64,000 nt of DNA. Origin: Vibrio echinoideorum. Lineage in GTDB: Bacteria > Pseudomonadota > Gammaproteobacteria > Enterobacterales > Vibrionaceae. The notes under the pieces were generated by a model. It was not told the origin of the DNA and searched no databases. It saw only the letters and a program-made list of their open reading frames with translations. Below are positions 1-64,000 of the stretch, piece by piece (positions within the stretch are counted from its first letter, which is position 1; every line of letters starts with the position of its first letter). The DNA lies in NCBI RefSeq assembly GCF_024347455.1, contig NZ_AP025483.1, forward strand, positions 310,001 through 374,000. Reading direction: 5' to 3'. The position numbers and the translations under genes were made by a program.

Positions 1-2051
1 TTGCTCACGTAGATGCAGGTAAAACAACCACAAGTGAACGTATTCTGTTCTATACCGGTCTTTCTCACAAAATCGGCGAAGTTCACGATGGTGCAGCAAC
101 CATGGATTGGATGGAGCAAGAGCAAGAGCGCGGTATTACGATCACTTCAGCAGCAACGACTACGTTTTGGCGTGGTATGGAAGCTCAGTACTCAGACCAC
201 CGTATCAACATCATTGATACCCCTGGACACGTAGACTTCACTATCGAAGTTGAACGTTCTTTGCGTGTACTTGATGGTGCAGTAGTTGTTTTCTGTGGCT
301 CATCTGGTGTTGAACCTCAGTCAGAGACAGTATGGCGTCAAGCTGATAAGTACCAAGTTCCACGTATGGTTTTCGTTAACAAAATGGACCGTACAGGCGC
401 AGATTTCTTGCGTGTAGTTGAACAGATCAAGGATCGCCTAGGCGCGACTCCCATCCCAATTCAACTTAACATTGGTGCTGAAGAAAATTTCCAGGGTGTT
501 GTCGATCTTATTAAGATGAAGGCAATTAACTGGAACGAAGCTGACCAAGGCATGACTTTTACGTACGAAGATATTCCAGCTGACATGCAAGAGATGGCTG
601 AAGAATATCGTACAGAACTTGTTGAAGCTGCTGCAGAAGCAAATGAAGAGCTGATGGATAAGTACCTTGAAGAAGGTGAATTGACAGAAGCTGAAATCAA
701 ACAAGGTCTTCGTACTCGTACCCTTAACAATGAAATCGTACTCGCAACTTGCGGTAGTGCTTTCAAAAATAAAGGTGTACAAGCTGTTCTAGATGCAGTG
801 GTTGATTTCCTTCCTTCTCCAGTCGATGTACCTGCAATTAAAGGTACCGATGAAGACGAGAACGAAGTAGAGCGTCATGCAGACGATAAAGAACCGTTCT
901 CAGCGCTAGCATTTAAAATAGCAACAGACCCATTTGTTGGTACTTTAACTTTCATTCGTGTTTACTCTGGTGTGGTTGAAAGCGGTAAAACAGCTTACAA
1001 CTCAGTGAAGAAACAACGTGAACGTTTAGGGCGCATTGTTCAAATGCACTCAAACAAGCGTGAAGAAGTAAAAGAAGTACGAGCAGGTGACATCGCAGCC
1101 ATTATTGGCCTTAAAGATGTTACCACTGGTGAGACGCTTTGTGACCAGAACCATAAAATCGTTCTTGAGCGCATGGAATTCCCAGACCCAGTAATTCAGA
1201 TCGTTGTAGAGCCTCGCTCTCAAGCTGATCAAGATAAAATGACCATCGCGTTAGGTAAACTAGCTGCAGAAGATCCATCGTTCCGTGTTGAAACGGATGA
1301 CGAAACAGGCCAGACACTAATCTCTGGCATGGGTGAACTGCACTTAGATATCATCGTTGACCGCATGAAACGTGAATTTAACGTTAACTGCAACGTTGGT
1401 AATCCTCAAGTTGCTTACCGTGAGACCATTCGTGGTACCGCGAAAGCGGAAGGTAAATTCATCCGCGAACATGGTGGTAAAGGTCAATACGGTCACGTAT
1501 GGCTTAAATTAGAACCATCAGAAGTTGGCGAAGGTTTTGTTTTCGTAAACGAAATTGCCAACGGTATTGTACCAAAAGAGTTTATCGCTTCAGTTGCTAA
1601 AGGCGTTGAAGAGCAGATGAACAATGGTGTACTTGCCGGCTATCCAGTTTTGGATATCAAAGCTACACTATATGATGGTTCTTACCATGAAGTAGATTCA
1701 AGTGAGATGGCGTTTACAATCGCTGCCTCTATGGCTTTCAGATCGGGTGCACTTGAAGCGCAACCGGTTCTGCTTGAGCCTATGATGAAAGTTGAAGTAA
1801 CTACTCCAGAAGACTGGATGGGTGATGTTGTTGGTGATATTAATCGTCGCCGTGGCCTCATCGAAGGTATGGACGAGGGGACAGCTGGCCTGAAGATAAT
1901 TCGTGCACAAGTTCCGTTGTCTGTCATGTTCGGTTACGCAACTGATTTACGTTCTGCGACACAAGGTCGTGCTTCTTACTCTATGGAGTTTAGTGAGTAC
2001 GCTGAAGTGCCAAAAAATGTTGCAAATGCAATCATTGCAGAGCGTGGTTAA
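1..2051 (+). CDS. fusA: Elongation factor G, 5' end cut by window
   Basis: Translational GTPase that moves tRNAs and mRNA through the ribosome and, with RRF, splits ribosomes. The frame is open from base 3 and begins inside the P-loop region (AHVDAGKTT), so about 17 N-terminal residues lie outside the window. The other GTPase motifs follow (DTPGHVDF near nt 220, NKMD near nt 380), then domains II-V, ending in NAIIAERG. About 682 residues are visible, which fits a protein of about 700. In enterobacteria it is the third gene of the str operon (rpsL-rpsG-fusA-tuf), and tuf follows here. I am very sure of the family. Vibrios often carry a second EF-G elsewhere, but linkage to tuf and the S10 operon makes this the housekeeping copy. 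Confidence 0.98.
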
Positions 2052-2103
2052 ACAAGAGGGAGGCATTTTTTTTCATTTTTTGAAAGAACAATGCGTCCAA
2101 ATA

Positions 2104-2132
2104 TTGCGCTAACGAGAGTTGGCGCATAAAAT
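2104..2132 (+). promoter_or_regulatory. Candidate promoter in the fusA-tuf gap
   Basis: A -35 TTGCGC (2104-2109), 17-nt spacer and -10 TAAAAT (2127-2132) lie 67 bp upstream of the tuf start. This would let tuf be transcribed apart from the str operon, as happens for tufA in E. coli. The spacer can itself fold (GCGCTAAC / GTTGGCGC around a GAGA loop), so part of this signal may reflect RNA structure in the read-through transcript. Confidence 0.45.
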
Positions 2133-2198
2133 AGCAATTTCTGGCGCGTCTCGCTCAATAATGAACGTGGCGAATCATAACTAGGAAGGAACACGATT

Positions 2199-3383
2199 GT
2201 GTCTAAAGAAAAATTTGAACGTACGAAACCGCACGTAAACGTTGGTACTATCGGCCACGTTGACCACGGTAAAACAACTCTAACTGCTGCTATCTGTACT
2301 ACACTTGCAAAAGTGTACGGCGGTGTTGCTAAAGATTTCGCATCTATCGATAACGCTCCAGAAGAGCGCGAGCGCGGTATCACAATCGCAACTTCTCACG
2401 TTGAGTACGATACTCCTGCACGTCACTACGCACACGTAGACTGTCCTGGACACGCCGATTATGTTAAAAACATGATCACTGGTGCTGCTCAAATGGACGG
2501 CGGTATCCTAGTTGTTGCTGCTACAGATGGCCCTATGCCACAAACTCGTGAGCACATCCTACTTGGTCGTCAAGTTGGTATCCCTTACATCATCGTATTC
2601 ATGAACAAATGTGACATGGTTGATGACGAAGAGCTACTTGAGCTAGTAGAAATGGAAGTTCGTGAGCTTCTTTCTGAGTACGAATACCCAGGAGACGACC
2701 TTCCAGTAATTCAAGGTTCTGCACTTGGCGCTCTAAACGGCGAAAAGCAGTGGGAAGACAAGATCGTTGAGCTTGCAGAAGCACTAGATTCTTACATTCC
2801 ACTTCCAGAGCGTGCTGTTGATCTACCGTTCCTACTTCCTATTGAAGATGTATTCTCAATCCAAGGTCGTGGTACAGTAGTTACTGGTCGTATCGAACGC
2901 GGTATCCTACGTGTAGGTGACGAAGTAGAAATCGTTGGTATCAAAGAAACTACTCTTACTACTTGTACTGGTGTTGAAATGTTCCGTAAACTGCTTGACG
3001 AAGGTCGTGCAGGTGAGAACGTTGGCGCACTTCTACGTGGTACTAAGCGTGATGACGTTGAACGTGGCCAAGTACTTTCTGCTAAAGGTTCAATCAACCC
3101 ACATACTAAGTTCGAGTCTGAAGTATACGTACTTTCTAAAGACGAAGGCGGCCGTCACACTCCTTTCTTCAAGGGTTACCGTCCACAGTTCTACTTCCGT
3201 ACAACTGACGTAACAGGCGATATCACTCTACCTGAAGGCGTAGAAATGGTAATGCCAGGTGACAACGTTCAAATGACTGTTGAGCTAATCGCTCCAATCG
3301 CAATGGACGAAGGTCTACGTTTCGCAATCCGCGAAGGTGGCCGTACAGTTGGTGCTGGTGTTGTAGCTAAAATCTTCGCTTAA
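2199..3383 (+). CDS. tuf: Elongation factor Tu
   Basis: EF-Tu delivers aminoacyl-tRNA to the ribosomal A site as a GTP complex. The 394 residues match the usual length. The GTPase domain shows GHVDHGKT (18-25), DCPGHADY (about 81-88) and NKCD (about 136), followed by the two beta-barrel domains and the conserved end [10 protein letters not shown]. The start is GTG, set by an AGGAAGGA ribosome binding site 8 nt upstream and by the family N-terminus [11 protein letters not shown]. It lies 147 bp after fusA and is followed by a terminator, so it is the last gene of the str transcript. Whether a second tuf copy exists cannot be seen here. Confidence 0.98.
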
Positions 3384-3430
3384 TAGCATTTAGATTTTTG
3401 CACACTCTTCATTAGAAGAGCACGCATCTG

Positions 3431-3457
3431 AAAAGGGAAGCTTCGGCTTCCCTTTTG
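3431..3457 (+). terminator. Rho-independent terminator after tuf
   Basis: AAAAGGGAAG and CTTCCCTTTT form a stem closed by a CTTCGG-type loop, with the T-rich arm at the 3' side. It separates the str transcript from the S10 operon. Confidence 0.85.
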
Positions 3458-3548
3458 TTATTTATAAAGAAATACCTCTTTACTACACGCGACCCCAAGA
3501 AAAAAAACGCCCTCCTTCAATATATTTCGATTATTTCCCCAACGCTAC

Positions 3549-3576
3549 TTGCATCCTAAAACGTGATCTGTATAAT
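3549..3576 (+). promoter_or_regulatory. S10 operon promoter
   Basis: A -35 TTGCAT (3549-3554), 16-nt spacer and perfect -10 TATAAT (3571-3576) give a predicted start near 3583. It lies about 250 bp upstream of rpsJ and after the tuf terminator, as expected for the S10 operon promoter. Confidence 0.75.
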
Positions 3577-3582
3577 ACATCG

Positions 3583-4140
<558 letters not shown>

Positions 4141-4154
4141 GGGAGATAAGAATA

Positions 4155-4784
4155 ATGATTGGTCTAGTCGGACGTAAAGTGGGTATGACCCGCGTATTTA
4201 CTGAAGAAGGCGTTTCTATCCCAGTAACTGTTGTTGAGGTTGAAGCGAACCGTATTTCTCAAGTTAAAACTCTTGAGACAGACGGCTACGCAGCAATCCA
4301 AGTAACTACTGGTGCTAAGAAAGCTAACCGTGTAACTAAACCTGAAGCTGGTCACTTCGCGAAAGCGGGTGTAGAAGCAGGTCGCGGTCTTTGGGAATTC
4401 CGTTTAGAAAACGGCGAAGAGTTTGAAGTTGGCGCTGAGCTAAACGTAGAACTTTTCAACGAAATTAAAAAAGTAGACGTTACTGGTACATCTAAAGGTA
4501 AAGGCTTCCAAGGCGCTATCAAGCGTTGGAATTTCTCTACTCAAGATATGACTCACGGTAACTCTTTGTCTCACCGCGCACCGGGTTCAATTGGCCAATG
4601 TCAAACTCCAGGCCGCGTGTTTAAAGGCAAGAAAATGGCAGGTCACATGGGAGCTGAGCGTGTAACGACTCAAAACCTAGAGATCGTACGTGTTGACGCT
4701 GAGCGCAATCTACTCCTTATTAAAGGTGCAGTACCAGGCTCAACAGGCGGTAACGTGATCGTAAAACCTGCTGTTAAAGCATAA
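4155..4784 (+). CDS. rplC: Ribosomal protein L3
   Basis: An early assembly protein that binds near the 3' end of 23S rRNA and reaches the peptidyl-transferase centre with its central loop. It has 209 residues, the family length, beginning [13 protein letters not shown]. The conserved loop includes the [13 protein letters not shown] segment with the Gln that is methylated by PrmB in relatives. It follows rpsJ by 14 nt and precedes rplD by 16 nt. Confidence 0.98.
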
Positions 4785-4800
4785 CGTCTAGGAGTAAGTA

Positions 4801-5403
4801 ATGGAATTGATGGTTAAAGGTGCTGATGCACTAACTGTTTCCGAGACTACTTTCGGACGTGACTTTAACGAAGCTCTAGTACACCAAGTAGTTGTTGCAT
4901 ATGCAGCAGGTGCTCGTCAAGGTACTCGTGCTCAAAAGACTCGTTCTGAAGTATCAGGCGGCGGTGCTAAGCCATGGCGCCAAAAAGGTACTGGCCGTGC
5001 ACGTGCTGGTACAATTCGTAGCCCAATCTGGCGTACAGGTGGTGTTACTTTTGCTGCGAAACCACAAGATCACAGCCAAAAAGTAAACAAAAAAATGTAT
5101 CGCGGTGCTATGAAAAGCATTCTTTCTGAGCTAGTTCGTCAAGAGCGTTTAATCGTTGTTGATAACTTCTCTGTAGAAGCACCAAAAACAAAAGAACTTG
5201 CAGCTAAGCTTAAAGAGCTTGAGCTAAGCGACGTTCTGATTGTGACTGGCGAAGTAGATGAAAATCTATTCTTAGCTGCTCGTAACCTTTACAAAGTAGA
5301 TGCACGTGATGTTGCTGGTGTTGATCCAGTATCACTAATCGCTTTCGACAAGGTTCTGATGACTGCTGATGCAGTTAAGCAAGTTGAGGAGATGCTAGCA
5401 TGA
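4801..5403 (+). CDS. rplD: Ribosomal protein L4
   Basis: A 23S-binding protein whose extended loop lines the exit tunnel. In enterobacteria it is also the autogenous repressor that binds the S10 leader. It has 200 residues. The tunnel loop is visible as the glycine/arginine-rich stretch [19 protein letters not shown]. Its stop codon overlaps the rplW start by 4 nt (ATGA), so translation is probably coupled. Confidence 0.98.
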
Positions 5404-5702
5404 TCACTGAAGAGCGTATCTTAAAAGTTCTACGTGCTCCGCACATCTCTGAAAAAGCAACTATGGCAGCTGAGAAAGCGAACACTATCGTTTTCAAAGT
5501 AGCTAAAGATGCAACTAAGAAAGAGATCAAAGCAGCTGTAGAAAAGCTATTTGAAGTTGAAGTTAAGTCTGTAAATACTCTTGTATTAAAGGGTAAGACC
5601 AAACGTCAAGGTATGCGTGAAGGCCGTCGTTCAGACATTAAGAAAGCCTACGTTACTTTGAAAGAAGGTCAAGATCTTGACTTCGTTGGCGGCGCGGAAT
5701 AA
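5400..5702 (+). CDS. rplW: Ribosomal protein L23
   Basis: Sits at the mouth of the exit tunnel and is the docking site for trigger factor and SRP. It has 100 residues, the same as E. coli, beginning [20 protein letters not shown]. The start overlaps the rplD stop by 4 nt, and rplB follows after 14 nt. Confidence 0.97.
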
Positions 5703-5716
5703 CAGGAGTAGTAAAA

Positions 5717-6541
5717 ATGGCTATTGTTAAATGTAAGCCGACTTCCCCTGGTCGTCGTCACGTCGTTAAAGTTGTTAACGCTGACCTGCACAAGGGTAAG
5801 CCATACGCACCACTTTTAGAGAAAAACTCTAAGAACGGTGGTCGTAACAACAACGGTCGTATTACAGTACGTCACATCGGTGGTGGTCATAAGCACCATT
5901 ACCGTCTGATTGACTTCAAACGTACTAAAGATGGCATCCCAGCGAAAGTTGAGCGTCTAGAATACGATCCAAACCGTAGTGCTAACATCGCTCTAGTTCT
6001 GTACGCAGACGGTGAGCGTCGTTACATCATTGCACCTAAAGGTGTTAACGCAGGCGACCAGATTCAATCTGGCGTAGATGCTGCAATCAAAGCAGGTAAC
6101 ACTCTGCCGATGCGCAACATCCCAGTAGGTTCTACTGTACACTGTGTTGAACTTAAGCCTGGTAAAGGTGCACAACTAGCTCGTTCGGCTGGTGCTTATG
6201 CTCAAATCATCGCTCGCGATGGTGCATACGTAACTATCCGTCTACGTTCTGGTGAAATGCGCAAAGTACTTTCTGAAGGTCGTGCAACGATCGGTGAAGT
6301 TGGTAACTCTGAGCATATGCTACGTGAACTTGGTAAAGCTGGTGCTTCACGCTGGCGCGGCGTACGTCCAACCGTACGTGGTGTAGTAATGAACCCGGTG
6401 GATCACCCACATGGTGGTGGTGAAGGCCGCACATCTGGTGGTCGTCACCCAGTATCTCCTTGGGGCGTTCCTACTAAGGGCTTCAAGACTCGTAAGAATA
6501 AGCGCACTGACAAGTACATCGTACGTCGTCGCACTAAATAA
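5717..6541 (+). CDS. rplB: Ribosomal protein L2
   Basis: Highly conserved large-subunit protein needed for subunit joining and peptidyl transfer. It has 274 residues. The N-terminal RRHVVKVV region, the central [10 protein letters not shown] segment and the C-terminal [18 protein letters not shown] motif, which holds the functionally important histidine, are all present. rpsS follows after 19 nt. Confidence 0.98.
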
Positions 6542-6548
6542 TTTATAA

Positions 6549-6839
<291 letters not shown>

Positions 6840-6849
6840 GGAGTAGATG

Positions 6850-7182
6850 ATGGAAGCTTTAGCTAAACATAACTTTGCTCGTATTTCTCCACAGAAAGCT
6901 CGCTTAGTTGCAGACCAAATTCGCGGTAAGTCGGTAGACCAGGCTCTAGAAATTCTAACTTTCAGCAACAAAAAAGCTGCTGTTTTAGTTAAGAAAGTTC
7001 TTGAGTCAGCTATCGCTAACGCGGAACATAACGAAGGTGCAGATATCGACGATCTAAATGTCGCTAAAATCTTCGTAGATGAGGGCCCTATCATGAAGCG
7101 TATTATGCCTCGTGCTAAAGGCCGTGCGGATCGTATCTTGAAGCGTTCAAGCCACATCACTATTGTTGTAGCAGATCGCTAA
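6850..7182 (+). CDS. rplV: Ribosomal protein L22
   Basis: Binds several 23S domains; its beta-hairpin forms part of the exit-tunnel constriction. Two adjacent ATG codons are possible (6847 and 6850). I chose 6850 because it gives 110 residues and the family start [16 protein letters not shown]. The C-terminal hairpin region [15 protein letters not shown] is intact. rpsC follows after 18 nt. Confidence 0.97.
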
Positions 7183-7200
7183 AGACTAGGAGAGTAAGCA

Positions 7201-7899
7201 ATGGGTCAGAAAGTACATCCTAATGGTATTCGTCTTGGCATCGTCAAGCCTTGGAATGCTACATGGTTTGCTAATACCAACGAATTCGCTGACAACCTAG
7301 ACGGCGACTTCAAGGTACGTCAGTTCCTTACCAAGGAACTACAAAAAGCATCATTATCTCGTATCGTTATCGAGCGTCCAGCTAAGAGCATCCGTGTGAC
7401 TATTCACACTGCTCGCCCTGGCGTTGTTATCGGTAAGAAAGGTGAAGACGTAGAGAAGCTACGCGCAGCTGTAGCTAAAATCGCAGGTGTACCAGCGCAA
7501 ATTAACATCGCTGAAGTACGTAAACCTGAGCTAGATGGTCAGCTTGTAGCTGATAGCATCGCGTCTCAACTAGAGCGTCGTGTTATGTTCCGTCGTGCAA
7601 TGAAGCGTGCGGTACAAAATGCTATGCGTCTAGGCGCTAAAGGCATCAAAGTACAAGTAGGCGGCCGTCTTGGCGGTGCTGAAATCGCACGTTCAGAGTG
7701 GTACCGTGAAGGCCGTGTGCCTCTACACACTCTACGTGCAGACATTGATTACGCAACTTCTTCGGCTCACACTCAATACGGTGTGATCGGCATTAAAGTT
7801 TGGATCTTCAAAGGTGAGATTCTAGGCGGAATGCCAGCTGCTAACGCAGTAGAGCCAAAAGGCGATAAGCCTAAGAAGCAGCGTAAAGGCCGTAAGTAA
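7201..7899 (+). CDS. rpsC: Ribosomal protein S3
   Basis: Part of the mRNA entry channel and, with S4 and S5, of the ribosomal helicase. It has 232 residues. An N-terminal KH domain carries the [10 protein letters not shown] form of the GXXG loop (about residues 78-87), followed by the S3 C-terminal domain and a basic tail (PKKQRKGRK). It lies 18 nt after rplV and 11 nt before rplP. Confidence 0.98.
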
Positions 7900-7910
7900 G
7901 GAGTCGAACG

Positions 7911-8321
7911 ATGCTACAACCAAAACGTACTAAGTTCCGCAAGGTTATGACTGGTCGTAACCGTGGTCTAGCTAAAGGTACTGAAGTAAGCTTCGGCGAA
8001 TTCGGTCTTAAAGCTGTTGGCCGTGGTCGTCTGACTGCACGTCAAATCGAAGCGGCACGTCGTGCTATGACACGTCACATTAAGCGTCAAGGTCAAATCT
8101 GGATCCGTGTTTTCCCAGACAAACCTATTACTGAAAAGCCTCTTGAAGTTCGTCAAGGTAAAGGTAAAGGTTCAGTTGCGTATTGGGTTGCTCAAATCCA
8201 ACCAGGCAAAGTTATGTACGAGATGAATGGCGTACCTGAAGAGTTGGCACGTGAAGCGTTCCGCCTAGCGGCGCGCAAACTGCCTGTTAAAACTACTTTT
8301 GTAACTAAGCAGGTGATGTGA
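7911..8321 (+). CDS. rplP: Ribosomal protein L16
   Basis: Late-assembling large-subunit protein near the A-site tRNA elbow. It has 136 residues, as in E. coli ([19 protein letters not shown] to [10 protein letters not shown]). Its TGA overlaps the rpmC ATG by one base (TGATG), implying translational coupling. Confidence 0.98.
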
Positions 8322-8512
8322 TGAAAGCACAAGATCTACGCGAAAAGAACGTTGAAGAGCTTAACGCTGAGCTATTGAATTTGCTACGTGAACAGTTTAA
8401 CTTGCGCATGCAAGCTGCAACTGGTCAACTTCAGCAAACTCATACTCTAAAAGCTGTACGCCGTGACATCGCACGTGTGAAAACTGTTTTGACTGAAAAG
8501 GCAGGCGCATAA
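8321..8512 (+). CDS. rpmC: Ribosomal protein L29
   Basis: Small helical protein beside L23 at the exit tunnel. An upstream ATG at 8318 is in frame, but the ATG at 8321 gives the 63-residue family length and the start [15 protein letters not shown]. It overlaps rplP by one base at the start and rpsQ by one base at the end. Confidence 0.97.
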
Positions 8513-8766
8513 TGAGCGAAACTAACCGCATCCAGCAAGGCCGTGTAGTAAGTGACAAGATGGACAAGTCTATCGTTGTTGCTATTGAGCGTACTGTAAA
8601 ACACCCGATTTACGGTAAGTTCATCAAACGCACGACTAAAGTACACGCACACGACGAAGACAACACTTGTGGCCTAGGCGACAAAGTTGAAATCGCTGAG
8701 TGTCGTCCTCTGTCTAAGACTAAGTCTTGGACATTGGTTAAAGTTCTAGAAAAAGCGAAGATTTAA
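8512..8766 (+). CDS. rpsQ: Ribosomal protein S17
   Basis: Primary 16S-binding OB-fold protein. It has 84 residues, the E. coli length, with the conserved [12 protein letters not shown] and HPIYGKFI segments. Last gene of the S10 operon; a strong terminator hairpin begins 22 bp downstream. Confidence 0.97.
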
Positions 8767-8788
8767 TCTTTGTAATTCTATAACTTAT

Positions 8789-8827
8789 AAGCGGCTCCAA
8801 ATAATTTTTTGGAGCCGCTTGTTTTTT
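8789..8827 (+). terminator. Terminator at the end of the S10 operon
   Basis: AAGCGGCTCC and GGAGCCGCTT form a 10-bp perfect stem with a loop of about 12 nt (AAATAATTTTTT), followed by GTTTTTT. It makes S10 and spc separate transcription units here. Confidence 0.85.
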
Positions 8828-8850
8828 GTCTACCCAATTTAAAAAAAGGG

Positions 8851-8859
8851 TGGTACAAT
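8851..8859 (+). promoter_or_regulatory. spc operon promoter (extended -10)
   Basis: TGGTACAAT is an extended -10 element (TGn followed by TACAAT at 8854-8859). No convincing -35 box is seen at the right distance. The following discriminator TCGCGTCCC is GC-rich, as is typical of stringently controlled ribosomal promoters. A small hairpin GACCC-GAGA-GGGTC (8886-8899) lies in the leader before rplN. Confidence 0.6.
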
Positions 8860-8928
8860 TCGCGTCCCTTTTAAAGAGGCAGCCCGACCCGAGAGGGTCT
8901 AGTTTTAATATTTAGCGGAGCACTAACA

Positions 8929-9300
8929 ATGATCCAGATGCAAAGTACACTTGACGCAGCAGATAACTCTGGCGCGCGCAAGGTAATGTGTATTAAGGTT
9001 CTGGGTGGCTCTCACCGCCGTTATGCACATATCGGTGACGTCATCAAGGTTACAGTGAAGGAAGCGATTCCTCGCGGTAAAGTAAAGAAAGGTGATGTTC
9101 TGAAGGCGGTAGTAGTTCGCACCCGTAAAGGCGTTCGTCGCCCAGACGGTTCTGTCATTCGCTTCGACAGTAATGCTTGTGTATTGTTAAATGACACTAC
9201 TGAGCAACCAGTCGGCACACGTATCTTTGGTCCTGTGACTCGTGAACTTCGTAACGCGAAATTCATGAAGATTGTATCACTTGCACCTGAAGTTCTGTAA
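8929..9300 (+). CDS. rplN: Ribosomal protein L14
   Basis: Interface protein of the large subunit that forms bridge B8 and is the binding site of the silencing factor RsfS. It has 123 residues, as in E. coli, including [20 protein letters not shown]. First gene of the spc operon; rplX follows after 11 nt. Confidence 0.98.
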
Positions 9301-9311
9301 GGAGCGGCAAC

Positions 9312-9629
9312 ATGGCAGCTAAAATCCGTCGTAATGACGAAGTAATCATTCTTGCTGGTAAAGATAAAGGCAAGAAAGGTAAAGTAACTAAGGTTCTGAC
9401 AACTGGTAAAGTTGTTGTTGAAGGCATCAATCTTGTTAAAAAGCACCAAAAGCCGGTTCCGGCTCTAGGTCAACAAGGTGGCATCGTTGAACAAGAAGCA
9501 GCTATTGATGCTTCTAACGTTGCAGTCTTTAACGCGGCTACTGGTAAAGCAGACCGTATCGGTTTCCGTATCGAAGATGGCAAGAAAGTTCGTTTCTTCA
9601 AATCTAACGGCGAAACTGTTTCTAACTAA
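9312..9629 (+). CDS. rplX: Ribosomal protein L24
   Basis: Assembly-initiator protein that binds the 5' end of 23S rRNA. It has 105 residues, with the N-terminal KOW motif ([18 protein letters not shown]). rplE follows after 24 nt. Confidence 0.97.
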
Positions 9630-9647
9630 TTAGAAGTAATTTGGAGT

Positions 9648-9691
9648 TCTACTATGGCGAAACTGCATGATTACTACAAGTCGTCTGTAGT
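9648..9691 (+). promoter_or_regulatory. Candidate S8 repressor site at the rplE start
   Basis: In E. coli, S8 represses the spc operon by binding mRNA at the rplE start, where it mimics its 16S rRNA site. The sequence around this start (CTAC at 9649-9652 and GTAG at 9687-9690 flanking ATGGCGAAACTGCATGATTA) closely resembles what I recall of the E. coli site. The fold was not computed. Confidence 0.4.
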
Positions 9692-10193
9692 CGCTGAGCT
9701 TACCAAAGAGTTCAGCTACACAAGCGTCATGCAAGTCCCTAGGATTGAGAAAATCACCCTAAATATGGGCGTTGGTGAAGCAATCAACGATAAGAAACTG
9801 CTAGAAAACGCAGCAGCTGATATGGCAACGATCTCTGGTCAAAAGCCACTTATCACTAAAGCGCGTAAATCTGTAGCTGGTTTCAAAATTCGTGAAGGCT
9901 ACCCAATCGGTTGTAAAGTAACCTTGCGTGGTGAGCGCATGTGGGAATTTTTAGAGCGTTTAATCTCTATCGCACTTCCACGTGTACGTGATTTCCGTGG
10001 TGTTAGCGCTAAGTCTTTTGACGGACGCGGTAACTACAGCATGGGCGTTCGCGAGCAAATCATCTTTCCGGAAATCGACTACGATAAAGTCGATCGTGTC
10101 CGCGGTCTTGATATTACTATCACGACTTCTGCGGGATCCGATGAGGAAGGCCGAGCTCTGCTGGCTGCCTTTAACTTCCCATTCCGTAAGTAA
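9654..10193 (+). CDS. rplE: Ribosomal protein L5
   Basis: Central-protuberance protein that binds 5S rRNA and contacts P-site tRNA and S13. It has 179 residues, the family length, with [16 protein letters not shown] near the end. Its start region may carry the S8-binding operator. rpsN follows after 16 nt. Confidence 0.98.
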
Positions 10194-10209
10194 GGGTAGG
10201 GTTACTGTT

Positions 10210-10515
10210 ATGGCTAAACAATCAATGAAAGCACGTGAAGCTAAACGTGCAAAACTAGTAGTTAAGTTCGCTGAAAAGCGTTCTGCGCTAAAAGTTATCA
10301 TTAGCGATGTAAACGCATCTGAAGAAGATCGTTGGAATGCGGTTCTTAAACTGCAATCTCTTCCACGTGATTCAAGTGCATCACGTCAGCGCAACCGTTG
10401 CAACCAAACTGGTCGTCCACACGGTTTCCTACGTAAATTCGGTCTAAGCCGTATTAAGGTTCGTGAGGCTTGCATGAAAGGCGAGATTCCGGGTCTTCGT
10501 AAGGCTAGCTGGTAA
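10210..10515 (+). CDS. rpsN: Ribosomal protein S14, zinc-free long form
   Basis: Small-subunit head protein. The frame is open further upstream, but the ATG at 10210 gives 101 residues beginning [17 protein letters not shown], which matches E. coli. The region around [20 protein letters not shown] lacks the paired CXXC motifs of the zinc-binding short form. rpsH follows after 29 nt. Confidence 0.97.
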
Positions 10516-10544
10516 TTGCCACTTAATCATTTGGAGTAAATCTT

Positions 10545-10937
10545 ATGAGCATGCAAGATCCGATTTCGGATATGCTGACCCGCGTTCGCAACGGTCAGGC
10601 AGCAAATAAAGTTGCTGTAAAAATGCCTTCTTCAAAGCTTAAAGTTGCAATTGCTGCATTACTTAAAGCTGAAGGTTACATCGTTGACTTCGCTGTTGAC
10701 AGCGAAGCAAAACCTGAGCTAGAAGTTACACTTAAGTACTTCCAAGCTAAACCTGTAATCGAGCAAATCAAGCGCGTATCACGTCCTGGTCTAAGAGTTT
10801 ATAAAAATAAAGACTCTTTACCTACAGTGATGGGTGGTCTTGGTATTGCAGTTGTTTCTACTTCCAAGGGTCTGATGTCTGACCGTGCTGCTCGCAAAGC
10901 AGGTCTTGGCGGTGAAATCATCTGTTACGTAGCTTAA
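10545..10937 (+). CDS. rpsH: Ribosomal protein S8
   Basis: Primary 16S-binding protein of the platform and, in enterobacteria, the autogenous repressor of the spc operon. It has 130 residues, beginning [18 protein letters not shown]. rplF follows after 10 nt. Confidence 0.98.
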
Positions 10938-10947
10938 GGAGTAGATT

Positions 10948-11481
10948 ATGTCTCGTGTTGCTAAAGCACCTGTCGCTATTCCAGCTGGCGTAGAGGTGAA
11001 ACTAAACGGCCAAGAAGTTACTGTAAAAGGTAGCAAAGGTGAGCTTACTCGCGTTCTTAACAGCGCCGTAGTTATTGCACAGGAAGAAAACAACCTAACT
11101 TTCGGTCCGAAAGAAGGTGTTACTAACGCATGGGCACAGGCTGGTACAGCTCGCGCTCTAGTTAATAACATGGTTGTGGGTGTTACTCAGGGCTTCGTTA
11201 AGAAGTTAACTCTTAAAGGTGTTGGTTACCGTGCTGCTATCAAAGGCAACTCTGTAGGTCTAACACTAGGCTTTTCTCACCCAGTAGAGCACGCTCTACC
11301 TGAAGGTATTAAAGCTGAGTGCCCTAGCCAAACTGAGATCATTATTACTGGTTGCGATAAGCAAGTAGTAGGTCAAGTTGCGGCTGACATTCGTTCTTAC
11401 CGTGCTCCTGAACCTTATAAAGGTAAAGGTGTTCGTTACGCAGATGAAAATGTGCGTACTAAAGAAGCTAAGAAGAAGTAA
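10948..11481 (+). CDS. rplF: Ribosomal protein L6
   Basis: Large-subunit protein near the GTPase centre with two repeated L6 folds. It has 177 residues and ends with the family motif [13 protein letters not shown] plus a basic tail. rplR follows after 9 nt. Confidence 0.98.
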
Positions 11482-11490
11482 GGTATCACT

Positions 11491-11844
11491 ATGGATAAGA
11501 AAGCATCTCGCATCCGTCGTGCTACACGTGCACGTCGTAAGATTGCAGAACTTGGCGTAACTCGCTTGGTAGTACACCGTACTCCTCGCCACGTTTACGC
11601 TCAAGTTATCTCGGCAAACGGCTCTGAGGTTATCGCAGCTGCTTCTACTGTAGAAAAAGCGATCCGTGAGCAAGTTAAGAACACTAGTAACGTTGATGCA
11701 GCTAAAGCAGTTGGTAAAGCTGTTGCTGAGCGCGCTCTTGAAAAAGGCGTAGCTTCAGTTGCATTTGATCGTTCTGGTTTCCAATACCACGGTCGAGTAG
11801 CGGCGCTAGCAGATTCTGCTCGCGAAGCTGGTCTGAAATTCTAA
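11491..11844 (+). CDS. rplR: Ribosomal protein L18
   Basis: Binds 5S rRNA in the central protuberance. It has 117 residues, as in E. coli, with the basic N-terminus [17 protein letters not shown] and the C-terminal [17 protein letters not shown]. rpsE follows after 14 nt. Confidence 0.97.
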
Positions 11845-11858
11845 GGTAGGGTTGGAAG

Positions 11859-12359
11859 ATGGCTAAAGAACAACAACAAGCTAATGATTTGCAAGAAAAG
11901 CTGATCGCTGTTAACCGTGTATCTAAGACGGTTAAAGGTGGTCGAATCATGAGCTTCACTGCACTAACAGTAGTTGGTGACGGTAATGGTCGCGTAGGTT
12001 TCGGTTACGGCAAAGCTCGTGAAGTACCTGCAGCGATTCAAAAAGCAATGGAAAAAGCGCGTCGTAACATGGTTACTGTTGCGCTTAACGAAGGCACTCT
12101 TCACCACCCGGTGAAAGGTCGTCATTCGGGCTCTAAAGTTTACATGCAGCCAGCTGCTGAAGGTACAGGTGTTATTGCCGGTGGTGCAATGCGTGCCGTA
12201 CTTGAAGTTGCAGGCGTACATAACGTTCTTTCTAAAGCATACGGTTCTACGAACCCTATCAACGTTGTTCGCGCAACGATTGGTGCTCTAGTGGACGTTA
12301 AGTCACCAGAAATGGTTGCTGCTAAACGTGGTCTAACTGTTGAATCTATTTCGGAGTAA
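11859..12359 (+). CDS. rpsE: Ribosomal protein S5
   Basis: Acts in decoding fidelity and in the mRNA entry channel. It has 166 residues, with an N-terminal double-stranded-RNA-binding-like domain ([17 protein letters not shown]) followed by the S5 C-terminal domain. The N-terminus ([12 protein letters not shown]) is Gln-rich. rpmD follows after 7 nt. Confidence 0.98.
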
Positions 12360-12366
12360 GAACACG

Positions 12367-12543
12367 ATGGCAACTATTAAAGTAACTCAAACTAAAAGCT
12401 CAATTGGTCGCCTACCTAAGCACAAAGCGTGCCTTAAAGGTCTAGGTCTTCGTCGCATCAACCATACAGTAGAACTTGAAGATACACCGTGTATACGCGG
12501 TATGATCAACAAGGTTTACTACATGGTTAAGATTGAGGAGTAA
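12367..12543 (+). CDS. rpmD: Ribosomal protein L30
   Basis: Small large-subunit protein. The ATG at 12367 gives 58 residues ([15 protein letters not shown] to MVKIEE), close to the 59 of E. coli; the frame is open upstream, but homology sets this start. rplO follows after 5 nt. Confidence 0.96.
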
Positions 12544-12548
12544 TCAGA

Positions 12549-12983
12549 ATGCGTTTGAATACTCTATCACCGGCTGCTGGCTCTAAACCTTCTAAGAAGC
12601 GTGTAGGTCGTGGTATCGGTTCTGGCCTTGGTAAAACAGGTGGCCGCGGTCACAAAGGTCAAAAGTCACGTTCTGGCGGCTCTGTTCGTCCAGGTTTTGA
12701 AGGCGGTCAAATGCCTCTAAAACAACGTCTACCTAAATTCGGTTTCACTTCTCGTAAGAGCCTAGTGTCTGCTGAAGTTCGTCTAGCTGAGCTAGCGAAA
12801 GTAACAGGTGACGTAGTTGATCTTAACAGCCTTAAAGCTGCTAACGTTATCACTAAGAACATCGAGTTTGTTAAGATCGTTCTTTCTGGTGACCTAAGCA
12901 AAGCTGTGACTGTTAAAGGTCTACGCGTGACTAAAGGCGCTAAAGCTGCAATCGAAGCTGCAGGCGGTAAAATCGAGGAATAA
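12549..12983 (+). CDS. rplO: Ribosomal protein L15
   Basis: Late assembly protein bridging several 23S domains. It has 144 residues, with the typical glycine/arginine-rich N-terminal half ([20 protein letters not shown]). secY follows after 20 nt. Confidence 0.98.
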
Positions 12984-13003
12984 TCTCGAGGAACGAGGTA
13001 CAG

Positions 13004-14338
13004 ATGGCTAAGAAACCAGGACAAGATTTTCGTAGTGCTCAGAGCGGCTTAAGTGAACTAAAGTCGCGCTTATTATTCGTAATTGGTGCACTTTTAGTAT
13101 TCCGAGCCGGCTCTTTTGTGCCGATCCCTGGTATTGACGCAGCTGTACTTGCCGATTTGTTCGATCAGCAAAAAGGTACCATCGTAGAAATGTTTAACAT
13201 GTTCTCCGGTGGTGCTCTTGAGCGTGCATCTATATTAGCATTGGGTATCATGCCGTACATTTCGGCATCGATCGTAGTCCAATTGTTAACTGTAGTTCAT
13301 CCAGCGTTAGCAGAACTCAAGAAAGAGGGTGAAGCAGGCCGTCGTAAGATAAGCCAATATACACGCTACGGCACGCTTGTACTTGCAACATTCCAAGCTA
13401 TTGGTATCGCAACAGGCTTACCAAACATGGTCGACAATCTGGTTGTTATCAACCAAACCATGTTTACGCTTATTGCTACCGTGAGTTTAGTAACTGGTAC
13501 CATGTTTTTGATGTGGTTAGGTGAACAGATCACTGAGCGAGGAATCGGTAATGGTATTTCCATTCTGATATTTGCAGGTATTGTTGCTGGATTGCCTTCT
13601 GCAATCGGTCAAACAATCGAGCAAGCGCGTCAAGGTGAATTGCATGTGCTTCTTCTGTTGTTTATCGCGGTATTGTCTTTTGCTGTAATTTACTTCGTAG
13701 TTTTCATGGAGCGTGGTCAACGTCGTATCGTCGTTAACTATGCGAAGCGTCAACAAGGTCGTAAAGTTTTTGCAGCACAAAGCTCTCATTTGCCACTTAA
13801 GATTAATATGGCAGGTGTTATTCCAGCGATTTTTGCATCAAGTATTATTTTGTTCCCAGGAACATTAGCGCAGTGGTTTGGTCAAAATGGTGAAAGCAGC
13901 GCGTTCGGTTGGTTAACTGACGTGTCATTAGCTCTTAGCCCAGGTCAGCCTCTGTATGTAATGCTTTATGCAGCAGCTATAATCTTCTTCTGTTTCTTCT
14001 ATACAGCGTTGGTGTTTAACCCACGTGAAACAGCTGATAACTTGAAGAAGTCTGGTGCATTCGTACCCGGTATCCGCCCAGGTGAGCAGACAGCGAAATA
14101 TATCGATAAAGTGATGACTAGACTAACCCTTGCGGGCGCTCTATACATTACTTTTATATGTCTGATTCCTGAATTCATGATGGTCGCGTGGAACGTTCGT
14201 TTCTACTTTGGCGGCACATCACTACTAATCGTAGTGGTTGTTATCATGGATTTTATGGCACAGGTACAGACTCATCTGATGTCACAACAGTATGATTCTG
14301 TGTTAAAGAAAGCGAATCTGAAAGGTTACGGCCGTTAA
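13004..14338 (+). CDS. secY: Preprotein translocase channel subunit SecY
   Basis: The membrane channel through which SecA-driven and cotranslational substrates cross or enter the inner membrane, in complex with SecE and SecG. It has 444 residues, almost the E. coli length, with ten predicted membrane segments. The plug and second-segment region [12 protein letters not shown] (about residues 84-95) and the cytoplasmic arginine-rich loops ([15 protein letters not shown]) are intact. It lies 41 nt before rpmJ, in its usual place at the end of the spc operon. Confidence 0.98.
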
Positions 14339-14379
14339 TTCGGTTGTGATTATTTCGATTCCATTTACGGAGTTTAGCA

Positions 14380-14493
14380 ATGAAAGTTCGTGCTTCCGTT
14401 AAAAAAATCTGCCGTAACTGTAAAGTTATCAAGCGTAACGGTGTCGTTCGCGTGATTTGCAGTGAGCCAAAGCATAAGCAACGCCAAGGCTAA
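14380..14493 (+). CDS. rpmJ: Ribosomal protein L36
   Basis: Tiny zinc-binding large-subunit protein of 37 residues, easily missed because of its length. It starts [16 protein letters not shown] and ends KHKQRQG. The zinc ligands C11, C14 and C27 and the following His (H32) are present, so this is the zinc-type (C+) form. It is one residue shorter than E. coli L36, within CSEPKHK. A GGAG site lies 9 nt upstream. It is the last gene of the spc unit. Confidence 0.96.
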
Positions 14494-14510
14494 TCAGCAG
14501 AAATTTTTAC

Positions 14511-14539
14511 TTGAAATACTAGGTAGAGTCGAGTATATT
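14511..14539 (+). promoter_or_regulatory. Alpha operon promoter
   Basis: A -35 TTGAAA (14511-14516), 17-nt spacer and -10 TATATT (14534-14539), followed by a GC-rich discriminator (CCTCGGCC), lie between rpmJ and rpsM. Predicted transcription starts near 14546, just ahead of the S4-responsive leader. Confidence 0.75.
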
Positions 14540-14550
14540 CCTCGGCCTAC

Positions 14551-14645
14551 CTTTTGCGTGCAAAAGAAGTAGTATGCCGCAGCGTATCCATCACGGGCTT
14601 TGCTGCGGATAATTCTTTTATGAACCCCTTAGGAGTGAATAATGG
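14551..14645 (+). ncRNA. Alpha operon leader (S4-binding pseudoknot)
   Basis: The leader has the elements of the known alpha-operon ribosome-binding-site pseudoknot. These are a hairpin CTTTTGC-GT-GCAAAAG (14551-14566), a GCCGCAGC strand (14576-14583) complementary to GCTGCGG (14602-14608), and AAAAGAA complementary to TTCTTTT just upstream of the rpsM start. In E. coli, S4 binding traps this structure and represses rpsM, rpsK, rpsD and rplQ. The call rests on recalled similarity plus visible complementarity. Confidence 0.75.
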
Positions 14646-14998
14646 CCCGTATAGCCGGCATTAACATTCCTGATCATAAGCATTCTGTAATTGCACTTAC
14701 TGCAATCTACGGTATTGGTAAAACTCGCTCTCAAGCTATTCTAGCTGAAGTGGGTATTGCTGAAGATGCTAAGATCAGTGAACTAACTGAAGAGCAGATC
14801 GATCAACTGCGTGATGGTGTAGCTAAATACACTGTAGAAGGTGATCTACGTCGTGAAGTATCGATGAACATCAAGCGTCTTATGGACCTTGGCTGTTACC
14901 GCGGTCTTCGTCATCGTCGCAGTCTACCACTACGTGGACAGCGTACTAAAACCAACGCTCGCACCCGTAAGGGTCCGCGCAAGCCGATCAAGAAATAG
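14642..14998 (+). CDS. rpsM: Ribosomal protein S13
   Basis: Small-subunit head protein that contacts P-site tRNA and L5. It has 118 residues, the E. coli length, beginning [14 protein letters not shown], with the conserved [17 protein letters not shown] and a basic C-terminus. It starts just downstream of the S4-responsive leader. rpsK follows after 19 nt. Confidence 0.98.
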
Positions 14999-15011
14999 TC
15001 GGATAAGGTAG

Positions 15012-15407
<396 letters not shown>

Positions 15408-15438
15408 GTTTCGTTTCTAGGAATATTGGAGAAAGATC

Positions 15439-16059
15439 ATGGCAAGATATTTGGGTCCTAAGCTGAAGCTTAGCCGTCGCGAAGGTACTGACTTATTTCT
15501 TAAGTCTGGTGTCCGTGCGATCGATACCAAGTGTAAAATTGATAACGCACCAGGTGTACACGGCGCTCGTCGCGGTCGTCTATCTGAGTATGGCGTTCAG
15601 CTTCGCGAGAAGCAAAAAGTTCGTCGTATCTACGGCGTTCTAGAAAAACAATTCCGCAACTACTACAAAGAAGCTGCACGTCTTAAAGGCAACACAGGTG
15701 CAAACCTGCTTCAGCTTCTTGAAGGTCGTCTTGATAACGTAGTTTACCGTATGGGCTTTGGCGCTACTCGTGCTGAATCTCGTCAACTAGTTAGCCACAA
15801 GTCTATTCTAGTTAACGGTAAAGTTGTAAACGTTCCTTCTTTCAAAGTAGCGGCAAACGACGTTGTTTCTATCCGCGAGAAAGCTAAACAGCAATCTCGT
15901 ATTAAAGCGGCTCTAGAAGTTGCTGAACAACGTGAAAAGCCAACTTGGATTGAAGTAGATGCTAGCAAGATGGAAGGTACATTCAAGCGTATGCCTGAGC
16001 GTTCTGACCTATCAGCTGACATCAATGAACACTTGATCGTCGAACTTTACTCTAAGTAA
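15439..16059 (+). CDS. rpsD: Ribosomal protein S4
   Basis: 16S assembly initiator, mRNA entry-channel protein and autogenous repressor of the alpha operon. It has 206 residues, the E. coli length, with an S4 RNA-binding domain ([20 protein letters not shown] to [13 protein letters not shown]). rpoA follows after 22 nt. Confidence 0.98.
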
Positions 16060-16081
16060 GGTTAAAAAAAGAGAGGACACA

Positions 16082-17074
16082 ATGCAGGGTTCTGTAACAG
16101 AATTTCTTAAGCCGCGTCTTGTTGACATTGAACAGATCAATACGACACACGCGAAAGTAACTCTTGAGCCATTAGAGCGCGGTTTCGGCCACACTCTAGG
16201 TAATGCTCTTCGCCGCATTCTTCTATCTTCTATGCCGGGTTGTGCCGTAACAGAAGTTGAAATCGAAGGTGTGCTACACGAATACAGTACTAAAGAAGGC
16301 GTTCAGGAAGATATCCTAGAAATCCTTCTAAACCTTAAAGGTTTGGCTGTACGCGTTGCTGAAGGCAAAGATGAAGTGTTTATAACACTGAACAAATCAG
16401 GCTCAGGCCCTGTTGTTGCAGGTGACATCACCCACGATGGTGATGTAGAGATCGCTAACCCTGAGCACGTTATTTGTCACCTAACGGATGACAACGCTGA
16501 GATCGCTATGCGTATCAAAGTTGAACGTGGTCGTGGTTACGTTCCAGCTTCAGCTCGTATCCATACTGAAGAAGATGAGCGTCCAATCGGTCGTCTACTT
16601 GTTGACGCTACTTACAGCCCGGTCGATAAAATCGCCTACGCTGTAGAAGCGGCACGTGTAGAACAACGTACTGACTTAGACAAGCTTGTTATCGATATGG
16701 AAACGAACGGTACTCTTGAACCTGAGGAAGCAATCCGTCGTGCAGCTACTATTTTAGCTGAACAACTGGATGCGTTCGTAGATCTTCGTGATGTACGTGT
16801 ACCTGAGGAGAAGGAAGAGAAGCCAGAATTCGATCCTATCCTACTGCGTCCTGTAGACGATCTTGAACTAACAGTTCGCTCTGCTAACTGTTTGAAAGCA
16901 GAAGCGATTCACTACATCGGTGATCTTGTACAGCGCACTGAGGTTGAGCTACTTAAAACGCCAAACCTTGGTAAGAAATCTCTTACAGAGATTAAAGATG
17001 TGCTTGCTTCACGTGGTCTTTCTCTAGGCATGCGCCTAGAAAACTGGCCACCAGCGTCAATCGCTGAAGATTAA
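16082..17074 (+). CDS. rpoA: RNA polymerase alpha subunit
   Basis: Dimerises to start RNA polymerase assembly; its C-terminal domain contacts UP elements and activators such as CRP. It has 330 residues. The N-terminal domain carries [19 protein letters not shown] (residues 33-51), and the C-terminal domain carries the DNA-contact region [16 protein letters not shown] (from about 267). The two are joined by an acidic linker near residues 235-250. rplQ follows after 24 nt. Confidence 0.98.
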
Positions 17075-17098
17075 TCGAAAAGTTAGAAGGATTAGGTC

Positions 17099-17479
17099 AT
17101 GCGCCATCGTAAAAGTGGTCGTCAACTCAACCGCAACAGCAGTCATCGCAAAGCGATGTTCAGCAACATGGCTAGCTCTCTTGTTCGTCACGAAGTTATT
17201 AAAACTACCGTGCCTAAAGCAAAAGAACTACGTCGCGTAATTGAGCCGTTGATTACCCTAGCTAAGACAGACAGTGTTGCTAACCGTCGTCTTGCATTTG
17301 CTCGCACTCGTGATAACGAAGTGGTAGCAAAACTATTTAATGAACTAGGCCCGCGTTTCGCGGCTCGCCAAGGTGGTTACACTCGCATTCTTAAATGTGG
17401 TTTCCGTACTGGTGATAAAGCTCCAATGGCTTACATTGAGCTTGTAGACCGCCCAGCTGCTGAAGAAGCTGCTGAGTAA
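17099..17479 (+). CDS. rplQ: Ribosomal protein L17
   Basis: Large-subunit protein near the tunnel exit. It has 126 residues, beginning [20 protein letters not shown]. Last gene of the alpha operon, followed at once by a terminator. Confidence 0.98.
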
Positions 17480-17500
17480 TCTATACTAGATTCTTAATAC

Positions 17501-17529
17501 AAAAGCCGAGCATTAGCTCGGCTTTTTTG
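17501..17529 (+). terminator. Terminator of the alpha operon
   Basis: AAAAGCCGAG and CTCGGCTTTTTT pair across a CATTAG loop, with a T tract, 20 bp after rplQ. Confidence 0.9.
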
Positions 17530-17616
17530 TATCTGGACTTTGCGTTTTTAAAGAATGAAACTTGCACCACGATGTTTGGCATTTGTTCTTGTCTTCCCTG
17601 CCTCACTATTCAAAAA

Positions 17617-17713
<97 letters not shown>

Positions 17714-17734
17714 AAATCCCTTTTCTTCCACGCA

Positions 17735-17758
17735 CAAAAAAGAGCACCGAAGTGCCCT
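17735..17758 (-). terminator. Terminator for the DUF2780 lipoprotein gene
   Basis: On the minus strand, GGGCAC-TTCG-GTGCTC forms a hairpin with one mismatch and a TTCG tetraloop, followed by TTTTTT. It lies 34 bp beyond the stop codon of the minus-strand gene. Confidence 0.75.
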
Positions 17759-17791
17759 TACAATATTCTACTAATCGCTAATCGCGAAGGC

Positions 17792-18286
17792 CTACTGCCA
17801 AATAGCTGCAAGTGAATCCATCAATCCGCTGGTTGCACCTTGAGATTGAAGTGTTTGAAGAATGATTGGTGCGAATGTTGTAATCATTGACGAATCCATT
17901 CCTAAACCTGAAAAAGCGCTTTCTACAGCACCTTGTGAGCTTAGAACTGATGATAAGCCAGTAGATTCAAGTGAAGACATTCCAGGGATAAGCGACGCAA
18001 GTTCTTTATTGTCAGCAGAGCCAAGTGAGTTTTGTGCAAGCGCCAACATGGAACCAATTCCGCCGATAGCTTGATCGCTTGTTACAGACGCTTGGTCAGC
18101 AACGGTATCAGCAAGAGGTGTTGTTTCATTTTGTTGAGACCACATATTCACCGCTGCCATTAGTGCAGTTTGTGATAATTGGGAATAGTTGGTATCTGAT
18201 GATGAACTGGTTTGTTCAGAATCGCTCGTGCTAGCGCAAGAGACTACAGCAAGGCTGCTGAGCATAGTGATGAGTATTTTCTTCAT
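17792..18286 (-). CDS. DUF2780 (VcgC/VcgE-type) lipoprotein
   Basis: A 164-residue envelope protein of unknown function. The N-terminus MKKILITMLSSLAVVSCAS is a lipoprotein signal with Cys at position 17 in the lipobox VVSC. The mature part is low in charge and rich in Ser, Ala and Leu. A helical C-terminal half (LASLIPGMSSL, FAPIILQTLQSQG) resembles the DUF2780 family as I recall it from vibrios. It is a monocistronic minus-strand gene with its own terminator. Family assignment is moderate; no function is proposed. Confidence 0.75.
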   Translation of the reverse strand: MKKILITMLSSLAVVSCASTSDSEQTSSSSDTNYSQLSQTALMAAVNMWSQQNETTPLADTVADQASVTSDQAIGGIGSMLALAQNSLGSADNKELASLIPGMSSLESTGLSSVLSSQGAVESAFSGLGMDSSMITTFAPIILQTLQSQGATSGLMDSLAAIWQ

Positions 18287-18335
18287 TATTCTTCCTTAAG
18301 TAATAAAGTAATCGACCTATTCACTATAAACGAAA

Positions 18336-18361
18336 AACGGCGATGTAGTCACATCGCCGTT
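18336..18361 (-). terminator. Terminator downstream of fklB
   Basis: An 11-bp perfect stem (AACGGCGATGT with ACATCGCCGTT) with a 4-nt loop. On the minus strand it is followed by TTTTTCG, suiting termination of fklB transcripts before the DUF2780 gene. Confidence 0.8.
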
Positions 18362-18420
18362 GGATTATTTCAATTTTATTTGCCTATAGTATTTTGTTTT
18401 ACTAAAGGTTTTTATAAAAA

Positions 18421-19041
18421 TTAAAGAATAGCTAGAAGTTCTACTTCAAATACTAGAGCAGCAAATGGTGGGATTGCAGCACCTGCGCCACGCTCACCGT
18501 ATGCTAGATCTTGAGGGATGTATAGCTTCCACTTAGAGCCAACAGGCATCATTTGTAGAGCTTGTACCCAACCTTGAATTACGCCAGTTACTGGGAATTC
18601 AGCAGGTTGACCGCGAGATACAGAGCTGTCGAAAACAGTACCGTCAGTTAGTTCGCCGTGGTAGTGAACACGTACTTGCTTGTCTGCAGTAGGGATTTCG
18701 CCAGTACCTTCAGTTAGTACTTCGTACTGAAGACCAGACTCAAGAACTGTTACTTCTGAACGAAGAGCGTTGTCAGATAGGAAAGCTTCGCCGTCAGCAG
18801 CTGCAGCTTTAGCTAGTTCTTGACGTGCAGCTTCACCACGAGTGTGTAGCTCTTGTAGTGCGTTGTTGATTTCGTCAACTTCGATAGCTGGCATGTCACC
18901 AACTAGAGCTGTTGCGATACCAGCAGCGATTGCGTCAACGTTTAGGCCTTCAAGACCAGAACCAGCAAGTTGTTGGCCCATTTGTAGACCGATACCGTAG
19001 CTAGCTTTTTGCCCTACAGTTTCAAATTTTACTTCAGACAT
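18421..19041 (-). CDS. fklB: FKBP-type peptidyl-prolyl isomerase FklB
   Basis: Catalyses cis-trans isomerisation of proline peptide bonds. It has 206 residues, exactly the E. coli FklB (FKBP22) length. The N-terminal half is helical (dimerisation, residues 1 to about 110) and the C-terminal half is the FKBP fold with [27 protein letters not shown] and [12 protein letters not shown]. No signal peptide is present, so it is cytoplasmic, unlike periplasmic FkpA. It is divergent from the OapA/YtfB gene, the same pairing as in E. coli. Confidence 0.95.
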
Positions 19042-19254
19042 GAAAAGTCACTCTTTTTGTCAGTACGAAAAGGGTAAGAATACCAGTATTAGCAGCCTGA
19101 ATAAACGGCTAGCCCCTGATCACTTACGCTTTACCGTGTCCAAATCACAGCTATGTCAATTTTCTTGCTTTGGTCTCTGTTGTAGCGGAAAGATCTATAC
19201 TGTTGGTACTTTGGTTTTTATACTGTAGTTATTCAATGTATAGGACGCAGTGGC

Positions 19255-19839
19255 ATGAATCGTCGTCAAAAGAAAAAACAGAAAGTAGACCACTTAGCAG
19301 AGTTCAAGGATCGACTGAATCAGGTCAAAGAGAAATTAGGTTCGATCGATATAAAGAAAATGAAAACCTCAACAACACAAACTTGGGGATCATTACCGAA
19401 ATTACACCAACGACTATTGATGGTGATTTCGCCGATCGTATTAATCTTACTTTTTGTGCCGCTACCAGAACCTAAAGTAGACGCAGCTCCAACAACATCG
19501 CGCGTCGAGCTTGAGATAAACACCGTTGGCTTAAGCGAACAGCAAAATGCCAAGAGCAGTTCATCAGAACCGAGCAAAAACAATTGGCAGGAGTACCTGG
19601 TTAAACAGGGTGATACGTTGGCGCAGGTTTTTCGAAACAACGATTTACCGTTGTCTGACCTGAATGCCTTAGTGCGTATTGAAGGTTCTGATAAGCCGTT
19701 AAGTCAGATCCGAAAAGGTCAGCTAGTTCGCTTTAAACTTGCCGAAACCGGTCAATTGGATATTCTTCAGCTAGAAAAAGGCGATACTTCGGTGATGTTT
19801 TTCCGTTTATCTGATGGTGGCTTTGGTCGCAGTAAATAA
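19255..19839 (+). CDS. ytfB: OapA/YtfB-type cell-envelope protein
   Basis: A 194-residue inner-membrane protein with a basic cytoplasmic N-terminus, one membrane segment at about 54-70 (LLMVISPIVLILLFVPL), a low-complexity linker and a periplasmic OapA LysM-like domain from about 111 to the end (WQEYLVKQGDTLAQVF). E. coli YtfB binds glycan and affects cell division, and Haemophilus OapA affects colony opacity and attachment. Placement beside fklB supports orthology. A terminator follows whose hairpin reaches into the next, convergent gene. Confidence 0.88.
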   Translation: MNRRQKKKQKVDHLAEFKDRLNQVKEKLGSIDIKKMKTSTTQTWGSLPKLHQRLLMVISPIVLILLFVPLPEPKVDAAPTTSRVELEINTVGLSEQQNAKSSSSEPSKNNWQEYLVKQGDTLAQVFRNNDLPLSDLNALVRIEGSDKPLSQIRKGQLVRFKLAETGQLDILQLEKGDTSVMFFRLSDGGFGRSK

Positions 19840-19888
19840 AATCGAACTACTCGTTATAAGCGTGTAGTTAGAATAAATATCAGACAGA

Positions 19889-19916
19889 AAAGAGCTAATG
19901 ATTAGCTCTTTTTTTT
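19889..19916 (+). terminator. Terminator after ytfB, overlapping the eamA 3' end
   Basis: AAGAGCTAA and TTAGCTCTT (19890-19898 and 19902-19910) flank a 3-nt loop and are followed by a T tract. The minus-strand transporter gene ends at 19895, so its last codons and stop lie inside this hairpin. Confidence 0.85.
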
Positions 19917-20743
19917 GGTCGCTTGAAAGGGGCGAGCGGCAAAATAATCAACATAATTCCGATAAAGGTTAACGTATCTGGAATCTCATCGAACCATACC
20001 GCACCAATAATCGCGACAAAAACTAGCCCCGAATATTCTGCCAATGCTATTTGGCTTGAGTGTGCTTTCTGATAGGCCGCAACCGCAAGGCCGTTATAGC
20101 TTAATATGAGTGTTGCACTCAGTGCGATGTATCCCAAATTGTCCATAGACACGGGTTGCCAGTATACGAGGCAAAGTACCAATGAAGCAGGTATTGAACA
20201 AAACGTTGTCCACCACAGCGTAGTGACGACAGTTTGTTCACTGGGAAGCTTTCTTACTAAGACATTAAATAGCGCTAGGGTAAGTGCTGTGCCTAATGCA
20301 AACAGTGCTGCCCAGTGAAATTGCGAAGGCCTTAATACAATCAGCGCACCAATGAAGCCTATGGTTGTCGCGACAACCTTACCGAGTGCCGGTTGCTCCT
20401 TCAGTAGAAACATTGAGAGCGGTAGCATCAGTAGAGGGGCGATATAAAACACCGCATTGGCGGTCGCCAAAGACAAGTGAGTGATCGCAACGACCATACA
20501 TCCGCTGCCGATTAGGATCAGTTGTCCTCGAATAAAGGTCACTTTAGCTTGTTGTAAGCGCCGTTGTTCTTTTTTCTGCTGTAGCCACAAAGGGGTGATG
20601 ATGAGCAGAGATATCAACTGTCGAAAAAAAATATACTGAAGAGGTGGCACTTCGCCATTCAGTAGCTTTACCGCTACGTCCGAAAAAGAGGCAAACAGAT
20701 TCCCCGCGATCAGCAATAAAATACCGACAGTGATGTTTGACAT
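19895..20743 (-). CDS. EamA-family (DMT) transporter
   Basis: A 282-residue membrane protein with about ten hydrophobic segments in two five-segment EamA halves. The first starts SNITVGILLLIAGNLFASFSD and the second runs from about residue 145. Such proteins export or exchange small metabolites, but the substrate cannot be read from sequence. The start codon overlaps the stop of the upstream ElaA-like gene by one base (TAATG), so the two are cotranslated. The C-terminal tail KRPKKRANH is encoded within the ytfB terminator hairpin. Confidence 0.88.
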   Translation of the reverse strand: MSNITVGILLLIAGNLFASFSDVAVKLLNGEVPPLQYIFFRQLISLLIITPLWLQQKKEQRRLQQAKVTFIRGQLILIGSGCMVVAITHLSLATANAVFYIAPLLMLPLSMFLLKEQPALGKVVATTIGFIGALIVLRPSQFHWAALFALGTALTLALFNVLVRKLPSEQTVVTTLWWTTFCSIPASLVLCLVYWQPVSMDNLGYIALSATLILSYNGLAVAAYQKAHSSQIALAEYSGLVFVAIIGAVWFDEIPDTLTFIGIMLIILPLAPFKRPKKRANH

Positions 20744-21195
20744 TACTTTTCTAATCTCATATCTACATGGGGAATATCATCTTCCAGATACATCTCTGAG
20801 ATAGTTTTGAACCCGTGGTTCGCATAGAAGTGTTCAAGATGCTGTTGTGCTCCTATATCGATGGTCGTCTTAGGCCAAAGAGTCTCACAGCGCATCAATG
20901 CTTCTGTTATTAGCTGATGCCCTAAACCATTACCTCTTGCAGATTGTTTAGTCGCAACTCGGCCAATGCTTGTATTGTCGTAACTGGCGCCTGGTGGTAA
21001 TAAACGTGCACATGCCACTAACTCTTCATTGGCGTAGCCAAGTAAGTGATGGACACCTGCGAGTGTATCTTTACCGTCGAGCTCTGGATAGGGGCAAGTT
21101 TGCTCAACCACAAATACATCAACTCGTAATCTAAGTAGTTGATAAAGCTGTTGTGTTGAAAGTTCAGAGAAAGGAATTGAGTGCCAAGTGATCAT
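20743..21195 (-). CDS. elaA: ElaA-family GNAT acetyltransferase
   Basis: A 150-residue N-acetyltransferase. It begins WHSIPFSELSTQQLYQLLRL with the ElaA hallmark VFVVEQTCPYPELDG, and has the acetyl-CoA loop RGNGLG at 87-92. The physiological substrate of ElaA is unclear. It is the first gene of a two-gene unit with the EamA transporter, joined by a one-base overlap. Confidence 0.88.
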   Translation of the reverse strand: MITWHSIPFSELSTQQLYQLLRLRVDVFVVEQTCPYPELDGKDTLAGVHHLLGYANEELVACARLLPPGASYDNTSIGRVATKQSARGNGLGHQLITEALMRCETLWPKTTIDIGAQQHLEHFYANHGFKTISEMYLEDDIPHVDMRLEK

Positions 21196-21252
21196 GTTTA
21201 CATCCAGAGATTATCGATGCTCTGAATGTACTATGTGCGATGATTATTGGCA

Positions 21253-21819
21253 TTAACTATTGTTAATTCGACCTTTAATTCTGCTCAGACTGATCGCGGT
21301 TATACCTAGGTAAGCCGCAATTTGGTTGTCGTTCAAGCGCTGCTCAAGATCGGGGTAGTGTTCACAGAACAGTTGGTAACGTTGCTCTGGGGTATAGAGC
21401 AGCATAAAGCGTTCTTTGTTTTCTTTATGCATTAGCTGAGTTTCTAACAACTTTAAATACAAAAGGTTGTTTGATGCGCGCCATTCGATAACGGCGTTCA
21501 TTGGTAGCTCTAACAGTGTTATTGGTGTGAGTGTTTCTAGTAGGTAAGGGGACGCTTGGTTCTTTATCAAACTCTCAAAGCCGATGATCCAGTCTTGCTC
21601 CCAATAGAACTCTTTGCTGTATTGCTTACCGTCGTCTGTGAGGTAGCAAGCATGGCACAAGCCTTCAAGTACAAAGTAGATTGAGCTCGCCATTTCTCCT
21701 TGATTGATGAGGATATGTCTTGTTGGCAGTTCAAGCGGTTTCGCGACGGCTAATAGAGATTCAATCTGACTTTGAGAGAAGTCGAAGCTTTGTAGTTGTT
21801 CGATAAAAGAGGTGTGCAT
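21253..21819 (-). CDS. Crp/Fnr-family transcription regulator
   Basis: A 188-residue regulator with an N-terminal cyclic-nucleotide-type beta-roll (about residues 25-115) and a short C-terminal helix-turn-helix (NDNQIAAYLGITAISLSRIK, 163-182). The classical Crp cAMP-contact residues and the Fnr cysteine cluster are not evident, so the signal is unknown. It lies 71 bp downstream of the olsF-like gene on the same strand, with an 11-bp inverted repeat in that gap that could be its own operator. It may control the neighbouring operon, but nothing in the sequence proves this. Confidence 0.85.
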   Translation of the reverse strand: MHTSFIEQLQSFDFSQSQIESLLAVAKPLELPTRHILINQGEMASSIYFVLEGLCHACYLTDDGKQYSKEFYWEQDWIIGFESLIKNQASPYLLETLTPITLLELPMNAVIEWRASNNLLYLKLLETQLMHKENKERFMLLYTPEQRYQLFCEHYPDLEQRLNDNQIAAYLGITAISLSRIKGRINNS

Positions 21820-21834
21820 GAAAATAACCTAACC

Positions 21835-21866
21835 CAAATAAGTGCCGAAATCATCGCACTTATTTG
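21835..21866. repeat. 11-bp inverted repeat before the Crp/Fnr-like gene
   Basis: CAAATAAGTGC (21835-21845) and GCACTTATTTG (21856-21866) are a perfect inverted repeat with a 10-nt spacer, ending 16 bp from the regulator's start codon. There is no T tract on the minus strand, so an operator is more likely than a terminator. Confidence 0.6.
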
Positions 21867-21890
21867 AGTGTAGGTACAGAGCAGGCGAAA

Positions 21891-23645
21891 TCAACGTCGA
21901 GCGTGCTGTTCTAGATAATCTTGAGCGAGGTCTCTTCCCATGTATTTACCTAGGGTTTTCAATGGTACTTTCTTGAGATTAACCACAATCAAGCCATCCA
22001 GAGCATCATTAAATGAAGGGTCGACGTTAAAACACACCAGCTTACCGTTCATTCCAAGGTATTGGCGCAATAAGACAGGTAGGCCTTTTCCTTGCTCCAT
22101 ACGGGCCAATACTTTTGACAGCAGAGGTACACTTGCTAGTGAAGAGAGCAGGTGGTTTTGCCAGAACACATTATTACTGGTATTGAGTGGTGATGAAGGA
22201 GATACCAGATTCGCTTTTTGTTCATCGTAATGATGTATGGATAAGGTGGTCGCTATTAATAAACGCGCATTGTGGCTGTAATCATTACTGATACTGACCG
22301 GACCAAACAAATGGGTATATTGAGGGTGGCGATATACAAAGGCCGCGATGCCTTTCCATAAGAGCAACAGTGAATTAAGACTCTTCTGATAAGGCTTACT
22401 CACTACTGAGCGTCCAAGTTCAATACTGTTATCTAAGGTGTCAATGAACTCTTGATTGTAGTTAAACAGGCTACGAGAGTAGAGCTTATCAAGCCCGTGT
22501 TCTGCGATTAGCTTGTCGACCATACCAAGTCGGTAAGCGCCCACTAACTCAGCCTTGGTTTTGTTCCACACAAACAGTTGATGGTAGTAAAGGTCATACT
22601 CATCTAAGTCACAGGCAAGTCCGCTGCCTTCTCCGACTTCTCGGAAACTCTCTTCTCTCACTCGACCAATTTCTCGCATCAAGTTGGGGATTGATTGGCT
22701 TGGTGTGCAGTAGACTTCGAAGTCACCTTGCTCGAGCAGTTTCATCTCTTCAGGGAGCGAATTAATCTCGATTGACAATACTTCTGGTGAGATTGGCGTT
22801 ATCACTTGAGTGTCAAAAGATGGGGTATGGACTGCTGTGCTAAGGCTATCTTGTTGACTCATCAGATAGGTATTGAGTCGCAGATAGTTGACGATATCCA
22901 TCTCTTTTTCAAACGATTTTATCTCTGAATACGGAATCGATGAGCCAATAGAGATAGAGATAGTAGTCGCTTGCTTATTAAGAAGTTCGCGCCCGAGTAG
23001 AGCGGTTCTCAACAAAGGATGAACACGGCCAGCTTGATAGAAAAGCTCACTGTTTTTACCATTGATGAAGATAGGAACCGTAGTGGCTTGATGACGCTTG
23101 ACGAACTTGGCAACGGATTTGCTCCATTCGATGTCTGTCAGTGTTTTTGCCCCTTTACGGTAACTCGATACTTCGCCCGCAGGGAACACAATCAAAAGTC
23201 CGCCATCGGACAAGTGACGATTGGCATCTCGAATGGCTTTTGCATTGGTGCGTTTCGATTCTTTACTGTTAAATACATCGACACCGATGAAAAGATCATC
23301 CAGTTCAGGCAATCGCTTGAGCAACTCATTCGCCAACACCTTCACATCTTTCCTTACCGATCCTACGAGATCAGCAAGGATCACACCTTCAATCGCGCCA
23401 AGCGGGTGGTTAGCCACAATGACTACAGGTCCTTCTTCAAGGATATTATCAGTGGAGCCTGCTGAAACAGAATAGTCGATGTTCAATGCCGACAGGGTGT
23501 GGTGCATGAATTCAAAGCTAGATAACTCATTCGGTCTATCTTGATAGAGTTTGTCTAGCTTAGATAGCCCAGTTGCCCACTCGACAACAGACTCACCTAA
23601 GCCAAAAGGTGTGTAACGTGGTAAACGAAAAGGACTATCAATCAT
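21891..23645 (-). CDS. olsF: OlsF-type bifunctional acyltransferase (ornithine-lipid synthase)
   Basis: A 584-residue fusion. The N-terminal part (about 1-260) is a PlsC-like O-acyltransferase with NHPLGAIEG (79-87) and FPAGEVSS. The C-terminal part (about 300-580) is an OlsB-like N-acyltransferase with ELGRSVVSKPYQ, FGPVSISNDY and LRQYLGMNGKL. This order matches OlsF, which makes ornithine lipid by N-acylating ornithine and then O-acylating the product. Members are often annotated as putative hemolysins. In relatives ornithine lipids rise under phosphate limitation, but I saw no convincing Pho box. It is the last gene of a seven-gene unit, 12 nt after the DoxX-like gene. Confidence 0.8.
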   Translation of the reverse strand: MIDSPFRLPRYTPFGLGESVVEWATGLSKLDKLYQDRPNELSSFEFMHHTLSALNIDYSVSAGSTDNILEEGPVVIVANHPLGAIEGVILADLVGSVRKDVKVLANELLKRLPELDDLFIGVDVFNSKESKRTNAKAIRDANRHLSDGGLLIVFPAGEVSSYRKGAKTLTDIEWSKSVAKFVKRHQATTVPIFINGKNSELFYQAGRVHPLLRTALLGRELLNKQATTISISIGSSIPYSEIKSFEKEMDIVNYLRLNTYLMSQQDSLSTAVHTPSFDTQVITPISPEVLSIEINSLPEEMKLLEQGDFEVYCTPSQSIPNLMREIGRVREESFREVGEGSGLACDLDEYDLYYHQLFVWNKTKAELVGAYRLGMVDKLIAEHGLDKLYSRSLFNYNQEFIDTLDNSIELGRSVVSKPYQKSLNSLLLLWKGIAAFVYRHPQYTHLFGPVSISNDYSHNARLLIATTLSIHHYDEQKANLVSPSSPLNTSNNVFWQNHLLSSLASVPLLSKVLARMEQGKGLPVLLRQYLGMNGKLVCFNVDPSFNDALDGLIVVNLKKVPLKTLGKYMGRDLAQDYLEQHARR

Positions 23646-23657
23646 AATATAGCTACC

Positions 23658-24101
23658 TTATTGACTAAAGTTGTGTAGGAAACCGTCTTGATTCTTGAAA
23701 TCTTTAACACTTAAAAATGCACCGCATAGCCAGACTAGGCATGCCATGCCAAACAATAATCCGCCGTCATAACCGACAATTTCACCTGCCGCATTAAACT
23801 CAGGCATTTGGATACCTAATGGCGTAAATAAGTGGAAGAAAATCGCGCCACTCATAATCCCTACACTCATGATGGCACCAAGGCCATGCCACCGTGTGAA
23901 CAACAGAATGGCTGCAATCAGCTCAGCGCCACCAATTAAGTAGCCGCCAAATGAGCCAAACCAGCTTAGGCCTGACCATGTAGCTAGGGTGCCAAAGATA
24001 TGCTCAGTTTCGTATGAGCCGGTGAACTTAAAAAATAGCGACTGAATAAATACGAAAGCGATAAATGCCGCAGGGATATGCTTAGCTGGAGTCAATGTCA
24101 T
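23658..24101 (-). CDS. DoxX-like membrane protein
   Basis: A 147-residue inner-membrane protein with four hydrophobic segments (near residues 9-25, 45-68, 75-93 and 112-130) in the DoxX-like pattern (IGGAELIAAILLF, FFHLFTPLG). DoxX proteins are linked to quinone or thiosulfate oxidation or to redox stress in other bacteria, but this subgroup has no known function that I can name. It lies 10 nt after the YHS gene and 12 nt before the olsF-like gene. Confidence 0.75.
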   Translation of the reverse strand: MTLTPAKHIPAAFIAFVFIQSLFFKFTGSYETEHIFGTLATWSGLSWFGSFGGYLIGGAELIAAILLFTRWHGLGAIMSVGIMSGAIFFHLFTPLGIQMPEFNAAGEIVGYDGGLLFGMACLVWLCGAFLSVKDFKNQDGFLHNFSQ

Positions 24102-24111
24102 GATTATTCCT

Positions 24112-24549
24112 TTACTTGATCAGTTGCGGCCAAACGGTGTCGGCTTTTTGAATATGCTGTGCTCGGTCTTGTTCCCAACGTTGCTTAATCTCTTGGTCGT
24201 AGTTGAGGTACAGCTTGTTATCAACAATTGTCCATTGATTAGGGTCACCGGGTGCAAAGTCACTTTTTGCTGAAACAGCCCAAGCGCAATAGCCACCATA
24301 TTGAGGGGCATATTTTTCAGGATTATTAACAAATAAAGTCAGATTCTTTTCAGAAGAGAAATACCAGTTCGCACCTTTGTACTCTGTGCTGAAGTCTTTA
24401 CTGCCTTCAATAGGCTTACCTGAAGTGAAATAAGCGACGGTATCGTAGCCATCGAGCGCCTTGCTGCTAAAGAATCCGGTGTAGATTTCGTCTGCAGCAA
24501 ATACGTAAGGGCTAACAAGTAGCATGACCATGGTTAATAGTTTTCTCAT
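24112..24549 (-). CDS. Exported YHS-domain protein
   Basis: A 145-residue protein with a signal peptide (MRKLLTMVMLLVSPYVFA, then ADE) and a YHS-type domain (ALDGYDTVAYF, YKGANWYFSS, YGGYCAWAVS). YHS domains are short, often metal-associated modules found in heavy-metal enzymes; the role here is unknown. An in-frame ATG at 24561 directly abuts the upstream stop. I chose 24549 because GGAG lies 6 nt before it and the signal peptide then starts normally. Cotranscribed with the NRDE and DoxX-like genes. Confidence 0.8.
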   Translation of the reverse strand: MRKLLTMVMLLVSPYVFAADEIYTGFFSSKALDGYDTVAYFTSGKPIEGSKDFSTEYKGANWYFSSEKNLTLFVNNPEKYAPQYGGYCAWAVSAKSDFAPGDPNQWTIVDNKLYLNYDQEIKQRWEQDRAQHIQKADTVWPQLIK

Positions 24550-24561
24550 GATGGACTCCAT

Positions 24562-25311
24562 CTATAGATTGATTGCTGGTGATAAATCGAAGGTAAAACG
24601 CTGTTGATTTATCTGGCATGGTTTAATGGGTTCACAAGGCGAGCCGGGTGCGTAAAACATAGAGGCTTGGCCGTGTAGATTGCGTAAGTGTGTAAAGCTC
24701 ACGGTGTGCGCGTCTTCACGATGCATACAGGTCGCTAAATGAGGCTCTTCGCTGTGATGGTGAGAGTGAAACCTAAGCAAGTTCTGCTGATTCTTACCTG
24801 TCTCCATAAGCTGGTCATACTTAGCTTGTCGGTAGGCTTGCACTCGCAATAGTTCAACACCGGATGAGAATAACGGTGAATCGGTGTCGACTATTTTTTG
24901 TTGAATACCATCCCACATGAAGGCGATAACTAAACCATTGTTCTGAGTTAAATTCGGCGCGAAAGCCAACAAGGTAAATGGAGCAAAAGAGTGTAAGTCG
25001 AGCTTATGAAATGCCTCAGAAATCTGAGTAATGCTGTGACTCGATGATAAGTTCTTGAGCAACAAACCGCGGCTGATCAAAGGGCCAGCAGGAACGGTGC
25101 CTTGATAGTTGTTGAGCAGACATAGCGAAAGTCCGAACTCATTAATACTGATCCAGCTACCACCACCGGTTGGGTCGAGTGGCATGATGATATCGACGCC
25201 GTTGACTCGATATTGTTTAGGTGGCATCGCCAGTGCTCGCGTCTTTTGTTCATCACGATTAAAGAAAACTTGATAGCCATTTTCTTCAAGCAGCCAAGAT
25301 ACTGAACACAT
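24562..25311 (-). CDS. NRDE (TANGO2-like) family protein
   Basis: A 249-residue protein with the hallmark start MCSVSWLL (Cys2 possibly acting as an N-terminal nucleophile) and the NRDE motif at residues 18-21, then GGSWISINEFGLSLCLLNN. The family includes eukaryotic TANGO2, linked to lipid and heme handling; bacterial members are essentially uncharacterised. The C-terminal half has a His-rich patch (FHSHHHSEEPH). There is one base between the DinB-like stop and this start, and the YHS gene follows directly. Confidence 0.82.
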   Translation of the reverse strand: MCSVSWLLEENGYQVFFNRDEQKTRALAMPPKQYRVNGVDIIMPLDPTGGGSWISINEFGLSLCLLNNYQGTVPAGPLISRGLLLKNLSSSHSITQISEAFHKLDLHSFAPFTLLAFAPNLTQNNGLVIAFMWDGIQQKIVDTDSPLFSSGVELLRVQAYRQAKYDQLMETGKNQQNLLRFHSHHHSEEPHLATCMHREDAHTVSFTHLRNLHGQASMFYAPGSPCEPIKPCQINQQRFTFDLSPAINL

Positions 25312-25312
25312 T

Positions 25313-25855
25313 TTATTGCTCCCTCAGGTAGCTGCTAGTGGTAGGGGCATAACCAAAGGTGTTGCAGGTTTCGATATCTAAAAAGGTGGTGATCACCTTG
25401 ATCATCGCATAGTGATGATTGGCATGCAGGGCTGCAAAGGTGACCTCTCTTTCTAACGTTGAAGGCAGGCTGGCGAATACCTGGGTATCCATTGAAACTT
25501 CGGTTTGGATCATGATAGGCGTTTCGAGATCTCTGCGGTCTAATCGTTCAAGCCAGTTGATCACATAGTGGATCTCTTTCAACGCAATCGATCTGTCGTA
25601 TTCGACGGGATGACCACGACGACGAGTGTTGTAATCAACGGTCGCATTCTCTTTTAAAATTAAAGCGTGAAAAAGATCGAGCGTATGACGAGTATGCTCA
25701 CCAATAGAGCTTGTGACGTGCGGCTTTGCTCGTGTCAGATAGTCGCTGTCAGATATCGCTAACAAAAATTCTAGACCCTGATTTAATATTTCTACCGCTC
25801 CTGTGATACTAGGAGAGAAAGAAGTGAGGGCGCTCGGTTGGGCTATGGGGTTCAT
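25313..25855 (-). CDS. DinB-like putative metal-dependent protein
   Basis: A 180-residue, mostly helical protein resembling the DinB/YfiT four-helix bundle. Candidate metal ligands are H54 and H57 (IGEHTRH) and the H144/H147/H148 cluster (HANHHYA). Members include thiol-dependent transferases and hydrolases, and many have no known role. GAGG lies just before the start. It follows the ATP-grasp gene by 19 nt and abuts the NRDE gene. Family assignment is by pattern only. Confidence 0.7.
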   Translation of the reverse strand: MNPIAQPSALTSFSPSITGAVEILNQGLEFLLAISDSDYLTRAKPHVTSSIGEHTRHTLDLFHALILKENATVDYNTRRRGHPVEYDRSIALKEIHYVINWLERLDRRDLETPIMIQTEVSMDTQVFASLPSTLEREVTFAALHANHHYAMIKVITTFLDIETCNTFGYAPTTSSYLREQ

Positions 25856-25874
25856 TCATGGTCCTCGTACAAAG

Positions 25875-27008
25875 TTAGTCAGTGGTCGGATATTGTTGAA
25901 CAAGACGTCGCTCTTCTTGCCACGCAGCGAATAAGCTCTTGAAAGAAGGAGTCTTATGGCCTCGTTGTTTTTGCTGAGCGCCAATATCAAAAAGAATGCG
26001 GTATTGCAAAAGTAGCGTAGAAAATATCTCTCGCAGTGGTGTGTTGCGATCCCAGATATGCCCAGCCTCACTGCTTGCGCCATTGACCTCAAGGATCGTG
26101 AAATCCTCGCCGTTCATTAGGCTGTGCATGTCCTTAAACTTGACGTCGAGTCGGCCAAAGTGGAAGCCATCGAAGTCGTCGAATATCTCATCTAAGCGTT
26201 CGGTCAAAGCTTGGGTGATGTATTGATTGCCGTCTCGGAAGATACAGCCACGGCTATGACTACCTGCAAACGCGAGTTGGAATTCTTCACCCTCTGCGAG
26301 CACTTGATCTAATTTATCTTCATGCCTTGGCAGATATAGGTGACTAAGTTGCCCAGCACGCGGGCTATTTTCAATTAACTGTTTGAGTGTCGAGGAACCA
26401 TCACCCGTTACCATTGGCGAGTATTTGAGTGTGATCGAGATGATCTCGCCTTGCTTTTTATTTGGGTAGCGCACATAGAAAACGCCAGCTTCGGCTTGAT
26501 AAGGCGCCTTTTCTTGCAGTAGAAAGCGAGCATTATTTGGAAAAGATTCAACATATTGCTCAAGTTGATCTTGTGTGTTGATCAGCTTAACGCCAACGCC
26601 TCGACAGCCAAGATCCGGTTTCGCCACTATGGGGAAGTCAAGATCCGATTGTGTTAGCGCACTGAGTGCATCTTCGGTTTGTTTTTTACTATTAAGATCC
26701 GTTTTGGTTAGGGTAATAAACGGAGAGATCCAACGCTGACTTGATGATCCGGCAAGGCTTAATATTTCGTGTTTTGATTCACCTACCATGCCACTCAACT
26801 TAATGCTTGGGTTGGCGATGAGCGGCAGTGCCCAGTCAAAGTGCCGTAACCCTTGCATCAAGCTTTGAACCACTACTGGAGTGTAAAAAAACCAAGTCGG
26901 AAGGAATTCATAAGGAGAGACACTACGCACGGTATCTTTTTCAAGCAGAGGCATACCTGCATTGATTTGATGCGCAGGGATGATGCGAATATCTTTCGGT
27001 GAACTCAT
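25875..27008 (-). CDS. ATP-grasp ligase of unknown substrate
   Basis: A 377-residue protein with an ATP-grasp domain from about residue 125 to 340. It has the nucleotide-binding strand PIVAKPDLGCRGVGVK, the central QEKAPYQAEAGVFY region, and the metal-binding part GRLDVKF followed by ILEVNGASSEAGHIWD (a Glu-x-Asn pair). This layout is that of carboxylate-amine ligases such as D-Ala-D-Ala ligase, which form an amide through an acyl phosphate. The first 120 residues look family-specific. The start overlaps the dedA-like stop by 4 nt, so the two are coupled. Substrate unknown. Confidence 0.8.
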   Translation of the reverse strand: MSSPKDIRIIPAHQINAGMPLLEKDTVRSVSPYEFLPTWFFYTPVVVQSLMQGLRHFDWALPLIANPSIKLSGMVGESKHEILSLAGSSSQRWISPFITLTKTDLNSKKQTEDALSALTQSDLDFPIVAKPDLGCRGVGVKLINTQDQLEQYVESFPNNARFLLQEKAPYQAEAGVFYVRYPNKKQGEIISITLKYSPMVTGDGSSTLKQLIENSPRAGQLSHLYLPRHEDKLDQVLAEGEEFQLAFAGSHSRGCIFRDGNQYITQALTERLDEIFDDFDGFHFGRLDVKFKDMHSLMNGEDFTILEVNGASSEAGHIWDRNTPLREIFSTLLLQYRILFDIGAQQKQRGHKTPSFKSLFAAWQEERRLVQQYPTTD

Positions 27009-27592
27009 GATAATCCTCTAGAGTAGGTTTTATTCATTAATCGATTACCGATAAACAGTAAAGCGATGGCACACGGGATGACGATCCATTGATATTCAGA
27101 GGCTTGCAGCCACGCTGATGTCCCTAAATAGTAGATGGTAGAGAAGACAATGCCAGTCCAGATCGCAGTAGCACTAATGACAGCAAACAAAAAAGTAGGA
27201 AGTGGAATTGCGAAAAAGCCACTTAAGGTAAAGCCAACAGTGCGAAGCCCCGGGATAAAGCGGATGACAAAAAGGCTGCTGAACGCGTTCTGACGTAATT
27301 TAGTACGAAGCGAACGAAAGTACTTATTAGTGAGGGCTTTGTAACGAACGCCTCTGAAGTAACGTCCTGATTTTCCTAGGTAATAGAGTCCCAAGTCACC
27401 AGTGGCAATACCGATGAAAATGGCAAGCAACGCATATTGAGGAAGAATGAGCCCTTGAGTTGCTAAACCAGCTGCCGTAACAATCGCAAGATCTTCAAGC
27501 AGGTAAGAAAGCGCGATGATGCCAAACATCAGCCATAGCAACGACTCCTCCCCTGAATGTAACCATGCTTGAATGCTCTCGACGCTGCTCAT
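27005..27592 (-). CDS. DedA/VTT-family membrane protein
   Basis: A 195-residue integral membrane protein of the DedA superfamily. It shows the acidic early motif YLLEDLAIVTAAGL, the re-entrant glycine motif GDLGLYYLGKSGRYF and the arginine motif FVIRFIPGLRTVGF, followed by further hydrophobic segments. DedA proteins help move undecaprenyl phosphate or phospholipids across the membrane. It is the first gene of the seven-gene unit, with AAGGA 7 nt before its start and a palindromic region just upstream. Confidence 0.88.
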   Translation of the reverse strand: MSSVESIQAWLHSGEESLLWLMFGIIALSYLLEDLAIVTAAGLATQGLILPQYALLAIFIGIATGDLGLYYLGKSGRYFRGVRYKALTNKYFRSLRTKLRQNAFSSLFVIRFIPGLRTVGFTLSGFFAIPLPTFLFAVISATAIWTGIVFSTIYYLGTSAWLQASEYQWIVIPCAIALLFIGNRLMNKTYSRGLS

Positions 27593-27911
27593 TAAATATC
27601 CTTATCTATCCTATAAATGAATGGCTTAATGATCATTCATTGAGTGTAGTAAATTAAATAGACAGGAGGAGCGGGGAAAAACTTACAGGTGATGGAGGAT
27701 TTTTTGTACTTGCTTTGTTCGACCAGTACTGTGGAATGCGTTGTTTAAGTCAAGATTGAAGCGAAATGTTTGATATTTTAAAAGTGGATTTAACGAGAGT
27801 TTGTAGTTAAAAAACCCGGGCTTGGAGTGGGGGATCTTACATAAGAAAAGAAAAAGGCTGAGTCGTTAAACTCAGCCTTTAATAACATTAACTATTGATT
27901 AATAAAGCTAT
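27593..27911. other. Gap between cpdB and the dedA-led operon
   Basis: About 320 bp. It holds the bidirectional-looking terminator next to cpdB (27853-27880) and, close to the dedA-like start, an inverted repeat AATGAATG/CATTCATT (27616-27623, 27634-27641) whose spacer and right arm include the palindrome AATGATCATT (27628-27637). No consensus sigma-70 promoter was recognised for the operon, although it must lie here. Confidence 0.6.
27853..27880 (-). terminator. Terminator after cpdB
   Basis: An 11-bp perfect stem (AAAGGCTGAGT with ACTCAGCCTTT), with a 6-nt loop and TTTTTCTTTTC after it on the minus strand. It lies 32 bp beyond the cpdB stop. Confidence 0.85.
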
Positions 27912-29888
27912 CTATTTAGTTAAGTCAATTTGGTAAACAGCAAAACCAACATCGTCAGTCGCAACACGTTTCATCGGGTATTGACCTTTTTCTTTGATGA
28001 ATTCAGCCGCTTTGTCACTTGGAGATGTTTCAAAGCGAATATCTAGCTTGTTATCCGTTTTGATTGGAGCAAATGACCAATTGTTATCTGCGCTTGGGCT
28101 AACTTGACCTTGCTCTTTGCTTACGCGAGAGATGTAGTTAGCAAGAACAGTGCGGTTTTCATCTGGTGCATCAAATGCGATGAAATCTTCGCCTGTACCT
28201 GGGAACTTAGCACTGTATGCACGGTAGTTGTTGGTTGCGATCAAGAAGTCTTGCTTCATGTCGATTGGCTTACCTTGGTAAGTTAGGCCAACAATACGTT
28301 GAGACTCAGGGTTAACCACTTTACAGTTTGCATCGTATTTCGCAGGTTGTGTTACGTCGATTTGGTAATCAACACCGTCGATAACATCAAAGTTGTAAGT
28401 ACGGAAGTTATCCCACTCGATCAACTGTTGTGGTGCTGTCGAGTTAACATCAACTTGGTTGAACTGACCAGCTGAACACTCAAGCCACTCTTGTACTTCG
28501 TGACCCGTTACCTTCATTGCGACTAACGTGTTCGGGTAAAGGTATAAATCGGCTGCGTTACGGAACGTTAGTTGACCTGATTCCACTTCAGTGAAGTTAG
28601 CTGGGTCATTTTTACGACCGCCGGCTTTAAAAGGCGCTGCCGCTGACAATACTGGAATACCGTCTAGGTCTGGGTCACCTTGGATGAACTGTTCTACGTA
28701 ATCTTTCTGTGCAAGGTTAACAATTTGTACTGTTGGATCGTCTTGTACTAGAGATAGGAAGCTGTACATCACGTCGTCTGCTTTACCAATAGGTTGGTTA
28801 ACAAACTCACGAGTACCTGCATGGTCTTTTTCTAGTGCCGTTACGATACCTTCATCTGCAGCAGCAAGCGATTTCTTCTCGATCTTGTCGTAGATAGGGC
28901 GTGCTTCTGATTGGCCTTTAACGACTTCCCACTTACCGTCTTTTTGTGCAAGTGTTAGGTCCATAACACCAACGTGGCTACCCCAACGACCAGGCATTAC
29001 TGCCGCAACGCCATTCATTGTGCCCGTTTCGTTGTCGATGCCTTGAATGTCATCAAAACCTTTACCTGGGAATACTGCATGAGAGTGGCCGAATGCGATT
29101 GCATCGATACCATCTACTTCAGAGAGGTAGAACGTTGAGTTCTCTTCGCCATTTTTGTAAGGGTCAGTTGATACGCCTGAGTGAGGGATAGCAACGATAA
29201 CTTCAGCGCCTTCTGCTTTCATTTGAGGCACTAGCTCGTTAGCTGTCTCAATGATGTCACGAGCGATCACTTTGCCTTCAAGGTTCTTCTTATCCCACGT
29301 CATGATTTGTGGTGGAACGAAACCGATGTAGCCGACTTTTACTTCATGCTCTACGCCAGCAGTATCTTCGAACGTATGCGTCTTGATGATGTAAGGCGTG
29401 AAGTAGTGTTCTTTGGTTTCTGCGTCGTAAACGTTGGCACTGATGTATGGGAAATCAGCATCGTTGATAGACTCTTCTAGGAACTCAAGACCGTAGTTGA
29501 ATTCGTGGTTACCTAGGTTTGCAGCGTCGTAGCTTAGTTGATTCATTGCTTTGTACGCAGGGTGAACTTCACCAGCTTCGATGCCTTTGTCTGCCATGTA
29601 GTCACCCATTGGGCTACCTTGCAGCAAATCACCGTTATCAACTAATACGCTATTGGTTACTTCGTTTTGAGCTTCTTTTACTAGAGTTGCAGTACGTGCT
29701 AAGCCGATTTTTTTCGATGGCTTGTCTTTGTAGTAGTCGTAATCCATTAGGTTGGTATGGATGTCCGTCGTTTCTACGACACGTAGTTTAATCACTTCAT
29801 CGGTATCTGGTGTTGTTGTGCAGCCTGCTAAAGTCAAACCAAGACCTGCAAGTACAGCCAATGATAAAGGTTTCATTGCAACTTTCAT
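27912..29888 (-). CDS. cpdB: 2',3'-cyclic-nucleotide phosphodiesterase / 3'-nucleotidase, lipoprotein
   Basis: Periplasmic-side enzyme that opens 2',3'-cyclic nucleotides and dephosphorylates 3'-nucleotides, allowing use of external nucleotides. The frame is open further upstream, but the ATG at 29888 has GGAG 7 nt before it and gives a signal with the lipobox LAGC (Cys23), so the protein is probably a lipoprotein rather than freely periplasmic as in E. coli. It has 658 residues. The metallophosphatase motifs are [28 protein letters not shown] and [10 protein letters not shown], followed by the 5'-nucleotidase C-terminal domain ([12 protein letters not shown]). It is divergent from cysD; 3'-nucleotidase activity on PAP-like products would suit this neighbour, but that is inference. 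Confidence 0.9.
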
Positions 29889-30338
29889 TTTGGAGCTCCA
29901 AAGTGGATTAGTAGAAAATTCGTTGCGTAATGTAACAAAACCGAATGAAACAATGATTACAACGAATGTTAATTCGTGACTTAGATCGATTACTTTATGG
30001 TGTTCTGCAAGACGCCTCCCAAAGCTGCTCAATCAATGTACAAATGATATCGATAATAATAGTCCATTCATTTCACCTGTTTATCGATAAATCCCATCCC
30101 TTATCAGCTTTTCGAATAAAAAATGAAATTTTAGAATTTCCAGTAATATGAGAGGCTCGTCATAATGTCTATATCAAGGACGTATCAGGCAGATGAATAG
30201 CAAGGATAGCTCAAACGTAGCTTCTGTTTTCTTCTAGTGCCAATACTCCCATTCACCCAAGTGAATGAGTTAAATCCCATGCTTGGCAAGACCAAGTAAT
30301 GAATTGCTCGTAACGCGAGCCTTAAAGGAAGCACTGAA
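29889..30338. other. Divergent control region between cpdB and cysD
   Basis: A 450-bp non-coding stretch. It contains the 12-bp palindrome TTTATCGATAAA (30080-30091) and a small hairpin CATTCAC-CCAA-GTGAATG (30250-30267) about 70 bp before cysD. CysB would be expected to act here by analogy with E. coli cysDNC, but its degenerate site could not be identified by eye. No small gene was supported. Confidence 0.5.
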
Positions 30339-31247
30339 ATGGACCAAGAACGTTTAACCCACCTAAAACAGCTCGAAGCGGAAAGTATCCATATTATTCG
30401 CGAAGTGGCGGCTGAGTTTGATAACCCAGTGATGATGTACTCAATCGGTAAAGATTCTTCTGTGATGCTTCATTTAGCTCGCAAAGCGTTTTATCCAGGC
30501 AAGATTCCATTCCCACTATTGCACGTTGATACGGATTGGAAATTTCGCGAGATGATTGAGTTTCGTGACCGCACAGCCAAAAAGTATGGTTTTGAGTTAT
30601 TAGTGCACAAGAACCCTGAAGGTATCGAAATGGGGTGTAGCCCATTTGTGCATGGTTCTTCGAAGCACACTGACATCATGAAAACACAGGGCCTTAAGCA
30701 GGCGTTAAACAAGTATGGGTTCGATGCGGCTTTTGGTGGTGCGCGTCGTGATGAAGAAAAATCTCGTGCGAAAGAACGTGTTTATTCTTTCCGCGATAAG
30801 AACCATACGTGGGATCCAAAAAACCAGCGTCCAGAGCTTTGGCACACCTACAACGGTCAGGTTAATAAGGGTGAAAGCATTCGTGTATTCCCGTTATCTA
30901 ACTGGACTGAGCTCGATATTTGGCAATATATCTACCTAGAGAGCATCGATATTGTTCCACTTTACCTTTCAGATAAACGCCCTGTGGTTGAGCGTGATGG
31001 CATGCTGATCATGGTGGATGATGACCGTATGGAGCTGCAAGAAGGTGAAGTGATTGAAGAGAAAAGTGTTCGTTTCCGTACTTTAGGTTGCTACCCATTA
31101 ACCGGAGCGGTTGAATCTGAGGCGAATACGCTAACAGGCATTATTGAAGAGATGCTGGTAGCCACTTCTAGTGAGCGTCAAGGTCGAGCGATTGACCATG
31201 ATCAGTCGGGCTCTATGGAGCTGAAAAAGCGCCAAGGTTATTTCTAA
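30339..31247 (+). CDS. cysD: Sulfate adenylyltransferase small subunit
   Basis: With CysN makes adenosine 5'-phosphosulfate from ATP and sulfate, the first step of assimilatory sulfate reduction. It has 302 residues, the E. coli length. The PP-loop is SIGKDSSV (35-42), and the C-terminal [16 protein letters not shown] is typical. AAGGA precedes the start. cysN follows after 18 nt. Cytoplasmic. Confidence 0.97.
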
Positions 31248-31265
31248 GAATCTAAGGAAAGAAAA

Positions 31266-32696
31266 ATGAATAGTGCAGTAGAAGCCGAATTGGCTGAACT
31301 AGGGATTGAAGGTTATCTAAGTCAGCATCAGCATAAATCTATGCTTAGATTTTTAACTTGTGGCTCAGTCGATGATGGCAAAAGTACGTTAATCGGTCGT
31401 TTACTCCATGATACAAAACAGATTTATGAAGATCAGCTAGCGGCGGTTCACTCTGATAGCCAACGAGTGGGTACTACAGGTGAGAAGCCTGATTTGGCAT
31501 TGCTTGTTGATGGTTTGCAGGCTGAGCGTGAGCAAGGTATTACGATTGATGTGGCCTATCGCTACTTCTCGACTCAAAAACGTAAGTTCATTATTGCTGA
31601 TACCCCAGGACATGAGCAGTACACGCGCAACATGGCAACAGGCGCTTCAACGTGTGATCTGGCTGTGATCTTGATTGATGCTCGTAAGGGCGTTCTGGAT
31701 CAAACTCGTCGTCACTCGTTTATTTCGAACCTGCTTGGTTTGAAGCATTTTATTGTGGCAGTAAACAAGATGGATCTGGTGGAATACTCACAAGATCGTT
31801 TTGAAGAGATTCGTGATCAGTATTTAGAATTTGCTGAAAACCTCGAGGGTGAAACTAATATTCAGATCTTACCGGTTTCGGCGCTTGAGGGCATCAACGT
31901 TGCAGCGCCAAGCAAAGAGTTAGCATGGTTTGAAGGTCCATCTCTACTAGAAGTTCTAGAAAACGTAGATATTGATCAAAAGCGCTCTGCGGGTGAATTC
32001 CGTTTCCCGGTTCAATACGTGAATCGTCCTAATTTAGACTTCCGTGGTTTTGCAGGCACCGTTGCCTCTGGTCGCGTTAGCGTAGGTGATGAAATCAAGG
32101 CGTTGCCATCAGGCAAAACCTCTAAGGTGGCAAGCATTGTGACCTTTGATGGCGAACTTGAATCGGCGCAAGCGGGTTTGGCGGTAACGCTGACTCTTGA
32201 AGATGAGATCGATATCAGCCGTGGTGATTTGATTGTGTTGGAAAACGCTCAGATTGAATCAACGAACCATGTATTGGCAGATATCGTGTGGATGACTGAG
32301 CAACCACTGCAACCGGGTAAAGCTTACGATATCAAAATCGCAGGCAAGAAAACCGTCGGCCAGGTTGAAACGGTTCGTCACCAGTATGACATCAATAACT
32401 TGTCGACTTACGACGTGGATGAATTACCACTCAATGGTATTGGTTTGTGTGAATGGTCATTGAACGAGACTGTCGCGCTGGATAAATATCGTGAAAGTGC
32501 CGATACCGGTGGCTTTATCGTTATTGATCGTCTTACCAATGTAACGGTTGGCGCTGGCTTGATTCGAGACCGTTTGGACTCTGTTGAACAGCAAGTAGGT
32601 AACTTCTCTGCATTTGAACTTGAGTTCAACGCATTGGTACGCAAGCACTTCCCACATTGGGATGCCAAAGATCTAAGCCAATTACTGAAGTCATAA
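31266..32696 (+). CDS. cysN: Sulfate adenylyltransferase GTPase subunit
   Basis: GTPase subunit that drives APS synthesis by CysD. It has 476 residues, the E. coli length. G motifs are GSVDDGKST (33-41), DTPGHEQY (about 112-119) and NKMD; the EF-Tu-like beta-barrel domains follow. It is not fused to CysC, which is a separate gene two positions downstream. A 9-bp hairpin lies in the 65-bp gap after it. Confidence 0.97.
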
Positions 32697-32723
32697 ACGA
32701 CTAAGTAACAGCTTATTGAATCA

Positions 32724-32746
32724 GGCGGAAACCCATCGTTTCCGCC
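32724..32746 (+). other. Intercistronic hairpin between cysN and the SLC13 gene
   Basis: GGCGGAAAC (32724-32732) and GTTTCCGCC (32738-32746) are a perfect 9-bp stem with a 5-nt loop. There is no T tract, so it is more likely an RNA-stability or processing element than a terminator. It ends 15 bp before the next start codon. Confidence 0.55.
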
Positions 32747-32761
32747 ATAAAGGACGGGTAT

Positions 32762-34486
32762 ATGTGGCAACAAGGATTTGTATTAGCGATTTTGCTCGGC
32801 ATCATTACTTGCCTGCTCGTTACCCGTATTAAGCCAAGCTTTATCTTTGCTGGCGCGGCGTTTATTGCTTTTATGGCTGGCATGATCGATTTGTCGAGCT
32901 TAGCCAATAACTTCACTAACTCCTCGTTACTGACTTTAATTCTTCTTATCCTCGCATCAAGTGCGTTGGAGAAAACTCGCTTAATCAGTTGGGTTAGCCG
33001 TAATATCTCTGAAGGTAGGCTAGGTACCGTGGTTGCGAAGTTGGGTATTTCCACAGCGTTACTTTCATCTTTTACTAATAATACCGCAGTGGTTGTTTCT
33101 TTGATCGGGGCGATCAAACGCAACCAACAACATGCACCTTCTAAACTGTTAATTCCTTTGTCATACGCTGCCATCCTAGGTGGAACCCTGACATTGATCG
33201 GCACCTCAACCAATTTGATCATCAATAGCTTTGTTGAGGATGCTGGGCTGCCGAGCCTAAGCTTCTTTGCGCCAACCTTGATCGGCTTGGCTGTGCTGGT
33301 TGGTGGTGTGTTGATCCTTATTCCCTTGAGTTATTTCTTACCAAGCTACGATGATGGATCGCAGGACGATCTGCCTTACTTTTTAGAAGCAAGAGTTGAA
33401 CCAGGCTCGCCTTTAGTAGGCAGAAGCGTAAGCGAAAATAACCTCCGAGCGCTGAGAAAACTGTTTTTAGCTGAAGTGATTCGAGACGGTAAAACAACGG
33501 CGTCTATTGATCCTGATTTCATTCTTCAAGCTCGTGACCGACTGTTGTTTTGTGGTGACGTTGAGAGTGTTGCGACACTGCAGGAAATCCAAGGGTTAAC
33601 CCTGTTTGGTCAACATCACCTAAACGGACAAAGTTTTGTTGAGGTCGTGGTGAGCTCATCGGCAAGCTTCTGTAATAAGACCTTAAAAACTAGCCAATTT
33701 AGAGATCGCTTTGATGCGGTTGTCGTTGCTATCCGCCGTGGCCACGAACGCCTTGAAGGTGGGCTAGGGAATATCACATTGACCGCTGGTGATACTCTAA
33801 TTTTGGTTCCTAGTAAACGCTTTGAAGAGCAACGTCAGCAACACAATAAAGAGTTTGTGTTGATGAATGACCTAGACTCAAGTGCCAAGCTTGATGCTGA
33901 TAAATCGACGTTTGTTTTGCTTGGCTTCGCTAGTGTCATTGGCTTATCGCTTGTCGATGCAGTACCTATCATTAAAGGGTTAGCGGGTTTTTTATTACTG
34001 CTGGTAGCATTTGGTGTGGTACAACTCGGTGAGCTTCGTCGCCGTTTTCCGGTTGATATTGTGGTGATCGTTGGCTCAGCACTTTCTATTGCTCAACTGA
34101 TGATTTCATCTGGATTGTCTGAACGTATGGGGTTGATGTTCATAGAGGCCTTCAATGGCTGGGGCGTGTTTGGTGCCTTAGTAGCGACCTACTTCATGAC
34201 TCTGGTTCTTACTGAACTTGTGACCAATAATGCGGCGGCAGCACTCTCGTTCCCGATTGGTTATAGCATGGCAGTAGGCTATGGCGTTGACCCAATGCCA
34301 TTTATCATGGCGGTGTTGTTTGGCGCCAGTGCTAGCTTTATCTCTCCTTATGGTTACCAAACCAATTTACTCGTATATAGCGTAGGTAATTATCATATTA
34401 CGGATTATTTGCGCATTGGTATTCCAATCTCGATTGTCTATTCGGGCTTGGTATTGACCCTAATTCCTTATTTTTTCCCATTTTAA
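32762..34486 (+). CDS. SLC13-family anion carrier with two TrkA-C domains (likely sulfate)
   Basis: A 574-residue membrane protein. It has two symporter halves (about 1-195 and 380-574) with the SLC13 signatures SFTNNTAVV and TLIGTSTNLI in the first and ELVTNNAAAALSFPI and SPYGYQTNLLVY in the second. They are separated by two cytoplasmic TrkA-C domains (about 205-365). Lying between cysN and cysC, it most likely imports sulfate for the pathway. There is no separate cysPTWA-type transporter in the window. Confidence 0.85.
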   Translation: MWQQGFVLAILLGIITCLLVTRIKPSFIFAGAAFIAFMAGMIDLSSLANNFTNSSLLTLILLILASSALEKTRLISWVSRNISEGRLGTVVAKLGISTALLSSFTNNTAVVVSLIGAIKRNQQHAPSKLLIPLSYAAILGGTLTLIGTSTNLIINSFVEDAGLPSLSFFAPTLIGLAVLVGGVLILIPLSYFLPSYDDGSQDDLPYFLEARVEPGSPLVGRSVSENNLRALRKLFLAEVIRDGKTTASIDPDFILQARDRLLFCGDVESVATLQEIQGLTLFGQHHLNGQSFVEVVVSSSASFCNKTLKTSQFRDRFDAVVVAIRRGHERLEGGLGNITLTAGDTLILVPSKRFEEQRQQHNKEFVLMNDLDSSAKLDADKSTFVLLGFASVIGLSLVDAVPIIKGLAGFLLLLVAFGVVQLGELRRRFPVDIVVIVGSALSIAQLMISSGLSERMGLMFIEAFNGWGVFGALVATYFMTLVLTELVTNNAAAALSFPIGYSMAVGYGVDPMPFIMAVLFGASASFISPYGYQTNLLVYSVGNYHITDYLRIGIPISIVYSGLVLTLIPYFFPF

Positions 34487-34510
34487 TGCTGTTTATTTAA
34501 AGGACTAATT

Positions 34511-35131
34511 ATGACCGCAGTACTCAAACCAAAAGATGAGAATGTTGTGTGGCATCAGCACTCGATTGATAAAACATTCCGCTCTGATCTGAAATCACAA
34601 AAGCCAGCCGTGCTCTGGTTCACGGGATTATCTGGTTCTGGTAAGTCGACAGTCGCTGGAGCATTAGAAAATCGCTTAGCACAGCTTGGTTACCATACTT
34701 ACTTGTTGGATGGTGATAATGTTCGTCACGGATTGTGTAGCGATCTTGGCTTCTCAGAGCAGGATCGTCGTGAGAATATTCGTCGCATAGGCGAGTTGGC
34801 AAAGTTGATGGCGGACGCAGGATTAATCGTACTGTCGGCTTTTATTTCTCCGCATCAAGCTGAAAGACAGTTAGTGCGAGACTTACTGCCGGAAGGTGAA
34901 TTTCTTGAAGTGTTTGTCAACACGCCGCTAGAGGTGTGTGAGCAGCGTGACCCTAAAGGTCTGTATAAGAAAGCTCGCGCTGGAGAAATTCCAAACTTCA
35001 CGGGTATTAGCTCTGTTTATGAGGCGCCTGAGAATCCTGAGATTAATCTACCGGCAGGTGAGAAGACACTCGATGAGCTGGTAGAGTTATGTATTGACGC
35101 ATTAGAGAAGCGTAATATTTTAGCCAATTGA
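34511..35131 (+). CDS. cysC: Adenylylsulfate kinase
   Basis: Phosphorylates APS to PAPS, the second step of sulfate activation. It has 206 residues. The P-loop is GLSGSGKST (39-47), and [18 protein letters not shown] and [13 protein letters not shown] are typical. It follows the carrier gene by 24 nt and closes the operon. No clear terminator was found downstream. Confidence 0.97.
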
Positions 35132-35276
35132 GATCGTTGGTATGACTAAAGCTGCTCACTTACTTACTGCTTATTCACGACTTATAAGTAGTGCAGCCTT
35201 GGTTTACCGAGACAAGAAACCTATCTTCTAATTTCTCTTTATTCTTCTAAATATACTTCATTACCTACACCGTTCA

Positions 35277-35313
35277 TTAACTACACCGTTTATTACCTAG
35301 ACGGTGTAGTTAA
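35277..35313. repeat. 13-bp inverted repeat across a stop codon
   Basis: TTAACTACACCGT (35277-35289) and ACGGTGTAGTTAA (35301-35313) are perfect complements around an 11-nt loop. The loop contains part of the stop codon of the minus-strand gene. A further half-copy (CTACACCGTT, about 35264-35273) lies just upstream on the plus strand. There is no clean T tract; possible bidirectional terminator for cysC and the minus-strand gene. Confidence 0.7.
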
Positions 35314-36205
35314 CACTGCTTTTGACTTCTGTCTGTACTGTGAATTTGTGGTTCAATAATGCAATCAGTTGGTCGTAGTACTGCATGTTAGGTTTATTCC
35401 CAAGCAAGGTACAAAGTTCATTGCCTGTTGGGCTGAATCGGTAGTAAACCAGCTTAACCCCTTTTGATATAGGCGCCAGTGACATGCTCTTACCTTGGTA
35501 AGTCAAGTGTAACGCTGGATCGAAATCAATCTCACCAGACTCTAACTCAGTCCCCAAAATAATACCCAGTTCAATCAGGTGTAATAGGCTTGAGTAGGGC
35601 AGGTTGTGTCCACCAAGGTTGATGGTGTTGGTAGTATCTCTTTTGCCAAAGTTAAATATACCAGCATGGGTTTTAAAACCGAGTAATAGCTTTCTGCTGT
35701 TATCACCACCAAAGCTACAACCCAGTGACGCGGCTCTTTGTAGGGTGAGCGCTTCTTTTGGTGTCATGTCTTTTAAGATCTGAAGCGCCTTCATCGACGT
35801 CGAGCCTGGGTTGGTGACTTCTCGTTTCAGTACTTGAGCCCATAGCCTCTGCATCGATGTATTGTGGATCTCTTGCGCCATATCGAAAAAACGGTATAGC
35901 CAGTCCTGATCAGGATCTCCAGCTGCTTCATCTTTACATGAAGAGTGTGCCAGTTTAAGAATCTGCTCTAGGTTCTTTTGACGCAACTCTTTACGTTTCT
36001 TCTCACGTAATAGTGCCCGTTCGATTAGTGTACTTTCACTTTTATCGGTTGGTTTTGCACCATGATTGATTAAGGAATCTAAGCCGAAGCTTTGTGCTAT
36101 GTGTAACATTCTGCTGGCACTGTCGGCGATATGAGGCTTTTTCTCATGCTTATGCTGTGTATCGCTGGCATGATCAATGATTACTGGCTGTTTGATTTCT
36201 GACAT
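35297..36205 (-). CDS. TIGR03899/DUF2806-type protein of unknown function
   Basis: A 302-residue protein with no signal peptide and no membrane segment. It has a basic helical stretch around residues 65-85 (LLREKKRKELRQKNLEQ), a conserved-looking DPDQDWLYRFFDMAQEIHN segment (about 97-115) and a C-terminal domain with a beta-rich centre. I recall this as the TIGR03899 family, restricted to gammaproteobacteria and without known function. It is monocistronic and convergent with cysC. Confidence 0.65.
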   Translation of the reverse strand: MSEIKQPVIIDHASDTQHKHEKKPHIADSASRMLHIAQSFGLDSLINHGAKPTDKSESTLIERALLREKKRKELRQKNLEQILKLAHSSCKDEAAGDPDQDWLYRFFDMAQEIHNTSMQRLWAQVLKREVTNPGSTSMKALQILKDMTPKEALTLQRAASLGCSFGGDNSRKLLLGFKTHAGIFNFGKRDTTNTINLGGHNLPYSSLLHLIELGIILGTELESGEIDFDPALHLTYQGKSMSLAPISKGVKLVYYRFSPTGNELCTLLGNKPNMQYYDQLIALLNHKFTVQTEVKSSVNYTV

Positions 36206-36361
36206 AAGAGTACCGTGACGAGACGACTTAACTGTCTAAAATGTAACTCTTTATCTTAATGGTGGCTAGATTTTACGTGCAGAGTTGAAGGTTTAAACAA
36301 AATTTTACTTTTGCTAATGATAATAAAATGTTAAATTTGTTGTAATTCTCAAGGAGGAGTT

Positions 36362-36466
36362 ATGAATCAAGTCAATGATAACAAGCTGAAGAAACAGCTT
36401 GGCATAGGGTTATTACTCGCTACATATGTGGCTGTGCTAGCTTATCTATCTAATTACATCGCGTAA
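36362..36466 (+). CDS. Small 34-residue membrane ORF
   Basis: Begins MNQVNDNKLKKQL and ends LAYLSNYIA. A charged N-terminus of about 13 residues is followed by one hydrophobic segment (about 14-34). An unusually good ribosome binding site (AAGGAGGAG, 36351-36359) sits 2 nt before the ATG, and little else occupies this 350-bp gap. AATGATAAT upstream (36316-36324) looks like half a Fur box. No known family recognised. The strong initiation signal and clean membrane helix make translation likely. Confidence 0.65.
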   Translation: MNQVNDNKLKKQLGIGLLLATYVAVLAYLSNYIA

Positions 36467-36556
36467 ATTAGATAAACAACATCGTTATGAAACTGTTATT
36501 GAATAAGATCATTTGTTCAGTGACGGCAGCTCATCCTTGAGCCACCCTTCTAATGA

Positions 36557-37072
36557 CTACATGTCGTCATATTCTTCAATCGCAGTGCCTTCAATAAGAT
36601 AACCTGTTTGTGCTAAGTCGTGGCTTATTGACTCAGTTTTCAGCGTACCTACTAAATAAACCACATCCCATAATTGCTGTATTGGTGCACCTTTTGGGAA
36701 CTTCACGTAGATGATTTGATTCGGTGGTGGTGGTGGTACGTGAATACATGCGCCAAAATACGGCACTAGCAGAAACTCAGTGATCATATTCTCATCGCCT
36801 TCCAGTGGAATCACAAAACCAGGAATCTTTACTGTGCTGCCATTTAACTCTGGGCGAACAGCGCCAATTGTCGATTGTTGAGGTTTGTCCATACTGTCGT
36901 GGTTAACCATCGGCATGCCAAATGAGTCTAGTTGAGCTCGTTCCGATTCTGGAATTAAGTCAATCCACTCAAGTGTTAATACCGATTCGTCATTCTGAGT
37001 TGTTTCAGCGTGAGCTGTGCTGATAAATGGGAATAAAAGTAGTCCAAGTATCAGTAGGAATTTGCGTTGCAT
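36557..37072 (-). CDS. Exported DUF3299 protein, zinc operon
   Basis: A 171-residue protein with a signal peptide ending STAHA (about residue 22) and a DUF3299-type domain (VKIPGFVIPLEGDE, FFLVPYFGACIHVPPPPPNQ with FLLV in this copy). The CIHVPPPPPNQ motif is the family hallmark. It is the last gene of the five-gene zrg-like unit, 14 nt after the permease gene. It is probably periplasmic and may help zinc capture or assembly of the uptake system; its function is not established. Confidence 0.78.
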   Translation of the reverse strand: MQRKFLLILGLLLFPFISTAHAETTQNDESVLTLEWIDLIPESERAQLDSFGMPMVNHDSMDKPQQSTIGAVRPELNGSTVKIPGFVIPLEGDENMITEFLLVPYFGACIHVPPPPPNQIIYVKFPKGAPIQQLWDVVYLVGTLKTESISHDLAQTGYLIEGTAIEEYDDM

Positions 37073-37086
37073 CGTAGGTTCCTAAT

Positions 37087-38346
37087 TTAGATTCGAATAG
37101 TCATGCCATCAGACAATGACTGACGGTAAGCCCGGAAAGCGGGAATAAAGCCGATAATGATCCCTGCAATTTGTACCAGCATAAGCAGTTTCCACTCATG
37201 AGGCGTGATTGCAGATATCGATATATTGATACCATAACTTTGTTGCACAATTGGAGCAACTACTGCGATCAGGGCAAACAAGAGTGCGACACCCAAGGTT
37301 ATGCCAAGGAAGGTGAGGGCACTGGCTTCACTAATCAGCAAGCCAAAGACATGGCGAGGTCTTGCTCCCATCGCTCGGAGGATCGCCATTTCTCTACGTC
37401 GTTCTTGTAAGCTAGTGAGCAGACTACTGAGCATTCCCAATAATCCAGCAACGACAACAAACCCCGACACAATTAATAGTGCTTGTTCGGCAACGGCCAT
37501 CATGCCCCACAATTCATGTAGAGCAATGCCCGGCATAATGGCGCTTAAAGGTTCTTGGCGGTAGTTATTGATTTCTCGTTGCAGTGCAAAGGTTTGGATC
37601 TTCGAGTTGAGCCCAAGCATCATTGCGGTAATTTGCTTAGGTTGGAAGTCACGTTGCTTTAGTACTTCAGCATCCGGCGTATGTCCTAGGTTTGCTCCTG
37701 ATTCCCATCCGACATGGATTGCTTCAATAGCTTCTAATGAAACATGAACCGTTTTGTCTACTGGTGTTCCTGTTGGGGAAAGGATACCTACGATAGTGAA
37801 GGGGAGGTTATCGTGACGGCTGAAGGCAACGTCACTGATGCCGTGAGCAAGAATGATATTATCACCGATCTTGTAATCTAGTTTGTTGGCGACATCGGCA
37901 CCGACTACTACATCAAATAACCCTTTAAATTCTTTACCTTTCTGAAAAGTAAGTGGCTGCTTACTTCCGTAACGATAGTTTTCAAAGTAGCTATGATTGG
38001 TGCCCATCACTCGGAACCCTTTGTGAGAATCACCTAACGAGATTGGAACAGCCCATTTTACAGCTTTGTGGTGGCTAAATTCTTCATAGCTTTTCCAGTC
38101 GATATTGTTGGTGGCATTACCGATTCTGAATACAGAATAAAGCAGTAGATTGACCTGACCAGAGCGGCCACCGACGATAAGGTCAGTACCTGAAATCGTA
38201 TTGGCAAAGCTGCTTTTGGCTTCGGTTCTCACACGTTCAACACCGAGTAATAGAATGACAGAAACCGCCACGGTGAGAATCGTCAGGATGGCAGTTGCTT
38301 TACGGTTGAGTACGCTTTTTAGGGCTAAGTGAGTAATTACTTTCAT
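37087..38346 (-). CDS. zrgC: FtsX/MacB-type ABC permease of the zinc (zrg) operon
   Basis: A 419-residue permease with one N-terminal membrane segment (about 17-37), a large periplasmic MacB-like domain (about 40-280) and three C-terminal segments including the FtsX core (REMAILRAMGARPRHVFGLL). Such permeases often act mechanically (LolCE, MacB, FtsX) rather than as channels. It overlaps the ATPase gene by 4 nt, forming one transporter. The symbol follows my recollection of the Vibrio cholerae zrgABCDE zinc operon; the letter assignment is tentative. Confidence 0.75.
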   Translation of the reverse strand: MKVITHLALKSVLNRKATAILTILTVAVSVILLLGVERVRTEAKSSFANTISGTDLIVGGRSGQVNLLLYSVFRIGNATNNIDWKSYEEFSHHKAVKWAVPISLGDSHKGFRVMGTNHSYFENYRYGSKQPLTFQKGKEFKGLFDVVVGADVANKLDYKIGDNIILAHGISDVAFSRHDNLPFTIVGILSPTGTPVDKTVHVSLEAIEAIHVGWESGANLGHTPDAEVLKQRDFQPKQITAMMLGLNSKIQTFALQREINNYRQEPLSAIMPGIALHELWGMMAVAEQALLIVSGFVVVAGLLGMLSSLLTSLQERRREMAILRAMGARPRHVFGLLISEASALTFLGITLGVALLFALIAVVAPIVQQSYGINISISAITPHEWKLLMLVQIAGIIIGFIPAFRAYRQSLSDGMTIRI

Positions 38347-39059
38347 ACGATAACCTTAGCTTGGTTAACAGTTTTTAAATCTATGGTTCGAGAGAACAAT
38401 TTTTCTAGCGTTGGATCGTGACTAACAAATATGAGCGTGGAACCCGCTTGATTAGCTTGTTCTAGTAACAGCTCAATAAAGGCTTCTCGGTTGTCATGAT
38501 CTAAAGCAGATGTCGGTTCATCGGCAATGATGATTTTAGGTTGTCCGATTAAGGCGCGGGCTGCAGCGACACGTTGCTGTTGACCAATACTCAACTCAGT
38601 AACGGGTTTGTCCATTAAGGATTGAGGCAGTTTTAGTCTAAGTAATAAATCTTGAGCAATGGCTTGCTGGCTGTTCTGACTTTCTGCAACTTGTTGTTTG
38701 CGAATCTTTGAAAACTGACAAGGGAGTGTCACGTTATCGATGACTGACAAGTAAGGCAGTAGATTGAACTGTTGGAATATATAGCCAATATGATCGGCTC
38801 TGAACTTATCCCTCTGACGCGGTGTTAGCTGGGTAAGGTCTTGGCCTAAAATAGATACTTCGCCTTGTTGCGCCTGATTTATTCCTGTGAGTAAGCCCAA
38901 TAGTGTTGATTTACCACAACCACTTGGTCCCTTGATAAAAAGGTGCTCTTTAGGTTGGATATGTAATGAAGGGATTTCTAACGTTGGGGGTAACTCGGGC
39001 TTCCAACGAAAACTGATATTTTCTAGTTTGACCACAAGCGATGAACTGTCAAAAGACAT
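38343..39059 (-). CDS. zrgB: ABC ATPase of the zinc (zrg) operon
   Basis: A LolD/MacB-type ATPase of 238 residues. Walker A is GPSGCGKST (44-52), the signature is LSIGQQQRV (Ile replacing the usual Gly) and Walker B is KIIIADEPTSALD. A TTG at 39110 is in frame, but the ATG at 39059 has GGAG 5 nt before it and is preferred. It lies 137 bp after the DUF2796 gene, with a hairpin in between, and overlaps the permease gene by 4 nt. Confidence 0.8.
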   Translation of the reverse strand: MSFDSSSLVVKLENISFRWKPELPPTLEIPSLHIQPKEHLFIKGPSGCGKSTLLGLLTGINQAQQGEVSILGQDLTQLTPRQRDKFRADHIGYIFQQFNLLPYLSVIDNVTLPCQFSKIRKQQVAESQNSQQAIAQDLLLRLKLPQSLMDKPVTELSIGQQQRVAAARALIGQPKIIIADEPTSALDHDNREAFIELLLEQANQAGSTLIFVSHDPTLEKLFSRTIDLKTVNQAKVIV

Positions 39060-39137
39060 ACTAGCTCCAATATTTAAAGCGGTGTCTCTTCTGGACAGTC
39101 TAAATGACAATTAATTCCCGAGTACACCGGTTTTAAA

Positions 39138-39165
39138 AGCCAAGTAAGTGAATGCTTACTTGGCT
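39138..39165 (-). terminator. Possible attenuator between zrgA and zrgB
   Basis: AGCCAAGTAAG and CTTACTTGGCT form an 11-bp perfect stem with a 6-nt loop, followed on the minus strand by only TTTAAAA. The weak T run suggests partial termination or an mRNA-protecting hairpin, giving more of the upstream binding protein than of the ABC subunits. Confidence 0.5.
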
Positions 39166-39196
39166 GTTTATCTACGCAAAATCTATCTAATGATTG

Positions 39197-39934
39197 TTAG
39201 AATCGGAAGCTAACACGTTCTGCATTAAGAACTTCTTGCGTTTGAACACTGTCTGTTAGCAAGTTCACTGTCATTGACTTTGTATTACTGAACTTTGAGA
39301 ACCACTTAGTATTAACATTATTCAGATTAGCAATATCTGAACATTGGTAGTGGTACTCGGCAGTGAATTCACCGTGGCCACCTTCTGAGTGGTCATGGCC
39401 TTCGTGGTCATCATGATCGTGTTCTGCATGGTCATGGCCTTCGTGGTCGTCGTGATCATGTTCTGCATGGTCATGGCCTTCGTGATCGTCGTGATCATGT
39501 TCTGCATGGTCATGGCCTTCATGGTCGTCGTGATCATGTTCTGCATGGTCATGGCCTTCGTGGTCGTCGTGATCATGTTCCGCGTGGTCATGGCCTTCAT
39601 GGTCATCATGATCGCCTTCCAAGGTGTTAGTCACTGACTTGAATTTCAACGTACAGCTTACATTGTTGAAATCAAATAGTTCTTCTGGCTTGTTTAATTG
39701 TGCGATAGCTTGCTCAAACATTTTCTTCTGTTCAGCAGTTTTTGGAGCATGTTCAAAGCCAACCACATCGGCACCTGGAGCTGTCACTTCAACAAGCAGT
39801 TCTTGTCCGTCTTGAGCGATGTTTACTTCAACTTTACCGTGCACGTGTGCTTCATGGGAGCGGAATTCTTCGTTAGCAAGAACATTAGTAGAAAGAGTCA
39901 TGCCGATAACAACGGCTAAAATAGAAGGTTTCAT
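39197..39934 (-). CDS. zrgA: Periplasmic His-rich DUF2796 zinc protein
   Basis: A 245-residue exported protein (signal peptide MKPSILAVVIGMTLSTNVLA) of the DUF2796 family, known in Vibrio cholerae as ZrgA, part of a zinc uptake system. The N-terminal part has HEAHVHGKVEVN and a LTV-rich C-terminal part follows. Between them residues about 107-182 are six copies of a 13-residue metal-binding repeat (DDHEGHDHAE core), encoded by a 39-bp tandem repeat. A Zur-type operator lies upstream of the preceding small gene. It probably binds zinc and passes it to the ABC system encoded downstream. Confidence 0.85.
   Translation of the reverse strand: MKPSILAVVIGMTLSTNVLANEEFRSHEAHVHGKVEVNIAQDGQELLVEVTAPGADVVGFEHAPKTAEQKKMFEQAIAQLNKPEELFDFNNVSCTLKFKSVTNTLEGDHDDHEGHDHAEHDHDDHEGHDHAEHDHDDHEGHDHAEHDHDDHEGHDHAEHDHDDHEGHDHAEHDHDDHEGHDHSEGGHGEFTAEYHYQCSDIANLNNVNTKWFSKFSNTKSMTVNLLTDSVQTQEVLNAERVSFRF
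39391..39615 (-). repeat. 39-bp tandem repeat encoding the His-rich array of zrgA
   Basis: Six head-to-tail units begin at 39391, 39430, 39469, 39508, 39547 and 39586, each recognisable by GGTCATGGCC on the plus strand. Units are in frame, so copy-number change alters only the length of the metal-binding stretch. Silent differences exist between units (for example GATCGT against GATCAT). Confidence 0.92.
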
Positions 39935-39976
39935 GTTTTTTTTCCTGAATAAAGATTAATTAAAAAATAGTGGTAT

Positions 39977-40267
39977 TTAAGTGATCTTTACAGGAGGGGA
40001 ACGAGCTAAATAAGCGAAATACAAACGCTGCAACGAACTTACTGGTTCTGTTATGGCGACAGTAAACTCTGAATGAAACTCTGGAATCTGTGGGAGTGAG
40101 TGTGCCGTGATGAATTGGTTTATCGAAAACAGCTCACAATGATGTGAAGTATGATGTTCTGGGTCGATGTCCACCATGTGGGTGGCTGCTAGCACGCTTA
40201 GCAAGAGCATGAGCCCTAGCAAGAAGCCTGTTTTGCGTTTCACATTGTTAGGTGTGTTTTGCCACAT
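39977..40267 (-). CDS. Small His-containing DUF2607-like protein, first gene of zinc operon
   Basis: A 96-residue protein with a hydrophobic N-terminal segment (about 13-30, GFLLGLMLLLSVLAATHM) that could be an anchor or signal, followed by a possible metal site DPEHHTSHHCE. I recall it as DUF2607. It lies 42 bp before zrgA and 35 bp after the Zur-like operator, so it is probably the promoter-proximal gene of the operon and one of the five components. Function unknown. Confidence 0.65.
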   Translation of the reverse strand: MWQNTPNNVKRKTGFLLGLMLLLSVLAATHMVDIDPEHHTSHHCELFSINQFITAHSLPQIPEFHSEFTVAITEPVSSLQRLYFAYLARSPPVKIT

Positions 40268-40289
40268 GAGGATAATTAACCACAGAATT

Positions 40290-40325
40290 AAAAAAGGATA
40301 CTGTTATAATATAACAATATCCTTT
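40290..40325 (-). promoter_or_regulatory. Zur operator that can also act as ytfJ terminator
   Basis: The core TGTTATA-A-TATAACA (40302-40316) is a perfect 7-1-7 palindrome of the Zur type. It is nested in a longer inverted repeat (AAAGGATA at 40293-40300 and TATCCTTT at 40318-40325). On the minus strand the arms are followed by a T run (complement of 40290-40295), so the RNA copy looks like a terminator for ytfJ, which ends at 40358. The DNA copy is well placed to repress the zinc operon starting at 40267. Confidence 0.8.
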
Positions 40326-40357
40326 GGTCAGGTCTCGAAAAAGACGCGAATATCTAA

Positions 40358-40909
40358 TTAAAGACTCGCTTTAATCAGCTCAACGACTTGAACGACTTCT
40401 GATTCATTGAGTGCGCCTTCTTTAACAAACAAAATTTCACCTTGTTTGTCCTGAACGATGATCGCTGAGCTTTCTTCTTTTAAAGCCCATGCTGAAGCTA
40501 CCGTTCCGTCTTCATCTAGCACCATAGAAGACCATGGAAACTCTTCTTTGCTGCTTTCGGCTGATGATTTAACAAAAGACCCAGTCCCCCAAATAGCATC
40601 ATCTTGGTTGATGATGGTGGTGGTTTGGTAGCTGTCTTCTGAGAATTTCGATGCTGTAATTGCAGCCATCAGTGGTGCGTTGAGCTCTTTAGAGCTGCTG
40701 CGGCCAGCGATAGCTTGAACGACGCGAACTTTTCCTAGGAGATCATTGGTTGCCCAAGCTTGATATCCTGTTTTACCGTCGTTTAGGACAATTTCACCAT
40801 AATTGCTAACATCGACAGCAGGTAAAGAAGTGCCTACGGATAGATTATGAGCATTGGCGAAGAGTGGAGAGGCTGCGGCTAAAAAAGCCAGTAGAGTTTT
40901 GTTTTTCAT
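40358..40909 (-). CDS. ytfJ: YtfJ-family periplasmic protein
   Basis: A protein with a signal peptide (MKNKTLLAFLAAASPLFANA) and a thioredoxin-like YtfJ domain (LLGKVRVVQAIAGRSSSKE, DDAIWGTGSFVKSS, EESSAIIVQDKQG). It has 182 residues from the chosen ATG at 40909; an upstream ATG at 40939 would put ten polar residues before the signal peptide, so it is less likely. The CXXC of true thioredoxins is absent. Function unknown in E. coli as well. Neighbours ytfK, msrA and tamAB match the E. coli ytf region. Confidence 0.88.
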   Translation of the reverse strand: MKNKTLLAFLAAASPLFANAHNLSVGTSLPAVDVSNYGEIVLNDGKTGYQAWATNDLLGKVRVVQAIAGRSSSKELNAPLMAAITASKFSEDSYQTTTIINQDDAIWGTGSFVKSSAESSKEEFPWSSMVLDEDGTVASAWALKEESSAIIVQDKQGEILFVKEGALNESEVVQVVELIKASL

Positions 40910-41005
40910 TATATTTTTGTTCCGCTTATTGGTTTGCATTGGAAGTATAATATGAAATCTGAAAAATGCCTCTTTAACTTTTTTATCGTACGGTGTAGAA
41001 ATAAG

Positions 41006-41033
41006 TTGCGAGCTTGTTACTAAAAGGTATAAT
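41006..41033 (+). promoter_or_regulatory. Candidate ytfK promoter
   Basis: A -35 TTGCGA (41006-41011), 16-nt spacer and perfect -10 TATAAT (41028-41033) predict a transcript start near 41040 and a 120-nt leader. The leader contains the 18-bp perfect palindrome TGAACAAAGCTTTGTTCA (41103-41120). Confidence 0.6.
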
Positions 41034-41161
41034 GCGACAGTATCAGGGTAAACAATAGATTATCTTGCTATTAGCTAACGGATTTAGCTATAAAATGTGC
41101 TTTGAACAAAGCTTTGTTCAGGGGAACCGCTGTTGTACTCAAATGGAATTGAGGTTGTATT

Positions 41162-41362
41162 ATGTTAAGAGAATTTTCTACTTACCGTCCACGTCAGGTG
41201 GCGCGTTTCGTTAAAGTCCTATTCAAAGGCCAGTTTGCTATTGAAGGTGTCGGAGAGTTTCGCTTCGACCAAGGCAAGGTGCTTCTTCCTGAAGTTTCAG
41301 ACAAACAAAAGCTCACTATTTTTAAAGAAGTTAACGGCACGATTGCTGCGTTGCCGGTGTAA
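41162..41362 (+). CDS. ytfK: YtfK (DUF1107) small regulatory protein
   Basis: A 66-residue cytoplasmic protein close to E. coli YtfK (RQVARFVKVLFKGQFAIEGVGEF, FDQGKVLLPEV). E. coli YtfK binds SpoT and tilts it toward (p)ppGpp synthesis during phosphate or fatty-acid starvation. Whether the Vibrio protein does the same is inferred. Own promoter, a long leader and a strong terminator mark it as monocistronic. Confidence 0.9.
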   Translation: MLREFSTYRPRQVARFVKVLFKGQFAIEGVGEFRFDQGKVLLPEVSDKQKLTIFKEVNGTIAALPV

Positions 41363-41404
41363 CTGACACTTATCGATTTGTCTCATACAAAATAAACTAC
41401 AACG

Positions 41405-41435
41405 AAAAAGGGCTTCTTAATGGAAGCCCTTTTTT
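41405..41435 (+). terminator. Terminator after ytfK (bidirectional)
   Basis: AAAAGGGCTTC and GAAGCCCTTTT, with a TTAATG loop and T runs on both strands. It can also serve msrA, which ends at 41471 on the minus strand. Confidence 0.9.
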
Positions 41436-41470
41436 AATGGGTGTCGTTTTAGTTTGCGGCCTAGCACTAT

Positions 41471-42100
41471 TTATTGTGGAGGGAAACACACACCCGTTCC
41501 ACCTAAACCACAGTAGCCATTAGGATTTTTTGCTAGATACTGCTGGTGGTACGTTTCGGCAAAAAAATATTTTCCAGCAGGGAGAACTTCTGTTGTGATC
41601 TCGTTGCCTAAAGACTCAGTCATTGCTCTTTGATATTCATGTCGAGATTGCTCAGCGATAGCTTGTTGTTCTTCACTAAAGGTGTAGATAGCGGAGCGAT
41701 ATTGAGTGCCTAAATCATTGCCTTGACGCATACCTTGAGTCGGGTCGTGACGTTCCCAGAAGGTCTCAAGTATTCGTGCTAAAGACGTTTGCTCACTATC
41801 AAAAATGACACGAACAACTTCGGTATGGCCTGTTTGCCCACTACATACTTGCTCATAGGTTGGATTGACTGTGTATCCACCTGCGTAGCCTACGGATGTA
41901 GAAATTACGCCATCTAATTGCCACAACAGTCGCTCTGCTCCCCAGAAGCAGCCCATACCAAGTAGGACTTCTTGTTGGGAACCCGTTGGAGTATCGAGTA
42001 AGTCGGTTTGATTGAGAAAATGGCGCTCAGTAATTCGAATTGGGTCAGCATTGCCCGGTAACGCGGTTGTTGCGGAAACCAGTAGTTGTTTATTTAGCAT
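41471..42100 (-). CDS. msrA: Peptide methionine-S-sulfoxide reductase
   Basis: Repairs oxidised methionine (S epimer) in proteins. It has 209 residues, close to the 212 of E. coli MsrA. The catalytic motif is GMGCFWGAE with Cys51, and the resolving region near the C-terminus is [16 protein letters not shown] chose the ATG at 42100 because AAGGA lies 7 nt before it and the N-terminus [15 protein letters not shown] matches relatives; the frame is open to 42142. It is divergent from tamA, as in E. coli. Confidence 0.95.
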
Positions 42101-42312
42101 GTTGTATTCCTTTTTGCATACGTTTACCGCGTTAGTTAACATTAGCTCTAGGTTTATATTAACTGTAGGCTCATATTTACTGCGAGTTCATATTGAATAA
42201 GTATTTAAATTAGACCGTGTTATTGCAGTATTTATTACAGACTCAATGTCTTTTTAGCGGTACTATTTCTTTTCACTTCTTAACGTATTGATAACTTCTT
42301 CACCAATTAAAC

Positions 42313-44025
42313 ATGATGAGAAAAACTTTACCAGTTCTGATTGGCACTCTACTGTCATCAACGCTCGCTTTCGCTGACGTTTCCCTTGAGATTAAGGGGC
42401 TTGATGGAGCGCTTGAGGATAATGTTGATGCTTATTTGAGTGCTGTTCCTGAAGAAGAGTATTCAGTTTCGCTTAGGTTTCAATCTCGCTTGGAATCTAT
42501 GATCAAAGAAGCGCTGAATGCGTTAGGTTACTACCAACCTCTAATCACATTTTCTCACTCCGAAGACGACTCTGAATTGACCGTAATGGTTGAGCAAGGG
42601 GAACCCGTTGTTATTTATACCTCAGATATTGTATTGAGCGGTGAAGCCGAAGATGATCCTGATTTTTTAGCGTTGATCGCTAAGAGTCAGCTGTCTAAAG
42701 GTTCAATCCTTAATCATGGTAATTATGATTCTCTGAAATCGTCGATACGTAACCTTGGATTAGCGAAAGGCTATTTCGATGGTGCGTATGAGGTAAGCAA
42801 GCTAGAGGTTGCTCCTGAATTAAACCGTGCTTATGTTCGTCTTCATTATAACAGTGGAATTCGATATCACTTTGGCACCACTCAGGTTACTGGCAGTCAG
42901 ATTAAAGAAGATAAGGTGCAATCGCTTAAACCATTTGAAGACGGTGAACCATACTCGATTACCAAAGTAGGCCAGTACAACCAGAATCTTTCCAATACTG
43001 ATTGGTTCTCTTCTGTCTTTGTTGAGCCTGATTTAAGCCAACTAGGCGAGGGCCGAGAAATTCCGATGAAGGTTAGCCTTGCACCGCAAGCGCGTAATCA
43101 AATCGAAACCGGTATCGGTGTCTCAACTGACCTTGGTGTAAAAGGTACTCTCAAATGGAAGAAGCCTTGGGTTAACGACCGAGGTCATAGCTTCAATAGT
43201 AGCTTGTCGATCTCCAAGCCTGAGCAGACGATTACGGCGACTTATAAAATCCCGCTGGATGATGTGCTTAATGACTACTATCAAGTTAAGTACGGTATGA
43301 AGAACTTGGATAACCGTGATACCAAAAGTTTGGAGTCAAACCTAGCCTTGGAAAGATATTGGCGACTGGATAATGGCTGGCAACGTACGGTGTTCATTCG
43401 GTACTTAATCGAAAACTATGAACAAGGTCTACAAGATGACTTAGCGCAATTTGTGTTGCCTGGTGTGTCGTTTTCTCGAACTCGAACTCGAGGTGGTTCG
43501 ATGCCGATGTGGGGTGATAAACAGAGCATCATGTTTGAGGCAGCTGATGACACCTTGTTGTCTGAAACCAAGGTGGTACGTTTCCAAGGCCAAACTGCGT
43601 GGATTAGGAGTATTGGCAATAATCACCGAGGTTTAGCTCGCCTTCAATTCGGTGGTAACTTTGCCGACGAGTTTGAGAAGCTGTCTCCCTCGCTCAGGTT
43701 CTTTGCTGGTGGTGATAACAGTATCCGTGGTTATGGTTATGAATCAATCTCTCCTAAAGATGAAAGTGGTGCACTAACGGGTGCCAAATTTATCGCAACC
43801 AGTTCACTTGAATACCAATACCGCTTAGTTGGAAATTGGTGGGGCGCGGCTTTCTACGATATTGGTGATGCCTTCAATGACACTCCAGAATGGAAACACG
43901 GTACCGGTGTCGGGGTTCGTTGGGGATCGCCCGTTGGACCTGTTAGTTTAGATTTTGCTTGGGGTCTAGATGCGAAGAAAGGCGATGAGTTCCAACTGCA
44001 CTTTAGTTTAGGGCCAGAATTATGA
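42313..44025 (+). CDS. tamA: Outer-membrane translocation factor TamA
   Basis: Omp85-family protein that works with TamB in outer-membrane protein insertion and phospholipid transport. It has 570 residues, with a signal peptide (cleavage near residue 21, LAFA-DV), three POTRA domains (about 22-265) and a C-terminal 16-strand barrel with FFAGGDNSIRGYGYESISP. ATG at 42316 is an equal alternative, and there is no strong ribosome binding site. It overlaps tamB by 4 nt. Confidence 0.95.
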   Translation: MMRKTLPVLIGTLLSSTLAFADVSLEIKGLDGALEDNVDAYLSAVPEEEYSVSLRFQSRLESMIKEALNALGYYQPLITFSHSEDDSELTVMVEQGEPVVIYTSDIVLSGEAEDDPDFLALIAKSQLSKGSILNHGNYDSLKSSIRNLGLAKGYFDGAYEVSKLEVAPELNRAYVRLHYNSGIRYHFGTTQVTGSQIKEDKVQSLKPFEDGEPYSITKVGQYNQNLSNTDWFSSVFVEPDLSQLGEGREIPMKVSLAPQARNQIETGIGVSTDLGVKGTLKWKKPWVNDRGHSFNSSLSISKPEQTITATYKIPLDDVLNDYYQVKYGMKNLDNRDTKSLESNLALERYWRLDNGWQRTVFIRYLIENYEQGLQDDLAQFVLPGVSFSRTRTRGGSMPMWGDKQSIMFEAADDTLLSETKVVRFQGQTAWIRSIGNNHRGLARLQFGGNFADEFEKLSPSLRFFAGGDNSIRGYGYESISPKDESGALTGAKFIATSSLEYQYRLVGNWWGAAFYDIGDAFNDTPEWKHGTGVGVRWGSPVGPVSLDFAWGLDAKKGDEFQLHFSLGPEL

Positions 44026-47000
44026 TCAAAGTGATGGGCAAATGCATTAAATGGACGTCGATTTCGTTGACGTCTATTTTGCTGTTGTTGATAGCCCTGC
44101 TCGGTTTTGTTTTGTTCACCAATCCAGGGTTGAACACAGTGCTATGGGGCGCTGAAAAAGCATTGCCACAACTTAAAGTGGAAAGTACCAAAGGGGCTTT
44201 GTTCCCAAGCTTTACGCTTAATAATGTTCAGTTTAAAGATGCCAGCTTGCATATCGACACCAAGGTTCAAAAGCTGAACTTGGCTATTAATCCTCGTTGT
44301 TTACTCGACCCTAAATTGTGTGTCGACCGCTTAGCGATTCAAGGTTTGGACTTCGCATTCACGGAATTGCCTCCAGCCTCTGCAGAAGAAACAGAACCGA
44401 CTCCGCCAGTGACATCGGTGAAAACACCGCTGCCTATAGTTATTAACCGTATCTCTTTGTCTGATATTAAGTTGAATATCTTAGGCCATGAAATTGAGTG
44501 GAGCCTGTTCTCAACAGCTTTGAGCATGCAAGGTGAAAAGCTGACAGTATCGCCGACTTTGTTGAATGATCTCAGAATTAAGCTCGCTGAGTCGACAGAA
44601 AAGACACAAGCTGAAATTGTGGAACCAGAACAGACGGTTAAAACAGCGATTGAGTTACCTGAAGTCTGGATTCCTTTGCAGATCGTGCTCGAACGTTTTG
44701 ACCTTAACCGTTTCACCTTAGATCAAGAAACCCCAATTGTAGTGAACCACCTTGGGCTAGAAGCTCGAGCAGGTAAACATACGGTCGATGTTTCTACTCT
44801 AGAGCTTGATATGCCACAAGCAAGCGCTAACCTTGCGGCTAAGGTTGAGCTTAAAGGTGGCTACCCGTTAGATCTTTCTTTAGATGCTTTAGTGAAAGAA
44901 ACCGACCTCGCTGGTCAGAAGTTATCGCTGAAAGCACAAGGTAGCGTGGCCAAGCTAAGCCTAGATTCTCAGTTTTCTGAATTGATTGAGGCAAAGCTGT
45001 CTGGGGATATTCAACCTTTAGAGCCAACTCTGCCATTTGACCTTCTTTTAGAAGATGGTCAAGCGCAATGGCCTCTGGCAGGTAAAAGTGACTACCAAAC
45101 TGCAATTGAGCGGTTTAAGGCTGATGGTTCATTAGATGGTTTCCATGTACAGCTTAAGGGAGACGCTGATGGTAAGGATATTCCTGCATTAGCTATTGAC
45201 CTAAAGGGCAAAGGCACGACGGAACAGATTGAGCTTGAACGACTCAAATTAAACACTCTGGGAGGGGAGCTTAATGGTGTGGTTAAAGCGAATTGGAAAG
45301 AGCTCGTTAACTGGCAGGCTGAGATTACGTTACAAGATATTCAGCCAGGATTACAGTGGCCGGAAGCAGAAGGCAAGATTAGCGGAAGCCTAGTCACTTC
45401 TGGTGAACTAACAGAAGTAGGTGGTTGGGCGATTGAACTGCCTAAGCTGGATATTGAAGGAATCTTGCGAGAATACCCTCTGGATATCGAGGGGCAGTTA
45501 TCTGCGTCTGACCGCAGTGCAAGCGGCGAACCTAAGCTGAAAACCAGTGGCTTGAGTTTAGCTCACGGTGACAACTCGATAAAGGCACAGGGGCAGCTTG
45601 ATAAACAATGGGATATGAGCGTTGCAATTAACCTTCCTCAATTAGCGAAAAGCGTTCCTGAACTGAAAGGTACAGTGATTGGCGATATTAATTTAAGCGG
45701 ACCTTTCAAAGAGCCGGATATCGACCTTTCTCTTAACGTCGATCGTGTAGATTGGAACAATGAAGCCACATTAGAATCATTGTCTCTTCGTGGTTCTGTT
45801 ACTCCATTACCAGCGCCTCAGGCCGATCTGGTATTGAAAGCGAATAACCTAACCTATCAAGATCAAAAGGTTGAAAGTATTGGGTTAACGGTGAACGGTG
45901 GTGAGAAGAAGCATACAGTGACACTTGATGTGATATCCGACATCGTGTCTACAAGCTTAGCTATTTCCGGTGAATTGATTCAAAAACCTTCTCTTATTTG
46001 GGATGGGTCGTTAGACAGAGTCAAAATTACCACTCAGCAAGGACCTTGGGTGTTAGAACAACCTGTCTCGATTAAGGCGGATGTTGACAAGCAGTTTGCT
46101 GATGTACAAGCACATTGTTGGAAGCAATCTGGTTCGAGTGTGTGTCTGGATGAAGATGTTCGTGTTGGAAAGTCGGGTGAGGTGAGATTGGCGATCAACC
46201 AATTCGACTTCGAACAGATTAAAGCTTTTGTCCCTAAAGAGACACAACTACAGGGCTTAGTGAATGCCGCGGTTCATGCTAAGTGGTCAGAACAAGGTGA
46301 GCCAGAAGTTACGGTTAGCGTCGATATGCCGAAAGGTCAGGTTGTTCAGCAAGTCGGAGAGCCAATCACGCTGGGTTGGGAAAGTATTGCATTGAATGCT
46401 CAGTTGAAAGACAACCAACTGAACGCCGACTTTAAACTGGATGTATCTGATAATGGCGACCTGTCTGGCACAGTATCGTTACCGGATATTCTCGCTGAAG
46501 ATAAAATGGTCGATGCGGCAATTAATCTGACAACGTTCCATCTAGATTTCTTACAACCGATTCTTGGCGAATATAGCTTATTGAAGGCCGATCTTGAGAG
46601 TGATTTAAAAGTAAAAGGCTCTTTGATGCATCCTCAGGTCTTCGGTCAATTCTCTGTGGCTGGGATTCAAGTCAAGGGTGATGTAACGCCTGTTGATGTG
46701 AAAGATGGTCGTATTGATCTCGACTTTGATGGTTACAGCGCGAAGCTTGATGCGAATGTCGAAACTCCGGATGGTCATCTTGATATCGAGGGTTCTGGGG
46801 ATTGGCAGGATCTTCAAGCGTGGCGATCAAAAGTCCGAATCTTTGCAGACGAATTGATGGTCGATGTTCCACCGATGGTTAAGGTTAAAGTTGTTCCTGA
46901 CATGACCATTGATGTCACTCCAAAGTTGGCCAAAATAACGGGCGACATTAAATTGCCTTGGGGACGAATTTTGGTTGAAGATTTACCGCCTTCGGCTATC

Positions 47001-47774
47001 GGCGTTTCTTCTGATCAGATCATTTTAAATAAAGACCTCAAACCTGAGACTGAATCGACGATCCCATTTGATGTTGTAACCAATATTAATATCTCGATAG
47101 GGGATGACTTTAAACTTTCTGCTTTTGGCTTAGAAGGTGATTTAGTCGGTAAGTTGAATGTAGCTCAAAAAGATCAAGGCCCATTTATCACAGGTGAAGT
47201 GAATATCGTGGATGGTACTTATCAATCATTCGGGCAAGATCTCTTGATCGAAGAGGGTAAAATCCTGATGAATGGACCTCCAGATCAGCCATACGTGGCA
47301 ATAAATGCGATTCGTAACCCGGATAATACTCAAGATGATGTGACTGCAGGTATTCGAGTTACAGGCCCTGCGACAGAGCCAACCATCGAGATTTATTCTG
47401 ATCCTGCCATGCCACAAGCCAACGCGCTGTCTTATATTTTACGTGGTCAAGATATCGATGGAGAGTCGAGTGGTTCTATGACGACTACGTTAATTGGTTT
47501 GAGCTTAGCGAAGAGCGGTAAGGTCGTTGGTGAAATCGGCGAAGCCTTTGGTGTACAGGATTTACAACTGGACACAGCAGGCTCTGGGGATGACTCTCAG
47601 GTTACGGTAAGTGGCTATATTCTCCCAGGTTTACAGGTGAAATATGGTGTGGGTATCTTTAACTCGTTAGGCGAGTTTACCGTTCGTTATCGATTGATGC
47701 AGGATCTCTACGTGGAAGCCGTATCTGGTCTCGATAGTGCAGTGGATCTTCTTTATCAATTTGAATTTGAGTAA
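44022..47774 (+). CDS. tamB: Inner-membrane AsmA-like protein TamB
   Basis: A 1250-residue protein with one N-terminal membrane segment (about 13-33) and a very long beta-helical periplasmic region that ends in the TamB (DUF490) domain (about 900-1250). It bridges the periplasm to TamA. TamB and its relatives YhdP and YdbH move phospholipids to the outer membrane. The conserved end includes QANALSYILRGQDIDG and LPGLQVKYGVGIFNSLGEF. Start overlaps the tamA stop (ATGA). Confidence 0.95.
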   Translation: MIKVMGKCIKWTSISLTSILLLLIALLGFVLFTNPGLNTVLWGAEKALPQLKVESTKGALFPSFTLNNVQFKDASLHIDTKVQKLNLAINPRCLLDPKLCVDRLAIQGLDFAFTELPPASAEETEPTPPVTSVKTPLPIVINRISLSDIKLNILGHEIEWSLFSTALSMQGEKLTVSPTLLNDLRIKLAESTEKTQAEIVEPEQTVKTAIELPEVWIPLQIVLERFDLNRFTLDQETPIVVNHLGLEARAGKHTVDVSTLELDMPQASANLAAKVELKGGYPLDLSLDALVKETDLAGQKLSLKAQGSVAKLSLDSQFSELIEAKLSGDIQPLEPTLPFDLLLEDGQAQWPLAGKSDYQTAIERFKADGSLDGFHVQLKGDADGKDIPALAIDLKGKGTTEQIELERLKLNTLGGELNGVVKANWKELVNWQAEITLQDIQPGLQWPEAEGKISGSLVTSGELTEVGGWAIELPKLDIEGILREYPLDIEGQLSASDRSASGEPKLKTSGLSLAHGDNSIKAQGQLDKQWDMSVAINLPQLAKSVPELKGTVIGDINLSGPFKEPDIDLSLNVDRVDWNNEATLESLSLRGSVTPLPAPQADLVLKANNLTYQDQKVESIGLTVNGGEKKHTVTLDVISDIVSTSLAISGELIQKPSLIWDGSLDRVKITTQQGPWVLEQPVSIKADVDKQFADVQAHCWKQSGSSVCLDEDVRVGKSGEVRLAINQFDFEQIKAFVPKETQLQGLVNAAVHAKWSEQGEPEVTVSVDMPKGQVVQQVGEPITLGWESIALNAQLKDNQLNADFKLDVSDNGDLSGTVSLPDILAEDKMVDAAINLTTFHLDFLQPILGEYSLLKADLESDLKVKGSLMHPQVFGQFSVAGIQVKGDVTPVDVKDGRIDLDFDGYSAKLDANVETPDGHLDIEGSGDWQDLQAWRSKVRIFADELMVDVPPMVKVKVVPDMTIDVTPKLAKITGDIKLPWGRILVEDLPPSAIGVSSDQIILNKDLKPETESTIPFDVVTNINISIGDDFKLSAFGLEGDLVGKLNVAQKDQGPFITGEVNIVDGTYQSFGQDLLIEEGKILMNGPPDQPYVAINAIRNPDNTQDDVTAGIRVTGPATEPTIEIYSDPAMPQANALSYILRGQDIDGESSGSMTTTLIGLSLAKSGKVVGEIGEAFGVQDLQLDTAGSGDDSQVTVSGYILPGLQVKYGVGIFNSLGEFTVRYRLMQDLYVEAVSGLDSAVDLLYQFEFE

Positions 47775-47847
47775 ATCAATTTGAATTCGAGTTGCTGAGG
47801 TTTCATTCATTGGTCGGCATGCAAATCGAAAGGATTATGGGGTATTT

Positions 47848-48204
47848 ATGCAGCATCTTGTTTTTGTATATGGAACGTTGAGACAAGGTCAATCGAACCA
47901 CCACTATTTGCAGCAATGCGAGTACTTAGGCAGGTTTGATACACCACAAAGTTATGCTCTTTTTGACTTAGTTGCTTATCCAGCGATGATTCTTGGAAAG
48001 AAAAGTGTCGTTGGTGAGGTCTATATCATTAACGACGAAGTTTTGGCGTCGCTCGATCGGCTAGAAGATGTTCCGATTGAGTATCGTCGCGAGCAAATAG
48101 AGACTATATTTGGATTAGCATGGGTATATTTGTATCAGCTTGATCTAACAGCTAATAAAGAAATACTTTCGGGTGACTGGTGTAAGCGAAGCAACTCGCT
48201 ATAG
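47848..48204 (+). CDS. ytfP: YtfP, gamma-glutamylcyclotransferase-like protein
   Basis: A 118-residue protein with the GGCT/AIG2-like fold signature FVYGTLRQGQSNHHYL near the start and EVYIINDEVLASLDRLEDVP. The conserved acidic catalytic position of GGCT enzymes would be in the LDRLE region. Substrate unknown. It lies 73 bp after tamB, matching the tamA-tamB-ytfP order of E. coli. Confidence 0.9.
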   Translation: MQHLVFVYGTLRQGQSNHHYLQQCEYLGRFDTPQSYALFDLVAYPAMILGKKSVVGEVYIINDEVLASLDRLEDVPIEYRREQIETIFGLAWVYLYQLDLTANKEILSGDWCKRSNSL

Positions 48205-48285
48205 TAAATGAACTACTGAAAGCATTCTGACGTAATAGCTAACAGTCTTAATGTACAGGCTAGTCTTTTCCATCAGGAGGAAATT

Positions 48286-48645
48286 ATGAAATATCTATTA
48301 TTGGTACTATCATTATCGCTATTTGGTTGTGTGCAAACTCCACCACCACCGACATCAATGAACACGACCGATTGGCAGAGCTTTGGTGAAGAAAGGGCAC
48401 TCAAAGGAAAAACAAAGCAGAGTGAAATGAGCTTGGCTGAAGCAGCCTCATCACCATCGATTGATGCAAATTTATATGCAGCATACGGGCAAGGTTATGA
48501 AGTCGGTAAAACTCAGTATTGTTCTCAAAACCCAAGAGCTTTAGGGCGCCGTGGTGAGACTTACCTCGGGATTTGCGATGATGTCGATAAATGGTTCCGT
48601 TTCAACTTTGAACGGGGCGCAGAATCGAAGTTTGAAATTCGATAA
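48286..48645 (+). CDS. DUF2799 lipoprotein
   Basis: A 119-residue lipoprotein (lipobox LFGC, Cys15). The mature region contains DWQSFGEERALKGKTKQS and YAAYGQGYEVGKTQYCS, typical of DUF2799 as I recall it. Function unknown. AGGAGGA before the start is strong. It is followed by the perfect 28-bp inverted repeat. Confidence 0.78.
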   Translation: MKYLLLVLSLSLFGCVQTPPPPTSMNTTDWQSFGEERALKGKTKQSEMSLAEAASSPSIDANLYAAYGQGYEVGKTQYCSQNPRALGRRGETYLGICDDVDKWFRFNFERGAESKFEIR

Positions 48646-48660
48646 TACTGTCTCGCGCTT

Positions 48661-48719
48661 AAATAGCGTCACTAAAAAAGCCAGCATCTGTGATGCTGGC
48701 TTTTTTAGTGACGCTATTT
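48661..48719. terminator. Bidirectional terminator with a 28-bp perfect inverted repeat
   Basis: The two arms (48661-48688 and 48692-48719) are perfect complements around the loop TGT. The inner stem GCCAGCATC/GATGCTGGC has T6 on either strand and is an ordinary bidirectional terminator between the convergent DUF2799 and fbp genes. The symmetry continues a further 19 bp beyond it (AGTGACGCTATTT), which a terminator does not need. Confidence 0.92.
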
Positions 48720-48738
48720 CGAGAAATAAGCGAGAGAA

Positions 48739-49749
48739 TTAGTCTCGGTTAAGCTCAAGAAACTCTTCTACTTTGCGAACCATATCTGTCGTTCCAACAA
48801 AGAAAGGTACACGTTGGTGCAACTCAGTTGGCTTGATATCCATGATACGTTGAACACCGTCTGATGCGATACCACCAGCCTGTTCCATAAGGAAAGCTAT
48901 TGGGTTGCACTCGTACAACAGACGCAGTTTTCCTTGAGGGTGACTTTGTGTGCTTGGGTATAAGTAGATACCGCCTTTCAGCAGGTTACGATGGAAGTCT
49001 GATACTAGAGAGCCAATGTAACGAGAGGTGTAAGGACGGTTATCACTCGGCTCATCTTCTTGGCAGTACTTGATGTACTTTTTAACACCCGTAGGGAAAC
49101 GGAAGTAGTTACCTTCGTTGATCGAGTAAATCTTGCCTTCATCAGGGATCATCATGTTTTCATGAGATAGACAGAAGGTACCCAGCGATGGGTCGTAGGT
49201 GAAGCCATTTACGCCAGCACCTGTTGTGTAAACAAGCATGGTTGAAGAACCGTAAATTACGTAACCCGCAGCGACTTGCTTGTGTCCAGGTTGTAGGAAA
49301 TCTTCTTGTGTTGGCGGAGTGCCAATCGGTGATACTCGACGGTAGATAGAGAAAATTGTACCAACCGATACATTCACATCGATGTTTGAAGAGCCATCTA
49401 ATGGATCCATCAGAACAACGTATTTTGCGTTTTTGTTGAGCTCTTTATTGAAGGCAACCGCTTCGTCTTCTTCTTCACTTGCTACACCACAAACTTGGTC
49501 ACGAGCTTCTAGAGCCGCTTTAAATTTGTCGTTCGCGTAAAGGTCTAGCTTTTGTTGCTCTTCACCTTGAACGTTGTCTGTACCAACAGCGCCAGTAATG
49601 TCGACAAGACCTGCTTTGTTGATTTCACGGTTAACAATTTTTGCAGCAAGACGAATTGATGACAAAAGGGATGATAGATCACCACTTGCATGGGGAAAGT
49701 CATTTTGTTTTGCAACAATGAACTCACCAAGGGTGCGCATCTCAGACAT
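48739..49749 (-). CDS. fbp: Fructose-1,6-bisphosphatase class I
   Basis: Gluconeogenic enzyme converting fructose 1,6-bisphosphate to fructose 6-phosphate. It has 336 residues (E. coli 332). The metal-binding signature is [11 protein letters not shown], and the substrate region is [23 protein letters not shown]. It is divergent from mpl, as in E. coli, with a 270-bp gap in which I recognised no specific sites. Confidence 0.97.
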
Positions 49750-50019
49750 GTTATTTCCTTAAACTTCTCTCAATATTAGGGGGGATTTGAGCACTGTAGA
49801 TTAGGCCTCTTGAGTGGGCTTTATTCATCTAGACGCTTACCTAAATTCTAAAGGTTAGATCTTTTTAATGGTAATGAACTAAGCGACACAGATCTCACTT
49901 ACTATGTCGACTAAATTTGTTTTGCATTGCTGCTCGCTTTTAATCGCCATTTAATGATAATGAGTGCAAGTAGTTTGATTTAGACATGGCTCATTTAGCC
50001 AAGCGTTTGGAAGCAATAT

Positions 50020-51378
50020 ATGCATATTCACATCTTAGGAATTTGTGGCACCTTCATGGGTGGTGCCGCGGTATTGGCTCGTCAATTAGGTCACAAGGTT
50101 ACGGGTAGTGACGCGAATGTTTATCCTCCAATGAGCACCTTGTTGGAGTCTCAGGGGATTGAGATTATTGAAGGGTTCGACCCTAGTCAATTAGAGCCAA
50201 GGCCTGATCTCGTGGTTATCGGTAATGCCATGAGCCGTGGTAACCCGTGTGTTGAGTATGTATTGGATAATAACCTTAGATACACATCTGGCCCGCAATG
50301 GTTGCAAGAATTTCTACTGCATGACCGTTGGGTTCTTGCGGTCTCGGGAACGCATGGCAAGACTACTACATCAAGCATGTTGGCTTGGATCTTGGAAGAC
50401 TGTGGCTATGCACCGGGCTTCTTAGTTGGCGGTGTGTTGGGTAACTTTGGTATATCTGCTCGCCTTGGTGAAAGTATGTTCTTCGTGGTTGAAGCCGACG
50501 AATACGACAGTGCTTTTTTCGATAAACGATCTAAGTTCGTTCATTATCATCCAAGAACGTTAGTGATGAATAATCTTGAGTTCGATCATGCGGATATCTT
50601 TGATGATCTTGAAGCGATCAAGCGACAGTTCCATCATTTGGTCCGCACAGTGCCAAGCAATGGCCGTATTTTCTCACCGAAGCAAGATACCGCGATCCAA
50701 GATGTGTTATCTCGTGGTTGCTGGAGTGAGACTGAATCGAGCGGCGAATTTGGCGATTGGGATGCTAAGAAACTGGTTAAAGATGGCTCCAAATTTGAGG
50801 TCTATTTCCAAGACGAATGTGTTGGAACCGTAGACTGGGATTTGGTTGGCGATCATAACGTAAGTAATGCCTTGATGGCGATTGCGGCGGCAAGACATGT
50901 TGGTGTGACACCCGACTTAGGATGTGAATCACTGGCAACTTTCATTAATACCAAGCGTCGCTTAGAGTTTAAAGGTGAGGTGGGCGGTGTTTCTGTCTAT
51001 GACGATTTTGCACATCACCCAACGGCGATTGAACTTACTCTGGGTGGCTTACGTAATAAGGTCGATACGAAAAAAATCATTGCCGTTTTAGAGCCTCGTT
51101 CTGCCACCATGAAGCGTGGTGTGCATAAAGAAACCTTGGCTGATTCGCTCAAACAGGCGGATTCTACCTACTTATTCCAGCCGGATAACATTGATTGGTC
51201 TGTACAAGATGTTGCCGATGCGTGCCATCAACCCGCACATGTAAGTGATGACATGGATGCATTCGTTGCTAGAATTGTCTCAGAGGCACAAGCGGGCGAC
51301 CAAATCTTAGTAATGAGTAATGGTGGCTTTGGTGGTATTCACCAGAAATTGTTGGATGCGTTGGCACTCAAGGGCTAA
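50020..51378 (+). CDS. mpl: Murein peptide ligase Mpl
   Basis: Reattaches the recycled tripeptide L-Ala-gamma-D-Glu-meso-DAP to UDP-MurNAc in cell-wall recycling. It has 452 residues. A Mur-ligase N-terminal Rossmann part (ILGICGTFMGG), the ATP loop GTHGKTTTSS (about 111-120) and the C-terminal domain with YDDFAHHPTAIE are seen. Cytoplasmic. ubiX follows after 37 nt. Confidence 0.95.
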   Translation: MHIHILGICGTFMGGAAVLARQLGHKVTGSDANVYPPMSTLLESQGIEIIEGFDPSQLEPRPDLVVIGNAMSRGNPCVEYVLDNNLRYTSGPQWLQEFLLHDRWVLAVSGTHGKTTTSSMLAWILEDCGYAPGFLVGGVLGNFGISARLGESMFFVVEADEYDSAFFDKRSKFVHYHPRTLVMNNLEFDHADIFDDLEAIKRQFHHLVRTVPSNGRIFSPKQDTAIQDVLSRGCWSETESSGEFGDWDAKKLVKDGSKFEVYFQDECVGTVDWDLVGDHNVSNALMAIAAARHVGVTPDLGCESLATFINTKRRLEFKGEVGGVSVYDDFAHHPTAIELTLGGLRNKVDTKKIIAVLEPRSATMKRGVHKETLADSLKQADSTYLFQPDNIDWSVQDVADACHQPAHVSDDMDAFVARIVSEAQAGDQILVMSNGGFGGIHQKLLDALALKG

Positions 51379-51415
51379 CTGATCCACGACCTTATATTTT
51401 GAAGTAATTGAGAAC

Positions 51416-52039
51416 ATGACAAAATACGATAAAGCTATAACCCTCGCTTTCACTGGCGCATCAGGTGCGCCTTATGGCCTGCGTTTACTTGAATGCCTTT
51501 TGGCGGCGGATTATCAGGTTTATTTACTGATATCGTCGGCTGCGCGAGTGGTGTTGGCGACCGAGCATGAACTTAAGTTACCTGCTGGACCAGATGCAGC
51601 GAAACAAGCTTTGGTTAAACACCTTGGGTGTGACCCCGAAAAGCTGGTGGTGTGTGGCAAAGATGATTGGTTCTCGCCGGTTGCCTCTGGTTCTGCAGCG
51701 CCGAAGCAGATGGTAGTCTGCCCATGTTCCGCAGGAAGCTTGGCTTCAATTGCTCATGGCTTATCGGATAATCTGATTGAACGAGCTGCAGATGTGGTCA
51801 TGAAAGAACGAGGCCAACTATTGTTGGTGGTTCGTGAGACGCCATTTTCGACGCTGCACTTAGAGAACATGCATAAGCTATCGACCATGGGTGTGACGAT
51901 TATGCCTGCCGCTCCGGGTTTTTATCATCAACCTAAGTCGATTGAAGATCTGGTCGATTTTATGGTGGCGCGCATTTTGGATCATCTTGGCATCGAGCAA
52001 GGTTTAGTGCCACGTTGGGGTTACGATCAACGTAATTGA
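51416..52039 (+). CDS. ubiX: Flavin prenyltransferase UbiX
   Basis: Makes prenylated FMN, the cofactor of the UbiD decarboxylase in ubiquinone synthesis. It has 207 residues with [15 protein letters not shown] near the N-terminus, [12 protein letters not shown] and the C-terminal [20 protein letters not shown]. It follows mpl by 37 nt, and the TPP riboswitch unit begins downstream. Confidence 0.93.
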
Positions 52040-52085
52040 TCCAAACTTGATAGCTTATTGTTAAAATTCGAATTACAATTCTGAA

Positions 52086-52200
52086 CACTCATCGGGGAGC
52101 GAACCATTCAAATAATGAATGCGAGCTGAGATCAAGCAAGTGCTTGGGACCCGTAAACCTGAACCAGATAATGCTGGCGTAGGAATTGAGTTAGGAACAA
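52086..52200 (+). ncRNA. TPP riboswitch controlling thiBPQ
   Basis: The aptamer shows the conserved GGGGAGC, GCTGAGA (thi box), GGGACCC, GAACC and the CAGATAATGCTGGCGTAGGAA block in order between 52093 and 52185. P1 can form from ACTCA (52087-52091) and TGAGT (52187-52191). A -10-like TACAAT (52074-52079) suggests a start close to 52086. TPP binding is expected to turn off thiamine uptake. Confidence 0.93.
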
Positions 52201-52249
52201 CTTCTACCGTTCTCCTCCCTCAAACCTGTGCCGCTCAGACCATGGAGAG
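52186..52249 (+). promoter_or_regulatory. Candidate riboswitch expression platform before thiB
   Basis: TTCTCC (52210-52215) can pair with the Shine-Dalgarno GGAGAG (52244-52249). It can instead be trapped in a hairpin formed by TTGAG...AGGAAC (52186-52198) with GTTC...CTCAA (52209-52223). The TTGAG strand is part of P1, so the two states are mutually exclusive. This indicates translational control. Read by eye only. Confidence 0.5.
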
Positions 52250-52255
52250 CGTCCA

Positions 52256-53248
52256 GTGAAATTCACATTAACAACTCTTGCTGTTACTACAGCCATCTCT
52301 TTTTCTGCCTTTGCTGCAGACAATACCCTAACGGTTTACACCTATGACTCTTTTGCAGCGGATTGGGGCCCTCGTCCTGCCGTTGAAAAAGCATTTGAAG
52401 AAAAGTGTGGTTGCGATGTGAACTTTGTCGCGCTAGAAGATGGCGTGTCGATTCTGAACCGCTTGCGCCTTGAAGGCAGTAATAGCAAAGCAGATATCGT
52501 GTTAGGCCTAGATAACAATCTAATGGCTGAAGCAAAAGCGACGGGTTTATTGACTGAGCACAGTGTTGATACGTCATCAGTGACACTTCCTAACGGCTGG
52601 AACGACAGCACCTTTGTCCCTTATGACTTTGGCTACTTTGCGTTTATCTATAACAAAGAGAAACTAGCAAACCCACCTAAGAGCTTGAAAGAACTGGTTG
52701 AGCAGCGTGACGACCTCAAGGTTATTTACCAAGACCCACGTACATCAACGCCGGGTCAAGGCATGATGCTATGGATGAAGTCAGTATACGGTGATGAAGC
52801 GACAGCAGCTTGGAAGAAGCTTGCTCAGAAGACGGTTACGGTTACTAAAGGCTGGTCTGAGGCTTACTCTATGTTCTTAGAAGGCGAGTCGGACTTAGTC
52901 TTGTCTTACACAACATCTCCGGCTTACCACATCATTGCAGAAAGTGACTCTAAGTACGCAGCTGCAAGCTTCGAAGAAGGCCATTACACTCAAGTCGAAG
53001 TGGCAGCTAAGGTTAAAGGCAGTAAGAACGAAAAACTGGCTGATGAGTTTATGGCGTTTATCCTAAGTGACGAGTTCCAATCGGCAATGCCAACGGGCAA
53101 CTGGATGTACCCAGTGACTGACATCGAACTACCAAAAGGGTTCGAGCAGTTAACGGTACCGCAGAAAGCTCTGAGCTTTACGCCTGAAGAAATCGCCTCT
53201 AAGCGTAAGGCTTGGATTCGCGAATGGCAGAGTGCACTTACTTTCTAA
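52256..53248 (+). CDS. thiB: Thiamine ABC transporter, periplasmic binding protein
   Basis: Binds thiamine and its phosphates in the periplasm. It has 330 residues, with a signal peptide ending near residue 20 (SFSAFA), then the mature start ADNTLTVYTYDSFAADWGP typical of ThiB and AFEEKCGCDV. The start is GTG, with GGAGAG 6 nt upstream, under the TPP riboswitch. thiP follows after about 100 nt. Confidence 0.95.
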   Translation: MKFTLTTLAVTTAISFSAFAADNTLTVYTYDSFAADWGPRPAVEKAFEEKCGCDVNFVALEDGVSILNRLRLEGSNSKADIVLGLDNNLMAEAKATGLLTEHSVDTSSVTLPNGWNDSTFVPYDFGYFAFIYNKEKLANPPKSLKELVEQRDDLKVIYQDPRTSTPGQGMMLWMKSVYGDEATAAWKKLAQKTVTVTKGWSEAYSMFLEGESDLVLSYTTSPAYHIIAESDSKYAAASFEEGHYTQVEVAAKVKGSKNEKLADEFMAFILSDEFQSAMPTGNWMYPVTDIELPKGFEQLTVPQKALSFTPEEIASKRKAWIREWQSALTF

Positions 53249-53355
53249 CTTAATTGTCTAACGATTAGCTTTCTAAAAACTAGCTTTTAACTTTCTGTAT
53301 TTAAAGGTTCGTTCAATATACTTTGAGCGAACTATTTACGGTAAAAAATCAATTT

Positions 53356-54969
53356 ATGATAAAGAAAACACCTAAGGTCGGGATCTGGGTTGCGATACTC
53401 ATTACCGCCTTCGTGGTTTCAGCAGTTGGGGCATTGCTTAGCAATGCCCCTTCTCTTGATATCAGCCAAGTATGGTCCGATCCTTACTATTGGCATGTAA
53501 CGAAATTCAGTTTTTATCAAGCGACACTCTCAACTTTACTGAGTGTTGGCTTTGCTATACCCATTGCTCACGCTCTATGTCGCAGGCAATTTTTTGGACG
53601 AGCTCTGTTGTTAAGGCTGTTCGCCTCGACCTTGGTTCTGCCTGTGTTAGTTGGTGTCTTTGGCTTGCTCGCGATTTATGGCAACAGTGGTTGGCTAGCT
53701 AAATTTTTGGCTAACTTCGACATTGAATTACCATTCTCGATTTATGGTTTGAATGGCATTTTGCTCGCACATATCTTCTTTAACCTGCCTTATGCTAGCC
53801 GTTTACTTTTACAAGCTTTGGATACCGTGCCTGCCGAGCAACATAAGCTGTGTGCTCATTTGGGTATGAGTCACTGGAATAAATTTAAATGGGTTGAATG
53901 GCCGCGTTTAAGGCAGCAACTGCCACATGTTTGTGGCTTAGTCTTCATGTTGTGTTTTACCAGCTTTGCTACTGTAATGGCTTTAGGTGGAGGCCCAAAG
54001 TCGACCACTATCGAGTTGGCCATCTATCAAGCAATTAAATTCGACTTTGACCTGCAGGCTGGTGCGTTACTCGCAATATGGCAAATGCTATTGTGTGGTG
54101 TGCTAGCGGTGAGTATTCAGCGTTTGTCTAAGCCTATTTCCGTGACAGCCAGTCAGCTGTCGGAAGAGAAATATTTGGTTAAGGACAGCTGGTGGTCAAA
54201 AGCTTGGGATAGCTTTTGGATCATCGTAGTCTCAATGCTGGTATTGCCGCCATTAGCCATGGTTATCTTCAGTGGAATTAACTCACAAGCGTTGACGGTA
54301 CTCAGCAGTGAACCGTTTTGGGCGGCGTTAATGACTTCGGTTCGGGTGGCTTCTTTGGCCAGTGTTATCGCTGTCTTTATCGGTATTGCGATACTGCTGA
54401 CCAGTCGTGCATGGCGCTTACAGAACAAGAATTTTCGAGCCGATAAAATCGAGCTGATTGGCACGATTATTTTAGTGACGCCGGGGTTAGTGATCAGTAC
54501 TGGTCTTTTTTTATTGCTGCGTTCATTTACCGATGTGTTCAGCTTGGCTTTCTTTATTGTGATTGCCGTGAACAGCTTGATGGCGCTGCCTTACGTGATT
54601 AAAACCTTGGCTCAACCTATGTTGCACCTGTCTCAGCAGTATCAGTATGTTTGTGCGAGTCTAGGGATGACTGGCTTTACGCGATTCAGATTGGTGGAGT
54701 GGCGTGCATTACGCAAACCTATGGCACATGCATTCTCAATCAGCTTCATGCTTGCGATGGGAGATTTAAGTGCGATTGCCTTGTTTGGTAGCCAAGACTT
54801 TAGAACGTTGCCTTTATACCTATTCCAGTTGCTTGGAAGCTACCAAATGGAAGCCGCCGCAGTAGTTTCAGTGAGTTTACTGCTGCTGAGTGTGGGCAGT
54901 TTTAGCTTAATAGAATTTTTATTTACTCGAAACTCAAACCTAGACACTAAAGAGTTAAGGAACCGATGA
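53356..54969 (+). CDS. thiP: Thiamine ABC transporter permease
   Basis: A 537-residue permease containing two fused BPD-transport modules, about twelve membrane segments in all. Each half has the ABC-coupling loop (AEQHKLCAHLGMSHWNKFK in the first, QQYQYVCASLGMTGFTRFR in the second). I chose the ATG at 53356, which gives nearly the E. coli length (536); a TTG at 53323 is in frame, and neither has a strong ribosome binding site. The stop overlaps thiQ by 4 nt. Confidence 0.93.
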   Translation: MIKKTPKVGIWVAILITAFVVSAVGALLSNAPSLDISQVWSDPYYWHVTKFSFYQATLSTLLSVGFAIPIAHALCRRQFFGRALLLRLFASTLVLPVLVGVFGLLAIYGNSGWLAKFLANFDIELPFSIYGLNGILLAHIFFNLPYASRLLLQALDTVPAEQHKLCAHLGMSHWNKFKWVEWPRLRQQLPHVCGLVFMLCFTSFATVMALGGGPKSTTIELAIYQAIKFDFDLQAGALLAIWQMLLCGVLAVSIQRLSKPISVTASQLSEEKYLVKDSWWSKAWDSFWIIVVSMLVLPPLAMVIFSGINSQALTVLSSEPFWAALMTSVRVASLASVIAVFIGIAILLTSRAWRLQNKNFRADKIELIGTIILVTPGLVISTGLFLLLRSFTDVFSLAFFIVIAVNSLMALPYVIKTLAQPMLHLSQQYQYVCASLGMTGFTRFRLVEWRALRKPMAHAFSISFMLAMGDLSAIALFGSQDFRTLPLYLFQLLGSYQMEAAAVVSVSLLLLSVGSFSLIEFLFTRNSNLDTKELRNR

Positions 54970-55673
54970 TGTTAGTGATGAAAGATGTGGACTACCACTA
55001 TCACCAAGAGTTGTTTAGCTTTGATTTCCAAGCGGAGCAGGGCGACATTGTTGCATTGATGGGGCCGAGTGGTGCAGGTAAATCAACATTGCTGGCATTG
55101 GTGGCTGGATTTATTGAACCTACATCGGGTGAGATTTCAGTGGCAGGTCAATCTCTGATTGGTAAAGAGGCATACCAACGTCCATTGGCAATGTTGTTCC
55201 AAGAACATAACCTGTTTGCTCACCTTACTGTGCGTGAGAATATTGGTTTGGGGTTGCATCCAGGGTTAAAGCTTACAGCAGCCCAAAAGCTCGAAGTGGA
55301 ACAAGCTGCAACACAAGTTGGGGTTGCTGAGTATTTAGATAGGTTGCCTGAGCAATTATCTGGTGGCCAACGTCAACGTGTAGCGTTAGCCCGCTGTTTT
55401 GTTCAGCCACATGATATTTGGCTTCTTGATGAGCCCTTTTCTGCACTTGATCCCTTGCTTCGCGAAGAGATGCTTAACCTAGTGAGGCGATTAGCGGCAG
55501 AGCGAAATATTACTGTTTTGATGGTGACCCACCATTTAGGTGATGCTAGAAGTATCGCGAATAAATTTGTTTTTGTCGCGCTAGGTAAAGTGTTGGTTGA
55601 AGATTCAATAGAAGTGTTGACGGCCGAACACTCTCAATCAGAGTTAAGCGCGTTTGTTAAGGCGGGTGAGTGA
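54966..55673 (+). CDS. thiQ: Thiamine ABC transporter ATPase
   Basis: A 235-residue ABC ATPase. Walker A is GPSGAGKST, the signature is LSGGQRQRVALAR and Walker B is DIWLLDEPFSALD. It powers ThiP. It overlaps thiP by 4 nt and is followed by a strong terminator, so it ends the thiBPQ unit. Confidence 0.95.
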   Translation: MMLVMKDVDYHYHQELFSFDFQAEQGDIVALMGPSGAGKSTLLALVAGFIEPTSGEISVAGQSLIGKEAYQRPLAMLFQEHNLFAHLTVRENIGLGLHPGLKLTAAQKLEVEQAATQVGVAEYLDRLPEQLSGGQRQRVALARCFVQPHDIWLLDEPFSALDPLLREEMLNLVRRLAAERNITVLMVTHHLGDARSIANKFVFVALGKVLVEDSIEVLTAEHSQSELSAFVKAGE

Positions 55674-55721
55674 CGACTGAGTATTGGTCTTGAGGACTTT
55701 TTATATTGAGTAAGTCGAAAA

Positions 55722-55749
55722 AAAAGACCTAGCATGTGCTAGGTCTTTT
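55722..55749 (+). terminator. Terminator after thiQ (bidirectional)
   Basis: AAAAGACCTAGCA and TGCTAGGTCTTTT are a 13-bp perfect stem with a 2-nt apex and A/T runs on both sides. It can also serve darP, which ends at 55779 on the minus strand. Confidence 0.88.
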
Positions 55750-55778
55750 ATTAAATATTGAGTAAAGCGAAGTACCGA

Positions 55779-56303
55779 TTACTGGTCTTGCTTTAGCTCT
55801 TTTAAGATTTGAAAAATTTCGCGAGAAGCCTTCGCTGGCTTATTCGCTGATTTTTCTTTGTTAGCTTGGCGAGCTAATTGACGAAGACGCTGACGGTCTG
55901 CTTCAGGGTATGTTTCCATAACGTCTGAAATTGCAGCATCACCTTTTTCAACAATACGGTCACGCAGTAGCTCAAGCTTATGAAGCTCAACAGTTGCTTG
56001 TGAGTGCTTGTTACGTATTTTATCTAAAGCAGCTTGAATCGGCTCAGGATCTACATTACGCATTACTTTGCCAATGTATTGAAGTTGACGACGCTTCGCT
56101 TCATTTTTAAAGCGTTGTGCATCTTTAATCGCTTGTGCCAGGTCTTCAGACAAAGGGAACTTATCAAGAATAGAAGGCTTTAGTTCAACAAGCTCTTCTC
56201 CCAGCTTTTGCAGGGCATCCATGTCCGTTTTCATTTCTGTCTTACTTACCCAGATGATTTCTTCTTCTGGTTCCCATGGGGCTTTTTGGTTTTTGCGAGC
56301 CAT
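55779..56303 (-). CDS. darP: Ribosome biogenesis factor DarP (YjgA, DUF615)
   Basis: A 174-residue, highly charged helical protein. It begins [23 protein letters not shown] and contains [22 protein letters not shown] and [12 protein letters not shown], matching YjgA/DarP. In E. coli it associates with late 50S precursors and helps their maturation. It is divergent from pmbA, the conserved arrangement. Confidence 0.93.
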
Positions 56304-56421
56304 CTTTTCTGCCTATGTCACTATCTCAAACGAATATATTGCCTATTTTAGCAAGAATCTTGGGGAGAAAGCGAAATTCTTGTTATCCTACGTAATATTG
56401 ACCTAAAAAATTAGAATAGAT

Positions 56422-57765
56422 ATGGATGTAAAACAGCAAGTCGCCCAGCAAAGAGTTGAGCTAGAAGCCGCAGTAGCTAAAGCGTTGGATATGGCGTCAG
56501 TGAGTGCAGACGCAGCTGAGGTCGCTATTACTAAGTCAACGGGTTTAAGTGTTTCAACACGTATGTGTGAAGTGGAAAACGTTGAATTCAATAGTGATGG
56601 TGCACTAGGTATTACTGTTTATCGCGGCCAGAAGAAAGGCAGTGCATCCACATCTGATCTAAGTGAAAAGGCGATTGCTCAAACTGTCGCTGCTGCATTG
56701 GATATTGCTCAATACACCTCTGAAGATCCGTTTGCAGGTCCAGCCGCAAAAGAATACATGGTGAAAGAAATTCCAGATTTGGATCTTTTTCATCCTGATG
56801 AACCAAATCCTGACTATGCCGCTGAGATTGCGATTGCTGCTGAAAGACAAGCGTTAGCTTATAGCGACAAGATCAAACAAAGTGATGGCGCAAGCTATGA
56901 CAGCCATTATGGCGTTAAGGTTTATGGCAATAGTCACGGTTTACTCGCGAGCTACGCCTCAAGTCGCCATAGCACGAGCTGTTGTGTGATTGGTCAAGGC
57001 GCTAACGGTGAAATGGAACGAGACTACAGCTACACAGTTGCACGTCACCGTGATGAGCTATGGACACCTGAACGTGTCGGTCAAGAAGCTGCAGAAAAGA
57101 CTGTCAGCCGCTTGGATGCTAAAAAGCTACCAACAGGCCAATACCCAATTATGTTCGCTAACGATGTCGCGACAGGCCTCATTGGTCACCTTGTGATGGC
57201 GATTAGTGGCGGTAACCTTTACCGTAAATCATCTTTCTTGTTAGATCACTTAGGTCAGAAAATTCTACCTGATTGGTTCAATATCTCAGAGCGTCCACAC
57301 CTCTTACGTGGTCTGGCTTCTAGCCCATTTGATAGTGAAGGTGTTTACACTCAAGACCGTGAAATCATCACCGATGGTGTGTTAGCAACTTACCTACTAA
57401 CCAGCTACGCTGCACGTAAAATGGATATGACACCAACAGGCCATGCTGGTGGTATTCATAACTGGTTCGTTAACTCGACCGGACAAAACTTTGAGCAGAT
57501 GCTAAAAGAGCTCGGCACTGGTTTCCTTGTTACTGAAGTCATGGGGCAAGGCGTGAATACCGTTACTGGCGATTACTCTCGTGGCGCTGCGGGTTTCTGG
57601 GTTGAAAACGGAGAGATCCAATACCCAGTATCGGAAGTGACTATTGCAGGTAATCTAAAAGACATGTTTACTCAGATTGTTGCGGTCGGTAACGATGTTG
57701 AAACGCGTTCACAAATTCAAACAGGCTCTATCTTGCTTGAATCGATGAAAGTCGCGGGTGAGTAA
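56422..57765 (+). CDS. pmbA: Metalloprotease subunit TldE/PmbA
   Basis: With TldD forms a heterodimeric protease that processes peptides such as microcin B17 and degrades unfolded helices. It has 447 residues (E. coli 450). TldE-type C-terminal motifs are present ([40 protein letters not shown]). TldD is not in this window. It is followed by a terminator. Confidence 0.94.
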
Positions 57766-57827
57766 TTTACTTAATTTGCTTTAGTTTAAACATGAGACTT
57801 AAATCTGAAATTTAAATCTGACGCATT

Positions 57828-57855
57828 AAAAAAGGGAGCCATTGGCTCCCTTTTT
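57828..57855 (+). terminator. Terminator after pmbA (bidirectional)
   Basis: AAAAAGGGAGCCA and TGGCTCCCTTTTT pair almost without a loop, with T and A runs on the two sides. Also suits mgtE, ending at 57930 on the minus strand. Confidence 0.88.
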
Positions 57856-57929
57856 GTATTCGGCGTCCTATCTTAAAATCGGTCACCTGTTTATTCACAC
57901 CAGATAAGTATGAGTTAGATAAGTACGCG

Positions 57930-59285
57930 TTAGATGAGTATCGTAGCTAAGCCTAAGAACACCGATAGGCCAATCACATCAGTTACCGTTGTGAGTGCCA
58001 TACCACCAGCGAGGGCAGGGTCGATATTCATCTTCTTCAGCATCACAGGAATGGTTACACCAGCAATACCGGCGACGAGCAAGTTGGTCATCATCGCCGC
58101 TGAGATGATTCCTCCCAGTATCCAATTGCCTTTCCAAGCTACAACGATACCACCAATGATCACAGCCCATAGGATGCCGTTAAGGAAGCCGATAGAGGCT
58201 TCTTTGAGCAGTAATTCACGTTTGTTACTGTCACCGATGTGACCAAGTGCTAAACCTCGAATCACCAAGGCGACGGTTTGGTTACCAGCAACACCACCCA
58301 TGGACGGTACGATGGTCATCAAAACAGCGATGGCTGCCATCTCATTCAGTGTTGCCTCAAACATGTTAGACACAGACGCTGCTGCGAGTGCTGCCAAAAC
58401 ATTTGCGCCTAACCACACACTACGACGACGAGCGGATTTTACGACCGGAGCGAAGGTATCTTCGTCATCGTCCATACCCGCCATACTCATCATTGAGTGC
58501 TCGGCATCTTCACGAATGACATCAACCACATCATCGATCGTGATACGACCCACAAGGTGTTGGTTCCTATCAACGACTGGTGCAGAAACCCAATTACGAC
58601 GTTCAAATAGACTGGCAATATCAGAGGCACTGGTTTCAACTGCGATCGCTTCGTCTGCATCTTCCATTACTTCTGAAACCGCCACATCGGGTTGCGTCGT
58701 AATCAGTGTACTGAGCGATAGGTTACCAATGAGGCGTTCATCGTCGTCGATAACATACAGAGCATCGGTTGCGTCCGGAAGTTCGCCGCGCATGCGCAGA
58801 TAACGCAACACAACATCGACATCGACATCGCCACGAATCGTGATTACGTCGGTGTTCATAATCGCACCGGCTGAATCTTCGGGGTACGACAGTGCGGTTT
58901 CAACTAGTGCACGATCGACGGAGTCCATTTGAGAAAGGACTTCGCGAGAAACATCGTCGGGCAGACTTCGAAGTACGTACGCGACGTCATCGGTTTCCAT
59001 GCCTTCGGTTGCTTCTGCTAATGTCTCAGGCGCCATTTTCGACACAAGAGCATCTTTGACGTCTTCGTTTAGCTCATCAAGAATTTCACCGTAGTCTTCG
59101 GGATCGGTAAGTTGCCAGAGTACATCACGACTTTTGCGAGGGGAGGCTTCTAAAAGGTGTGCAATATCTTCAGGTTCCATGTCCTGAAGTTGTCGGCGTA
59201 CGTGAACAAATCGGCCGTTTTCTAGGGCTTCGCTGACTTCTTGGAGGGTTTGGTGAGCTTGGTCGAATTCTAATTGCTCTGCCAT
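57930..59285 (-). CDS. mgtE: Magnesium channel/transporter MgtE
   Basis: A 451-residue Mg2+ channel. The N-terminal superhelical domain (about 20-130) contains MEPEDIAHLLEASP. Two CBS domains follow (about 135-260), and five membrane helices occupy the C-terminal part, with the pore region TIVPSMGGVAGNQTVALVIRG (split here as PSMGGVAGNQT and ALVIRG). Cytosolic Mg2+ binding between the domains closes the pore in the family. A strong TAGGAGG site precedes the start. It lies 148 bp after ptsO and may be transcribed separately. Confidence 0.95.
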   Translation of the reverse strand: MAEQLEFDQAHQTLQEVSEALENGRFVHVRRQLQDMEPEDIAHLLEASPRKSRDVLWQLTDPEDYGEILDELNEDVKDALVSKMAPETLAEATEGMETDDVAYVLRSLPDDVSREVLSQMDSVDRALVETALSYPEDSAGAIMNTDVITIRGDVDVDVVLRYLRMRGELPDATDALYVIDDDERLIGNLSLSTLITTQPDVAVSEVMEDADEAIAVETSASDIASLFERRNWVSAPVVDRNQHLVGRITIDDVVDVIREDAEHSMMSMAGMDDDEDTFAPVVKSARRRSVWLGANVLAALAAASVSNMFEATLNEMAAIAVLMTIVPSMGGVAGNQTVALVIRGLALGHIGDSNKRELLLKEASIGFLNGILWAVIIGGIVVAWKGNWILGGIISAAMMTNLLVAGIAGVTIPVMLKKMNIDPALAGGMALTTVTDVIGLSVFLGLATILI

Positions 59286-59433
59286 ATTTTCCTCCTATCT
59301 CATTATTCTAACAATGCTTGGAATAGTAACTTAATTCTGGGGCTTATTTAAATCATTAACTTAGGTAGAACTAAGATTTAATATTGATTGGTTCGTTGTT
59401 TGAGTCTTAGGTGTGGTCAGTGAAGCGTTTTCG

Positions 59434-59709
59434 CTACTCACCCTCATCAAACTTGGCTTCAATTAGTTGGCAGACGGCATCAAGAGCCTGCTGTGAATCG
59501 GTGCCTGCTGTTTGAATCTTGATATGTTGCCCTTGTGCTGACTCCAGCATAAGTAGCCCCATAACGCTGTCTGCAGTCGCGGTTTTATCTTCTTCACTAT
59601 GGATCGTGATGGTGGCATCAAAGCTTTGTGCAAGCTCAACCAGCTTTACAGCTGCTCTAGCGTGAAGACCCAAACGATTTTGGATCAGTACAGTTCGAGT
59701 TAATTCCAT
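59434..59709 (-). CDS. ptsO: Phosphocarrier NPr of the nitrogen PTS
   Basis: A 91-residue HPr-like protein that passes phosphate from PtsP to PtsN. The phosphorylated histidine is His16 in GLHARAA, and the [10 protein letters not shown] segment is typical. It follows rapZ by 2 nt, the usual rpoN-cluster order. Regulatory rather than sugar-transporting. Confidence 0.94.
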
Positions 59710-59711
59710 GG

Positions 59712-60581
59712 TTAGCCCTGTTGGTGCTTCTCTAGGGAGGCGTGTCTAATTTGAACTTGATGGCCAAGTTGTTCGAAATACTCGCCAATTTTCTGAGTCA
59801 GATAAACCGATCTATGCTTGCCGCCAGTACAGCCAATCGCGACAGTCAGGTAACTGCGATTGTTCTTCTCTAACATTGGCAACCATTGTTCAACAAAGCC
59901 TTGGATCTGTTGCTTGAGTTCAAGAACTTCTGGGTGTTTTTCTAAAAAAGAGTGGATTGGTGCATCGAGACCGGTTAATGGTCTCAGCGCGGGTTCCCAG
60001 TGAGGATTTGGCAAAAATCGAACATCAAACACATAGTCGGCATCGCTTGGTAGACCAAACTTAAAACCGAAAGATTGAAAGACAATAATCAACTCTTGCT
60101 TCTCTTTACCCTCGACTTTAAAGCGAACTTTCTCACTCAACTCGTAAAGATTGCAGTCACTGCTATCAATCACGATACAAGCTTGCTCAGCGAGAGGCGT
60201 CAGGAGGTTTTTCTCTAAATCGATAGCCTGTTCAAGGGATAGTTTTTCTTGGCCAATTGATAAGGGGTGGATTCGGCGAGTTTCGCTATAGCGTTTAAGT
60301 AGCGTCTGCTTGCTTGCATCTAGGAACAACACGTTCACATCTATATCAGTGGCAGACTCAAGCTGTTCTAGCGTATCTGTTACTAGTTGAGGCTCTTTCG
60401 GTAGGTTGCGAATATCAATGCTAACAGCAACGTTTTGATTGATCTCACGCACTGATTCGACGAAGTCGTTGAGCAGATTTACTGGTAGATTATCGACACA
60501 GTAATATCCCAAGTCTTCTAGGACTCGTAGCGCAACACTTTTACCGGCTCCTGATTGGCCACTAACAACGATTAATCGCAT
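59712..60581 (-). CDS. rapZ: RNase adapter protein RapZ
   Basis: Directs RNase E to the small RNA GlmZ and so tunes GlmS and amino-sugar supply in E. coli. It has 289 residues, with Walker A GQSGAGKS (8-15), the Walker B-like VSIDIRN region and a C-terminal RNA-binding domain ([13 protein letters not shown]). One base separates it from ptsN. Whether GlmZ is the target in this organism is inferred. Confidence 0.94.
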
Positions 60582-60582
60582 G

Positions 60583-61044
60583 TTATTGCTCGCAAGTTGG
60601 TACTTGAATCATGATGTCGTAAAGCTCTTGATCACTCTGAGCGTTACGCAACTGTTTAAGAGTCTGTTTGTCGTTAAGTCGTTCTGCCATACAAGAAAGG
60701 GTTTTTAGATGCTCCTTGCATTGTTCACTTGGAACAAGCAGAGCAAATAGTAGGTCGACAGGACGGTTATCAATCGCATCAAATTCGATTGGATCTTGGC
60801 ATTGAAGTAACACAGCAATTGCTTTGTCACTGACATTCATACGAGCATGGGGAATAGCTATGCCATTACCAATACCTGTACTGCCCATTTTTTCGCGGCT
60901 CAACATGCACTCAAACAGTTCTGTTGAATCTTGACCACAGCTTTCAGCTGCGATCTGACTAATGAGCTCAAGGGCTCTTTTTTTGCTTGTGCATTGGACT
61001 GCACTTTTGGTGCAGTCCAATGAAAGTACTTCGCTTAATTGCAT
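60583..61044 (-). CDS. ptsN: Nitrogen-PTS enzyme IIA (PtsN)
   Basis: A 153-residue EIIA-Ntr with phospho-accepting His66 in GIAIPHARM. It regulates potassium, nitrogen and stress functions by binding targets according to its phosphorylation state. Codons 8 to 18 are encoded by a perfect 13-bp hairpin (60992-61022), which is unusual in a coding region. It follows hpf by one base. Confidence 0.94.
60992..61022 (-). other. 13-bp perfect hairpin inside the start of ptsN
   Basis: CATTGGACTGCAC (60992-61004) and GTGCAGTCCAATG (61010-61022) are perfect complements around a 5-nt loop. In the mRNA it spans bases 23 to 53 of the coding region, within reach of an initiating ribosome. Confidence 0.85.
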
Positions 61045-61045
61045 G

Positions 61046-61333
61046 TTAGTGACTACTTAGCTTTTCTTTGTGTTTGTTGAGTTGACGGACGAGTTTATCA
61101 ACTAATGAATCAATCGCAGCATACATACTTTCATCTGTTGCTGTTGCATGAATTTCGCCTTGATTTATATGAAGGGTCGCTTCTGCAATCTGATTAATTT
61201 TCTCAACTTTTAAAACAACTTGAATACTATTGATATGGTCAAAAAAGCGTTCAAGTTTGTCGAATTTAGTGTGAACATAGTCTTGCATTGAATCGGTAAG
61301 ATCAACGTGATGGCCTTGAATATTGATTTGCAT
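61046..61333 (-). CDS. hpf: Ribosome hibernation promoting factor (short HPF)
   Basis: A 95-residue protein that binds the decoding centre and, with RMF, helps form inactive 100S ribosomes. The short form lacks the C-terminal dimerisation domain of long HPF. It begins MQINIQGHHVDLTDSMQDYV and contains IHATATDESMYAAIDSLVDK. It lies between rpoN and ptsN as in other gammaproteobacteria. Confidence 0.95.
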   Translation of the reverse strand: MQINIQGHHVDLTDSMQDYVHTKFDKLERFFDHINSIQVVLKVEKINQIAEATLHINQGEIHATATDESMYAAIDSLVDKLVRQLNKHKEKLSSH

Positions 61334-61395
61334 AGACTTTCCTTTTCAGTTGGTTGCCTGATTATAACTACTAAGTAAATAGCGACTAAATTAGC

Positions 61396-62856
61396 TTATA
61401 GCAGGCGTTTACGCTGACTCGATGGGGCAATGCCCAGAGACTCACGGTATTTCGCTATGGTACGTCTAGCTACCTGAATTCCTTGGTCAGCCAGTAAAGC
61501 AGCAATCTTACTATCACTTAGAGGTTTCGCGGTATTTTCCGCCGCGACAAGCTTCTTAATGAGCGCGCGAATTGCTGTAGATGAACACTCACCGCCATTG
61601 TCGGTACTGACATGACTTGAGAAAAAATATTTGAGTTCGAAGATGCCACGTGGTGTATGCATGAATTTTTGAGTCGTCACACGAGATATTGTGGATTCAT
61701 GCATATCAACGGCTAATGCAACATCGTTGAGAACCATTGGTTTCATCGCTTCTTCGCCATGTTCGAAGAAATCACGCTGATGTTCAACAATGCATCGCGC
61801 AACTTTGAGTAGCGTCTCATTTCGGCTTTCTAGGCTCTTAATTAGCCATTTTGCTTCTTGCAAATTTGAACGAATGAACTGGTTATCTACGCTGCTACCT
61901 TTATTACTAAGGTCTGCGTATTGTTGATTTACCTTTAGCTTAGGCACGCTGTCAGGGTTTATGGTGACTAACCATTTGCCAAGATCTTTGAAGACCGATA
62001 CATCAGGAACAACATATTCAGTTTCATCCGGTGTGATTTTGCTGCCCGGGCGAGGATCCAGTTGTTGAATAAGCTGCAAAACTTCACGCAGTTCTGCTTC
62101 TTTCAATTTGGTTTCTTTGATTACGAGTTTGTAATCACGATTGCCTAGTTGGTTGATATGGCTAGTAAGTACTAACTTAGCTTCATTGAGCCAAGGGGTA
62201 TCTTTGGGGAAAGTTGCCAGTTGTAATAACAAACAATCTTGTAAATTCACTGAGCCGACACCTAAAGGGTCAAACTGCTGAATGCGTTTGCGAACCGCTT
62301 CGATTTCATCAAGCTCGATCTCTTCGTTATCGAAGTTTTCCAAGATGTCTTCACAAGATACGGTGAGATACCCATAGTCATCAATGGCATCGATCAGCGC
62401 AAAAGCTATGCTTCTATCCGTTTCAGTGAATGGTGTTAGGTCGAGTTGCCAAAGTAGGTAATCGTGCAGGCTTTCAGTTGTTTCACCCTGATAAACGGGC
62501 ATGTCATCATCAATTGCAATGCCGGTATTTCCGGTGTTTGCACTGTAGACATCTTCCCAAGTTGTGTCGATTTCTAGTTCGTTGCCAATCTCTGATTTTT
62601 CGATTAATTCGGAGCTATCAGGTAAGTCCGCTTCTGCGGTTTCAACTGTTTCTTTCTCTTCACTGCTAGGTTTCTCTTCTGATGTAGGCGTTTCTTCATT
62701 GCCTTCTTCGACATCGAGTAGTGGGTTGGATTCTAGTGCTTCTTGAATCTCTTGCTGCAAATCTAATGTAGACAATTGCAACAAACGTATCGCTTGCTGC
62801 AATTGAGGAGTCATTGCTAACTGTTGGCCTAGCTTAAGTTGTAATGAGGGTTTCAT
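61396..62856 (-). CDS. rpoN: RNA polymerase sigma-54 factor
   Basis: Alternative sigma factor recognising -24/-12 promoters and needing enhancer-binding ATPases; in vibrios it controls flagella, nitrogen use and quorum sensing. It has 486 residues. The Gln-rich region I ([20 protein letters not shown]) is followed by an acidic region II (about 50-110), the core-binding domain and the RpoN box [10 protein letters not shown] (463-472). 52 nt after lptB. Confidence 0.97.
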
Positions 62857-62908
62857 TCAGTGGTACTTACCTAGTTATTATTCTAAGAACTCTCGATACT
62901 CTATATAA

Positions 62909-63634
62909 TCATAGACGGAATTGTTCGCCTAGATAAACTTGTTTAACTTGTTCGTTATTGAGAACATCTTCAGGAGTACCTTCTGCAATCAGGTGTCCTT
63001 GGCTTACGATGTAAGCTTTTTCACACACGTCTAATGTTTCACGAACGTTGTGGTCGGTAATCAAAACGCCCAAGCCGCGATCACGCAGGTGAACAATGAT
63101 TTTTTTGATATCAATAACCGAGATAGGGTCAACACCAGCAAAGGGTTCATCCAGTAGAATGAACTGAGGGTTTGCCGCCAGTGCACGAGCAATCTCAACA
63201 CGACGACGTTCACCGCCCGACAGAGCCATACCATTACTGGTACGGATATGTTGAATGTGGAACTCTTCTAGAAGGTCTTCTAGCTTATCTTGGCGTTGCT
63301 CGTTAGTCATCTCATCACGGGTTTGTAAAACGGCCATGATGTTGTTCTCTACTGACAACTTCCGGAAAATCGAAGCTTCCTGAGGGAGGTAACCGATACC
63401 AAGGCGTGAGCGACTGTGCATTGGCAAAATACTGATGTCTCGATCGTCAATGCTGATAGTACCTTCGTCACGCGCAACCAGACCTACAATCATGTAAAAA
63501 GAGGTGGTTTTACCCGCACCGTTAGGTCCAAGTAGCCCAACGATCTGACCAGACTCTACCTGCAAGCTTACATCGGTAACCACTTTGCGCTTACTGTACG
63601 TTTTTGCTAGATTTTTTGCTTTAAGTACGGCCAT
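62909..63634 (-). CDS. lptB: LPS export ABC ATPase LptB
   Basis: Powers LPS extraction from the inner membrane with LptFG. It has 241 residues, with Walker [10 protein letters not shown] (36-44), signature [15 protein letters not shown] and Walker [14 protein letters not shown]. Two nt after lptA; both belong to the lptCAB-rpoN cluster. Confidence 0.97.
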
Positions 63635-63636
63635 GG

Positions 63637-64000
63637 TTACTTATTCACTTCCGCTGGTTGTAAAACCGTTGATACACGCTCACTGCTATCACTATCGGCA
63701 ACCAGTTTCTGAGACGCGATTTGGTAAGTGATTTTAGAGCCACGGATGATGCTGCCATCTTGAGAGAGCATTGCATTCTTGGTCATGATCAATTTGTCAG
63801 CAATAAGCTGATAATGTAAATCGTCAGCTTCGCCATAAAGTGTTTTCCCATCATCAGTTAGTTGAGAGAAGGTTGCAGGCTTACCGTAGCCTTGAATTTC
63901 TTCAATCTCACCGTTGACGGCATTTCGGGTAACAATGACTTTATCGGCATTGATATTGATGCTACCTTGCTTAAGGTTTACATCACCAAGGAAAGTCACT
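63637..64000 (-). CDS. lptA: LPS periplasmic bridge protein LptA, 5' part outside window
   Basis: Forms the oligomeric periplasmic bridge that carries LPS from LptC to LptD. Only the C-terminal 121 or so codons are in the window. The frame continues beyond base 64000, so the GTG at 63999 is internal. [16 protein letters not shown] and [13 protein letters not shown] match LptA. The signal peptide and N-terminus cannot be assessed. Confidence 0.94.

Follow-up and report, generated by a model that had tools for sequence, protein, structure and literature searches.

OlsF-type fusion proteins make ornithine lipid. Proteins of the DedA family move lipids across the membrane and have also been implicated in undecaprenyl phosphate recycling. 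Among the ATP-grasp enzymes, cyanophycin synthetase (CphA), LysX/ArgX and RimK activate the carboxylate of a growing chain or carrier, and amines other than taurine are also coupled by members of this fold. Taurine itself is found in cerilipin, the tauro-ornithine lipid of Gluconobacter cerinus described by the chemistry of the 1970s, in which it is amide-bound to the carboxyl of ornithine lipid. We know of no gene for this taurine step, or for any head-group extension of amino-acid lipids.

The locus considered here lies in a window of 64,000 nucleotides, the whole stretch analysed, from the marine bacterium Vibrio echinoideorum. It contains seven minus-strand genes, which probably form an operon for making, modifying and moving an amino-acid-containing membrane lipid, with the ATP-grasp protein amidating the free carboxyl of the lipid and the DedA protein handling the product.

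Organization of the operon and its upstream region

The features of the unit, in the direction of transcription, are as follows.

27853..27880, minus strand: terminator-like hairpin of cpdB, the gene next upstream; marks the upstream limit of the unit
27659..27687, minus strand: promoter-like motif TGTAA-N19-GTCTA, conserved
27616..27641, minus strand: inverted repeat AATGAATG-N10-CATTCATT upstream of DedA, partly and imperfectly conserved
27005..27592, minus strand: membrane protein of the DedA family with a VTT domain, 195 aa; opens the unit
25875..27008, minus strand: predicted ATP-grasp carboxylate-amine ligase, 377 aa; overlaps the DedA gene by 4 nt
25313..25855, minus strand: DinB-like protein, 180 aa; gap to the ATP-grasp gene 19 nt
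24562..25311, minus strand: NRDE/TANGO2-like protein, 249 aa; gap to the DinB-like gene 1 nt
24112..24561, minus strand: YHS-domain protein, 149 aa; gap to the NRDE gene 0 nt
23658..24101, minus strand: DoxX/MauE-like small membrane protein (sub-threshold), 147 aa; gap to the YHS gene 10 nt; optional member
21891..23645, minus strand: OlsF-like bifunctional acyltransferase, 584 aa; gap to the DoxX-like gene 12 nt
21827..21875, minus strand: terminator-like hairpin after the OlsF-like gene (-25.3 kcal/mol, z -7.3); downstream border of the unit

The seven tightly packed minus-strand reading frames listed by the first-pass annotation are all intact, lie where it had placed them and are flanked by terminators on both sides. 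Chance packing of open reading frames is ruled out by the conservation of the gene set. A foreign base composition was rejected, the GC content of the operon (0.452 versus 0.444 for the window) giving no signal.

The motif TGTAA-N19-GTCTA upstream of DedA resembles promoters of the ECF-sigma type. It is kept in six of eight aligned relatives, with one change in locus L091, and is absent in L014. The pattern TGNAA-N19-GTCT, which was chosen post hoc, occurs in 11 of 21 upstream regions, against 32 of 4200 stretches taken at random. In the whole genome the strict pattern matches once, and allowing up to one mismatch gives seven sites (its own included) versus five for the reversed control, so that no regulon was found for the motif. 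A scan of positions 21000-28200 gave no sigma-70 promoter on the minus strand.

The ATP-grasp protein and its DedA partner

The label of ATP-grasp protein is borne out by the predicted structure, although the sequence misses the Pfam cut-offs (PF02222, 20.4 versus 27 bits; PF07478, 19.3 versus 24 bits). The AF2 model has a pLDDT of 95.8 and an ATP-grasp fold; its nearest neighbours are cyanophycin synthetase, LysX/ArgX, glutathione synthetase and RimK, and as modelled the fold is closest to the carboxylate-amine ligases. K130, E173, R286, D288, E307 and N309, which we take to be the ATP- and metal-binding residues, are invariant in an alignment of 57 rows. Alignments with CphA, LysX/ArgX, RimK and glutathione synthetase show 15-19% identity. 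Unlike these enzymes, the protein is a single chain of 377 residues with its own hydrophobic N-terminal helix, is linked or fused to DedA, and is linked to lipid acyltransferases.

The DedA protein passes the Pfam VTT model (PF09335, 46.7 bits, cut-off 33.9) as DedA lipid transporters do, and has Arg, Gly and Pro positions that are invariant in 34 aligned rows. It differs from those transporters in that its operonic or fused partner is an ATP-grasp ligase; we know of no described DedA protein with such a partner. In other bacteria the two are sometimes joined in one chain, with the VTT match ahead of the ATP-grasp part in all eight long reading frames scanned. The model of one natural fusion has two mostly confident domains (pLDDT 88.7, pTM 0.75), and the stretch between them is poorly predicted; their relative orientation was not readable from the model.

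The OlsF-like protein and the other members

The OlsF-like protein has the two-domain layout of OlsF, with a PlsC-like N-terminal half (Acyltransf_2, 75.3 bits) and a GNAT C-terminal half (Acetyltransf_5, 71.6 bits), both above cut-off, but its match to the OlsF equivalog model NF052615 (residues 36-569) scores 431.4 bits, short of the cut-off of 620. On the same model the further full-length OlsF-like copies that were scanned, whether in operons or standalone, reach 375-434 bits, and three divergent standalone copies reach 819-887 bits. The window protein belongs to a clade separate from canonical OlsF, represented by a Salinivibrio copy at 886.9 bits, and the D/E position of the acyltransferase motif NHPxGxxD/E is Glu in this clade and Asp in canonical OlsF. 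By analogy with OlsF the protein may make ornithine lipid or a similar amino-acid lipid; given the low equivalog score and the Glu-for-Asp exchange, the amino acid may not be ornithine. With the protein as query, a search of the genome of the window (G000) for a further OlsF returned only the query itself; PF13444 likewise gives one match in this genome at E 1e-8. A sequence search of the PDB with the OlsF-like protein gave no match.

For the other members, the family labels proposed earlier fared unevenly: TANGO2-NRDE and YHS pass their models, as do DedA/VTT and both OlsF-type domains, whereas 'DinB' and 'DoxX' are sub-threshold labels. The NRDE protein scores 31.6 bits on PF05742 (cut-off 22.6), and Cys2 and N18-R19-D20-E21 are invariant in 25 of 25 rows. 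The YHS protein scores 166.2 bits on NF041384, a (seleno)protein family (cut-off 70); Cys92 is invariant in 23 rows, and the N-terminus looks signal-like by eye. Two of its relatives were flagged for a TGA inside the match and neither supports selenocysteine: in one the TGA falls close to the C-terminus, at a place occupied by Trp in the window protein, and in the other it precedes the start. The DinB-like protein scores 19.8 bits on PF12867 (cut-off 24.8), its counterpart in locus L039 scores 22.7 bits on PF05163 (cut-off 23), and that in L013 has no match to the Pfam DinB models; a set of histidines (H57, H144, H147 and H148) is conserved in 30 rows. The DoxX-like protein reaches 19.4 bits on MauE (cut-off 27) and 12.1 bits on DoxX_2 (cut-off 26.3).

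Distribution and gene order

The seven-gene set is common to many bacteria, beyond one strain. Among 86 loci holding a relative of the ATP-grasp protein, all seven genes occur in identical order in 11 and the same order without DoxX in another 11, and further loci have subsets of the set in reshuffled arrangement. The search for the same order in other genomes, proposed by the first-pass annotation, thus clearly removes the objection that the set might be confined to this strain, as it is kept across genera and classes. At eight of the 86 loci the ATP-grasp gene has no operon partner at all nearby, and at three more its sole partner is a DedA gene on the opposite strand; several of these partnerless or DedA-only loci are on short contigs.

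Within the Vibrionaceae the ATP-grasp gene is patchily distributed (85 of 197 genomes), and cpdB adjoins the unit in five of the 86 loci (L008-L011 and L014), which fits the accessory unit suggested earlier. The Marinomonas OlsF copies nest inside the Vibrio operon clade and, together with this patchiness, suggest that the unit moves as a block. The DinB-like gene is present in 82 of the 197 genomes, with at most 4 kb separating it from the ATP-grasp gene in each case (82/82 copies), and in none of the 112 genomes without that gene; in this family it appears to be a dedicated partner. Relatives of the YHS protein are found in 77 of 85 genomes with the ATP-grasp gene versus 20 of 112 without it. 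In a class-level sample of 276 genomes there are six ATP-grasp matches above 170 bits, including the window's own and one with two internal TAG stops, and six weaker matches (41-51 bits), whose reading frames of 582-951 aa are taken to be cyanophycin-synthetase-like.

Ornithine-lipid-type acyltransferases accompany the ATP-grasp gene in several layouts, with OlsF or OlsB adjoining or elsewhere; one or the other is near it in 43 of the 86 loci, in many unrelated arrangements. The gene also tracks the presence of an N-acyltransferase in the Vibrionaceae. The counts of 47/47 and 18/18 are weak alone because PF13444 genes are widespread (244 of 397 phylum genomes), and seven of the 18 belong to the window's own genus.

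Proposed mechanism and alternatives

From the chemistry of its family, the OlsF-like protein would use a 3-hydroxy-fatty acid to N-acylate ornithine, or an amino acid like it, and O-acylate the product. The ATP-grasp protein, which a hydrophobic helix near its N-terminus (residues 38-56) probably anchors to the inner side of the membrane, would then phosphorylate the free carboxyl of the lipid and join it to a small amine, the amide bond enlarging the head group; the fold, the conserved residues and the gene linkage suggest this step. The product would pass to DedA to be flipped or transported, as the fusions and the biology of DedA proteins suggest. The roles of the remaining members are guesses: editing of the head group could fall to the NRDE protein, as an N-terminal-Cys amidase or transferase, and a metal or redox accessory set could be made up of the DinB-like, YHS and DoxX-like proteins. 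The earlier proposal of an amino-lipid unit, in which the ATP-grasp enzyme adds an amino acid or amine and DedA moves the lipid, has in part gained support from the conserved and reshuffled gene sets, the fusions, the carboxylate-amine-ligase fold and, in lineages that are not related, the OlsB or OlsF genes beside that of the ATP-grasp protein. The support is partial in that the OlsF-like protein misses the equivalog cut-off, 'DinB' and 'DoxX' are sub-threshold labels, and the NRDE, DinB-like, YHS and DoxX-like proteins are tied to the pathway by linkage. The loci that have the ATP-grasp gene but lack its partners speak against the proposal.

The ATP-grasp enzyme could instead activate a free amino acid and attach it to the delta-amino group of ornithine lipid, giving an aminoacylated lipid. 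This seems unlikely, as the best fold matches (CphA, LysX/ArgX and RimK) are enzymes that act on the carboxylate of the chain or carrier. An envelope-stress cassette, in which the OlsF-like protein and the DedA-ATP-grasp pair serve different ends and the substrate of the ATP-grasp enzyme is a peptide or cell-wall precursor rather than a lipid, would suit the conserved ECF-type motif, the link of DedA proteins to undecaprenyl phosphate and the gene beside the pair in Gluconobacter (see below), but the recurrence of OlsF or OlsB in so many unrelated layouts and the tracking of N-acyltransferase presence make it quite doubtful. It is very improbable that the genes form an ordinary operon with no joint pathway, whose members have stayed adjacent by chance or have hitch-hiked on horizontal transfer: the patchiness and the nested Marinomonas OlsF would fit such a unit, yet the set persists across classes despite its reshuffled order, DedA and the ATP-grasp protein are naturally fused, and the DinB-like gene was not found without the ATP-grasp gene in 197 genomes. 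This last reading is already disfavoured.

A possible link to tauro-ornithine lipid, and wider significance

If the carboxyl of the lipid is amidated as proposed, the amine would most likely be taurine, by analogy with cerilipin and with no feature of the sequence pointing to it. Taurine is the best candidate because Gluconobacter cerinus NBRC 3267, from whose species tauro-ornithine lipid is known, holds a DedA-ATP-grasp pair. Cerilipin is the kind of product expected from the operon. Speaking against the proposed pathway, the Gluconobacter pair does not adjoin an ols gene, and the OlsB-like protein of this organism scores under both OlsB cut-offs. By eye, the pair adjoins a gene resembling that of an undecaprenyl-pyrophosphatase.

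It is conceivable, if somewhat unlikely, that the DedA-ATP-grasp pair is the missing cerilipin machinery, the ligase joining taurine to ornithine lipid and forming a single membrane unit with a DedA flippase devoted to it; with this machinery present in Vibrionaceae, in other gammaproteobacteria, in acetic acid bacteria and in further groups, sulfonate-headed amino lipids would then be far commoner than thought. If the proposed mechanism is true, genes for the head-group extension of amino-acid lipids would be in hand, and a testable link, natural fusions included, would connect the widespread and poorly understood DedA family with a defined lipid. Many marine bacteria and acetic acid bacteria would be expected to have sulfonated or otherwise extended amino lipids, and cerilipin, an old orphan lipid, would become tractable by genetics.

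Operon Layout and Upstream Motif

The seven minus-strand reading frames described in the first-pass annotation are recovered with exact agreement. They encode DedA, the ATP-grasp protein (ATPg), a DinB-like protein, an NRDE/TANGO2 protein, a YHS protein, a DoxX/MauE-like membrane protein and an OlsF-like bifunctional acyltransferase. Bounded by the cpdB terminator on its upstream side and by a strong hairpin after its last gene, the unit likely forms a single predicted transcript with a promoter of its own. Features of the window are:

21891–27592, minus strand, seven-gene operon
21253–21819, Crp-like regulator gene (cyclic-nucleotide-binding domain), next gene downstream, beyond the hairpin
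52083–52202, plus strand, TPP riboswitch
14563–14674, plus strand, alpha-operon ribosomal protein leader

The Crp-like regulator, with GNAT and EamA genes, holds the same place beside the operon in loci L008–L011 and in Aliivibrio (L014). In 11 of 21 loci, spread over several genera, the motif TGNAA-N19-GTCT, which resembles ECF-sigma promoters, lies no more than 200 bases from DedA; it occurs in 32 of 4200 random stretches, a comparison that overstates the case because the motif was drawn from the same loci and the rows are related. A pattern search of the window's genome found no regulon for a motif of this type.

Conservation of the Gene Set

An ATPg alignment (A1) was used to find relatives in named genomes. 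Of 244 confirmed relatives the 80 best were kept, and with six plasmid loci added (28 plasmid records matched) these gave 86 loci (L002–L087), which were scored with queries from several lineages; a gene was near if it matched at E 1e-6 from about 4.5 kb upstream to 8 kb downstream. Because several contigs are short, the presence counts are lower bounds. The search for the seven families in the same order, proposed in the first-pass annotation, finds the complete set in 11 of the 86 loci.

Gene layouts in the 86 loci
DedA-ATPg-DinB-NRDE-YHS-DoxX-OlsF: 11
The same order minus DoxX: 11
DedA-ATPg-DinB-NRDE: 3 (2 from Salinivibrio)
ATPg-OlsF: 8
DedA-ATPg: 26
ATPg with OlsB: 5
ATPg alone: 8
ATPg with DedA on the opposite strand only: 3
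Remaining mixtures: 11

The mixtures include three loci with DoxX, OlsF and a divergent DinB on the other strand (Endozoicomonadaceae and one Oceanospirillales MAG), ATPg-OlsF-DinB-NRDE-YHS in Alginatibacterium, DedA-ATPg-DoxX in one Kordiimonas and one Eilatimonas, and DinB-NRDE-DedA-ATPg-OlsB at L068. Conservation of the set despite its varying order argues for a shared function. The Vibrio locus L145 (G399:C7:121500–128000) has only an ATPg piece (model positions 2–135) close to a shortened OlsF-like frame, and no DinB-like gene was found in its genome, an apparent case of operon decay.

In some loci DedA and ATPg are also fused. Nineteen frames longer than 430 aa end in an ATPg part (16 and 3 in two analyses), and some of them look like upstream frame extensions. 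In all eight scanned, which were chosen by eye (L004 from Azospirillum, L065, L073, L077, L079, L080, L101 and L104), a DedA/VTT match lies ahead of the ATPg part, above the Pfam cut-off of 33.9 in six and just below it in L065 (32.2) and L079 (29.6). They include MAGs labelled, as given, Bacteroidota and Lentisphaerae, and an Acidobacteriaceae MAG with a triple alpha/beta hydrolase-DedA-ATP-grasp fusion (L080:6231–9011). In L031 and L066, alpha/beta hydrolases are also encoded next to the unit.

Phylogenetic Profile

Among 197 Vibrionaceae genomes, ATPg is present in 85 and the N-acyltransferase family PF13444 in 143, the latter in 84 of 85 ATPg-positive versus 59 of 112 ATPg-negative genomes (Fisher 3e-15; the genomes are related and not independent). 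In the sole exception, G363, the assembly is fragmented and ATPg lies close to a contig end. At least 60 of the 85 have ATPg and the PF13444 gene no more than 7 kb apart, so this association is largely one operon counted repeatedly. DinB-like genes occur in 82 of the 197, always within 4 kb of ATPg (82/82) and in none of the 112 ATPg-negative genomes; YHS is less exclusive (77/85 versus 20/112). In a phylum sample of 397 genomes, PF13444 accompanies ATPg in 18 of 18 (7 from the window's genus) versus 226 of 379 without ATPg (p 2e-4). Among 50 ATPg-bearing genomes or records drawn from the 86 loci, mainly those without the full operon, all 47 genomes and one of the three plasmids contained PF13444. 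Because PF13444 is common, these tests support the link without proving it; stronger evidence comes from loci of unrelated layout in which the genes lie side by side.

Acyltransferase Partner and Candidate Amine

The window's OlsF-like protein and the ten further full-length copies scanned score 375–434 bits against the OlsF equivalog (NF052615, cut-off 620), versus 819–887 bits for the divergent standalone copies L119, L120 and L124; the standalone copies scanned from L106, L116, L122 and L125 also fall below the cut-off. At the acyltransferase motif, six OlsF-like rows read NHPxGxxEG and three canonical rows NHPxGSLDG. A tree of 50 sequences was built from 32 operon and 18 standalone copies and carries a warning of long branches; in it, L119, L120 and L124 separate from the rest, and most other standalone copies, some from ATPg-positive genomes, form subclades apart from operon copies. 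The operon copies are not a single clade (4 changes); standalone L125 groups with operon copy L123 with weak support, and Marinomonas operon copies nest among those of Vibrio, which suggests horizontal transfer. Standalone OlsF-like genes (L106–L125) occur in many ATPg-negative and some ATPg-positive vibrios.

The best evidence that the ATPg step would act on ornithine lipid itself comes from two genomes in which a module without its own OlsF coexists with a canonical enzyme: Salinivibrio G331, with OlsF at 886.9 bits (L120) and ATPg coordinates identical to those of L003, and G746, with OlsB at 324.8 bits (cut-off 320). OlsB-like N-acyltransferases adjoin ATPg in L005 (Variovorax) and L105 (a gammaproteobacterium).

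Nothing in the sequence names the amine. Taurine is a possible, though rather doubtful, candidate, put forward because Gluconobacter cerinus NBRC 3267 (L048), of the species from which the tauro-ornithine lipid cerilipin is reported, carries the DedA-ATPg pair and a single PF13444 gene, OlsB-like and below both OlsB cut-offs (277 versus 350 and 272 versus 320 bits). This argument is suggestive only, since the pair also occurs in other acetic acid bacteria (Saccharibacter, Asaia and Acetobacter), for which we know of no report of such a lipid.

Accessory Genes and Predicted Role

All 25 rows of the NRDE protein retain Cys2 and the NRDE tetrad, as would fit an N-terminal-nucleophile amidase; the DinB-like protein has a conserved His set compatible with metal binding, and the YHS protein one conserved Cys. 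In betaproteobacteria, ATPg is preceded by a gene for a haem-oxygenase-like iron enzyme (PF14518 in L081 and L084; by eye in L005), the cluster holds a methyltransferase in L081 and, by eye, in L005, and OlsB follows ATPg in L005 and L084. These regions (L081:1252–3377, L084:6083–6982 and L005:6170–8010) would represent another, putative tailoring set built around an unchanged core. The conserved residues and these neighbours make tailoring or redox roles plausible for the accessory genes.

The first-pass proposal that the unit makes and moves a modified amino-lipid is partly supported: it is strengthened by the adjacency of ATPg to acyltransferases in unrelated layouts and weakened by the sub-threshold score of the window's OlsF-like protein. 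As predicted from these gene families, the products of the operon most likely make an ornithine-type lipid, extend it through an amide bond and transport it.
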